38,133 bases of DNA, from contig JAICME010000009.1 in the NCBI GenBank assembly GCA_025929425.1, positions 1 through 38,133 of the forward strand, in the 5' to 3' direction. The DNA is from Thermoleophilia bacterium. GTDB taxonomy: Bacteria > Actinomycetota > Thermoleophilia > Gaiellales > Gaiellaceae. Position numbers and translations under genes: made by a program. Shown piece after piece: positions 1 through 38,133 of the stretch. How positions within the stretch are numbered: the first letter of the stretch is position 1; each line of letters begins with the position of its first letter. Below the pieces are notes generated by a model, which saw nothing but the letters and a program-made list of their open reading frames with translations, made no database searches and had not been told where the DNA came from.

Positions 1-92
1 ACGCCGCGGTGTCCGGCGACGGCGATGTTGCGGATCTTTCCGGGCTCAGTGGCAGGCATCGGGAACGTGTCCTCCTCGGTCGCTTCGGCCAC
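1..92 (-). CDS. EF-G-like translational GTPase, 5' fragment
   Basis: The minus strand opens with a reading frame that runs off the window edge. From the GTG at 92 it reads VAEATEEDTFP, then MPATEPGKIRNIAVAGHRGV. The segment KIRNIAVAGHRG is the N-terminal strand leading into the P-loop of the actinobacterial EF-G-like family (paralogues of FusA/TetM-type GTPases); the GKT of the P-loop would lie just outside the window. The start is either the GTG at 92 or the ATG at 59; a GAGGAGG stretch lies 11 nt before the ATG, slightly far for a ribosome site. It follows the sigma factor gene by about 35 nt on the same strand, so the two may be co-transcribed. Only about 20-30 residues are visible, so the family call rests on one motif. 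Confidence 0.6.
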   Translation of the reverse strand, partial: MAEATEEDTFPMPATEPGKIRNIAVAGHRG

Positions 93-127
93 GCATCGTA
101 TCGCCGCGTTTGGCGGCTTTCGTGCTC

Positions 128-913
128 CTACAGCGCGGCGGCGGCGCCGAACGACGCGATGTGCGCCTTCAGCCGGAGGATCGCCTTCGTGTGCAGCTGC
201 GAGACCCGAGACTCGGTGACGCCGAGAACCTCGCCGATCTCGCGGAGGGTCAGCTCCTCGTAGTAGTAGAGCGTGACGACGAGCTTCTCGCGCTCGGGCA
301 ATCGGGCGATCGCGTCGGCGAGCGCCTCCTTCTGCTCGGTCACCGAGAGCGTGCCCTGCGGGTCGGGCGCGCTTTCGTCCTCGATCGTGTCGATGAGCGC
401 GACCTGGTCGCCGCCGCCGGAGCCCGAGACCGTCCAGAGCTCGTCGAGTGCGGCGATCGACGAGCGCGAGATCTCGCCCAGGCTCTCCTCGAGCTCGTCC
501 TCGCTGATGCCGAGCTTCTGCGAGATCTCCTCGTCGGTCGGGGCGCGGCCGAGCCGTGCCTCCAGCTCGGCGATCGCGCGCTCGATCTGGCGCGCCCGCG
601 CGCGGACGGAGCGCGGCACCCAGTCCATCGACCGGAGCTCGTCGATGATCTGGCCTTTGATCCGTGCCATCGCGTAGGTCTCGAACTTCACGTCGCGCGC
701 CGGGTCGTAGCGCTCGATCGCTCCGATCAGGCCGAGCAGCCCGTAGGAGACGAGATCGCCTTCGTCGACGTGCGCCGGCAGCCCCGACCCCAGGCGGCCC
801 GCGACGTACTTCACGAGCGGCGCGTACGTGAGGATGAGGCGGTCGCGAATCTTCTGGTCGCCCGTCCGCCGATAGTCGAGCCAGAGCGCCTGCGTTTCGT
901 CGGCCCGCGTCAC
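128..913 (-). CDS. RNA polymerase sigma factor, FliA/WhiG (sigma-28) type
   Basis: This 261-aa protein has the layout of a group 3 (sigma-28) factor. Region 2 lies at about residues 22-103, with the -10-recognition helix around YDPARDVKFETYAMARIKG and the WVPRSVR segment that links to region 3. Region 3 is at about 105-180 (APTDEEISQKLGISEDEL). Region 4 at about 205-252 holds the helix-turn-helix LTLREIGEVLGVTESRVSQL, which reads the -35 element. The length is normal for the family. It would direct RNA polymerase to a dedicated regulon (motility or developmental genes in known members); no flagellar gene is in this window, so the regulon cannot be named. The start is the GTG at 913, with no clear Shine-Dalgarno. 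It is followed on the same strand by the EF-G-like gene and preceded by a 59-aa membrane protein gene. No anti-sigma gene is adjacent. Confidence 0.9.
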   Translation of the reverse strand: MTRADETQALWLDYRRTGDQKIRDRLILTYAPLVKYVAGRLGSGLPAHVDEGDLVSYGLLGLIGAIERYDPARDVKFETYAMARIKGQIIDELRSMDWVPRSVRARARQIERAIAELEARLGRAPTDEEISQKLGISEDELEESLGEISRSSIAALDELWTVSGSGGGDQVALIDTIEDESAPDPQGTLSVTEQKEALADAIARLPEREKLVVTLYYYEELTLREIGEVLGVTESRVSQLHTKAILRLKAHIASFGAAAAL

Positions 914-956
914 GTCCGAGAGAATACGGCGTTCTCCGGCGGATTCCTCAGTACGG

Positions 957-1136
957 TCAGCGCCTGCGCCGGAATGCGCTTGCCGAAAGCGTGGCCAGCC
1001 AGGCGGCGACGGCGAGCGCTGCGATGCCGATGATCAGGTGGCGCCCACCGTCTCCGCCGGCGAATGCGTACGCGCTGACGGCCGCGAGCGCGGCTGCGAG
1101 CGCAGCGAAGAGAATGCTCAGCGCGTGCCGCTGCAC
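957..1136 (-). CDS. small membrane protein, 59 aa
   Basis: Starting from the GTG at 1136, a GGAG sequence sits 8 nt upstream, a good ribosome site. The frame codes for a 59-residue protein beginning VQRHALSILFAALAAALAAV and ending in a run of arginines (FRRRR). Two hydrophobic helices are visible: residues about 6-26, and about 34-52 (HLIIGIAALAVAAWLATLS). A short glycine-rich loop (GGDGGRH) separates them. The basic tail should be cytoplasmic. It sits 43 nt upstream of the sigma factor gene on the same strand, so co-transcription is likely; a role as a sigma-regulatory membrane peptide is possible but only a guess. I do not recognise a named family. Confidence 0.6.
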   Translation of the reverse strand: MQRHALSILFAALAAALAAVSAYAFAGGDGGRHLIIGIAALAVAAWLATLSASAFRRRR

Positions 1137-1219
1137 GTTTCCAGCTCCGGCGCCGGCTGAGCCGGCACCTCCGCTACTGGGCGTGCTCCGTCGAGCCTCC
1201 GCACGCGCCGAGCGTACTG

Positions 1220-1327
1220 CTACTCGGAGGCCGGCTCCTCGCCGTCGTCTTCCTGATCCGGAGACATGAGCTCCTCGTCCTCGGACTCGTTCTCGAAGCC
1301 CTCCGGCTCTTCCATCAATTCACCCAT
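1220..1327 (-). CDS. very acidic 35-aa ORF, hypothetical
   Basis: An ATG at 1327 opens a 35-residue frame ending TAG at 1220. The product (MGELMEEPEGFENESEDEEL then MSPDQEDDGEEPASE) is nearly half Glu/Asp and must be disordered. It precedes the 59-aa membrane protein and the sigma gene on the same strand and diverges from tRNA-Trp. No good ribosome site is visible upstream, so it may be leaderless or not translated. In favour of coding, the frame is biased to Glu codons GAG/GAA rather than the Arg/Ala/Pro mix typical of high-GC shadow frames. Function unknown. Confidence 0.4.
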   Translation of the reverse strand: MGELMEEPEGFENESEDEELMSPDQEDDGEEPASE

Positions 1328-1369
1328 GAGCGCTGCATGCCCGCGCGGATCGCCCCGAAACTCCCCGGG

Positions 1370-1375
1370 TACACT
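1370..1375 (+). promoter_or_regulatory. possible -10 element of tRNA-Trp
   Basis: TACACT lies 14-19 nt before the first base of the tRNA, a suitable place for a -10 box. No convincing -35 box is visible in the GC-rich sequence upstream, so this is a weak assignment. Confidence 0.3.
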
Positions 1376-1388
1376 GGCTGACCGGCAC

Positions 1389-1463
<75 letters not shown>

Positions 1464-1517
1464 GGCTTCCCTGGCCGGATCCCGTTCCTTTGCAGAGGAT
1501 TCCCGGCTAGAGCAGAT

Positions 1518-1552
1518 CCGCTCAAGTCCGCTGGAAACCGCTGGACGCCGCT
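1518..1552 (+). repeat. four CCGCT motifs at exact 10-bp spacing
   Basis: CCGCT occurs at 1518, 1528, 1538 and 1548, that is, one DNA helical turn apart, with partial similarity in the spacer (CTGGA twice). With the 11-bp repeats that follow, this looks like an array of protein-binding sites close to the attL end. Integrase or excisionase arm sites would be the natural reading; this is inference. Confidence 0.45.
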
Positions 1553-1556
1553 ACCG

Positions 1557-1589
1557 ACTGACACGCAACTGACGCGCAACTAATGCGCA
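1557..1589 (+). repeat. three tandem 11-bp repeats near the attL end
   Basis: ACTGACACGCA, ACTGACGCGCA and ACTAATGCGCA follow each other without a gap. They differ at one to three positions. The set lies about 95 bp inside the left end of the island, in a stretch with no gene, and resembles arm-type integrase sites. Confidence 0.5.
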
Positions 1590-1732
1590 GGCGGACCGGC
1601 TAGCGCCATGCGCGGAAGAGCCTGATCTGCTCTACGGAATCCCCGAGAAGAGCCGAACGCGACGGCCCACGCTCTAGACGGACAGCTGCGCGAGCGGCCT
1701 GGGCCGCGTTACGCGGCTCCGGGATAGTCTGC

Positions 1733-2914
1733 TTACCTCAGCATCGCGCGGAGCTTGGCCGTTGGGACAAAGACGAGCTTCCCGGGACCGCCTCCCACTT
1801 TGTAGGGGTTGCCCGCATAGACGAGGCCGCGTGACCCGATCGTCGCGGGACTGCTCGCTTCACTGGCGGCGATCGTGACTGCCTTGCCCGTTGTCAGGTC
1901 TAGCAGGCGCAGCCTGAATGAGTCGCCTGAGAGGACGGCGACTCGTCCGTAGACCACAAGGCGGTCTGCCCCAGGCGATCCATGACCGAGCGCCAGTGGC
2001 CAGACGTGTACCAGTGCACCCGTCCTCCAGTCATAGACCTCCACCCTGCTGGTCAGGGATCCGGCTTGGGGAATGTCCAGCCTCAGCACGACCAGCTGAT
2101 TGCCGCTGAGGGCGATCCTGATCATGCTGATGGGGTAGCCGCAGGGATTCGGGAGCGGCACGTTGAGCGCGATCTCGCCGAGCAGCGTGCCATCCGTGGA
2201 GTAGACACCCACCATCGGCGTGCCTTGCTTGGCTGGGCCTTGGTAGGCGGGCCACGCATCTGTTGAACGGAGGACGGCGATATGGCCGCCATTTGCCGCC
2301 TGCGACACGACTGCGCCTGGGCCGCTGACCATCGTCCGTAGCCCGGTGGACGTGACGTAGCGGAGGCGCTCGCCAGTGGTGGCAGCGCTGTCCGATTCCC
2401 AGCTGCTTACGGCCAGGATCTTGCCCGAGCCGACCAGGCCGCCGATCCAGTTGCCGAAGGAGTACCCACTGCCCGGCACGTCGCAGGCTCCCACATCGCT
2501 GCTGGAATGGTTGGTCAGCTTCCCGATCTGGCGCGCCGATCCGCCCATCGACGCGGTATATAGGCGCTCCTGCGTCTGCATCGTGTTGCCCGTGACAAAG
2601 CGCGTGATCAGGGCGATTCGCGTGCCCGCGATCGCGACCTCACCGCTTCCGTAGCCGAACTTGCTGCCACTGCTCGGATAGGTGCCTTCGATGGTCGAGG
2701 TCGCGCCCGTGACCACGTTCCAGACGCCGACCCTGCGGTCGCTCCTCATATAAGCGACGCGAGGCCCATCCATCGCAAGCGTCCGGACCGGCTTGGCCGT
2801 CTGCTTCACCTTGTTCGGCTCGGGCTTTGGCGCCCCAGCCTGTGCCGCGAGAACCAGCAGCAGTGCGAGGGACAGCAGCGCGAGAAACAGCCCCACAACA
2901 CGGAGCCTTCTCAT
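1733..2914 (-). CDS. secreted beta-propeller-like protein of unknown function
   Basis: The product (393 aa) starts MRRLRVVGLFLALLSLALLL, a clear signal peptide with a probable cleavage near AAQAGA. The mature part carries repeated blocks such as 'RVAYMRSDRRVGVWNVVTGA', 'RLVVYGRVAVLSGD' and 'SRGLVYAGNP'. These are spaced as in WD40/TolB-like beta-propellers in which each blade alternates a value with a 'variable name' strand. I chose the ATG at 2914 because GGAGG lies 8 nt before it; an in-frame GTG at 2929 would add five residues and overlap the ribosome site. It is the only gene between the two tRNA-derived repeats and is read toward tRNA-Trp. A cell-surface or periplasmic binding role is possible, with no catalytic motif seen. 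Its codon use is less GC-extreme than neighbouring genes, consistent with transfer. Confidence 0.75.
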   Translation of the reverse strand: MRRLRVVGLFLALLSLALLLVLAAQAGAPKPEPNKVKQTAKPVRTLAMDGPRVAYMRSDRRVGVWNVVTGATSTIEGTYPSSGSKFGYGSGEVAIAGTRIALITRFVTGNTMQTQERLYTASMGGSARQIGKLTNHSSSDVGACDVPGSGYSFGNWIGGLVGSGKILAVSSWESDSAATTGERLRYVTSTGLRTMVSGPGAVVSQAANGGHIAVLRSTDAWPAYQGPAKQGTPMVGVYSTDGTLLGEIALNVPLPNPCGYPISMIRIALSGNQLVVLRLDIPQAGSLTSRVEVYDWRTGALVHVWPLALGHGSPGADRLVVYGRVAVLSGDSFRLRLLDLTTGKAVTIAASEASSPATIGSRGLVYAGNPYKVGGGPGKLVFVPTAKLRAMLR

Positions 2915-3076
2915 ACTCCTCACCTCCACCTACATTCTCGTAGCAGCGGAGAGCCGCGCCATCGGGGTTCGCCCCGCCCGAATTGCTCGAATCTACGAGT
3001 GCCCAGAAGAACGTAGCCCTGGCCTAGCGCCTCCGCCATATCAGGCCACCATGCCCGCGGCAACACTCCCCAGTGT

Positions 3077-3106
3077 GTCGGGGGTTCGAGTCCCTCCGCC
3101 CCTGCT
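3077..3106 (+). repeat. attR-like direct repeat (tRNA-Trp 3' end copy)
   Basis: Second copy of the 30-bp repeat. No D arm or anticodon arm precedes it, so it is not a tRNA gene. It lies about 135 bp before the cold-shock gene; the stretch 2915-3242 otherwise holds only upstream sequence of the two flanking divergent genes. Confidence 0.8.
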
Positions 3107-3242
3107 TGTCCCAACTCCGCGCGCGGAATCGGACTCGACCCGGCGCTGCTGCTAGCCTCAACGGACTGTTTGAGCGAGTACCGGCTGCGCATTGTGCGCT
3201 TCCCCTGCTTGTTCCCGAAGTAGCAGAGGAGGTGTTTCATCT

Positions 3243-3455
3243 ATGGCAACCGGAACCGTGAAGTGGTTCAGCGCCGACAAGGGATACGGGTTCATCACTC
3301 CCGACGACGGCGGAGCTGATCTGTTCGTTCACCACAGCTCGATCGTGGGCGAGGGCTTCAAGACGCTCGCCGAGAACGCGAAGGTGCAGTTCGAGGTCGG
3401 GCAGGGCGAGAAGGGGCCGCAGGCGACGAACGTCTCCGCGCCGGCGTCTGCCTAA
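3243..3455 (+). CDS. cold-shock domain protein (CspA family)
   Basis: This 70-aa protein is a single OB-fold cold-shock domain with both nucleic-acid-binding motifs: KGYGFI (RNP1, residues about 15-20) and DLFVHHS (RNP2, about 28-34). It starts [14 protein letters not shown] as in bacterial CspA-like proteins, which bind single-stranded RNA/DNA and act as RNA chaperones. The start is the ATG at 3243, with GAGGAGG 10 nt upstream. The region from the attR-like repeat to the start (about 135 nt) should contain its promoter and leader. A hairpin lies 14 nt after the stop codon. Whether it is cold-induced or constitutive cannot be judged. Confidence 0.95.
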
Positions 3456-3469
3456 TCGAGTGGTCGGTC

Positions 3470-3491
3470 TGCGGCGCCGAACGGCGCTGCA
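3470..3491 (+). terminator. hairpin after the cold-shock gene
   Basis: TGCGGCGCC and GGCGCTGCA form a 9-bp stem (one G-T pair) around the loop GAAC. No T-tract follows, so it may be a weak or Rho-assisted terminator or a stabilising 3' hairpin rather than a classic intrinsic terminator. Confidence 0.4.
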
Positions 3492-3525
3492 GCTGCCACC
3501 TCAGCGAGAGGAAAGGAGCGGGCGG

Positions 3526-3723
3526 ATGGCGACGACTAGGGGACAAACGCACGCGAAGCGGGACCGCGAGATCGCGCAGAGGGAGAAGCGCGAGCGCAAG
3601 CGCGCGAAGAAGGCCGAGGCGGCTGCTCAACGCGCCGCAGGCAAGACACCTGCAGACGAGGGCAGCGACGTCCAGGGAGACGAAGGGCCGGCAGAGGCCG
3701 CGGCGCCCGGGTGGATCCAGTGA
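3526..3723 (+). CDS. small highly charged hypothetical protein, 65 aa
   Basis: The ATG at 3526 has AAAGGAG 7 nt upstream and was preferred to an upstream in-frame GTG at 3460, which would read through the hairpin. The product (MATTRGQTHAKRDREIAQRE...) has a strongly basic, probably helical first half of Lys/Arg/Glu/Ala repeats (residues 8-42) and an acidic, Gly/Pro-rich tail. It has no membrane segment and no recognised domain. The basic half could bind nucleic acid, which would fit its place next to the cold-shock gene, but this is a guess. Its stop codon overlaps the next start by the GTGA arrangement. Confidence 0.6.
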   Translation: MATTRGQTHAKRDREIAQREKRERKRAKKAEAAAQRAAGKTPADEGSDVQGDEGPAEAAAPGWIQ

Positions 3724-4010
3724 GCCCCGAGCAGCAGGGGAACGGCGGCGTCCCACGCGGCCGGCGGGGGGTCACCGTGCCACCTGGCGGCGCATCGAGG
3801 GAGGAGCTCTGGCCCGGCGCCAATGCGGAAAAGACCGAGAAGTTGCTCTTGAGGAGCCTCAAGCGCCAGGCCGGCGCTCAGGGGCTCGAGCTACGCCACT
3901 CGGCTTACGGCTACGCCCTCATCGACTCGGCCAGAAAGCCTGTCGAGGATCGAAACGACATGACCCTGGCCGAGGTCAAGTCGCGCCTCAAGGAGCGCGG
4001 TTCGCGATAG
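3720..4010 (+). CDS. hypothetical protein, about 96 aa
   Basis: The GTG at 3720 overlaps the TGA of the upstream gene (GTGA); an in-frame GTG at 3711 is the alternative start. The first 35 residues are Gly/Pro/Arg-rich and probably disordered (GGVPRGRRGVTVPPGG). The rest is a compact-looking domain: NAEKTEKLLLRSLKRQAGAQ, then ELRHSAYGYALIDSARKPVE and a final helix TLAEVKSRLKERG. No family is recognised. It ends about 40 bp before the convergent stop of DNA polymerase IV. Coding is supported by normal amino-acid composition in the C-terminal two thirds. Confidence 0.6.
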   Translation: MSPEQQGNGGVPRGRRGVTVPPGGASREELWPGANAEKTEKLLLRSLKRQAGAQGLELRHSAYGYALIDSARKPVEDRNDMTLAEVKSRLKERGSR

Positions 4011-4050
4011 GCACCGTGTGACGCCTTCTACGGCGCCGCTCGTGCGGAGG

Positions 4051-5106
4051 TCACGTCTCGAGCACGAGCTGGCGGAAGTCCGCCAGGCCGGAGACACCCA
4101 CGCCCACGAGACGTAAGGCGCCAGGCCGGTCGCTGAGCCCGCGGTCGAGCTGCCGGCACGCGAGATCGCCGATCGTCTCGGCGGCATCGATCCCGGCGTC
4201 GAGCGAGGTCGAACGGCTGCGGATCGAGAAGTCCGCGTAGCGGAGCTTGGTCGTCACGGTGCGCGCCACCTGGCCGCGCCGTTGCAGAGCCTCGGCGACC
4301 TCGACCGCCATGCCCCGCAGCTCGCCGTGCAGACGCTCGCGATCGGAGATGTCCCGCTCGAACGTGTTCTCGACGCTGATCGAGATCCGCTCGGTGTCGA
4401 GCGAGAGCTCACGCGGGTCGATGCCGCGTGCGCGGTCGCGGAGCATCGTTCCGACGGAGCCCGGGAGCAGCCGGCGCAGGTCGTCGTCTGGCAGAGCTGC
4501 GAGGTCACCGACGCTTTCGACCCCGGCCGCGCCCAGCCGCTCCTCCGCCTTCGGCCCTACCCCGGGCAGCCGCCGCACCTGGAGCGGAGCGAGGAAAGCG
4601 GCCTCCCGCCCCGGCGGCACGACGACGAGGCCCCCGGGCTTGCGGGCGTCGCTCGCCACCTTCGCGACGACCTTGCACGGCGCGACACCGAGCGAGCACG
4701 TCAGGCTCGTCCCCGCGCGCACCACGGTCTGCACCGCCTCCGCGACGACCCGAGCGGCGAGAAAGTCGTCCGCCACCTCTCCGACATCGAGATACCCCTC
4801 GTCCAGACCCGTCTGCTCGACCGTCGGCACGATGCCGCGCACCGTCTCCCAGACGCTCCGCGAGTACTCGCGATAAAGCGCGTGGCGCGGACGGACGAAG
4901 ACCGCGTGCGGGCAGCGGCGCAAAGCCTCGGCTGCGCTCATGGCGGAGTGAATGCCGAACTCGCGCGCGAGGTAGTTCGCCGTCGATACGACACCGCGTC
5001 CGCGTGGGTCGCCGCCGACGACGAGCGGCTGCGTGCGGAGCTCTGGGTTCTCGAGTTCCTCGACGCCGGCGTAGAACGCGTCGAGATCCAGGTGCGCGAC
5101 GATCAC
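4051..5106 (-). CDS. dinB: DNA polymerase IV (Y-family translesion polymerase)
   Basis: The 351-aa product is a full-length DinB. The palm shows the first metal site DLDAFYAG (D7 and D9; Y12 in the steric-gate position) and the second site GLDEGYLDV (D102, E103). The thumb helix-hairpin-helix is LPGVGPKAEERL, and a little-finger domain follows (about 235-345). The protein ends RQLVLET, a match to the QL-x-L sliding-clamp-binding tail known from E. coli Pol IV. It copies damaged or misaligned templates with low fidelity. The start is GTG at 5106. It stands alone between the convergent hypothetical gene and the amino-acid permease. No LexA box was recognised upstream. Confidence 0.95.
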   Translation of the reverse strand: MIVAHLDLDAFYAGVEELENPELRTQPLVVGGDPRGRGVVSTANYLAREFGIHSAMSAAEALRRCPHAVFVRPRHALYREYSRSVWETVRGIVPTVEQTGLDEGYLDVGEVADDFLAARVVAEAVQTVVRAGTSLTCSLGVAPCKVVAKVASDARKPGGLVVVPPGREAAFLAPLQVRRLPGVGPKAEERLGAAGVESVGDLAALPDDDLRRLLPGSVGTMLRDRARGIDPRELSLDTERISISVENTFERDISDRERLHGELRGMAVEVAEALQRRGQVARTVTTKLRYADFSIRSRSTSLDAGIDAAETIGDLACRQLDRGLSDRPGALRLVGVGVSGLADFRQLVLET

Positions 5107-5157
5107 GCGAACAAGCGTACGGGGCGCCGCCGACAGCGACGCCCCGTATCGCTCAGG

Positions 5158-6762
5158 TCATGCCGTAGGGACGGGCGGAACCTCCGGGAGCTCGGCTGCG
5201 CCGCTCAGGTGCCTTTCGACGTTCCGGTCCGGCCGCCAGATGAGCAAGTAGACAGCGCCGACCACGGCGATGATGAAGATGATGAAGAGCGTGATCCAGT
5301 CGAGGTTGAAGAACGCCCGCGCGCTCGAGAGCCCCGAGGGATAGACCACGTTCAGGAACATCGCGCCCAGGTATCCGGCCGCGATGATCGACACCGGCCA
5401 CCCCCACTTCCCGAGCCGGAACGCTCCTTCGGGCTCCCAGCCGCGGGCCCGCGCGATGATCGCCCCGATCACCGTCAGGAGGAACGACAGGTAGATGCCG
5501 CTGACGCCGAACGAGACGAGCGCGACGAGAGCGTTCACGTGCGCCGGATACGTCACGAACCAGATGTGGTAGTTGCTGCCCGGGTTGATGTACACGAGCA
5601 GGGCGAAGAGCGCGGTGACGACAGCTCCCAGGAGCAGCGCGTTGACCGGCGTCTTGAAGCGCTGATTGACGCGCGAGATCCAGCCTGATCCGGGCAATCC
5701 GCCGTCGCGCGCATAGGAGAAAGCGAGCCGGGCGCCCGCTCCCTGGATCGACGAGCCACACGAGAAGAAGGCGAAGATGATCACGACGAGCAGGCAGTCC
5801 TGCAGCCAGCTCGGCAGCTCGGCGAGAATCGACGGGATCCCGCCGGCAACGGTGGCGCCGACTGGATCGTGCTTGGAAGTCGCCAGCAGCAGCCCTGCCG
5901 TGAGGATCAACGATCCGACGCCGCCCCAGATCAGCGCGTGTCGCATCGCCCTGGGAATCTGCCGCCCGGCATCCTTCGTCTCCTCGGCGATGTCGCCACA
6001 GGACTCGAAGCCGTAGAAGATGTAGACCGGAGCCAGCACGGCGACGAGCCCGGCCGCGAGCCAGCTTCCGTGGAAGTTGAAGCCGAACGCGTTGGTGGCG
6101 TGGTGCTGTGCGCCCTGCGTCGAGAAGAGGAAGCCGAGGCCGTGGTGGAAGCCGTGGATCGCGAGGATGAGCGCGATCCCGAGCGTCCCGACGATCTCGA
6201 CGTAGACGCCGAACTTCGCGACGTCGGCCATGATCCTCGCCCCGGTGATGTTCACGGTCGACTGGATTGCGAGGAGGATGAGCGTGATCACGAGGACGGT
6301 TCCGTGGCCGGCCGGGTTGAGGTTCCAGCCGAACCAGTTGTGGGTCAGCGCCGTGACGTAGCCGACAACGCCGGTATCCACCGCGGCAACGGTGATGAGG
6401 AGCGCGAAGCCGTAGAACCAACCCACGAACCAGCCGTAGCGAGGCCCGACCGAGTACTTGCTGTACTGGAAGAGCGCCCCGGCAACGGGATAGTGGCTGG
6501 CCAACTCGCCGAAGACGAGCGCGACGAACAGCATCCCGGCGAGCGGAATGAACGTCAGCCAGATGTACGCCGGCCCGGCCATGCCGAGGCCGAGGACAAA
6601 GAGGGAGTAGATCCCGACCATCGGCGACAGGTACGTGAACCCGACCGAGAAGTTCGAGAAGAAGCCGAGCACGCGGTTGAGCTGAGGTGTGTAGCCCAGG
6701 CTCTGGAGGCGCGCGTCCTCGCTCCCGCCGCTGGTCACTGCACTTGCCGCCTCGCCGTCCAT
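5158..6762 (-). CDS. APC-superfamily amino acid permease
   Basis: The 534-aa product has about 12 hydrophobic segments, starting near LGFFSNFSVGFTYLSPMVGI. This is the amino acid-polyamine-organocation (APC) pattern with the unwound first helix (SPMVGIYS) that binds the amine and carboxylate of the substrate. Later segments include FYGFESCGDIAEETKDA, typical of the amino acid/choline transporter (ACT) branch. The ATG at 6762 has AGGAGG 6 nt upstream; a longer frame up to 6828 exists but would collide with the divergent carboxylase gene. Substrate cannot be read from sequence; nearby amino-acid catabolic genes make an amino acid or amine likely. Confidence 0.9.
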   Translation of the reverse strand: MDGEAASAVTSGGSEDARLQSLGYTPQLNRVLGFFSNFSVGFTYLSPMVGIYSLFVLGLGMAGPAYIWLTFIPLAGMLFVALVFGELASHYPVAGALFQYSKYSVGPRYGWFVGWFYGFALLITVAAVDTGVVGYVTALTHNWFGWNLNPAGHGTVLVITLILLAIQSTVNITGARIMADVAKFGVYVEIVGTLGIALILAIHGFHHGLGFLFSTQGAQHHATNAFGFNFHGSWLAAGLVAVLAPVYIFYGFESCGDIAEETKDAGRQIPRAMRHALIWGGVGSLILTAGLLLATSKHDPVGATVAGGIPSILAELPSWLQDCLLVVIIFAFFSCGSSIQGAGARLAFSYARDGGLPGSGWISRVNQRFKTPVNALLLGAVVTALFALLVYINPGSNYHIWFVTYPAHVNALVALVSFGVSGIYLSFLLTVIGAIIARARGWEPEGAFRLGKWGWPVSIIAAGYLGAMFLNVVYPSGLSSARAFFNLDWITLFIIFIIAVVGAVYLLIWRPDRNVERHLSGAAELPEVPPVPTA

Positions 6763-6827
6763 CGAGTCCCTCCTCAATCCCCCCGAGTCCGTTCGAGCGA
6801 ATCTACGGCCTGTGACGAAGTTGTTCA

Positions 6828-8411
6828 ATGCCGACCGTCGTTAGGCTCCCGGCCGTGGCCGTCCTGACCTCGCAGCTCGACCGCGACGCGGAGGAGTTCG
6901 CGCGGCGCCGCGAGCGGATGGAGGAGCTCGTCGCCGAGCTCCGCGAGCGCTCGGGGCAGGTGGCACGCGGCGGTGGCGAGAAGGCGATGGAGCGGCACCG
7001 CTCGCGCGGGAAGCTGCCGGCGCGGGAGCGGGTCGACCGCCTCGTCGACCCCGGCACGGCGTTCCTCGAGCTGAACGCGCTCGCAGCGTGGGAGATGTAC
7101 GGCGGCGACGCCCCGAGCGCCGGCATCGTGACGGGAATCGGCGTCGTCGAGGGCCGCGAGTGCGTGATCGTCGCCAACGACGCGACCGTCAAGGGCGGCT
7201 CCTACTTCCCGCTCACCGTGAAGAAGCACCTGCGCGCGCAGGAGGTCGCAGAGCAGAACCGGCTCCCGTGCCTCTACCTCGTCGACTCCGGCGGCGCCTT
7301 CCTCCCGCTGCAGGCCGAGGTCTTCCCCGACCGCGAGCACTTCGGGCGAATCTTCTACAACCAGGCCCAGATGTCCGCCAAGGGCATCCCGCAGATCGCG
7401 GTCGTGATGGGCTCGTGCACGGCGGGCGGTGCGTACGTGCCGGCGATGTCGGACGAGACCGTGATCGTCCGCGGCACGGGCACGATCTTCATCGGCGGGC
7501 CGCCGCTCGTGAAGGCGGCGACCGGACAGGACGTGACAGCGGAGGAGCTCGGCGGCGCCGACGTCCACGCCCGGCGCTCGGGTGTCGCAGACCACTACGC
7601 GACCTCGGACGAGCACGCGCTCGCGATCGCCCGCGGCATCGTGCGGAATCTCGACCGCCGCGAGCAGGTCTTGGACAGCGCCGGGCCGGAGCCGCCCGCG
7701 CTCGATCCGTCCGACCTCTACGGCCTCGTGCCGGAGGACTTTCGGCACCAGGTCGATCCGCGCGAGCTGATCGCGCGGATCGTCGACGGCTCGCGCTTCC
7801 AGGAGTTCAAGCAGCTCTACGGGGAGACGCTCGTCACCGGCTTCGCGCGGATCGAGGGGTTCCACGTCGGGATCCTCGCGAACAACGGGGTGCTCTTCGC
7901 CGAGTCGGCACAAAAGGGCGCGCACTTCATCGAGCTCTGCTGCAAACGCAGGATCCCGCTCATCTTCCTGCAGAACATCACCGGCTTCATGGTCGGCACC
8001 GACTACGAGGCCGGTGGGATCGCGCGCGACGGCGCGAAGCTCGTCATGGCGGTGGCGAACGCGCAGGTGCCGAAGTTCACGGTCGTCACCGGCGGCTCGT
8101 TCGGCGCCGGCAACTACGCGATGTGCGGCCGCGCCTATGGGCCCCGCCAGCTGTGGATGTGGCCGAACGCGCGCATCTCGGTCATGGGCGGCGAACAGGC
8201 TGCGACGGTGCTCTCGATGGTCGGCGACGTCGACGAGGACGAGATCCGCGCGACGTACGAGGCCGAGGGGAATCCCTACTACTCGACGGCCCGCCTGTGG
8301 GACGACGGGATCATCGATCCGCTCGACACGCGGCGGGTGCTCGCGCTCGGGCTGGCGGCCGCGGGCAACGCACCGATCCCCGAGACGACCTTCGGCGTCT
8401 TCAGGATGTAG
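6828..8411 (+). CDS. liuB: methylcrotonyl-CoA carboxylase beta subunit (carboxyltransferase)
   Basis: The 527-aa product is a complete acyl-CoA carboxyltransferase with N- and C-terminal crotonase-fold halves. The segment [20 protein letters not shown] in the C-terminal half is characteristic of the methylcrotonyl-CoA carboxylase beta family. [16 protein letters not shown] and [12 protein letters not shown] also fit. It transfers CO2 from biotin on the alpha subunit to 3-methylcrotonyl-CoA in leucine degradation. The first ATG is at 6828, without a ribosome site; the GTG at 6855 ([11 protein letters not shown]) fits the usual family N-terminus better, so the true start is uncertain. The partner biotin subunit is at 17305. 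The alternative is a propionyl- or geranyl-CoA carboxylase, which I think less likely. Confidence 0.9.
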
Positions 8412-8417
8412 CGGCGG

Positions 8418-8591
8418 ATGGGCTACTCGCTGATCAACGTCGACGAGATCGAGCCGAGCGGCCCCGGCGGTGCGGTGCGCTTCGTGCGCCGCGAGCTCGG
8501 CGTCGAGACGCCGGTCGTCGGGCCGGAGGGGTTCACGATGGTCGCGATCGGCGCGGCACGAGGGAGCTACGTGGCGAGGGGCCCGTTTTGA
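8418..8591 (+). pseudogene. cupin-domain protein remnant with in-frame central deletion
   Basis: The ATG at 8418 opens a 57-aa frame. Its first part, MGYSLINVDEIEPSGPGGAV then RFVRRELGVE, looks like the N-terminus of a family of cupin proteins known in related actinobacteria. The last part, PVVGPEGFTMVAIGAARGSY then VARGPF, looks like the C-terminus of the same family. The metal-binding barrel that normally lies between (about 60-70 residues) is missing, joined in frame at ELGVE|TPVV. It may be a recent deletion product or a tolerated mini-protein. It starts 6 nt after the carboxylase stop codon and its TGA overlaps the next start. The homology is from memory of the family, not a search. Confidence 0.55.
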
Positions 8592-8812
8592 TCGCGCGCG
8601 TCCTGATCTGGAACCTGTTCGACTCGAAGACGACGATCGACGAGCTGCGCGAGCACCTACCCACGCTGCCCGAGGGCGACGTCTGGGTCGTGAACGAGGC
8701 CTCGGAGCGATTCGGGCTCATCTCGTACGGCGACGAGCTTCCCGACCTCGGCCAGGTGCGCGAGCTGATCGGCGACGAGCCGGCGGTCGCCGAAGAGTTC
8801 GACGTCGAGTGA
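8588..8812 (+). CDS. small conserved-looking protein, 74 aa
   Basis: The frame starts with TTG at 8588, overlapping the TGA of the cupin remnant (TTGA), with GAGGGG about 7 nt upstream. The product reads LIARVLIWNLFDSKTTIDEL and continues REHLPTLPEGDVWVVNEASE. It is acidic, has no membrane segment, and its balanced composition argues for a real gene. It seems of a size and pattern seen in Thermoleophilia, but I cannot name a family or function. Its stop overlaps the glycosyltransferase start (GTGA), so it belongs to the same transcription unit. Confidence 0.65.
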   Translation: MIARVLIWNLFDSKTTIDELREHLPTLPEGDVWVVNEASERFGLISYGDELPDLGQVRELIGDEPAVAEEFDVE

Positions 8813-10047
8813 GCCGACGCGGGACGTGGGCCGCGGCCGGCGCGGCCGCCGTCCTGCTCGGCCTCTCGTTCTACGCGCTCATCAGCTGGCTCGAGCAGGG
8901 CCAGCTCTCGGACGTACCGGTCTACCTGCACTACGCGAGGCTCGTCCGCGGTGGCGCCGTGCCCTACCGCGACTTCAGGTTCGAGTATCCGCCGGCAGCA
9001 CTGCCCGCCTTGCTCCTGCCGGCGTACATGAGCTGGAGCTACGCGACGTCGTTCGCGGTCTTGATGGGCGCCTGCGGTGCGGGCTGCATCGCGGCCGCGG
9101 CTTCGGCGCTGCGGGCGGTCGGGGCCGGCGCAATGCGCATGTGGGCCGGGCTGCTCGCGATCGGCGTCTCGCCGCTGCTTCTCGGCTCCCTGTTCGACAC
9201 GCGCTTCGACCTGTGGCCGACCCTGCTCGCGGTCGGCGCGCTGGCGGCGACCGTCCGCCGGCGTTCCGTCGTGAGCGGGGTGCTGCTCGGGCTCGGCTTC
9301 GCGGCCAAGCTCTGGCCGGCCGTCCTCTTGCCCATCGCGGTCGCGCATCTCTGGCGGCGACGCGGGCGGAGAGGAGCCGTGATCGTCGTCGCGGCTTTCG
9401 TCGCGGCCGCGGCCGCCTGCTTCCTGCCCTTCGCGGTTCTCGCGCCGGACGGCCTGCGCGCGATGTTCGCCGACCAGCTCGACCGGCCGCTGCAGGTGGA
9501 GAGCCTCGGCGCAGCGGTGCTGATGGCGGCGCAGCATCTCGGCATGCGTCCGCTCGTGACCATCGGGTCGCACGGAGGACAGGCGCTGAGCGGGCACGGC
9601 GCCGGTCTCGCCGCAGGCCTCTCGACCGCCCTCGAGATCACGAGCGTCCTCGCGATCTGGATCCTCTTCGCGCGGCGGCGCAGCGCCGACGGCGAGTCGA
9701 CGCTTCTTGCAGCCGCGGCCGCCGTGTCCGCGCTCGTCGCCTTCGACAAGGTGCTCTCGCCGCAGTACCTCGTCTGGCTCGTTCCCTTCATCCTGCTCGT
9801 GCGCGGGGCAGGCGGCGTCGTCGGAGGCGGTCTCCTCTTCCTCGCGCTCGGCCTGACGCAGACCTGGTTCCCGTGGCACTACTGGCGGCTTGCGACCGAC
9901 CACGCCGCGCCGTGGTCGTGGTACCTGCTCGCACGCGACCTCGCGCTCGTCGCGGTTGCGGGTCTACTCGTCTTGACGCTCAGCCGCGCAGGAGGTTTCG
10001 CGCGAAGAAGAGGAGATTCGCCGGCCGCTCGGCAAGCCGCCGCATGA
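8809..10047 (+). CDS. GT87/DUF2029-type membrane mannosyltransferase-like protein
   Basis: The 412-aa product has about ten hydrophobic helices. It also has the N-terminal luminal pattern of GT-C glycosyltransferases: DVPVYLHYARLVRGGAVPYR then DFRFEYPP. Acidic residues follow the first helix, and a 'YPP' motif is typical of GT87 enzymes that use polyprenyl-phosphate mannose. A later 'KVLSPQYLVWLVPF' is a hallmark of the family. It probably adds a sugar to a cell-envelope glycolipid or glycan; the acceptor is unknown. The start is the GTG at 8809 inside the stop of the upstream small gene. The last 68 bp overlap the 3' end of the convergent proline dehydrogenase gene; the tail in this part (ARRRGDSPAARQAAA) looks unconstrained. 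Confidence 0.8.
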   Translation: MSRRGTWAAAGAAAVLLGLSFYALISWLEQGQLSDVPVYLHYARLVRGGAVPYRDFRFEYPPAALPALLLPAYMSWSYATSFAVLMGACGAGCIAAAASALRAVGAGAMRMWAGLLAIGVSPLLLGSLFDTRFDLWPTLLAVGALAATVRRRSVVSGVLLGLGFAAKLWPAVLLPIAVAHLWRRRGRRGAVIVVAAFVAAAAACFLPFAVLAPDGLRAMFADQLDRPLQVESLGAAVLMAAQHLGMRPLVTIGSHGGQALSGHGAGLAAGLSTALEITSVLAIWILFARRRSADGESTLLAAAAAVSALVAFDKVLSPQYLVWLVPFILLVRGAGGVVGGGLLFLALGLTQTWFPWHYWRLATDHAAPWSWYLLARDLALVAVAGLLVLTLSRAGGFARRRGDSPAARQAAA

Positions 10048-10897
10048 GATAGCGGTACCACTCCGGCCCGTACGGCGTCGCGACGAGGACGTCGTAGCCA
10101 CGCCGCACGAGATCGAGCTGGAGACGCGGCCGGACGCCGTAGAGCATCTGGAATTGAAAGCGCTCGTTCGGGATCGCGCGCTCTCGCGTGAACGAGATCG
10201 CGCGCTCGATCAGCGTCTCGTCGTGCGTCGCGACGGCGGTGAAGCCGCCGCCTGCGAGCGACGCCTCCATCAGGCGACCGTAGGCCGCGTCGACGTCGCT
10301 CTTGCGCGGATAAGCGATCTCGGGCGGCTCGAGATACGCGCCCTTGACGAGGCGGAGGTTCGGGGCCAGCGGCAGGAGTGCCGCGAGATCGTCCTCCGTG
10401 CGGAAGAGGTAGGCCTGCAGAGCGGTACCGACGTTCGTGTGGCCGTCTTCGCGGAGCCGCCGGTAGATCCGGAGCGTGGCCTCGAGGGTGCGCGACTCCT
10501 CCATGTCGATCCGGATGAAGTTGCCGAGGCCGGCCGCGTGTGCGACGAGCTCGGAGACGTTGCTCCGTGCGAGCTCTTCGTCGATCGAGAGCCCCAGGTG
10601 CGTGAGCTTGACGGCAACGTTCGTGCGCAAGCCCTCCGCCTCGATCCTGTCGAGCACCTCGCGGTAGGAGGCGACGACCGTGCGGGTCTCCGCCTCGCCG
10701 CGGACCCCCTCCCCGAGGAGTGTCGTGTTCGTGAGGAGGCCGCTCTCGTTGAGCCGCCGCAGGACCGGCACCGCATCGTCGAGCGACTCACCGGCGACGA
10801 ACCGCGCCGCGCCGAGCCGGAAGCCGTAGCGCTGCACGAGACGCTGCATCCGTGGGCTATCTGCCGCCGCGAGGATGAGGCCGCGAAGCGCGCTCAC
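9980..10897 (-). CDS. proline dehydrogenase (monofunctional)
   Basis: The 305-aa product is a single-domain FAD-dependent proline dehydrogenase, as in many Gram-positive and Deinococcus-type bacteria. It oxidises L-proline to delta-1-pyrroline-5-carboxylate. Visible family blocks are VAVKLTHLGLSIDEELA, IRIDMEESRTLEATLRIYR, LRLVKGAYLEP and the C-terminal FQFQMLYGVRPRL and ERPANLLFFARNLLR (substrate/FAD contacts). The start is the GTG at 10897 overlapping the TGA of the upstream lyase gene, so the pair is coupled. No P5C dehydrogenase gene is in the window. The 3' end overlaps the convergent glycosyltransferase gene. Confidence 0.93.
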   Translation of the reverse strand: MSALRGLILAAADSPRMQRLVQRYGFRLGAARFVAGESLDDAVPVLRRLNESGLLTNTTLLGEGVRGEAETRTVVASYREVLDRIEAEGLRTNVAVKLTHLGLSIDEELARSNVSELVAHAAGLGNFIRIDMEESRTLEATLRIYRRLREDGHTNVGTALQAYLFRTEDDLAALLPLAPNLRLVKGAYLEPPEIAYPRKSDVDAAYGRLMEASLAGGGFTAVATHDETLIERAISFTRERAIPNERFQFQMLYGVRPRLQLDLVRRGYDVLVATPYGPEWYRYLMRRLAERPANLLFFARNLLRG

Positions 10898-11748
10898 CCG
10901 CCCCACTCCCGGACGATCCGCTCGACTCCGCCTCGTTCCTCGTCGGTCAGCGCACGCAGGGGCGCGCGTACCTCGGGACCGACGGGCACGCCGCGAAACG
11001 CGAGCGCCGCTTTCGACGCCGCATGAAAGGGGAAGCGCTGCAGGCTCGCGCGGAGCGCGGTTGCCCTCTCCCCCGCCTCCGGCGTCGGCTCGCGGACGAG
11101 CGGCACGACCGCGTCCGGGAAGCTCCCCGCGAGTCCGGACACCGCGCCGGAGGCGCCCGCGGCGAGCCCTCGCGTGAGCAGAGCCTCGGCGCCGATGAAG
11201 ACGTCGAGACCCTCGACGAGGTACGGCTCGACCCGCTCCCACGGGCTGTCCGAGACCTTCATCCCGGCGAGGTTCGGCACGCGCTCGCGCAACCGCTCGA
11301 TCACCGCGAGCGGGATCGGGTAGCCGCTCCGCGCCTCGAACTCGTAGAGGTAGAACGGCAGCGGGGCACAGGCGCCGGCGGCAGCTTCGAAGTGGGCGAG
11401 CAGCTCGGCCTCGTCGAGGGGGAAGTACGGCGGGCCGATCACAGCGACTGCGTCGGCACCGGCGGCTGCGGCGTGCTCGGCGAGCGATGCCGTCTCGCGG
11501 GTCGTCTGGGCGCCGCAGTGGACGGCTACCTGCAGCTTTCCGCGGCCAGCGTCCACGAAGGACGCGGCGATCTCACGCCGTTCGTCCGGCGAGAAGAGCA
11601 CGCCCTCCCCCGTCGTGCCGAGGACGAGAGCGCCGTCGAGCCCGTGTCCCGCGAGGAAGTCGACGTACGGCCCGACCGCGGCTCCGTCGAACGCGCCGTC
11701 CCGGAGCGGCGTCACGGCCGCCGCCAGCGCCCCGCGCAACGCCGTCAT
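10894..11748 (-). CDS. DapA-family (dihydrodipicolinate synthase/aldolase) lyase
   Basis: The 284-aa product is a TIM-barrel class I aldolase of the DapA/NAL family. GTTGEGVLFSPDER is the carboxylate-binding loop, FYLYEF carries the catalytic tyrosine, and NLAGMKVSDSPWE carries the Schiff-base lysine. True DapA usually has GTTGE..TL and KDASGD; the differences suggest another substrate. Being coupled to proline dehydrogenase, an enzyme of (hydroxy)proline or 4-hydroxy-2-oxoglutarate breakdown is a reasonable guess, but not shown. The ATG at 11748 overlaps the TGA of the upstream methyltransferase (ATGA). Confidence 0.85.
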   Translation of the reverse strand: MTALRGALAAAVTPLRDGAFDGAAVGPYVDFLAGHGLDGALVLGTTGEGVLFSPDERREIAASFVDAGRGKLQVAVHCGAQTTRETASLAEHAAAAGADAVAVIGPPYFPLDEAELLAHFEAAAGACAPLPFYLYEFEARSGYPIPLAVIERLRERVPNLAGMKVSDSPWERVEPYLVEGLDVFIGAEALLTRGLAAGASGAVSGLAGSFPDAVVPLVREPTPEAGERATALRASLQRFPFHAASKAALAFRGVPVGPEVRAPLRALTDEERGGVERIVREWGG

Positions 11749-12619
11749 CGACGGACCCCGCTCAGATGCGCGAACGCCATCCGCCACTCGCCTCCGCCGC
11801 CCTCGACGAGCGGACGCAACTGCGCAGCGAGGCACTCCCTCTCGTCAGGCGAGAGCGACTGCTCCATCGCCTCCCGCGGCGTAGGGACATTCGGGTTCCA
11901 GGCCGTGTCGAGAAAGCCATCCCAGCGACGTGGGGGCGTGGCCTCGATGCGGGCGTCCAGCGTCAGCCGGATCGGGAAGAACCCGGTGTCTTCAGCGAGC
12001 CGTACGAGATCACGCTCGTCGAAGTCGAGCATCGGGTCGGTGGCGGTCGGCTGAATCGCCTCGAAGACGGCCCACAGCTTCTCGGTAATTGCCTCCATCC
12101 CTTCGACTCGAAAGCCCATCAATCCCCGCCGCTGCTCCGCCAAGCCGAACCGGTTGATCGGCTCCGCGAGTGAGATCCGGCCTCCCCTGGGAAGCACGCG
12201 CGCGAACTCGCCGAACGCACCGGCTTCTCCTTCACGTAGATCAGGACCGAGCGAGTCGTGACGACGTCCACGGACTCGTCCTCGATCGACGCAAGTCGGT
12301 CTGCGGCCGCCTCGACGAACCGGCACCGGTCGAGGACACCGAGCTCCGTCGCCGCCTCGCGGCAGAAGTCGAGGAGATCGGTCGAGATGTCGCTGAAGAT
12401 CACCTTGCCTGCGCCTCGCTCGAGAGCGCCGAAGCCGACGAGCCCCTCGCCGCAGCCCACATCGAGCAACGTCTCTCCCTCGCGAAGCTCTGAGCGATCG
12501 AGAACGAGGTCGCGTATCTGCGCCAGCTGCTCTAGCACCTCTCTGCGAAGTTCAGCGTCGCCGCCGAAGCGCCGCTCCGTGAGCCACTCCGCCCACCGGT
12601 CACGTGTCGTCGAACCCAT
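11745..12619 (-). pseudogene. class I SAM-dependent methyltransferase, frameshifted
   Basis: Two overlapping frames together make one methyltransferase. The 5' part from 12619 (MGSTTRDRWAEWLTERRFGG...) carries the SAM-binding motif LLDVGCGEGLVGFGAL and runs to VLIYVKEK. The C-terminal part (GAFGEFARVLPRGGRISLAE, then PINRFG, TDPMLDFDERDLVRLAEDTG and the rest) continues one frame away to 11745. The break lies at about 12222-12226; inserting one G in AGAAGCC would restore an uninterrupted frame. Either the gene is inactivated or the base is a sequencing error. Substrate unknown; small-molecule type. It is upstream of, and coupled to, the DapA-like gene. Confidence 0.8.
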
Positions 12620-12643
12620 GCACGCAATCTAAGCTCTCGCGTC

Positions 12644-13390
12644 GTGCCCTCGAACCTGCACACGGAGCGAGACGGCGACGTCCTCCGCATCACGATGGCG
12701 CGTCCCGACCGGCGGAACGCGTTCGACGCGGCGCTCATCTCGGAACTCGCGGAGGCGTTCGTCGCCGTCGGTCGCGCCCGCGCGGTCGTGCTCGCCGGCG
12801 AGGGGCCGAGCTTCTCCGCCGGAGCCGACGTCGACTGGATGCGTTCCTCCGTCGATCTCTCCTACGAGGAGAACGTCGCCGATGCGAACGCGCTGCGCGC
12901 GATGCTCGAGGCGATCGACGGGTGCTCGGCCCCGGTCGTCGCGAGGGTCCAGGGTCACGCGCTCGGCGGCGGAGCCGGCCTCGTTGCGGCAGCCGACATC
13001 GCGATCGCCGCGCCCGATGCCGTCTTCGCGTTCTCCGAGGTGAAGCTCGGGATCATCCCGGCCGTCATCTCTCCTTTCGCGCTGGCCAAGATCGGCGGGG
13101 GCTCGGCGCGCCGCTACTTCGTGACCGGCGAGCGCTTCGACGCGGAAACAGCTCTCCGGATCGGGCTCGTGCACGGAATCGCGGAGAACCTCGACGCGGA
13201 GGTGGACAGGGTCGTCGGTGAGCTCCTCTCAGCGGGGCCGCAGGCTGCGCGCTGGGCGAAGCGCCTCGTCCGCGAGCGGCCGGACGGCCCCGAGACCGCC
13301 CGCTGGATCGCCGAGCGGCGGACGAGCGAGGAAGGCCAGGAGGGTCTCCGGGCCTTCCTCGAGAAACGCCCGCCGAGCTGGCGGAGCTAG
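12644..13390 (+). CDS. liuC: enoyl-CoA hydratase family, probable methylglutaconyl-CoA hydratase
   Basis: The 248-aa product is a crotonase. The oxyanion-hole segment is HALGGGAGLVAAADIAIA (residues 105-122), and FSEVKLGIIPAVISPF (130-145) contains the general acid/base glutamate E132. This last block is close to the form seen in 3-methylglutaconyl-CoA hydratases, which follow the methylcrotonyl-CoA carboxylase step in leucine degradation. Both carboxylase subunits are encoded on the same strand within 6 kb, which supports this. The start is GTG at 12644, divergent from the broken methyltransferase 24 bp away. A short-chain enoyl-CoA hydratase of other use is the alternative. Confidence 0.85.
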   Translation: MPSNLHTERDGDVLRITMARPDRRNAFDAALISELAEAFVAVGRARAVVLAGEGPSFSAGADVDWMRSSVDLSYEENVADANALRAMLEAIDGCSAPVVARVQGHALGGGAGLVAAADIAIAAPDAVFAFSEVKLGIIPAVISPFALAKIGGGSARRYFVTGERFDAETALRIGLVHGIAENLDAEVDRVVGELLSAGPQAARWAKRLVRERPDGPETARWIAERRTSEEGQEGLRAFLEKRPPSWRS

Positions 13391-13411
13391 TCGGCCCGGC
13401 TAGTCGGCCCA
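13386..13411 (+). repeat. 13-bp tandem duplication spanning two convergent stop codons
   Basis: GCTAGTCGGCCCG is followed directly by GCTAGTCGGCCCA. The first CTAG supplies the TAG of the hydratase gene; the second supplies the TAG of the convergent NTF2-like gene. Confidence 0.75.
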
Positions 13412-13834
13412 GCCGAGCTGCCGCAGCGCCCAGACGTCGTTCCAGATCTTCGTCATGTGGCGGATCTTGTCGCCGTCGAACTCCATCACGTAGACGTAGT
13501 CGGTGCTCACGGATTTCCCGGTCGGTGCAACCGGGCCGCCTTCCCCGGTTTGCGTGCCGTGGAAGACGGCGTAGGCCGCGACGTTCCCGCGCTCGGGATC
13601 GACTGCGAACGACTTCATCTCGTAGTGGCCGTCGGGGAGCGGGGTCAGCATCCCCTTCATCCACTCCGCGTAGTCGGCCAGGGTCCGGATCTCGGCCAGC
13701 GCCCCCGCCTGTGCCGCGAACGTCGCATCGGGATGGCAGTACGGGCTGCACGCCTCCCAGCCCTGGCCCGTGTCGACGGCATCGAAGAACGCCCGCGCCG
13801 TCTCCGTCAGGGACGCGGTGTCTGTTGCTGCCAT
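13400..13834 (-). CDS. NTF2-like / SnoaL-type ester cyclase family protein
   Basis: The 144-aa product fits the NTF2-like alpha+beta cone fold. There is an N-terminal helix (ETARAFFDAVDTGQGWE), the HPDATFAAQAG strand, a middle helix pair (TLADYAEWMKGML) and the closing sheet DYVYVMEFDGDKIRHMTKIW. That last block is typical of SnoaL-like proteins, which include small enzymes and ligand-binding proteins. No specific reaction can be assigned. The ATG at 13834 has GAGGAG 5 nt upstream. It stands alone and ends 9 bp from the hydratase stop. Confidence 0.8.
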   Translation of the reverse strand: MAATDTASLTETARAFFDAVDTGQGWEACSPYCHPDATFAAQAGALAEIRTLADYAEWMKGMLTPLPDGHYEMKSFAVDPERGNVAAYAVFHGTQTGEGGPVAPTGKSVSTDYVYVMEFDGDKIRHMTKIWNDVWALRQLGWAD

Positions 13835-13860
13835 GGCTACTCCTCTCGTCCCCCCGAGAT

Positions 13861-14076
13861 ATGCCGACCCTACACCTGCGCCGCGCGACGGACTCTCTCG
13901 TCGTTCGGGCCGCTACGCGACGTGACCTTGCAGAAGTGCTCGAACCCGCCGGCCGGCGCGAGGAAGCTGTGGCCGCGATGCGCGAGGCACTCACGCGCTA
14001 CGAGCGCGAGGGCGCCATCGCACCGGCCGACCAGGTCCGCGAGCGGCTCGCCGCGCTCCAGCGGGCGTCCGCCTAG
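13861..14076 (+). pseudogene. 3' remnant of a TPR-containing protein
   Basis: A short plus-strand frame ends TAG at 14076. Its segment RDLAEVLEPAGRREEAVAAM and the following REALTRYEREGAIAPADQVR look like the last tetratricopeptide repeats of large actinobacterial regulator or nucleotide-cyclase/ATPase proteins, which often end '...LYERKGN...A.R.R..LA'. Only about 50 residues with this pattern remain, the upstream sequence belongs to the convergent-divergent neighbours, and the ATG at 13861 has no ribosome site. I read it as a degenerate gene end. Its stop codon shares CTAG with the stop of the Fur gene. Confidence 0.5.
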
Positions 14077-14495
14077 CGGCAGTCGGCGCAGAGGCCGACG
14101 ATCTCGACCCGGTGCTCGGTGGCGACGAAGCCGTGCTCGTTCGCGGCTGCGGCGACCCAGTCGTCGAGGCCGCACTCCTGGATCTCGACCACGCGATGGC
14201 ACTTTTCGCACAGCAGGTGATGGTGATGCGCGTCGCCACAGAGGCGGTAGCACTGCTCGCCGCCGTGATGTGAGAGGACGTCGATCACGCCCTTCTCGCT
14301 CAGGAGGGCGAGCGTGCGGTAGACGGTGGCGAGGCCGGCGCGGGAGTCGCGCTCGCGCAGGCGGCTCCAGAGCTGTTGCGCGGTCACATCGTCGCTCTCG
14401 CGCGCGAGCTCTTCGAGCACCTCGAGCCTCCGCGGAGTCGCGCGGACGCCGCTCCGCTCGAGCAGCTCCGAGAGGTCTTGCCGGGTCGTCGTCAC
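14073..14495 (-). CDS. Fur-family metalloregulator, probable Zur
   Basis: The 140-aa product has an N-terminal winged helix with recognition helix ATVYRTLALL (residues 56-65). The C-terminal metal domain has GDAHHHHLLCEKC (H90-H93, C96, C99) and the final CADC (C136, C139). The two CxxC pairs form the structural zinc site; the histidines form the sensory site. The gene is divergent from a ZIP-family metal transporter with a 19-bp palindrome between them. This arrangement is typical of Zur, the zinc-dependent repressor. Fur proper (iron) cannot be excluded from sequence alone. The start is GTG at 14495. Confidence 0.88.
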   Translation of the reverse strand: MTTTRQDLSELLERSGVRATPRRLEVLEELARESDDVTAQQLWSRLRERDSRAGLATVYRTLALLSEKGVIDVLSHHGGEQCYRLCGDAHHHHLLCEKCHRVVEIQECGLDDWVAAAANEHGFVATEHRVEIVGLCADCR

Positions 14496-14523
14496 GTCTA
14501 CTATCCTAGCCGGAGATGGTAAT

Positions 14524-14542
14524 GAGAACCGTTATCGTTCTC
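14524..14542. promoter_or_regulatory. putative Zur/Fur operator
   Basis: GAGAAC and GTTCTC flank the 7-bp spacer CGTTATC. The centre also contains a second overlapping palindrome (GAGAAC-C-GTTATC with one mismatch), the nested arrangement seen in Fur-family boxes. It lies 28 bp before the regulator start and 11 bp before the transporter start, so one bound dimer pair could repress both. Confidence 0.6.
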
Positions 14543-14553
14543 GGTCTGGAGCT

Positions 14554-15288
14554 ATGACCCTGCCCTGGCTGGCCGTGCCCCTCGCGCTGGGCGCCGCTCT
14601 CGCGACCACGCTGGGCGGGCTGGCCGCGGTGAGGCTGGCCAACCGGTTGGGCGACCTCATAGCACTCTCCGGCGGTGTGGTCGTGGCCATCGCGCTCCTC
14701 GACGTCCTGCCCGAGGCCGAGCGCGAACTGGGCCGGCCCGAGCGGGTCTCGCTGCTCGTGGCCCTGGGGTTCGTCCTGTTCTTCCTGGCCAATCGCCTCC
14801 TCGTCCTCCATCACCGCGACGACTCCGACCAGGCCCGCGCCCACCATCGGGTCGGGGCGATGGGGGCACTCGCCCTCTCGGCCCACTCGGCCGTCGACGG
14901 GCTGGGCATCGGCCTCGGCCTCCACCTCTCCCTGGGCACCGGCCTTCTCGTCTTCGTCGCCGTGGCCAGCCACGACTTCGCCGATGGGCTGAACACCGTC
15001 TCCTTCATCCTCCGCCAGGGCGGCAGCCGGCGACGAGCTCTGAGTTGGTTGGCCGTGGACGCGGCCGCGCCGATCGCCGGCGCCGCGGTCGGGGCCTCGC
15101 TCTCCATCTCGGCCCACGGCCTCGGGTCCCTCTTGGCTGTCTACGCCGGACTGTTCATCTTTCTGGGCGCCTCCGACCTCCTGCCCGAGGCCCACGAGCA
15201 CCCCTCGCGGTTGCGGGTGGCCCTGACCGTGGCCGGCTTCTGCCTCGTCGCCCTGGTGGTCTGGCTCGCCGGGCTGAGCGGCTCGTAA
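14554..15288 (+). CDS. ZIP-family divalent metal (zinc) transporter
   Basis: The 244-aa product has about eight membrane segments. The two metal-binding helices of the ZIP family are clear: SAHSAVDGLGIGLGLHLSLG and VASHDFADGLNTVSF. Both carry the H-x3-D-G signature that forms the binuclear transport site. A short His/Asp loop (HHRDDSDQARAHHR) precedes them on the cytoplasmic side. It imports zinc or a similar cation down its gradient. It diverges from the Fur/Zur gene and is probably repressed by it. The ATG at 14554 has GGAG only 2 nt away, so initiation may be weak or nearly leaderless. It uses CTG and GGCC more than its neighbours, a mild hint of separate origin. Confidence 0.9.
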   Translation: MTLPWLAVPLALGAALATTLGGLAAVRLANRLGDLIALSGGVVVAIALLDVLPEAERELGRPERVSLLVALGFVLFFLANRLLVLHHRDDSDQARAHHRVGAMGALALSAHSAVDGLGIGLGLHLSLGTGLLVFVAVASHDFADGLNTVSFILRQGGSRRRALSWLAVDAAAPIAGAAVGASLSISAHGLGSLLAVYAGLFIFLGASDLLPEAHEHPSRLRVALTVAGFCLVALVVWLAGLSGS

Positions 15289-15297
15289 CAGGAGCCG

Positions 15298-15591
15298 TCA
15301 GAACCGCTTCAGCTGGAGCCCGCCCCGGCGGACGTGGGCTGTGAAGTAGCGAACGCCGTTCGGACCCGCGACGAGCCCACGCCGGGCACCCTTGCCGACG
15401 ATCGCCGCCTCCCCCGCCCCCAGGTTGCGAGGCGCGCCGTCGATCGTCAGCGTCGCCGCGCCGGCGACGACGACGTAGAGGACGTCGAGGCTCTCGTTCA
15501 CGTGCTCGGGCGGGCCCTCGCCCGCCGGCCACTCGAGCAGCGTCGCGTTGAGATCGGCGCTCTCGGCGCCCCACACCGGGCCGCCTGCCAT
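15298..15591 (-). CDS. small cupin-domain protein
   Basis: The 97-aa product is one cupin barrel. PPEHVNESLDVLYVVVAG is motif 1 (only one His plus Glu; the usual second His is absent) and the end of the barrel is GPNGVRYFTAHVRRGG. Strand LTIDGAPRNLGAGEAAIVGKG is the usual middle part. Metal binding is doubtful because the ligand set is incomplete. The ATG at 15591 follows the SpoIID-like stop codon by 5 nt on the same strand, so it is probably translated from the same mRNA. Function unknown. Confidence 0.75.
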   Translation of the reverse strand: MAGGPVWGAESADLNATLLEWPAGEGPPEHVNESLDVLYVVVAGAATLTIDGAPRNLGAGEAAIVGKGARRGLVAGPNGVRYFTAHVRRGGLQLKRF

Positions 15592-15596
15592 CGTCC

Positions 15597-17201
15597 TCAG
15601 CTGCGGAGTCCGGCGAGCATCCGTCGTGTCACGTGCAGCCGCATCTGCACGCCCGAGAGCCTGACGCCCGCGGCCACCGTGATCCGGTAGTCGACCGGGC
15701 GCAACGGCAGCGGCGTCCGGAACCTGCCGTGGGAATCGAGGATGGGGTGCGCCACGACACGCCACTGGCCCCGCTCGCGCCGCCAGACCTCGACCGAGCC
15801 GTCCGGCCGCGGCAGCACCTCGCCGGCGAGGACGCGCGGGCTCAGAGCCTGCACGTGCAGCCGCGGCGCGACGTCCACCGAGACTGACGTTCCGCTCGTG
15901 CCGGGCAGGACGAGGCGGAACGCAACGTTCGCTTGCGGCTGGATCCGGACCTGTGCCGGGCCGGTGACCTGCTTGATCGTCCGCCAGGCGCCGCTGCCGG
16001 TGCGCTGGAGCAGCAGGGCGCCCCTCAGGTTCGGGGCACGAGCGCCAATCGTGACCGAGCTCCCGTACTCGACGCGCGTTCTGCTCGCCGAAAGCCGAAG
16101 CTGGCCGACGGAGAACCAGGTGGAGAGCAGGTGAAGCGCCTTCGCGATCTGCGCCCCGCTCCGGGTCGCGAGTCGACCGGACGCCAACCGGAAGTCGACC
16201 GACTCGACACGCCAGGCCGCGTTCCGCTGGACGCGCAGCCACTCGACCGGACTGCCGAGACCGAGCCGCGCAGCGAGCCGGGCTCCCGAGAGCTCATACG
16301 GGCCCCAATCGTGGTGGGGCGAGTAGGTGTCGTACGGATCCGGGACGGAGCGCAGATAGGGGATCGGGGCCGATCCGGGCCAAGCATCCTGTACGGCCTC
16401 GGTGCGGCCGCCGGAGCTCGAGGAGTAGTACGTCCGCGCGACCTGTCCGCCGTACGTCAGCACCTGGCCGAGCGTCGCGTACACCGCCTTGTCCGAGCTC
16501 GGCTTCTCCGCGGACACCCCGCCGTAGACCTGGTCGGCGGTGGTGGCGACCAGGTCGTAGAACGCGATCGGCCTGAGCTCCGCGAGCGCGTACGAGCGTG
16601 CGGCGACCGCCTGTGCTTCGAGCGCCGCGAGGGGCCAGTGGGACGGAGACTCGGACGGGACGACACCCCGCAGATACGTGTCGAGCGCAAGCGAGTTCAC
16701 GACCGAGACGTGACGGCCGTCGCTGCGCAGGAGGAGCGTCCCGTGATACGCACGTCCGTCGAATGTGAGCGGGGCGCGGGCGCAGTCGAGGACGGCCAGA
16801 TGCCCGAACGACAGGCCCGTTCCGTGGCGGCCCACCGGAAGAGCGAGCTTCGGCCCGACGCCGTAGACACCCGCTGCGAGCGTGCGGGTCAGACGCTTCC
16901 CGTCGGTGACGCGCATCGGTGCGGCGCAGCCCACGGTGACGGTGCTCGCGCCGCGGGTGAGCAGGACCCGGACCCGCGCCTCGCCGGTGCGGCCCAGCTT
17001 CGTGCCGGGGTAATAGTGCGAGAGGATCCGCTGGTAGTTCCAGCCGTGCAGCGCATACCCGTACGCGCCCCACTGGCTCATGCCGACGCCGTGGCCCCAG
17101 CCGTGGCCGGTCACGATCAAGGCCGTCCCAGCGCGCGCAGTGCCGGCGATCGCGCACACGATCAATGCGATTCCCCCGGCAACCGCCAACCTCAGCCGCA
17201 C
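15597..17201 (-). CDS. secreted SpoIID/LytB-domain protein
   Basis: The 534-aa product has a signal peptide (VRLRLAVAGGIALIVCAIAG, then TARA). Next come GHGWGHGVGMSQWGAYGYA and the SpoIID/LytB domain: YLRGVVPSESPSHWPLAALE, AQAVAARSYAL, TTADQVYGG, VLTYGGQVARTYYSSSSGGR. In Bacillus SpoIID is a lytic transglycosylase acting on stem-peptide-free peptidoglycan; the related LytB is an amidase modifier. The C-terminal 200 residues look like two beta-sandwich (Ig-like) domains. So it is probably an exported cell-wall-acting protein. The GTG at 17201 has GGGAG 6 nt upstream; a longer frame lacks a signal peptide. It is divergent from the biotin-carboxylase gene. Confidence 0.88.
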   Translation of the reverse strand: MRLRLAVAGGIALIVCAIAGTARAGTALIVTGHGWGHGVGMSQWGAYGYALHGWNYQRILSHYYPGTKLGRTGEARVRVLLTRGASTVTVGCAAPMRVTDGKRLTRTLAAGVYGVGPKLALPVGRHGTGLSFGHLAVLDCARAPLTFDGRAYHGTLLLRSDGRHVSVVNSLALDTYLRGVVPSESPSHWPLAALEAQAVAARSYALAELRPIAFYDLVATTADQVYGGVSAEKPSSDKAVYATLGQVLTYGGQVARTYYSSSSGGRTEAVQDAWPGSAPIPYLRSVPDPYDTYSPHHDWGPYELSGARLAARLGLGSPVEWLRVQRNAAWRVESVDFRLASGRLATRSGAQIAKALHLLSTWFSVGQLRLSASRTRVEYGSSVTIGARAPNLRGALLLQRTGSGAWRTIKQVTGPAQVRIQPQANVAFRLVLPGTSGTSVSVDVAPRLHVQALSPRVLAGEVLPRPDGSVEVWRRERGQWRVVAHPILDSHGRFRTPLPLRPVDYRITVAAGVRLSGVQMRLHVTRRMLAGLRS

Positions 17202-17304
17202 GGCGATCTCCCTTCCTCCTCCAAGGTCGGTCAAGCGGGAAGGGTAGAGCCGAACGCGCCCGCCGGCGCCAGACCTCGGTCGAGGGCGCCCTAGACTCCG
17301 CCGG

Positions 17305-18924
17305 ATGCGCCGGCTGCTCGTCGCGAACCGAGGGGAGATCGCCCTGCGCATCTTTCGCGCCTGCCGGGCCGAGGGTGTCGAGGCGGTCGCTGTCGCGGCG
17401 CCGGACGATCGCGGCGCGCTCCATGCGGAGTCCGCGGACGCGCTCGTCGAGATCGCCTCCTACCTCGATCCCGCCGAGCACGTGCGCGCAGCGCGCGAAG
17501 CCGGAGCGGACGCAGTCCATCCCGGGTACGGGTTCCTGTCGGAGAGCGCGGAGCTCGCCGAGGCCGTCCTCGACGCCGGCCTGACGTGGGTCGGCCCGCC
17601 CCCGGCCGCGCTGCGGGCCGGCGGCGACAAGCTGGCGGCGAAGGAGACGGCCCGCGCAGCCGGTGTTCCCGTGCTGCCGAGCGGCTCGCCGGAGGAGATC
17701 GGCTTCCCGCTGCTCGTCAAGGCGGCCGCGGGCGGCGGCGGACGCGGGATGCGGGTCGTGCGCGAGCCGGACGAGCTCGACGAAGCGCTCGCGGCAGCGC
17801 GGCGCGAGGCGGCCGCCGCGTTCGGCGACGACTCTGTCTTCTGCGAGCGCTACCTCGAGCGGCCGCGCCACGTCGAGATCCAGCTCCTCGCCGACCGCCA
17901 CGGCAACGTCGTCTCGCTCGGCGAGCGGGACTGCTCGATCCAGCGCCGGCACCAGAAGGTGCTCGAGGAGTCGCCGTCGCCTGCACTCGACCCGGAGCTC
18001 CGCGCGCAGATGAGCGACGCGGCCGTCGCGTTCGCGCGGGCAATCGGCTACGAGAGCGCCGGAACGGCGGAGTTCGTCCTCGACGGGCGCGACTTCTGGT
18101 TCCTCGAGCTGAACGCCCGGATCCAGGTCGAGCATCCCGTGACAGAGCTCGTGACCGGCATCGACATCGTGCGCGAGCAGCTCCGCATTGCGTCCGGCGA
18201 GGCCCTGTCTGACTTGGTAACAGACTGTTACTTGCGGGGGCATGCGGTCGAGGTGCGGTTGTATGCAGAGGATCCGCGCTCGTTCCTCCCCCAGGCCGGC
18301 CGGCTCGAGCGGCTGCGGCTCCCGGAGGGGATCCGCGTCGACGCCGGCGTACGCGAGGGCGACGAGATCGGCACGGCGTACGACCCGATGATCGCGAAGC
18401 TCATCGCCGCGGGCGATACGCGCGCCGAGGCGCTCGACCGGCTCGCCGGGGCACTCCGCGAGACGGAGATCGGCGGCGTCACGACCAACCTGCCGTTCCT
18501 GCGCTGGCTCGTCGGGCACCCGCTCGTGCGTACCGGTCGCGTCACGACCGCGTTCCTCACGGAGTACCCGCCGCTCTCGGAGCCGCCTGCGGCCGTGCCC
18601 GCCGAAGTCTGGAGCGAGCCGTGGCGGCTGAACCTTCCGGCCGCGCCGGCGCGGCCGGCTCCCGACCTCGACGCCGGCGCAGGCGGCGAGGGTGCGGGCG
18701 GGCACGAGCAGTCGGAGGTCGTGGCGCCCATGCCGGGCACCGTGATCCGCGTTCTCGTCGAGCCCGGCGCCGCCGTCGCCACACGTCAGCCGCTCGTCGT
18801 GCTCGAGGCGATGAAGATGGAGACGCCGCTCGTGTCGCCGTATGACGCCACCGTCCGTGCCGTCCACGTCGCCGAGGGCGACCGGGTGGCCGGCGGCGCC
18901 GTGCTCGTGGAGCTGGACGAGTGA
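17305..18924 (+). CDS. liuD: acyl-CoA carboxylase biotin-carboxylase/BCCP subunit (methylcrotonyl-CoA type)
   Basis: The 539-aa product has biotin carboxylase in residues 1-440 (LLVANRGEIALRIFRACRAE; ATP-grasp loop AAAGGGGRGMRVV; QRRHQKVLEESPSP; LELNARIQVEHPVTE). A biotinyl domain follows, with EAMKMETP, K504 being the biotin site. It carboxylates biotin using ATP and bicarbonate and serves the carboxyltransferase at 6828. It is shorter than eukaryotic or Pseudomonas MCC-alpha (about 650 aa) because the linker/BT domain between the two parts is reduced, as in actinobacterial AccA-type subunits. A short lower-GC patch lies at about 18205-18260 and contains a palindrome. Start ATG 17305. Its stop overlaps the next gene. 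Confidence 0.9.
   Translation: MRRLLVANRGEIALRIFRACRAEGVEAVAVAAPDDRGALHAESADALVEIASYLDPAEHVRAAREAGADAVHPGYGFLSESAELAEAVLDAGLTWVGPPPAALRAGGDKLAAKETARAAGVPVLPSGSPEEIGFPLLVKAAAGGGGRGMRVVREPDELDEALAAARREAAAAFGDDSVFCERYLERPRHVEIQLLADRHGNVVSLGERDCSIQRRHQKVLEESPSPALDPELRAQMSDAAVAFARAIGYESAGTAEFVLDGRDFWFLELNARIQVEHPVTELVTGIDIVREQLRIASGEALSDLVTDCYLRGHAVEVRLYAEDPRSFLPQAGRLERLRLPEGIRVDAGVREGDEIGTAYDPMIAKLIAAGDTRAEALDRLAGALRETEIGGVTTNLPFLRWLVGHPLVRTGRVTTAFLTEYPPLSEPPAAVPAEVWSEPWRLNLPAAPARPAPDLDAGAGGEGAGGHEQSEVVAPMPGTVIRVLVEPGAAVATRQPLVVLEAMKMETPLVSPYDATVRAVHVAEGDRVAGGAVLVELDE
18217..18231. repeat. 15-bp palindrome inside the carboxylase gene
   Basis: GTAACA-GAC-TGTTAC is perfectly symmetric and lies in a locally AT-richer part of the coding sequence. 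It has the shape of a repressor site but no flanking promoter is visible. Confidence 0.35.
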
Positions 18925-19775
18925 CGGAGGTCGTACGGCTTGACGACGCAACAGCCTTCCTCGCGGAGGCCGAGCCGTTGCTGCTCGCCGACGAGGCGCG
19001 GCACAACCTGATCCTCGGCATCGCCGGGACGATCCGCGCCACGCCCGACCTCTATCCGCTGCGGAGTCTCTGGCTCGTCCGCGACGCCGGCGAGGTCGTC
19101 GCCGCGGCGCTGCGCACGGCGCCGTACAACCTCATCCTCGCCAAGCCCCGGTCCACAGCGGCGCTGGCCGCGCTCGCCGAGACCGTGGCCGTCGCCGAGG
19201 AGATCCCCGGGGTCACCGGCACGGAGCCGGAGATCCACGAGTTCGCCGAGCTCTGGTCGCGGCACAGCGGCGTCCCCGGGCGCGTGAGCATGCGCCAGGG
19301 CGTCTATGCGCTCGACCAGGTCGACCTGGTGCCGAGCGTCCCCGGGTCGGCTCGCGTGGCGACGCAGCACGATCGCGACCTCGCTCTGCGCTGGTGGATC
19401 GCGTTCGGCGAGGAGGTACTCCACGAGGGAGGCCCGGGCCGCGAGCAGGCGGAAGCGAGCCTCGACCACAAGCTCTCCGACCCGGCCAGCGGGATTCTCC
19501 TCTGGGAGGACGGCGGGGAGCCCGTCTCCCTCGCCGGCTGGGGCGGCCCGACCCCGAACGGGATCAGGATCGGCCCGGTCTACACGCCGCCCGAACTACG
19601 CGGCCGCGGGTACGCCACCGCGGTGACCGCGGAGCTCTCGCAGCGACAACTCGGCGACGGCCGCAGCTTCTGCTTCCTCTACACCGACCTCGCGAACCCG
19701 ACCTCGAACGCGATCTACGAGCGGATCGGCTACCGCCGCATCGCGGAGGCTGCCGAAGTCGTCTTCGGTTCCTAG
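18921..19775 (+). CDS. GNAT-family N-acetyltransferase
   Basis: The 284-aa product carries a C-terminal GNAT domain. IGPVYTPPELRGRGYATAVT is the acetyl-CoA-binding motif A (R-G-x-G-Y-A), followed by FLYTDLANPTSNAIYERIGY, the motif B helix. The N-terminal 130 residues form a second, degenerate GNAT-like half. The length fits the two-domain GNATs common in actinobacteria. Acceptor unknown. The GTG at 18921 overlaps the stop of the biotin-carboxylase gene (GTGA). Its TAG shares CTAG with the stop of the convergent SCP2 gene. Confidence 0.85.
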   Translation: MTEVVRLDDATAFLAEAEPLLLADEARHNLILGIAGTIRATPDLYPLRSLWLVRDAGEVVAAALRTAPYNLILAKPRSTAALAALAETVAVAEEIPGVTGTEPEIHEFAELWSRHSGVPGRVSMRQGVYALDQVDLVPSVPGSARVATQHDRDLALRWWIAFGEEVLHEGGPGREQAEASLDHKLSDPASGILLWEDGGEPVSLAGWGGPTPNGIRIGPVYTPPELRGRGYATAVTAELSQRQLGDGRSFCFLYTDLANPTSNAIYERIGYRRIAEAAEVVFGS

Positions 19776-20089
19776 CGGTTCGGGAAGAGCTTCTGGAGCT
19801 TCATCGCGGCGCCCATGTCGCCCTTGAGCTTCAGCTTGCCGGTCATGTAGGCGCTCGTCGGGTTCTGCTCGCCCGCGATGATCTTCTGGAAGACCTCCTG
19901 GGAGGCGCTGATCGTGACGTCCGCGTCCTCGGCGCCCTCGACGACGTGCACGGTTCCCTCCTCGACCTTCACCGTCCACTGCCCGGCGCCCTCGATGTCG
20001 AAGGCGTACGAGTTGTTCATGCCCTCCGTCTTGGACATGTCTGCTTCGGAGGGAAGCGTCTCGAAGAACTCCTGCACGGTGCCTGGCAT
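19772..20089 (-). CDS. SCP2-type sterol-carrier/lipid-binding protein
   Basis: The 105-aa product fits the SCP2 fold. The central segment YAFDIEGAGQWTVKVEEGTV and the following ADVTISASQEVFQKIIAGEQ are followed by the typical PTSAYMTGKLKLKGDMGAAM and LQKLF. The family binds acyl-CoA or other lipids in a hydrophobic tunnel. Among acyl-CoA catabolic genes it may act as an acyl-chain carrier, but that is inference. The ATG at 20089 has AAGGAG 6 nt upstream. It is divergent from the aminopeptidase gene. Confidence 0.88.
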   Translation of the reverse strand: MPGTVQEFFETLPSEADMSKTEGMNNSYAFDIEGAGQWTVKVEEGTVHVVEGAEDADVTISASQEVFQKIIAGEQNPTSAYMTGKLKLKGDMGAAMKLQKLFPNR

Positions 20090-20163
20090 CAATCGCTCCT
20101 TCTCGGGGTGTCGCGCGAGTCTATGCCGCGGTGCACGGCAGACACCGTTACCATCGCGCTCCG

Positions 20164-21648
20164 ATGACCAAGGTGGAGATCGCGCTGCCGGGCCAGGCGG
20201 CGGACGCGGATGCGCTTGCGCTGCCCGTTGCTCAGCCTCTCGGTGGCGACGGCGCGAAGATCGTCGACGAGAAGCTCGGCGGCCGACTCGCTCGCCTCGG
20301 AGAGAGCGGCGAGCTGCGCGGCGAGCGCGGCGAGGCAGTCCTCCTCCATTTGAACGGCGAGCTCGACGCGCCGCGCCTCGTCGCGGCCGGCGTCGGCAAG
20401 CGCGAGGAGGTCGACGCCGACGCGCTGCGCACGGCAGCGTCCGCGACCGCGCAGGCACTCTCGCGTGTCGGCGGGACGCTCGTCTGGTTGCTCGACGAGT
20501 CGCTTCCGGTGCCGCTGCCCGAGCAGGCTGCGGCACTCGTCGAAGGCACGATCCTCGGGTCCTACTCCCCGGGCCGGTGGAAGGCGAAGAACGAGACGAA
20601 GGCGCCGGAGCGAATCGTGATCGGGCACGCCGACGATCCGGAGCTGCGGGCGGCCGTCGAGCGGGCGGCGATCGTCGCCGAGCGGGCGAACCGGGCACGC
20701 GACCTCTCCAACATGCCGCCGAACGAGCTCACGCCTCACACACTCGGCGAACGGGCGAAGGAGCTCGCCGCCGAGCACGAGCACCTCACCTGCGAGGTGC
20801 TCGGGACGCGCGAGCTCGACGACCTCGGGATGGGCGCGCTGAGCGCCGTCGGACGCGGCAGCCGCAACGAGCCGCGCCTGATCGTGCTCCGCTACGACCC
20901 GCCCGGTGCGCGCGACGACATGCTGCTCGGGCTCGTCGGCAAGTCGATCACCTTCGACGCCGGCGGGATCTCGATCAAGCCGTCCGGTGGGATGCAGGAC
21001 ATGAAGGGAGACATGTCCGGCGGTGCCGGGACGCTGCACGGGATCGGAGCTCTCGCCGCGCTCGGGACCCCGGTGCGCGCGATCGCCGCACTCGCCGCCG
21101 CCGAGAACCTGCCCGGCGGCGACGCGTTCCGGCCCGGCGACATCCTCCGCGCCGCGAACGGCAAGACGATCGAGGTGATCAACACCGACGCCGAGGGACG
21201 GCTCGTCCTCGCAGACGCGCTCTGGTACGTCCGCCGCGAGGGAGCGACGCACGTGCTCGACCTCGCGACGCTGACCGGAGCGATGGAGCTCGCGCTCGGC
21301 GACCTCTACGCCGGCGGATTCGCGAACGACGCCGAGTGGGGCGAGCTCGTGGTGGAGGCGGGGCGGCGCAGCGGCGACCTCATCTGGCCGTTCCCGCTGC
21401 ATCCTCGCTACCGGCGCTACATCGACTCGTCGTTCGCGGACATGAAGAACGGCTCGACGTTGCGCCAGGGCTCTCCGGCGCTCGCCGCCGAGTTCCTGCA
21501 CGAGTTCGCAGGCGACGGCCCGTGGATGCACGTCGACATGGCCGGGCCGGCCTTCCTCGAGCGCAGCCGCGGCGACTACCTCCGCGTGCCCGGCGGGACG
21601 GGCTGGGGCGTCCGGCTCATCGCCGAGCTCGGCAGGCTCGTCGCTTGA
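20164..21648 (+). CDS. pepA: leucyl aminopeptidase (M17 family)
   Basis: The 494-aa product is a full M17 enzyme. The C-terminal catalytic domain has ligands at the positions expected from E. coli PepA: K260, D265 and K272 in VGKSITFDAGGISIKPSGG, D283 in MKGDMSGG, and D342, E344, R346 in NTDAEGRL. The N-terminal 170 residues form the variable domain. It removes N-terminal residues, often leucine, from peptides in the cytoplasm using two metal ions. The ATG at 20164 was chosen because it starts a normal M17 N-terminus; no clear ribosome site is seen. The stop overlaps the acyl-CoA dehydrogenase start (TTGA). Confidence 0.95.
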   Translation: MTKVEIALPGQAADADALALPVAQPLGGDGAKIVDEKLGGRLARLGESGELRGERGEAVLLHLNGELDAPRLVAAGVGKREEVDADALRTAASATAQALSRVGGTLVWLLDESLPVPLPEQAAALVEGTILGSYSPGRWKAKNETKAPERIVIGHADDPELRAAVERAAIVAERANRARDLSNMPPNELTPHTLGERAKELAAEHEHLTCEVLGTRELDDLGMGALSAVGRGSRNEPRLIVLRYDPPGARDDMLLGLVGKSITFDAGGISIKPSGGMQDMKGDMSGGAGTLHGIGALAALGTPVRAIAALAAAENLPGGDAFRPGDILRAANGKTIEVINTDAEGRLVLADALWYVRREGATHVLDLATLTGAMELALGDLYAGGFANDAEWGELVVEAGRRSGDLIWPFPLHPRYRRYIDSSFADMKNGSTLRQGSPALAAEFLHEFAGDGPWMHVDMAGPAFLERSRGDYLRVPGGTGWGVRLIAELGRLVA

Positions 21649-22778
21649 ACTTCGAGCTGAGCGACGAGCAAGAGCTGATCCGCCGCACCGTCCGCGACTT
21701 CGCGGAGACGAAGGTGGCACCGGTCGCGGAGGAGCTCGACCGCGAGGCCCGCTTCCCGTACGAGCTCGTCGCCGAACTGGGCGGGCTCGGGCTGATGGGC
21801 CTGCCCATCCCGGAGGAGTTCGGCGGCGCGGGCGGCGACACCGTCTCCTACGCGATCGCGATCGAGGAGCTGACGCGGATCGATTCCTCAGTGGCGATCA
21901 CCGTCGCAGCGCACACCTCGCTCGGGACGATGCCGCTCCTCCTCTTCGGCAACGAGGAGCAGAAGCGGGAGTGGCTGCCGCGGCTGGCCTCGGGGAGCGG
22001 GCTCGCGGCGTTCGGGCTGACCGAGCCGGATGCGGGCTCCGACGCGGGCGCGACTCGAACGAAGGCCGAGCTACGCGACGGCGAATGGGTGATCGACGGC
22101 TCGAAGATCTTCATCACGAACGCGGGCACGGACATCACCGCGTGCGTCACGATCACGGCGCGCACCGGCGAGGACGAGATCTCGAACCTGATCGTCCCGA
22201 ACGGCACCGCCGGCTACGAGATCTCGGCGCCGATGCACAAGCTCGGCTGGCGGGCGTCGGACACGCGCGAGCTCTCCTTCCGCTCGTGCGCCGTGCCGGA
22301 AGGGAATCTGCTGGGCGAGCGTGGGCGCGGGTTCAAGCAGTTCCTCGACATCCTCGACGGCGGGCGCATCTCGGTGGCTGCGATGGGCGTCGGTCTCGCG
22401 CAGGGTGCGTACGACCTCGCGCTCGCCTACGCGAAGGAGCGGCAGCAGTTCGGAAAGCGGATCGCGAGCTTCCAGGCGATCCAGTTCCAGCTCGCGGACA
22501 TGGCGACGGAGATCGAGGCCGGACGGCAGCTCGTCTACCGGGCGGCGTGGCTCAAGGACACGGGGAAGCCGTTCGCGCTGGCCGCCGCGCAGGCAAAGCT
22601 CTACACCGGGCTCCTGTCGAACCGCGCCGTGAATGCGGCGCTCCAGATCCACGGCGGCTACGGGTTCATGGAGGAGTTCGCGATCGCGCGCCTCTACCGC
22701 GACCAGAAGATCCTCGAGATCGGCGAGGGCACGAACGAGGTGCAACGCATGGTCATCGCCCGGCACCTCGGTCTCTGA
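21645..22778 (+). CDS. acyl-CoA dehydrogenase
   Basis: The 377-aa product is a complete flavin-dependent acyl-CoA dehydrogenase: AFGLTEPDAGSDAGATRT (FAD contact), KIFITNAGTDIT, and the C-terminal IHGGYGFMEEFAIARLYRDQ and EIGEGTNEVQRM. The catalytic base is E361 in GEGT, the position used by short/medium-chain and glutaryl enzymes. Isovaleryl-CoA dehydrogenase normally uses a glutamate in an earlier helix (here LDGGRISVAAMG, without it). So although the gene neighbourhood suggests the leucine step, a short/branched-chain (for example 2-methylbutyryl or butyryl) enzyme fits the residues better. The start is TTG at 21645 within the stop of the aminopeptidase. Electron transfer flavoprotein genes are not in the window. 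Confidence 0.9.
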   Translation: MNFELSDEQELIRRTVRDFAETKVAPVAEELDREARFPYELVAELGGLGLMGLPIPEEFGGAGGDTVSYAIAIEELTRIDSSVAITVAAHTSLGTMPLLLFGNEEQKREWLPRLASGSGLAAFGLTEPDAGSDAGATRTKAELRDGEWVIDGSKIFITNAGTDITACVTITARTGEDEISNLIVPNGTAGYEISAPMHKLGWRASDTRELSFRSCAVPEGNLLGERGRGFKQFLDILDGGRISVAAMGVGLAQGAYDLALAYAKERQQFGKRIASFQAIQFQLADMATEIEAGRQLVYRAAWLKDTGKPFALAAAQAKLYTGLLSNRAVNAALQIHGGYGFMEEFAIARLYRDQKILEIGEGTNEVQRMVIARHLGL

Positions 22779-22785
22779 GGCGAGA

Positions 22786-22826
22786 CACACTTACGTCACG
22801 GTGGCTGCCACCGTGACGTGGGTGTG
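22786..22826. repeat. long near-perfect hairpin after the acyl-CoA dehydrogenase gene
   Basis: Positions 22793-22819 are a perfect palindrome with 13-bp arms around one base (T22806); the arms begin ACGTCACGGTGGC. It extends outwards through two T-G pairs to CACAC/GTGTG, giving a 20-bp stem. It may act as a bidirectional-type terminator (without a T-tract), or be a member of an interspersed palindromic repeat family. Confidence 0.7.
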
Positions 22827-22853
22827 ACGGCACCGTGACGTAGGTGTGACGGC
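22810..22853 (+). repeat. two tandem 22-bp repeats overlapping the hairpin
   Basis: Two adjacent 22-bp units (22810-22831 and 22832-22853) differ at one base: ACCGTGACGTGGGTGTGACG then GC, and ACCGTGACGTAGGTGTGACG then GC. The left arm of the hairpin is an inverted third copy of the core CACCGTGACGT. The array ends 11 bp before the CtaG-like start codon. Confidence 0.8.
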
Positions 22854-22864
22854 ACAATCCATTC

Positions 22865-23644
22865 GTGCTTCCCGTTGTGTTCGCCGCCGTTGCGGCGCTT
22901 CTCTTTCTCCAGGCCGTCGCGCGGTTGCGGCGCCGAGGGCGCGCCGATCTCGCGGGCTGGGATCGGATCGCGCTCTTCGCCGCCGGGCTCGGAGTGAGCG
23001 TCTTCGCCCTCGTCGGCCCACTCGACCGGATCGCCGACGACAAGCTCCTCTTCGCGCACATGGGCCAGCACGTCCTGATCGGCGACCTCGGCCCGGCGCT
23101 GATGGTCGCCGCGCTGCGCGGGCCGCTGCTCGTCTTCCTCCTTCCCGCCCCCGTCCTCGCGCGGCTCGCGCGCAGCGCCGGGATCCGCTCTGCCCTCCGC
23201 ACGCTGCTGCGCCCGCGCGTCGCGTTCTCGCTCTGGGCTGCGAACCTCGCGATCTGGCACGTGCCGAGCGTCTACGATGCCGCCCTCGCCCACCCCGGTC
23301 TGCACGACTTCGAGCACGTCTGCTGGGCGATCTGCGGAATCCTCGTCTGGACGCTCCTCGTCGATCCGGGCTCGCATCGCCGCCTGAGCATCGGCGGCCG
23401 CGTCGCGCTCGCCGCGGCGCTGTTCGCAGCGGGACAGATCCTGACCGACGTGCTCGTCTTCTCCTTTGCGCGCCTCTACCCCGCCTACCACGGCGCGTAC
23501 GGGGTGTCGGCGGTAACCGACCAGCAGCTCTCCGGGATCGTGATGATGGTCGAGCAGCTCGTCACGCTCGGCACCTGCGTGGCGCTGCTCCTGCGGCCCC
23601 GCTGGAGCCGCAAGCGCGCGTCCCGTCTTGCAGCCGCGACGTGA
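22865..23644 (+). CDS. CtaG-like cytochrome c oxidase assembly protein, copy 1
   Basis: The 259-aa product has about seven membrane helices and the pattern of the caa3_CtaG family. Histidines are placed at helix ends: HMGQHVLIGDLGPALMV, NLAIWHVPSVYDAAL and FEHVCWAICGILVW. The family is linked to copper insertion into haem-copper oxidases in Gram-positive bacteria. The start is GTG at 22865, 11 bp after the repeat array. No oxidase gene is in the window. Its TGA overlaps the start of a second, different family member. Confidence 0.85.
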   Translation: MLPVVFAAVAALLFLQAVARLRRRGRADLAGWDRIALFAAGLGVSVFALVGPLDRIADDKLLFAHMGQHVLIGDLGPALMVAALRGPLLVFLLPAPVLARLARSAGIRSALRTLLRPRVAFSLWAANLAIWHVPSVYDAALAHPGLHDFEHVCWAICGILVWTLLVDPGSHRRLSIGGRVALAAALFAAGQILTDVLVFSFARLYPAYHGAYGVSAVTDQQLSGIVMMVEQLVTLGTCVALLLRPRWSRKRASRLAAAT

Positions 23645-24387
23645 ACGAGACGGCGTTCAGCTTCGAGCCGGTCTTTCTCGCGCTCGCAGTCGCCGCAGCC
23701 GCGCTCTACTGGCGGGACGCGCGCGCCGCCGCGCCGCCGCGCTGGCGCATCGTCGCCTTCGCGTCGGGCCTCTTCCTGATCGCCGCCTCCCTCAACTCGC
23801 CGCTCGAGACGATCGCGTCGAAGTACCTGCTCCTCATGCACCTGCTCCAGAACGCGCTCATCGCGGACGTGGCGCCGCTGCTCGTCGTGCTCGGCCTCAC
23901 CCCGGAGATGCGGGACAAGCTCGCCCGGCGCGGCCTCGGACGGCTCCGCTCGCGCTGGATCCTCCCGCTCTGGCTCGGCGCCTGGTATCTGACGCACCTC
24001 GCCCCCTTCTACAACTGGGCGCTCCGCACCGGCTGGGGACTGAACCTCGAGCACGGGATCCTCATCGCCGCCGGGCTTCTGTTCTGGTGGCCGATCGTGA
24101 GCGGCCGTCTCTCGCCGCCTGCGGGCCTCGGTTACCTCGCCGTCGCCTTCATCGGCTCGTCCTTCCTCGGCCTCGCGTACATCTTCTCGAGCAGCCCGTT
24201 CTACACGTTCTACGAGCACGCGCCGCGGCTGTGGGGACTGTCGCCGACCCGCGACCAGAACCTCGGCGGGATCTTCATGAACGGCGAGCAGACGCTCGTC
24301 TTCCTCCTCGCGATCGGCTGGTTCGTCGTGCGCCTGCTCGACGAGGAGCAGGCGGCCCACGAACCGGCCTCGCTTTCGGATTCATAG
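23641..24387 (+). CDS. CtaG-like cytochrome c oxidase assembly protein, copy 2
   Basis: The 248-aa product is also of the caa3_CtaG type, with about six to seven helices. Family blocks include SPLETIASKYLLLMHLLQNA, WYLTHLAPFYNWALR, and the late FYTFYEHAPRLWGLSPTRDQ, then NLGGIFMNGEQ. It is clearly different from the first copy, so the two are old paralogues, perhaps acting as a heteromeric pair. The GTG at 23641 overlaps the upstream stop (GTGA). It most likely serves copper handling for a terminal oxidase encoded elsewhere. Confidence 0.85.
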   Translation: MNETAFSFEPVFLALAVAAAALYWRDARAAAPPRWRIVAFASGLFLIAASLNSPLETIASKYLLLMHLLQNALIADVAPLLVVLGLTPEMRDKLARRGLGRLRSRWILPLWLGAWYLTHLAPFYNWALRTGWGLNLEHGILIAAGLLFWWPIVSGRLSPPAGLGYLAVAFIGSSFLGLAYIFSSSPFYTFYEHAPRLWGLSPTRDQNLGGIFMNGEQTLVFLLAIGWFVVRLLDEEQAAHEPASLSDS

Positions 24388-24396
24388 CCGCACGCG

Positions 24397-24855
24397 GTGG
24401 TAGCGTCGCGCGTGGTGCAACGGGCGCTCGCATTGGCTGGAGTGGTGGGCGCCGTGCTGGTGCTCGCGGCACCGGCTTCGGCTGCCATTTTCATCCGTCT
24501 CGCGACTGTCCACGTTCATCGCGGCGGGCTACTTCGCATCGTCGGAAACGCGCGTCACATGCCCCTTTATGCCTTGCCGGCTCGCAAGATGCCGTGCATC
24601 AGGGTGTACGCCACATGTCCGCCGATTCGTCGCGCGACCGCGCCGAGCCGGCCGTTTATCTTGCTCGGCCGTGCGCCGGGGAAGGTCAGTGCGAACTACG
24701 ACTACATGTCCCGACGTTTCACGATGCGCCTCCCCCGCGCGCTGCCCGCGGGCAAGTACGTCGTCTTCGTCTGGTGCGCTTCGTGCGACGGTTCGCTCAT
24801 CTCCGCCGGAACCAACCCATCCGGACAACCGCAGATTCTCGACGTGCGCCGCTGA
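24397..24855 (+). CDS. secreted hypothetical protein with paired cysteines
   Basis: A 152-aa frame begins at GTG 24397, with in-frame GTGs at 24412 and 24415 as alternatives; none has a clear ribosome site. The N-terminus (ALALAGVVGAVLVLAAPASA) is a good signal peptide. The mature part is beta-rich and basic, with two cysteine pairs (PCIRVYATCPP and VWCASCDGS) that could form disulfides or bind metal. It has no recognised domain. It lies directly downstream of the two CtaG-like genes and 4 bp before the metallo-beta-lactamase gene, so a link with copper or sulfur chemistry outside the membrane is possible but unproved. Confidence 0.6.
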   Translation: MVASRVVQRALALAGVVGAVLVLAAPASAAIFIRLATVHVHRGGLLRIVGNARHMPLYALPARKMPCIRVYATCPPIRRATAPSRPFILLGRAPGKVSANYDYMSRRFTMRLPRALPAGKYVVFVWCASCDGSLISAGTNPSGQPQILDVRR

Positions 24856-24859
24856 CTCC

Positions 24860-26206
24860 ATGACGAATCTCCTCTTCAAGCAGTTCCTGGACGACGACCT
24901 CGGTTGCGCGTGTTACCTCGTCGGCGATGAGCACGCCGGCGTCGCGGTCGTCGTCGACCCGCCGTACGCGATCGAGCCGCTGCTCGAAGAGGTCGAACGC
25001 CGCGACGTCAGGCTGATCGGCGTCGTCGAGACGCACACGCACGCAGATCACGTCTCCGGTCACGGGCGGCTCGCGCTCGAGCACGGCGTCCCGATCCACG
25101 TCCATACGGCCGCCGAAGCCGCGTTTCCGCACGAGCCGCTCGAGGACGGAACGGAGATCGACGTGGGCGACGTCGTGCTGCGCACGATCCACACGCCGGG
25201 CCACCGGCCCGAGCACTGCTGCTTCGCGGTGATCGACCGCTCCCGCGGCGACGACCCCTGGCTCGTCCTGACCGGCGACTCGCTCTTCGTCGGCGACGCG
25301 GGGCGCCCCGACCTCGCGGTCGCCGTGCGGGAGGGAGCAGAGGGCATGTTCCACAGCCTGCGGCGCATCGTCGAGCTCGGCGACGGCGTCGAGGTCTTCC
25401 CCGGCCACGTCGCCGGCTCGCTCTGCGGCGCGGCGATGAGCTCGAAGGCTTCCACGACGATCGGCTTCGAGCGCCGCTTCAACCACGCACTGAAGGGGGA
25501 GCTTCAGGAGTTCGTGGACGCCGCGCTCGGCCCTCAACCGCCGCGGCCGCCGAACATGGAGCGGATCGTCGAGCTCAACCGCGGCGAGCTCCTCGGTGCG
25601 CAGGCGCCGCTCGAGCGGCTCGACTCGGCGCCGGAGGACGCGATCGTTCTCGACGTGCGCCCGACGGCCCTCTTCGCAGCCGGCCACCATCCGGGTGCCG
25701 TCGGGATCCCGATCTCCGGCTCGAGCTTCGCCACCAAGGCCGCGTTCGTCCTGCCCGAGCGGCCGCTCCTCCTCCACGCAACGGACGAGGCGGAGGCTGG
25801 GCGCGCCGCCCGGTCCCTGCACGCGGTCGGGCTGTTCGAGATCTGCGGCTGGCAGGAGGGCGGCGGCTCCGAAAGGCTCGAGCCGGTCTCGCTCGACGAG
25901 CTCCAGACGCTGCTCGGGAACGACGAGATCGAGCTCCTCGACGTGCGCGAGGCGGACGAGCGAGACGAGGGACATGTTCCGGGCTCACGTCATCTCCCCT
26001 ACCGGACGGCACGGGCGGCGGCCGAGGCGGGACTGCTCAACGGCCGTCCGGTCGTGACGATCTGCGAGTCGGGCGCCCGTGCGGCAATCGCGGCGAGCGT
26101 TCTGCAGGCGGCCGGAGTGGATGCGCGTCCGGTGCTCGACGGCGGAATCCCCGACTGGCAGGCCCGCGGCGGCGAGACGACGTCCTTCCGCCGCTGCGGC
26201 TCGTAG
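24860..26206 (+). CDS. metallo-beta-lactamase hydrolase fused to two rhodanese domains (persulfide dioxygenase type)
   Basis: The 448-aa product starts with an MBL domain (1-240). HTHADHVSGH (H59, H61, D63, H64), TPGHRPEHCC, TGDSLFVGDAGRPDL and FPGHVAGSLCG form the ETHE1-like mononuclear iron site. Two rhodanese domains follow. The first (about 265-345, IVLDVRPTALFAAGHHPGAV) has no cysteine at the catalytic position (LLLHATDEAEA). The second (about 355-445) has CESGARA with the active cysteine. Such fusions oxidise glutathione- or low-thiol persulfides and move sulfane sulfur. It is a lone gene after the secreted protein gene and convergent with azlD. Start ATG 24860. Confidence 0.92.
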   Translation: MTNLLFKQFLDDDLGCACYLVGDEHAGVAVVVDPPYAIEPLLEEVERRDVRLIGVVETHTHADHVSGHGRLALEHGVPIHVHTAAEAAFPHEPLEDGTEIDVGDVVLRTIHTPGHRPEHCCFAVIDRSRGDDPWLVLTGDSLFVGDAGRPDLAVAVREGAEGMFHSLRRIVELGDGVEVFPGHVAGSLCGAAMSSKASTTIGFERRFNHALKGELQEFVDAALGPQPPRPPNMERIVELNRGELLGAQAPLERLDSAPEDAIVLDVRPTALFAAGHHPGAVGIPISGSSFATKAAFVLPERPLLLHATDEAEAGRAARSLHAVGLFEICGWQEGGGSERLEPVSLDELQTLLGNDEIELLDVREADERDEGHVPGSRHLPYRTARAAAEAGLLNGRPVVTICESGARAAIAASVLQAAGVDARPVLDGGIPDWQARGGETTSFRRCGS

Positions 26207-26212
26207 ATCCGG

Positions 26213-26521
26213 CTAGGCCAGCAGGCGGGCGAGCGCGGTGACGGCCGCCGCGCCGACCACGACGACGATCATCGGCGCGCGCCTCGTGACGGCGACGACG
26301 GCGAATGCCGCGCCGAGGACGCGCGCATCGAGCGTCAACGCGCGTCCCTTGCCGAAGGTCTCGACGATGACCAGCGCCGCGAGCAGCGCCGAGGCGAGCA
26401 ACTCGACGACGCTCAGCGCCCCGGCCGGGAGTGGGCGGTCGCCCAGCGTCAGCGGCCCGGCCAGCTTCAACGCCGCCGTCGCGAGCGCGAGCACGGCGAT
26501 CATCACCCACACGCCGGTCAC
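26213..26521 (-). CDS. azlD: AzlD-family branched-chain amino acid transport subunit
   Basis: The 102-aa product has three to four short hydrophobic helices (VWVMIAVLALATAALKLAGP; LSVVELLASALLAALVIVET; ARVLGAAFAVVAVT), as in AzlD. It works as the small partner of AzlC in export of branched-chain amino acids. The GTG at 26521 overlaps the azlC stop (GTGA), so they are coupled. Its stop is 6 bp from that of the convergent metallo-beta-lactamase gene. Confidence 0.85.
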   Translation of the reverse strand: MTGVWVMIAVLALATAALKLAGPLTLGDRPLPAGALSVVELLASALLAALVIVETFGKGRALTLDARVLGAAFAVVAVTRRAPMIVVVVGAAAVTALARLLA

Positions 26522-27207
26522 GAACGCAGCCTCGAGGCTGCAACGGTCGCGGCCGCGGCCGCCAGGATCGGCAGGCCGGCCGGCACGAGGGGAGTCAGTG
26601 CGAGCGCGATTCCGGCTCCGCCGCCGGCCGCGGCCAGCCTGCGCCGGCCGCGGGCTTCCGCAAAGAGAAGCGAGACGAAGAAGGCCGGGAACAACGCGTC
26701 GAGCCCGAGCGCGTTCGGGTCGCCGAGTCGCGGGCCGACGAAGACCCCGACGACGGTGCCCAGCACCCAGCCGGCGTACTGCGGGACGCTGACGCCGACC
26801 ATGTACCAGGGGTCGAACGCGCCGCCGCCGATGCTCGCCGCCGCCCACGACGCATCGACCGTGGTCATCGCAAACGCGGCCCGCGAGGAAGCCCGGCCGC
26901 GCAGCGAAGGCGCGAGCGCCAACCCCATCGCCAGGTAGCGCGCGTTGAGGAGCACGGCCGCGACGATCGCGGCTCCCGTGCTCCCTCCGGCAGCCAGCAC
27001 CGCGAGCGCGCCGAACTGCGCCGACCCCGAGAACACCAGGATCGACATCACGATCGGCGCCACCGCCCCCATCAGCGGCCGCGCGAGCACACCGAACGAG
27101 ATCGAGATCGCGAAGACGGCGATCCCGAAGGGGATCCCGCGGCGAATCCCCGCCCTGCGCCGCTCGCTTGCAGAGCCGGGGCGTTCGGGCGCGCGTGCAG
27201 CACCCAT
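26518..27207 (-). CDS. azlC: AzlC-family branched-chain amino acid exporter subunit
   Basis: The 229-aa product has the AzlC pattern: GIPFGIAVFAISISFGVLAR, then MSILVFSGSAQFGALAVLAA and LNARYLAMGLALAP. The S/G-SAQF motif and about five to six helices are typical. With AzlD it forms an exporter for leucine, isoleucine and valine or analogues. A leucine-catabolic context makes an overflow valve plausible. Start ATG 27207, 12 nt after the phosphodiesterase-like gene. No Lrp-type regulator is adjacent. Confidence 0.9.
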   Translation of the reverse strand: MGAARAPERPGSASERRRAGIRRGIPFGIAVFAISISFGVLARPLMGAVAPIVMSILVFSGSAQFGALAVLAAGGSTGAAIVAAVLLNARYLAMGLALAPSLRGRASSRAAFAMTTVDASWAAASIGGGAFDPWYMVGVSVPQYAGWVLGTVVGVFVGPRLGDPNALGLDALFPAFFVSLLFAEARGRRRLAAAGGGAGIALALTPLVPAGLPILAAAAATVAASRLRS

Positions 27208-27219
27208 GCGCGCCCCTCG

Positions 27220-28332
27220 CTACCCGCCCGCGACCCAGCTCACGAGCGGGATCTCCATCTCGTTCGGCGAGCGCCCGCCGTGCTGCCCCAGGAAGTGCTG
27301 CTCGAAGCGGCCGGGCTCGAGCCAGTACGCCGCTTCGCCCGCTCCCGGCAGGACGACGAGATTCGCGAGCCGCGAGGTGAGCGCGTCGGTGACGTCGGAG
27401 CCGAACAGACCCTCGGCGAGCAGATCCTCCACCTTGTGCACCTCTGCGACGTCGGCGAGCAGGTCGCCGAGCCGCGCAACGACCTCGTCGAGCCGGTCGG
27501 GCAGCACGTGGAGGAACAGGTCTCGGCACGACCCGGCCGGCGCGAGTGGCTTGCCGTCCGCGCCGGCGACGAGATGCTGTCCGAGCTCGGGCCAGGCGAC
27601 GTTCACGTAGGTCGTCCGCTCGGGAGAGATCCCCTCCATCCCGTGATCCGCCGTGAGCAGGACGAGCGTTCCCTCGGGCCACGGCGCCTCGGCGATCGCC
27701 GACAGGGTCGTCTCCATCACCGCCGCCACCTCGGGCGCCTCCGTCCCGACCACGTGCATCAACGCATCGGCACCGTCGAAGTAGATCGTCCCGTACGCGC
27801 GCTCCTCTGCAGCGAGCGCTGCGCAGAGCGAGGCCAGCCCCGCGCGCGTCTCGGCGAAGGGATGGACCGTCGCTTCCCGGAGGAGCGCGTTGCTCGTCAG
27901 CGAGCCCGCGAACGCGGCCGGCAACGCGACATGGCTCGGAACGGGGAGCAAGCGCCGGTACAGCGTCTGCTCGGGGAAGAGATCCCGCGGCGTGAGGCCG
28001 GAGTCGCGCAGGGTCTCGGGACGATCGTCGCCCGCGAAGGAGAACCAGAGCGGCGTGACGAGGCGATTCAGCCGCGGCTCGAGGACATGCCACTCGTAGA
28101 GGCCGTGCTCCCCGAGGGGAAGCCCCGAGTGGATGGTCGTCGCATGAACGGTCGTGGTGGACGGAAAACAGGAGGCCCATCGCTCCACTCGCGCGTCGCT
28201 GAAGAGCGGGTGATCAGCGTGGCGCTCGAGAAAGCGCCAGCCGAACGCGTCGAAGTAGACGAGGACGACGCGCGGATGCTCCACGAGGCTCGCCTCGATC
28301 AGGTCGGGCAGCTCGTCGAAGCAGCGGCTCAA
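27220..28332 (-). CDS. type I phosphodiesterase/nucleotide pyrophosphatase-like (alkaline phosphatase superfamily)
   Basis: The 370-aa product carries the superfamily's metal and nucleophile sites. VVLVYFDAFGW has the first Asp, CFPSTTTVHATTIHSG has the Thr nucleophile region, and LVLLTADHGMEG has the Asp-His pair. YFDGADALMHVVGTEA supplies the remaining ligands. It has no signal peptide, so it is cytoplasmic. The reaction is hydrolysis of a phosphodiester or phosphomonoester; the substrate is unknown. The start is TTG at 28332 inside the threonine ammonia-lyase stop (TTGA). Its place between two branched-chain-related genes gives no hint of the substrate. Confidence 0.85.
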   Translation of the reverse strand: MSRCFDELPDLIEASLVEHPRVVLVYFDAFGWRFLERHADHPLFSDARVERWASCFPSTTTVHATTIHSGLPLGEHGLYEWHVLEPRLNRLVTPLWFSFAGDDRPETLRDSGLTPRDLFPEQTLYRRLLPVPSHVALPAAFAGSLTSNALLREATVHPFAETRAGLASLCAALAAEERAYGTIYFDGADALMHVVGTEAPEVAAVMETTLSAIAEAPWPEGTLVLLTADHGMEGISPERTTYVNVAWPELGQHLVAGADGKPLAPAGSCRDLFLHVLPDRLDEVVARLGDLLADVAEVHKVEDLLAEGLFGSDVTDALTSRLANLVVLPGAGEAAYWLEPGRFEQHFLGQHGGRSPNEMEIPLVSWVAGG

Positions 28333-29513
28333 TCGAGCCGCTCGACCGGGTAGCCCCAGCCGCGCATCTGCTCCAGCAGCTGCTCGCAGTGCTCGGCGTC
28401 CCGCGTCAGCAGCGTGAGCTCGATGCCCGTGTACCCGACCGGCACGCCTGCCGCCTCACGCTGGTGCTCGACCTCGACGACGTTCACCCGCTCGGCGGCG
28501 AGCAGTTCGAGGAGCTTCGCGAGCTCACCGGGACGGTCGACCACGCGCGTCCGCAACACGAGATAGCGACCGCTGATCGCGAGGCCGCGGCGCATGACCT
28601 GCACCATGAGCGAGGCGTCGATGTTGCCGCCGGACAGGAGTGGGAGAACCGGCCCCGAGCCCCCGACAAGCCCACCGAGAACCGCGGCGACCGCTGCCGC
28701 TCCGGCACCTTCGACGACGAGCTTCGTCCGCTCGGCCAGGAGAACGATCGCCTCGGCGATCTGCTCGTCCGAGACCGCGACGATGTCGTCGAGCGTCTCG
28801 TCGAGGATCGACATCGTCAGCTCGCCGGGATCCTTGACGGCGATTCCGTCGGCGATCGAGTGGCCGGAACCTCCCGGCATCGTCCCGGCGGCACGAACGC
28901 CCACGATCCGCAATCCCGGGCGGACGGCGCGCAGCGCGAGCGAGATGCCCGAGGCGAGCCCACCGCCGCCGATCGGAATCACGACCGTCTCGAGCTCGTC
29001 CACCTGCTCCGCGATCTCGAGCCCGATCGAACCCTGGCCGGCGATCACGAAGGTGTCCTCGTACGGGTGGACGAGCGTGGCGCCGGTCCGCTCGACGTAT
29101 GCGGACGCGGCCTCGAGCGTCTCCGCCCAGACCGCGCCGACCTGCTCGACCTCGGCGCCGTAGCTGCGGGTGGCGTCGAGCTTCGCCATCGGCGAGTAGA
29201 AGGGCATGAAGACGTGCGCGTGCGCTCCGAGCTCCCGGGCGGCCCACGCGACGGCCTGGCCGTGGTTGCCCGCGCTCGCCGCGACGACCCCGGCGGCGAG
29301 CTCCTCGGACGAGAGATTCGACAGCTTCGTGTAGGCGCCGCGGATCTTGAACGAGCCGGTCCGCTGCAGGTTCTCGGCCTTGAGCTGCACGGGGCGGCCC
29401 GCGAGCCGCGACAGCGTCTCGGAGGGGTAGACGGGCGTGACGCGCGCGACTCCCTCGAGCCGCTCGCGTGCGCGCTCGATCTCAGGAAGGCCGGGTGCCG
29501 TTGTCGTCGCCAT
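28329..29513 (-). CDS. ilvA: threonine ammonia-lyase (threonine dehydratase) with ACT domain
   Basis: The 394-aa product is a fold-type II PLP enzyme. LQRTGSFKIRGAY has the PLP lysine K56, SAGNHGQAVA contacts the phosphate/substrate, and IPIGGGGLASG is the glycine loop. A C-terminal ACT-like regulatory domain (about 315-394) begins YLVLRTRVVDRPGELAKLLE. It deaminates threonine to 2-oxobutyrate, the first step to isoleucine or to propionyl-CoA. With only one ACT domain and 394 aa it is of the short catabolic/biosynthetic type. Its first 32 bases overlap the 3' end of meaB, a strong coupling. Confidence 0.93.
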   Translation of the reverse strand: MATTTAPGLPEIERARERLEGVARVTPVYPSETLSRLAGRPVQLKAENLQRTGSFKIRGAYTKLSNLSSEELAAGVVAASAGNHGQAVAWAARELGAHAHVFMPFYSPMAKLDATRSYGAEVEQVGAVWAETLEAASAYVERTGATLVHPYEDTFVIAGQGSIGLEIAEQVDELETVVIPIGGGGLASGISLALRAVRPGLRIVGVRAAGTMPGGSGHSIADGIAVKDPGELTMSILDETLDDIVAVSDEQIAEAIVLLAERTKLVVEGAGAAAVAAVLGGLVGGSGPVLPLLSGGNIDASLMVQVMRRGLAISGRYLVLRTRVVDRPGELAKLLELLAAERVNVVEVEHQREAAGVPVGYTGIELTLLTRDAEHCEQLLEQMRGWGYPVERLD

Positions 29514-30480
29514 CGTGAATGCGGAAGACCTTCTCGAGTATCTCTTGCACCGCGGTCAACGGGTCGAGCTCACGCGCCTGCACCTCGGCGAGGAGACGCC
29601 GTAGCTCGGCGTCGTCGGCCACCGCCCGCTCGAGGTGACGGCTCGCCCGGCTCGACGCGACCGCGAAGACCTCGCGCGCGAGGTTGGCCCGGCGCCGCTC
29701 CTCGAGCTGCCCGCTCTGCTCGAGGAACGTACGGTGCTCGGAGACCTTCTCCCACAGCTCGGGCACGTGCTCGCCGCGCACGGCCTCGGTGAGGACGATC
29801 GGGGGGTTCCACTCGCGGCTGCGATCGAGGGCCAGGATCGAGCGCACCTCGTTCAGCATCGTCTTCGCCGCCGGCAGATCCATCTTGTTGATCGCGATCA
29901 CGTCCGGGATCTCCATGATCCCGGCCTTCAACGCCTGCACGGCGTCGCCCGAGCCCGGCATGAGGACGAGGAGGACGGTGTCGGCGATCCCGATCACCTC
30001 GACCTCGCCCTGCCCCGCCCCCACCGTCTCGAGGAAGACGACGTCCTTGCCGGCGGCGTCGAGGACGAGCAGAGCCTGCAGCGTCGCCTCGGCCAGACCG
30101 CCGAGATGTCCACGCGTCCCCATCGAGCGGATGAAGACGTCCGGGTCGAGAAAGTGGTCGCTGAGCCGGATCCGATCGCCGAGCAGCGCGCCGTGCGAGA
30201 ACGGGCTGGAGGGATCGACGGAGACGACGCCTACGGTGACCTCACGCGCCCGCACGTGTCGGATCAGGGCCGAGACGAGGCTCGACTTCCCGACGCCCGG
30301 AGACCCGGTCACACCGACCGAATAGGCGGAGCCGGTCTGCGGATAGAGGTCTGCGACGACGCCGTACGCGAGCGGGTCGCCGTCCTCCACGAGCGAGATC
30401 GCGCGGGCGAGAGCGCGCCGGTCTCCCTCGCGGACGCCGGCGGCCAAATCCTCGCGTGTCCAGTCCCGGCGCCCCGCCAT
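29482..30480 (-). CDS. meaB: methylmalonyl-CoA mutase-associated GTPase MeaB
   Basis: The 332-aa product is a G3E-type GTPase. The P-loop is GSPGVGKS (59-66), followed by VDPSSPFSHGALLGDRIRLS, FLETVGAGQGEVEV and INKMD. It guards and reloads adenosylcobalamin in methylmalonyl-CoA mutase, which handles propionyl-CoA from isoleucine, valine and threonine. The mutase genes are not in the window. Coupling to ilvA (whose product yields 2-oxobutyrate, then propionyl-CoA) makes metabolic sense. Start ATG 30480, 83 bp after the MFS gene; this gap may hold a promoter. Confidence 0.92.
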   Translation of the reverse strand: MAGRRDWTREDLAAGVREGDRRALARAISLVEDGDPLAYGVVADLYPQTGSAYSVGVTGSPGVGKSSLVSALIRHVRAREVTVGVVSVDPSSPFSHGALLGDRIRLSDHFLDPDVFIRSMGTRGHLGGLAEATLQALLVLDAAGKDVVFLETVGAGQGEVEVIGIADTVLLVLMPGSGDAVQALKAGIMEIPDVIAINKMDLPAAKTMLNEVRSILALDRSREWNPPIVLTEAVRGEHVPELWEKVSEHRTFLEQSGQLEERRRANLAREVFAVASSRASRHLERAVADDAELRRLLAEVQARELDPLTAVQEILEKVFRIHDGDDNGTRPS

Positions 30481-30563
30481 CGCACGGATGCTATGCGCTC
30501 GTCAACGTGTCTTCCGGGGGGACAGACCGGCGAACGGCACCCCACGTGCGACCGGTAGTCCGG

Positions 30564-31913
30564 TCAGCTCTCCGTGCCTTCGGCACGAAAGCCGCCGGAG
30601 ATCGCGTTCTCCAGGCGGCGGAGCTCGTCCTCTCCGGGCCAGAGGCGCGGCTCTCCGTCGAGCGCCTCTTCGGCAGGTACGACCTCCGCCTCGGCGGCGG
30701 TCTCCTCGCCGTGGCGACGGGCGAGGGCCGACCCCGAGAGTGCCGCGACGAGCAGCACGCCGCCCGCGGCGCCCCAGATCCAGCGCGCACCCACGCGGTG
30801 CACGAAGAGGCCGCCGACCCCGTTGCCGACCCCGGCCAGCACGAACGTCGCGCTCATGACGAAGGTGAGCGCCCGCCCGCGCATCACGTCGAACGTGCCG
30901 CGCTGGACGAGCAGCGCGTTGCACGCGATCGCTGTTCCGTTCCCGATTCCGACGACGATGCAGCAGGCAGCGGCCACCCAGACGTCGGGGCTCGCCGCGG
31001 TCGCGAAGTAGCCGACTGCCATCAGCGCCAGACCGAAGCCGTAGACGCGTGCGACCCCGTGGCGGGAGAGCACCTCACCGCTCGCGAAGCTGCCGACGAC
31101 GAGGCCCCCGCCGATCGCCCCCAGGAGGAGCCCGTAGCCGAAGTCGCCGGCATCGAACGTGTTCTTCGCAAGGAAGATCTCGGTGACCGTCCCGGCTCCG
31201 GCCGCGAAGGAGGCGATGCCCCAGCCGACGAGCACCGCGCGCATCGAGGGGGAGCTGAGCGCGGCGGCGAAGCCCTCGCGGAGGTCGGTCCAGTGCCCGC
31301 GGGAGAGCGCGCGCTCGCTCTGCAGCTGGCCCGGCGGGATTCGCAGGAGGAGCATGATCGAGACGACGAACGAGGCGGCGTTGATCCCGTACGCGGCCGA
31401 GGGGCCGGCTCCCGCCGTGAGGATCCCGCCGACGAGGGGCCCGATCGCCCAGCTCGCGTTCTCGACGGTCTGGAGGAGCGCGTTTGCGTTCGGTAGCTGC
31501 TCGTCGGGGACGAGATTCGGAATGCCCGCATAGACCGCCGGCCGGAAGAAACCGGTGGCGAGGCCGGCGACGAGCGCGAGCGCGACCACCGTTACCGCGT
31601 TCGTGGCGAAGGGCAGAGCGACGAAGACCGCGACCCGCAGGACGTCTGCGCCGATCATCAGCGACCGGCGCTCGAGCCGGTCGAGCAGCGGCCCCAGCAG
31701 GAGACCGACCGCGATCGTCGGCAGGAACTCGACGACGAGCACGGCCGCGACCCAGAGGCCGGAATAGGTCGACGAGGCCGTCCGGTCCTTGACGTCGATC
31801 GCGAGCGCGACGGCCGCGAGCAGCGTTCCCACGCTCGAACCAAAGGTCGCGAAGAAAAGGTTCCGGAATCCCGGCAGCCTCAACGGTGCGAGCTGGGCAG
31901 ACGAGAGCCTCAC
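30564..31913 (-). CDS. MFS transporter (MFS_3/EntS-like)
   Basis: The 449-aa product has about 12 helices. The loop between helices 2 and 3 is GPLLDRLERRSLMIGADVLR, the MFS motif A variant of the EntS/multidrug exporter branch. The block PNLVPDEQLPNANALLQTVE is characteristic of that branch. An extra acidic cytoplasmic tail of about 55 residues (EETAAEAEVVPAEEALDGEP...) follows the last helix. The substrate is unknown; drug, siderophore or metabolite export are options. The start is GTG at 31913, about 35 bp after hisC. Confidence 0.88.
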   Translation of the reverse strand: MRLSSAQLAPLRLPGFRNLFFATFGSSVGTLLAAVALAIDVKDRTASSTYSGLWVAAVLVVEFLPTIAVGLLLGPLLDRLERRSLMIGADVLRVAVFVALPFATNAVTVVALALVAGLATGFFRPAVYAGIPNLVPDEQLPNANALLQTVENASWAIGPLVGGILTAGAGPSAAYGINAASFVVSIMLLLRIPPGQLQSERALSRGHWTDLREGFAAALSSPSMRAVLVGWGIASFAAGAGTVTEIFLAKNTFDAGDFGYGLLLGAIGGGLVVGSFASGEVLSRHGVARVYGFGLALMAVGYFATAASPDVWVAAACCIVVGIGNGTAIACNALLVQRGTFDVMRGRALTFVMSATFVLAGVGNGVGGLFVHRVGARWIWGAAGGVLLVAALSGSALARRHGEETAAEAEVVPAEEALDGEPRLWPGEDELRRLENAISGGFRAEGTES

Positions 31914-31949
31914 GACCTAGTCGCCGAACGTACCACCTGTGCGGGACGA

Positions 31950-33044
31950 TTACGAGACGCCTGAAAGGACGTGTCCCAATGCGGCCGAGAAGGCCTCGTT
32001 CTCATCGGGTGTGCCGACGGTGACCCGGATTCCCTCGGGCGCTCCGAAGCCGTCGAGCGGGCGGACGATGACACCCTGGCGCAGGAGCCGCTCATAGAGC
32101 CCGCGCCCGCCGCCGACGTCGGCGAAGAGGAAGTTGCCACGAGCCGGCCCCACCGGATCCAGCCCATGGCTGCGCAGGATCTCAGCCAGGCGGTCTCGCC
32201 CGGTCGCATTCAGCGCGCGCCGGCGCGCGATCTCCTGCGGATCGTCGAGGCTGGCGAGCGCCCCGGCCTGCGCGGTCGCGGCCACGTCGAACGCACGTCG
32301 CACCTTGCTCGTGGCTGTCGCGACGTCCGCCGGCGCAGCGGCCCATCCCACCCGGCAGCCGGCGAGCCCGTAGATCTTCGAGAACGTCCGCAGCACGACG
32401 ATGCGTCGGCCTTCGCGGAAGAGCTCGAGCCCGTCCACGTAGTCCGGGTCGTCGATGTACTCGAAGTACGCTTGGTCAAGGACGCAGAGGACGTGCTCCG
32501 GCAACCGGTCGAGGAACGCAACCAGCTCCTCCCGGCCGTTCGCGGTGCCGGTCGGGTTGTTGGGATGACAGACGTAGACGAGCTTGGTCCGCGGGCCGAT
32601 CGCCGCGAGCAGGCCGTCGAGGTCGTAGGTGTGGCCACGGAGCGGGACGCGGCGCGCTTCCGCGCCGAGCTTCGCCGCGTCGAGGACGTAGCTGGGGAAG
32701 GAAGGCCAGCCGCAGACCACCTCGTCACCGGGATCGAGCGTCGCCTGGGAGAGCAGGTCGATGATCCCGTCCGCTCCCGCCCCGACGATCAGCTCCTCGA
32801 ACGCGACCCCGTTCCGCTCGGCGAGCGCCGCCCGCAGTGCCCAGACCCCTCCGTCCGGGTAGCGGTTGAGCTCGAGTGCGGCGCGTTCCATCGCCTCGAG
32901 CGCCGCCGGGAACGGGGGAAACGGCCCCTCGTTCGAGGCGAGCTTTACGACCTGCTCCAGTCCGAGCTCCCGCTGCACCGCCTCGACCGGCTTGCCCGGC
33001 TCATAGGGCACGAGCCCGTCGATCGAGGCGCGGAAGAGGCTCAC
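31950..33044 (-). CDS. hisC: histidinol-phosphate aminotransferase-like PLP enzyme
   Basis: The 364-aa product is a fold-type I aminotransferase of the HisC family. It has KLASNEGPFPP near the N-terminus, GAGADGIIDLL, CHPNNPTGT, LDQAYFEY and the PLP-lysine block RTFSKIYGLAGCRVGW (K223). It would convert imidazole-acetol phosphate to histidinol phosphate. No other his gene is near, so it could instead be an aromatic or other amino-acid aminotransferase of the same family. The GTG at 33044 overlaps the stop of the 44-aa gene (GTGA). Confidence 0.85.
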   Translation of the reverse strand: MSLFRASIDGLVPYEPGKPVEAVQRELGLEQVVKLASNEGPFPPFPAALEAMERAALELNRYPDGGVWALRAALAERNGVAFEELIVGAGADGIIDLLSQATLDPGDEVVCGWPSFPSYVLDAAKLGAEARRVPLRGHTYDLDGLLAAIGPRTKLVYVCHPNNPTGTANGREELVAFLDRLPEHVLCVLDQAYFEYIDDPDYVDGLELFREGRRIVVLRTFSKIYGLAGCRVGWAAAPADVATATSKVRRAFDVAATAQAGALASLDDPQEIARRRALNATGRDRLAEILRSHGLDPVGPARGNFLFADVGGGRGLYERLLRQGVIVRPLDGFGAPEGIRVTVGTPDENEAFSAALGHVLSGVS

Positions 33045-33175
33045 CTGCTCTTGTCGTTCTTCTTCCGGTTCGCGAAGCGCCCTGTGACCTGCTTCGCCTT
33101 CTTGCGTGCCACCATCTTCCCCACCTTGAGGGTGAGGAAGCCGATGACGGCGTTGCGTCGATTGACGATGCTCAT
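33041..33175 (-). CDS. small basic protein, 44 aa
   Basis: The ATG at 33175 has a strong AGGAGG 5 nt upstream. The product begins MSIVNRRNAVIGFLTLKVGK, then MVARKKAKQVTGRFANRKKN and DKSR. A short hydrophobic stretch (AVIGFLTLKVG) is followed by a very basic tail, so it may be a membrane-surface or nucleic-acid-binding peptide. It lies between the E3 gene (29 bp away) and hisC, whose start it overlaps. The clear ribosome site and coupling support a real gene; no function is known to me. Confidence 0.7.
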   Translation of the reverse strand: MSIVNRRNAVIGFLTLKVGKMVARKKAKQVTGRFANRKKNDKSR

Positions 33176-33204
33176 GAGCTCCTCCTGTTCGATCCCGCGC
33201 AGCC

Positions 33205-34620
33205 CTATGCCGTCGCGGCCGCGCGCGGCTTCCGGTTCGGGATGTGGATGGCCCGGCCGAGCGCGACCAAACCTGCTTCCTTGATCGCCTCCGAGAGCGT
33301 GGGATGGGGCGCGATGCCGTCGGCGACGGTCTCCACCGTCGACTCGGCGTCGATCGCCACGACCCCCGCCTCCACCATGTCCGTCACATGCGGGCCGACC
33401 ATCACGAGCCCGAGCAGCTCGCCGTACCGCGTCTCGTGGATCGACTTCACCCAGCCGACCGTCTCGTCCTGCATGACGGCGCGTGCATTCGCCACCCAGG
33501 GGAAGCGGCCGACCGCCACGTCGTCGCCGTACTGCTCGCGCGCCTCGGCCTCGGTCAGCCCCACGGAGGCGATCTCGGGATCCGTGTAGATCGGCCGCGG
33601 CACGGCGGGCGAGTCGATCACGGCCTCGTGACCCATCGCGTTCTCCGCCGCGACCTCGCCCTCGCGGAAGGCGGTGTGCGCGAGCTGCCAGTAGCCGGCG
33701 CAGTCGCCGACTGCGTAGATGTGCGGGACGTTCGTCCGCCGGTGGTCTTCCGCCGCGATGCCCGCGCGCCGGTCGTACTCGACGCCGGCCTCCTCGAGGC
33801 CGATCCCCTCGACGAGCGGCCCGCGGCCCACGCTGACGAGCATCAGGTCTGCTTCTGCCGTCTCCCCGTCGCCGTAGTGGACGGTCAGCTGGGAGCCGTC
33901 GTCTTCGACCTTCGAGCACTGCTTGCCCAGTTGGAGAGAGATGCCGCGGCGCCCGAGCTGCTTCGCGAGCTCCTTTGCCGCGTCGGCGTCCTCCTGCGGG
34001 ATCAGCGTGTCGAGCATCTCGACGATCGTGACGTCCGAGCCGAAGCGCTGGAAGATCGACGCGAACTCGCAGCCGATGATCCCGCCGCCGAGGACGACGA
34101 GACGGCCCGGCACCTCGTCCCGGGCGAGGAGCCCCGTCGAGTCGACGCAGCGCGGGGAATCCAGGCCTTCGATCGGCGGGCGGAACGGATACGAGCCGGT
34201 GGCGACGATCGCGGAGCGGAACGTGACGTCCTCCCCACCTTCGACGGCGATCGTGTTCGCGTCGCGGAAGCGGCCGGTGCCCTTGACCCACTCGACGCCG
34301 TTCGCCTTGAAGAGGCTCGCCACGCCGGAGGTCATCTGCTCGACGACGCCCGCCTTCCACGCGTTCGCAGCGGCGAAGTCGAGCTTCGCCTCGCCCACCT
34401 GGACTCCGAACTTCGCGAAATGCTCCTCGGCCTCCTTGAGCGCGAATGCGGTCTGCACCCATGCCTTGGTCGGGACGCAACCGACGCGCAGGCACGTGCC
34501 GCCGAGCTCGGGCTCCTTCTCGATGCAGGCGACCCTCGCGCCGAGCTGCGCGGCGCGGATCGAGGCGCTGTACCCGCCCGGGCCGCCTCCGAGGACGGCG
34601 ACGTCAACTTCCATGCTCAC
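33205..34620 (-). CDS. lpdA: dihydrolipoyl dehydrogenase (E3)
   Basis: The 471-aa product has the FAD dinucleotide fold at VAVLGGGPGGYSASIRAAQL and the redox disulfide in GGTCLRVGCVPTKAW (C43, C48). The NAD fold is at LVVLGGGIIGCEFASIFQRF. The C-terminal interface segment GIAPHPTLSEAIKEAG carries the catalytic His-Glu pair (the His in HPT). It reoxidises the lipoyl group of the E2 protein coded just upstream on the same strand. The start is GTG 34620 or ATG 34614; GGGAG lies 4 or 10 nt away. Confidence 0.95.
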   Translation of the reverse strand: MSMEVDVAVLGGGPGGYSASIRAAQLGARVACIEKEPELGGTCLRVGCVPTKAWVQTAFALKEAEEHFAKFGVQVGEAKLDFAAANAWKAGVVEQMTSGVASLFKANGVEWVKGTGRFRDANTIAVEGGEDVTFRSAIVATGSYPFRPPIEGLDSPRCVDSTGLLARDEVPGRLVVLGGGIIGCEFASIFQRFGSDVTIVEMLDTLIPQEDADAAKELAKQLGRRGISLQLGKQCSKVEDDGSQLTVHYGDGETAEADLMLVSVGRGPLVEGIGLEEAGVEYDRRAGIAAEDHRRTNVPHIYAVGDCAGYWQLAHTAFREGEVAAENAMGHEAVIDSPAVPRPIYTDPEIASVGLTEAEAREQYGDDVAVGRFPWVANARAVMQDETVGWVKSIHETRYGELLGLVMVGPHVTDMVEAGVVAIDAESTVETVADGIAPHPTLSEAIKEAGLVALGRAIHIPNRKPRAAATA

Positions 34621-34653
34621 TCATCTCCCTGGTCTTGTTCGTTCTGACACTAC

Positions 34654-35100
34654 TCAGAGGTCGGCAACCATCGTGATGGTTCCGTCTTCCCGCCGATGCT
34701 CATGGAAACCGTGCCTCTCGTAGAAGCCCGTCTGGCCCGGCTCGGCGCTGAGGCTGACGCGAGGGAAGCCGTCCGAGCGGGCGCGTTCGAGCAGCGCTTC
34801 GAGCAGCTCGCCGCCGGTGCCGTGCCCGCGATGGCTCGGAACGACCGCGATCGTCAGCTCGGGTGTCTCCTCGTCCACGAAGCCGAAGCCGGGCGCCGAC
34901 GCGGGGAAGAGCCTGTACCACGCGGCGCCGAAGATATTCGGGCCCTCGAAGGCGATCACACCCGCGTCGCCGCGCCGCCCCCAGTTCTGGACGTAGCGGA
35001 AGACGGGCAGGTCGGGATCCTGCGCGATCCGCCAGTGATAGGCGTGGCGCAGCATGTCCCGCAGAAAGCGCATGTCCTGGAGGTCCGCGTCGCGGAGCAT
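34654..35100 (-). CDS. GNAT-family N-acetyltransferase, 148 aa
   Basis: The product is one GNAT domain. It ends with TIAVVPSHRGHGTGGELLEA, the acetyl-CoA motif (R-G-x-G-T-G), and VSLSAEPGQTGFYERHGFHE, the motif B region. N-terminal residues LRDADLQDMRFLRDML are typical of small-molecule or protein acetyltransferases. The acceptor is unknown. The ATG at 35100 shares one base with the stop of the VOC gene (TGATG). It is placed between the E2 and E3 genes of the 2-oxoacid dehydrogenase cluster. Confidence 0.85.
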   Translation of the reverse strand: MLRDADLQDMRFLRDMLRHAYHWRIAQDPDLPVFRYVQNWGRRGDAGVIAFEGPNIFGAAWYRLFPASAPGFGFVDEETPELTIAVVPSHRGHGTGGELLEALLERARSDGFPRVSLSAEPGQTGFYERHGFHEHRREDGTITMVADL

Positions 35101-35435
35101 CAGTCGCCCAGCTCCTGGGCGAGCTGGATCCGGTTGCCGTCCGGGTCGTAGATGTCGAGCAGCCGCATCTCGCCGGTCAGCTCGAGGACGATCCCGACCT
35201 CGACCCCCGCCTCGCGCAGCCGGTCCGCCTCGGCCTTGAGGTCGGCTACATCGACGTGTGCGACGCCGTCGTCGTGCAGCTCGCCCTCCGCGAGGCCGAT
35301 CTCCATCTCGCCGCGCCGCAGCTCGGACCAGCGGGCCTCGAAATCGACCGCCGTCTCCTCGAAGCCGAGCAGCTCCTGGTAGAAGCGCCGTCCCTCGTCG
35401 AGGTCGCGAACGTGGTACCAGACGGTCGGGGCCAC
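35100..35435 (-). CDS. VOC (glyoxalase/bleomycin-resistance) family protein
   Basis: The 111-aa product has the paired beta-alpha-beta-beta-beta modules of the VOC fold. VWYHVRDLDEGRRFYQELLG begins the first, AHVDVADLKAEADRLREAGV the second, and it ends DIYDPDGNRIQLAQ. One His (YHV) and one Glu/Gln are in metal-ligand places. The family includes glyoxalase I and dioxygenase relatives, and no substrate can be given. The start is GTG at 35435. It lies 12 bp after the E2 gene. Confidence 0.85.
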   Translation of the reverse strand: MAPTVWYHVRDLDEGRRFYQELLGFEETAVDFEARWSELRRGEMEIGLAEGELHDDGVAHVDVADLKAEADRLREAGVEVGIVLELTGEMRLLDIYDPDGNRIQLAQELGD

Positions 35436-35447
35436 CGCGCTCCGCTC

Positions 35448-36650
35448 CTAGAGGGCGAGCCCCGGGTCCTCGAGGCTCTCGCGGACTGTCTGGAGGAACG
35501 CGGCGGCGGGGGCGCCGTCGACCGCTCGGTGGTCGAACGTGCCGGTGAGCGTGACCATCGGCCGCACGGCCGTCCCGCCGTCAGCCGGAACGACGCGATC
35601 CTCGGTCGCGCCGACGGCGACGATCGCCGCCTGCGGCGGGTTGAGCACCGCGGTGAAGCTCTGCACGGCGAACATCCCGAGGTTCGAGATCGTGAACGTG
35701 CCGCCCTCGAGATCTTCGGCACGGAGCTTGTTCTCGCGCGCCCTCCCGACGAGATCCGCGCGGACGCGTGCGATCTCGGTCAGCGAGAGACGCTCGGCGC
35801 TGCGGATCACGGGCACGACGAGCCCCTGCGGCGCCGCGACGGCGAGGCCGATGGTCGCGCTCGGGTGGAGGAGGATCGCATCCTCCGTGAACTCCGCGTT
35901 CACCTCGCGGTGTCGCATGAGGGCCCGAGCGCACACCTTGGTGAGGACGTCGGTGACGGTGAGGCGGACGTCCGGGTCGCGCTCGCGGAACCTGGCGACG
36001 AGGTCGTTCACGCGGGTCATCTCGGCCGACACCTGAAGCTGGAAGACCGGGATCTGCCAGGCCTCGGTGAGCCTGCGCGCGATCGTCTTGCGGATGTTCG
36101 TGAGCGGGAGCCGCTGGACCTCGCCGGCCGGCACCGGCACGGCTCCGGGAGCGGGAGCCGACGGCGCGCCGACCTCGCCGCGCTCGACGTCTTCGGCGAC
36201 GATGCGGCCTTCGGGGCCGGTGCCGCGCAGGGTGGCGAGATCGATTCCGCGTTCGCGCGCAAGCCGGCGCGCGAGCGGTGAAGCCTTGATCCGACCGTTC
36301 GTCGTCGCAGTTGCGCGGGCTTCGGGAGGCGCCGCCGGCTCCGGCTCGGCGGGTTGCTCGGCTTCGGCGGGTGGAACGGGCGGAGTTGCTCCTGCCGGCT
36401 CCGGTACCGCTTCGCCTTTGTCTCCGATGAAGGCGACCGTCTGCCCGACGGGAACCTCTCCCTCGGCGACGGCGATCTTGAGCAGGACACCGTTCGCCTC
36501 GGCCTCCACCTCCTGCGTCACCTTGTCGGTGTCGAGCTCGAAGAGCGGCTCGCCCTTCTCCACCTGCTCACCCTCCGACTTGAGCCAGCGGACGATCGTG
36601 CCGGACTCCATGCCCTGGCCGAGCCGCGGGAGGATGACCTCGGTCGCCAT
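35448..36650 (-). CDS. 2-oxoacid dehydrogenase E2 (dihydrolipoamide acyltransferase)
   Basis: The 400-aa product has one lipoyl domain (FELDTDKVTQEVEA, K43 lipoylated), a Pro/Ala/Glu linker, and a peripheral-subunit-binding domain (about 123-158, IKASPLARRLARERGIDLA). The catalytic domain ends TGTFDHRAVDGAPAAAFLQ (H374, D378). It takes the acyl group from E1 and passes it to CoA. Only one lipoyl domain is present, as in many actinobacterial or acetoin-type E2 proteins. The ATG at 36650 shares one base with the E1-beta stop. Substrate could be pyruvate, acetoin or branched 2-oxoacids. Confidence 0.92.
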   Translation of the reverse strand: MATEVILPRLGQGMESGTIVRWLKSEGEQVEKGEPLFELDTDKVTQEVEAEANGVLLKIAVAEGEVPVGQTVAFIGDKGEAVPEPAGATPPVPPAEAEQPAEPEPAAPPEARATATTNGRIKASPLARRLARERGIDLATLRGTGPEGRIVAEDVERGEVGAPSAPAPGAVPVPAGEVQRLPLTNIRKTIARRLTEAWQIPVFQLQVSAEMTRVNDLVARFRERDPDVRLTVTDVLTKVCARALMRHREVNAEFTEDAILLHPSATIGLAVAAPQGLVVPVIRSAERLSLTEIARVRADLVGRARENKLRAEDLEGGTFTISNLGMFAVQSFTAVLNPPQAAIVAVGATEDRVVPADGGTAVRPMVTLTGTFDHRAVDGAPAAAFLQTVRESLEDPGLAL

Positions 36651-37630
36651 CAGCTCTTTCCGACGGTTCGCTTGATCGCGGCGAGCACGTCCGCGGCGTG
36701 CGGGACGACGAAGTTCTCCATCACGGGAGCGAACGGCAGCGGCGAGAACCTCGCGCCGACACGCTCGATCGGTGCGTCGAGCCAGTCGAACGCCTGGTAC
36801 TGGAGCACGGCGGCGACCTCGGCACCGAAGCCCATGCGGGTCACGGCCTCGTGCGCGACGACCGCCCGGTTCGTCTTCTTCACGGACGCGATGAGCGTCT
36901 CCTCGTCGAGCGGCTGGAGCGTCCGCGGATCGACGACCTCGACCGAGATGCCCTCGCTCTCGGCTTCCTCGGCGGCCCTGAGGCTCTCGTGGACGAGCCG
37001 GCCCGTCGCGATAACCGTCACGTCCTCGCCCTGCCGGTGGACACGCGCGCGCCCGATCGGGATCGGCTCGATCTCCTGCGGGACGTCGCCCTTGATCGGG
37101 TACAGCGTCCGGTGCTCGAAGAAGACGACGGGGTTGTCGTCGTAGATCGCCGACCAGAGCAGCCCGCGGACGTCTTCCGGGGTGGATGCGAAGACCACCT
37201 TGAGCCCCGGGATGTGGACGAACCACGCCTCGAGCTGCTGCGCGTGCTGCGCGCCCGGCGACCAGCCGGCGCCGCCCTGCGTCCGGAAGACGACCGGCAC
37301 CGTGACCTGGCCTCCCGACATGTAGCGGTGCTTCGCGGCCTGGTTGACGATCTGCTCGGCCGCGAGCGTGAGGAAGTCCTCGTACATGATCTCGGCGATC
37401 GGGCGCATGCCCTGCACGGCGGCGCCGATTGCCGCGCCGGCGATCGCCATCTCGGAGATCGGGGAGTTGCGCACCCGCTCGGGCCCGAACTCGTCGAGCA
37501 GCCCGGCTGTGACGCCCATCGAGCCGCCCATCTCCGCGATGTCCTCGCCCATGATGAAGACGTCGTCGTCCTGGCGCATCGCCTGCACGAGCGCGTCGCG
37601 GACGGCTTCGCGGTAGGTCAGCTCAGGCAT
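36650..37630 (-). CDS. 2-oxoacid dehydrogenase E1 beta subunit (pyruvate/acetoin type)
   Basis: The 326-aa product is the beta subunit of a heterotetrameric thiamine-diphosphate E1. VFIMGEDIAEMGG, then RVRNSPISEMAIAGAAIGAA and IMYEDFLTLAAEQIVNQAAK, are the expected blocks. AQHAQQLEAWFVHIPGLKVV resembles acetoin and pyruvate forms more than branched-chain forms, which is the basis for the call. It overlaps the E1-alpha stop by 8 bases. Start ATG 37630. Confidence 0.92.
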   Translation of the reverse strand: MPELTYREAVRDALVQAMRQDDDVFIMGEDIAEMGGSMGVTAGLLDEFGPERVRNSPISEMAIAGAAIGAAVQGMRPIAEIMYEDFLTLAAEQIVNQAAKHRYMSGGQVTVPVVFRTQGGAGWSPGAQHAQQLEAWFVHIPGLKVVFASTPEDVRGLLWSAIYDDNPVVFFEHRTLYPIKGDVPQEIEPIPIGRARVHRQGEDVTVIATGRLVHESLRAAEEAESEGISVEVVDPRTLQPLDEETLIASVKKTNRAVVAHEAVTRMGFGAEVAAVLQYQAFDWLDAPIERVGARFSPLPFAPVMENFVVPHAADVLAAIKRTVGKS

Positions 37631-38133
37631 AGACGTTCTTGAGCGCGTCTTCGGGAGCCGGATCGGTGCCGTTCTTCGCGAATTCGACGGAGGCCTCGAC
37701 GATCTCGGTCACCTCGGCGTCGAGAGCGGCGAAGTCGTCGTCCGAGATCTCGAGCTTCACCCGCAGCAGCCCGATGGGGTCGCGCGTCTCGCGGAGCCTG
37801 CGCGCCTCGTCGCGGTCGCGGTAGACCTGCGGGTCACCGATGTAGTGGCCCATGAACCGCACCGCGTCGAGATGGACGAAGACCGGCCCGTCGCCGCCGC
37901 GGGCGTGATCAAGCGCCTTGCGCGCGGTCTTGTAGACGGCCTCGACGTCCTGGCCGTCGGCCTTCAGCGCCTTCATCCCGAAAGCCTTCGCACGGTCCGA
38001 GAGGTCGCGGATCGGCGAGTGCTGCGACTCCGGCGTCGACTCGGCCCACTTGTTGTCCTCGAGCACGAACACGGCCGGCACCTTCCACAGCTGCGCGAGG
38101 TTGAGCGCCTCGTGGAACGTGCCGATGTTCGTC
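37623..38133 (-). CDS. 2-oxoacid dehydrogenase E1 alpha subunit, C-terminal fragment
   Basis: The frame runs from the window edge (…TNIGTFHEALNLAQLWKVPA…) to the TGA at 37623, about 169 residues. Visible blocks are VFVLEDNKWAESTPESQHSP, GQDVEAVYKTARKALDHARG and HLDAVRFMGHYIGDPQVYRD. The last contains the RxxGHxxGD pattern of the thiamine-dependent E1 alpha family (active-site loop, as the site of regulatory phosphorylation in mitochondria). The N-terminal part with the diphosphate-binding motif lies outside the window. Part of the E1-alpha/E1-beta/E2 operon. Confidence 0.92.
   Translation of the reverse strand, partial: TNIGTFHEALNLAQLWKVPAVFVLEDNKWAESTPESQHSPIRDLSDRAKAFGMKALKADGQDVEAVYKTARKALDHARGGDGPVFVHLDAVRFMGHYIGDPQVYRDRDEARRLRETRDPIGLLRVKLEISDDDFAALDAEVTEIVEASVEFAKNGTDPAPEDALKNVYA

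Follow-up and report, generated by a model that had tools for sequence, protein, structure and literature searches.

The element lies in the gap between an acyl-CoA dehydrogenase gene and a ctaG-like gene of the window, which is the whole 38,133-nt stretch of DNA that was analyzed. The window (contig C86) belongs to a draft genome of 2.7 Mb in 197 contigs, which is 86.2% complete. From the dehydrogenase stop codon (22778) to the CtaG start (22865), the interval is largely taken up by a palindrome and a tandem repeat at 22786–22852, and the following features were assigned:

22776–22778, + strand: stop codon (TGA) of the acyl-CoA dehydrogenase gene, upstream of the element
22783–22799, − strand: left tail, GTGACGTAAGTGTGTCT on the − strand, with degenerate outermost bases
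22786–22826, no strand: imperfect palindrome with 20-nt arms, 18 of 20 positions paired, 1-nt loop (repeat search and shuffles)
22800–22812, no strand: palindromic core GGTGGCTGCCACC, equal to the core at the ends of the RAYT-like gene on contig C83
22813–22829, + strand: right tail GTGACGTGGGTGTGACG
22831–22852, + strand: tandem duplicate of the right half (half-core and tail), 21 of 22 positions identical to 22809–22830
22853–22858, + strand: CACAAT within the conserved GGCACAATC, possibly the −10 box of a leaderless ctaG transcript
22865–23644, + strand: ctaG-like gene with a GTG start (Pfam Caa3_CtaG, 2.4e-40)

A single core is thus flanked by tails on both sides, and its right half was doubled by tandem duplication. 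The repeat search placed the palindrome arms at 22786–22805 and 22807–22826 (90% complementary over 20 nt) and the direct 22-nt copies at 22809–22830 and 22831–22852 (95% identity). The initial annotation had described three copies of a shorter core, one inverted and two direct in 22-bp units, which was confirmed by the positions of CACCGTGACGT, inverted at 22793–22803 and direct at 22809–22819 and 22831–22841. The 20-bp-stem hairpin and the tandem that it reported were real, with the pairing and identity listed above, and the CtaG gene that it placed 11 bp downstream starts 11 nt past position 22853. No further match to the repeat unit with up to 3 mismatches was found within the whole window, and an Rfam scan of the window returned a single match, a tRNA.

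As a null model, the window was shuffled 100 times with its dinucleotide composition preserved. A palindrome of at least 18 pairs in 20-nt arms, present at one place in the real window, occurred in 2 of the 100 shuffles, an exact 13-nt-arm palindrome (also one real place) in 4, and a 22-bp tandem with at least 21 matches (one real place) in none. Taken alone, the palindrome is only moderately unlikely to be a product of chance; chance does not account for the tandem, for its combination with the palindrome, or, most of all, for the copies at other places. The + strand RNA of the element folds at −48.9 kcal/mol (z −4.1), a value equaled by 0 of 200 shuffles. A second strong palindrome, CGAGGAAGGCC...GGCCTTCCTCG with 15 of 16 pairs, was located at 13327–13361 of the window by a 16-nt-arm test, which misses the ctaG-side element, and a comparable palindrome occurred in 2 of 40 shuffled windows.

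In the family block, a palindromic core of 13 nt, GGTGGC-W-GCCACC, is joined to a tail of 17 nt close to GTNACGNAAGCGTNACG. With one substitution allowed, the core was present at 11 loci of the draft genome, on C86 (window), C40, C78, C136, C103, C26, C79, C14, C48, C108, and C83 (the transposase locus). Counting copies in the genome, as the initial annotation had proposed, gave 11 core loci, and the element is not the single-copy, unconserved sequence that it had named as the contrary outcome. A tail usually adjoins the core, being shortened or degenerate in some copies. The half-unit pattern had 14 matches on 9 contigs of the window's own genome and none with the reversed-pattern control; C140 and C177 matched the half-unit pattern without a core and were left out of the 11. 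The exact half-unit had 0 matches in a scan of the genome contig collection, a set that possibly does not contain the window's own genome. An initial narrower pattern had given only one further place in the own genome (C78), and the family was recognized only once the orthologous junctions of relatives were compared. C103, C79, C108, and C177 were added by the core pattern and by a pattern run across 16 same-genus genomes, C103 coming from the core pattern; the controls for these two patterns likewise gave 0.

The copies differ in form. On C26, C79, C14, and C48, two inverted cores stand 94–127 bp apart with tails inward, mostly with GRCC outside and with no transposase gene, and the paired copy on C26 folds into a single long hairpin. 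In the window, C78, and C136, the half-unit was matched on both strands around a single core, while at C40 and C103 one of the two tails is full and the other is shortened. The C136 tail contains an 11-bp tandem, so the window is not alone in having a duplicated tail. At 10 loci of relatives inspected by eye, two-tailed cores were found in 0 of 19 cases of the GGTAGC class. The C40 copy sits in frame inside a phosphomannomutase-type gene (PF02878-PF02880). A second-type palindrome of G009 (G009:C50:3221-3247, L261) is also in frame, in the same length-variable linker of the orthologous gene as the C40 copy (L247:807-819). In two relatives, related-type palindromes occupy an identical place in a gene that looks like one for an AMP-binding enzyme, at L039 and L056 (G005:C37:2678-2704 and G013:C339:3464-3490).

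The search for a RAYT-type transposase suggested by the initial annotation led to a RAYT-like gene on C83, whose ends match the core and tail of the window. Searching 61 genomes with PF01797 gave matches in 42, and the own genome has two RAYT-like genes (C83 and C67). The C83 ORF of 180 aa scored 26.4 bits with PF01797 (Y1_Tnp), above the cutoff of 23, and 48.8 bits (6.5e-13) with the NCBIfam model REP_Tyr_transpos (NF047646), below the curated cutoff of 80. Its 5′ flank reads GGCC-GGTGGCAGCCACC-GTTACGGAAGCGTCACG and its 3′ flank is the inverted version, with tails inward, so that the gene ends bear the core and tail of the window in inverted orientation. These blocks also make up the inverted ends of the gene-less 94–127-bp pairs. 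The C83 gene adjoins a Fapy-DNA-glycosylase-type gene, unlike the RAYT-like genes of G009, G014, and G011 (L101, L102, L103), which by eye lie just upstream of dnaK (MAKTIGIDLGTTNS); the shared position suggests vertical inheritance in these three genomes.

A phmmer search against solved structures gave 0 matches. The fold model of the G009 sibling (L160, 54–55% identical to C83; 30 sequences) had a mean pLDDT of 92.4, and its best solved match was 4ER8, a REP-bound RAYT (E 2.8e-7, TM 0.63 by query); the ISDra2 and IS608 transposases were also among its Foldseek matches. Judged by this sibling model, the C83 protein is predicted to adopt a Y1 HUH fold nearest to that of TnpA-REP. The second RAYT-like gene, C67, is 37% identical to C83 and falls below the Pfam cutoff. 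Its ends carry GGTGCC, and GGTGCC-type places numbered 14 on 9 contigs of the genome, including both C67 ends, with 0 in the control.

Six RAYTs have a common end layout, in which the arm after GGT is GGC in the own C83, AGC in G009 and G014, ACG in G011, ACT in G015, and GCC in G003, where one end of the element is off by one base. A seventh RAYT with this end layout, G007:C203, has the arm AGC. When 20 RAYTs were placed in a FastTree tree, the 14 outside the six grouped together with a support of 0.994. A single-regex scan of the 300-bp flanks of 20 RAYT loci found cores on both sides at 8, on one side at 2, and on neither side at 10; among these last 10, two have variant cores by eye (ACG and ACT), and a further two are flanked on either side by other palindromes. 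A further 25 actinomycete-type RAYT loci were hand-picked by title from the best 80 of 546 confirmed, and a perfect 13-nt palindromic core common to both flanks was present at 8 of the 25; the controls gave 9 in 600 swapped pairs and none in 21 far flanks. The two sets overlap, since 3 of the 8 look like contigs G009:C3 (L160), G015:C36 (L161), and G018:C243 (L202). Named RAYT relatives, among the matches listed, included Thermoleophilia and Actinomycetota MAGs and one Gaiellaceae MAG. In the named actinomycete MAGs at L168, L163, and L165, the core of the RAYT ends is GGTGTC or GGGGAC, and the tails that come next are partly similar (L168: GTGACGAAAGTGTGACG). Because the tails are partly alike after different cores, the tail may represent an ancient recognition element common to these systems.

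In relatives, the core usually, though not always, changes along with the RAYT ends. All 8 pattern matches of G014 have AGCTACC, as do its RAYT ends, compared with 0 of 13 in the own genome, and the related pattern ACGTCNNGGTNNCTGNNACCNNGACGT was present in 16 of 61 genomes with 0 for the reversed control. There were three counter-cases: the RAYT of G011 ends in GGTACG, yet an AGCTACC copy is dispersed in that genome; copies of the GGTGTC type occur in G008, where no RAYT with matching ends was found; and G018:C243 has the GGTGGC core but falls outside the six-RAYT group in the tree. An uncultured actinomycete lineage hereby gains a RAYT–palindrome system whose transposase and DNA target often co-change between close species, and in one genome two such systems stand side by side. 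These matched pairs form a natural series on which RAYT recognition and the spread of palindromes could be tested.

The dehydrogenase–ctaG junction was compared at the best ctaG loci of 16 same-genus genomes, 15 of which had upstream DNA. Palindromes were present upstream of ctaG in 3 of the 15 (the own genome G000, G001, and G009) and in none of the other 12; the window's core was found in only one of these stretches, the other two having different cores. G001 carries a pair of 27-nt second-type palindromes, and G009 has a GGAACC/GGTACC palindrome with its own tandem half; in both species these palindromes are RAYT-type. The junction of the sister species G006 is empty (TGA-GCGGCACAATC-CCTTC-GTG), and G004, G008, and G011 have short dehydrogenase–ctaG gaps without a core. 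The element is absent at the same junction in these relatives, and we infer an insertion in the lineage of the window rather than a loss in the others. The sequence GGCACAATC, a few bases ahead of the GTG start (window 22850–22864), occurred at 8 of the 16 ctaG loci, with or without a palindrome; it was absent at 7, mostly where dehydrogenase and ctaG abut, and one locus had no upstream DNA. If GGCACAATC is a −10 box, ctaG would be leaderless and the element would lie in the 3′ UTR of the dehydrogenase. This reading stays a guess, since a sigma-70 scan called no promoter there.

Other explanations of the element were weighed against these results. Positioned directly after the stop codon on the coding strand and very stably folded (z −4.1), the hairpin could act in the dehydrogenase 3′ UTR by stabilizing the mRNA or attenuating read-through into ctaG, as proposed for REPs/BIMEs, and REPs were reported mostly downstream of genes (PMC3733652). 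Such an RNA role would be compatible with a mobile origin, but we consider it rather unlikely: no terminator-like site was called within the element, and the hairpin is missing at the same junction in G004, G006, G008, and G011. The terminator put forward in the initial annotation was unsupported. A GC-rich hairpin followed by a T-run was not found in the element, after which CACAATCC comes next, and the simple terminator scan called only one site, inside ctaG at 22882–22897. The same annotation had proposed a regulator-binding array for the oxidase-assembly genes, and three TGACG-type half-sites are indeed repeated near the putative ctaG promoter. However, the same core stands beside other genes and in frame inside the phosphomannomutase-type gene, and the equivalent stretch upstream of ctaG has no core in 12 of 15 cases, the window's core in only one, and other cores in two, which makes an array controlling ctaG very unlikely. 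A tempting but probably wrong reading, that of a ctaG-specific control site, is thereby removed.

It is also very unlikely that the element is a canonical REP with a GTAG or GTGG foot. The GGTGGC and GGTAGC cores do include GTGG or GTAG, and the genome has a RAYT-like gene, but the GGTACG, GGTACT, and GGTGCC ends of three of the six sibling RAYTs are without GTRG, and in the other three GTRG lies inside the paired core and not in an unpaired foot. That a palindrome arose here by chance and was locally duplicated in tandem, with no relation to the other copies, has a probability close to negligible: comparable palindromes did occur in 2–4 of 100 shuffled windows, but the tandem appeared in 0 of 100, and core and tail recur elsewhere in the genome, where the reversed patterns had 0 matches.

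The element is very probably a non-autonomous RAYT-associated palindromic element, that is, a REP/REPIN- or "TIRtron"-like miniature mobile element, and its host an actinomycete that is probably related to Gaiellaceae. The repeat in the window is most reasonably viewed as a small remnant of mobile DNA and not as a switch made to control its neighbor gene. By analogy with known RAYTs, the C83 transposase or its ancestor would most likely have recognized the folded core and tail as single-stranded DNA and spread it; cutting and spreading of a folded single strand would correspond to the activity reported in vitro for E. coli TnpA-REP (PMC8266576). A copy would have landed in, or been rearranged within, the gap after the dehydrogenase stop codon, and either abutted ends or a deletion between two neighboring copies would yield the two-tailed form (cf. 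the "double foot", PMC6006769). Any effect on the dehydrogenase mRNA or on ctaG transcription would be secondary. This mobile-element reading is limited by the few copies (11 loci in an 86%-complete draft), by the below-cutoff scores (NCBIfam for C83, Pfam for C67), by the three counter-cases to a match of core and RAYT, by the RAYT loci at which the single-regex scan found no core on one or both sides, and by the two-tailed form of the window, which differs from that of the RAYT ends. The REP-like family with a RAYT suggested by the initial annotation thus stood as to the dispersed core loci and the RAYT-like gene with matching ends; with few copies and no conserved GTAG/GTGG foot, the family is nearer to "TIRtrons" than to classic REPs.

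A more far-reaching joint reading, which we regard as improbable, would make the 6-nt inner arm of the core an exchangeable recognition code drifting with its RAYT in this genus. Two differently coded RAYT systems would coexist in one genome, different systems would have targeted a small number of permissive sites time and again (the dehydrogenase–ctaG junction and one phosphomannomutase linker), and the one-core, tails-out form of the window would have been left by abutted ends, meaning a circular single-stranded intermediate.

A literature search, with most subscription journals outside its coverage, returned no title on such repeats in this lineage, which leaves their absence from print unproven. 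Among known systems, REPs and REPINs with their RAYT (REPtrons; PMC6006769, PMC8266576) share interspersed palindromes matched to a RAYT and paired inverted as well as intragenic copies. The C83 RAYT-like gene has core and tail at both ends, as in a REPtron, and the palindrome is interspersed and multi-copy, as in a REP. In contrast, an unpaired GT[AG]G at the 5′ hairpin foot was not found, the family has a core plus a separate tail without a conserved GT[AG]G foot, and its 11 loci are few beside the more than 100 copies usual for REPs (PMC2817692). "Double-foot" REPs of subclass 2.4, for which an origin by deletion within an inverted pair was proposed (PMC6006769), are alike in being a single unit symmetrical at both ends, whereas in the window the core is central, the tails lie outside, and the ends are without GT[AG]G. 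The IS200/IS605 family has the Y1 HUH fold in common, but the best solved match of the G009-sibling model was the RAYT 4ER8. HYH and Y119/N123 are invariant among the six sibling RAYTs; the essential residue is reported as N for RAYT and Q for IS608 (PMC6006769), and N123 is probably that essential N.

TIRtrons with their TIRYTs (Di Nocera et al., 2013, PMC3733652) were described as a RAYT-related Y1 transposase gene between inverted non-GTAG repeats, some of them self-complementary, with dispersed single and paired copies. Most TIRYTs belong to subclass 2.1 and have an HTH-like extension at the C-terminus (PMC6006769), whereas Pfam finds only Y1_Tnp in the 180 aa of C83 and no such extension was seen. 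The TIRtron motif GGGGWSAS (PMC3733652) fits the GGGGACAG core half at L163, while the window family begins with GGT instead of GGGG. The C83 element shares the TIRtron layout, its transposase gene being enclosed by inverted repeats that have no relation to GTAG REPs, and of the known systems TIRtrons fit it best in architecture.
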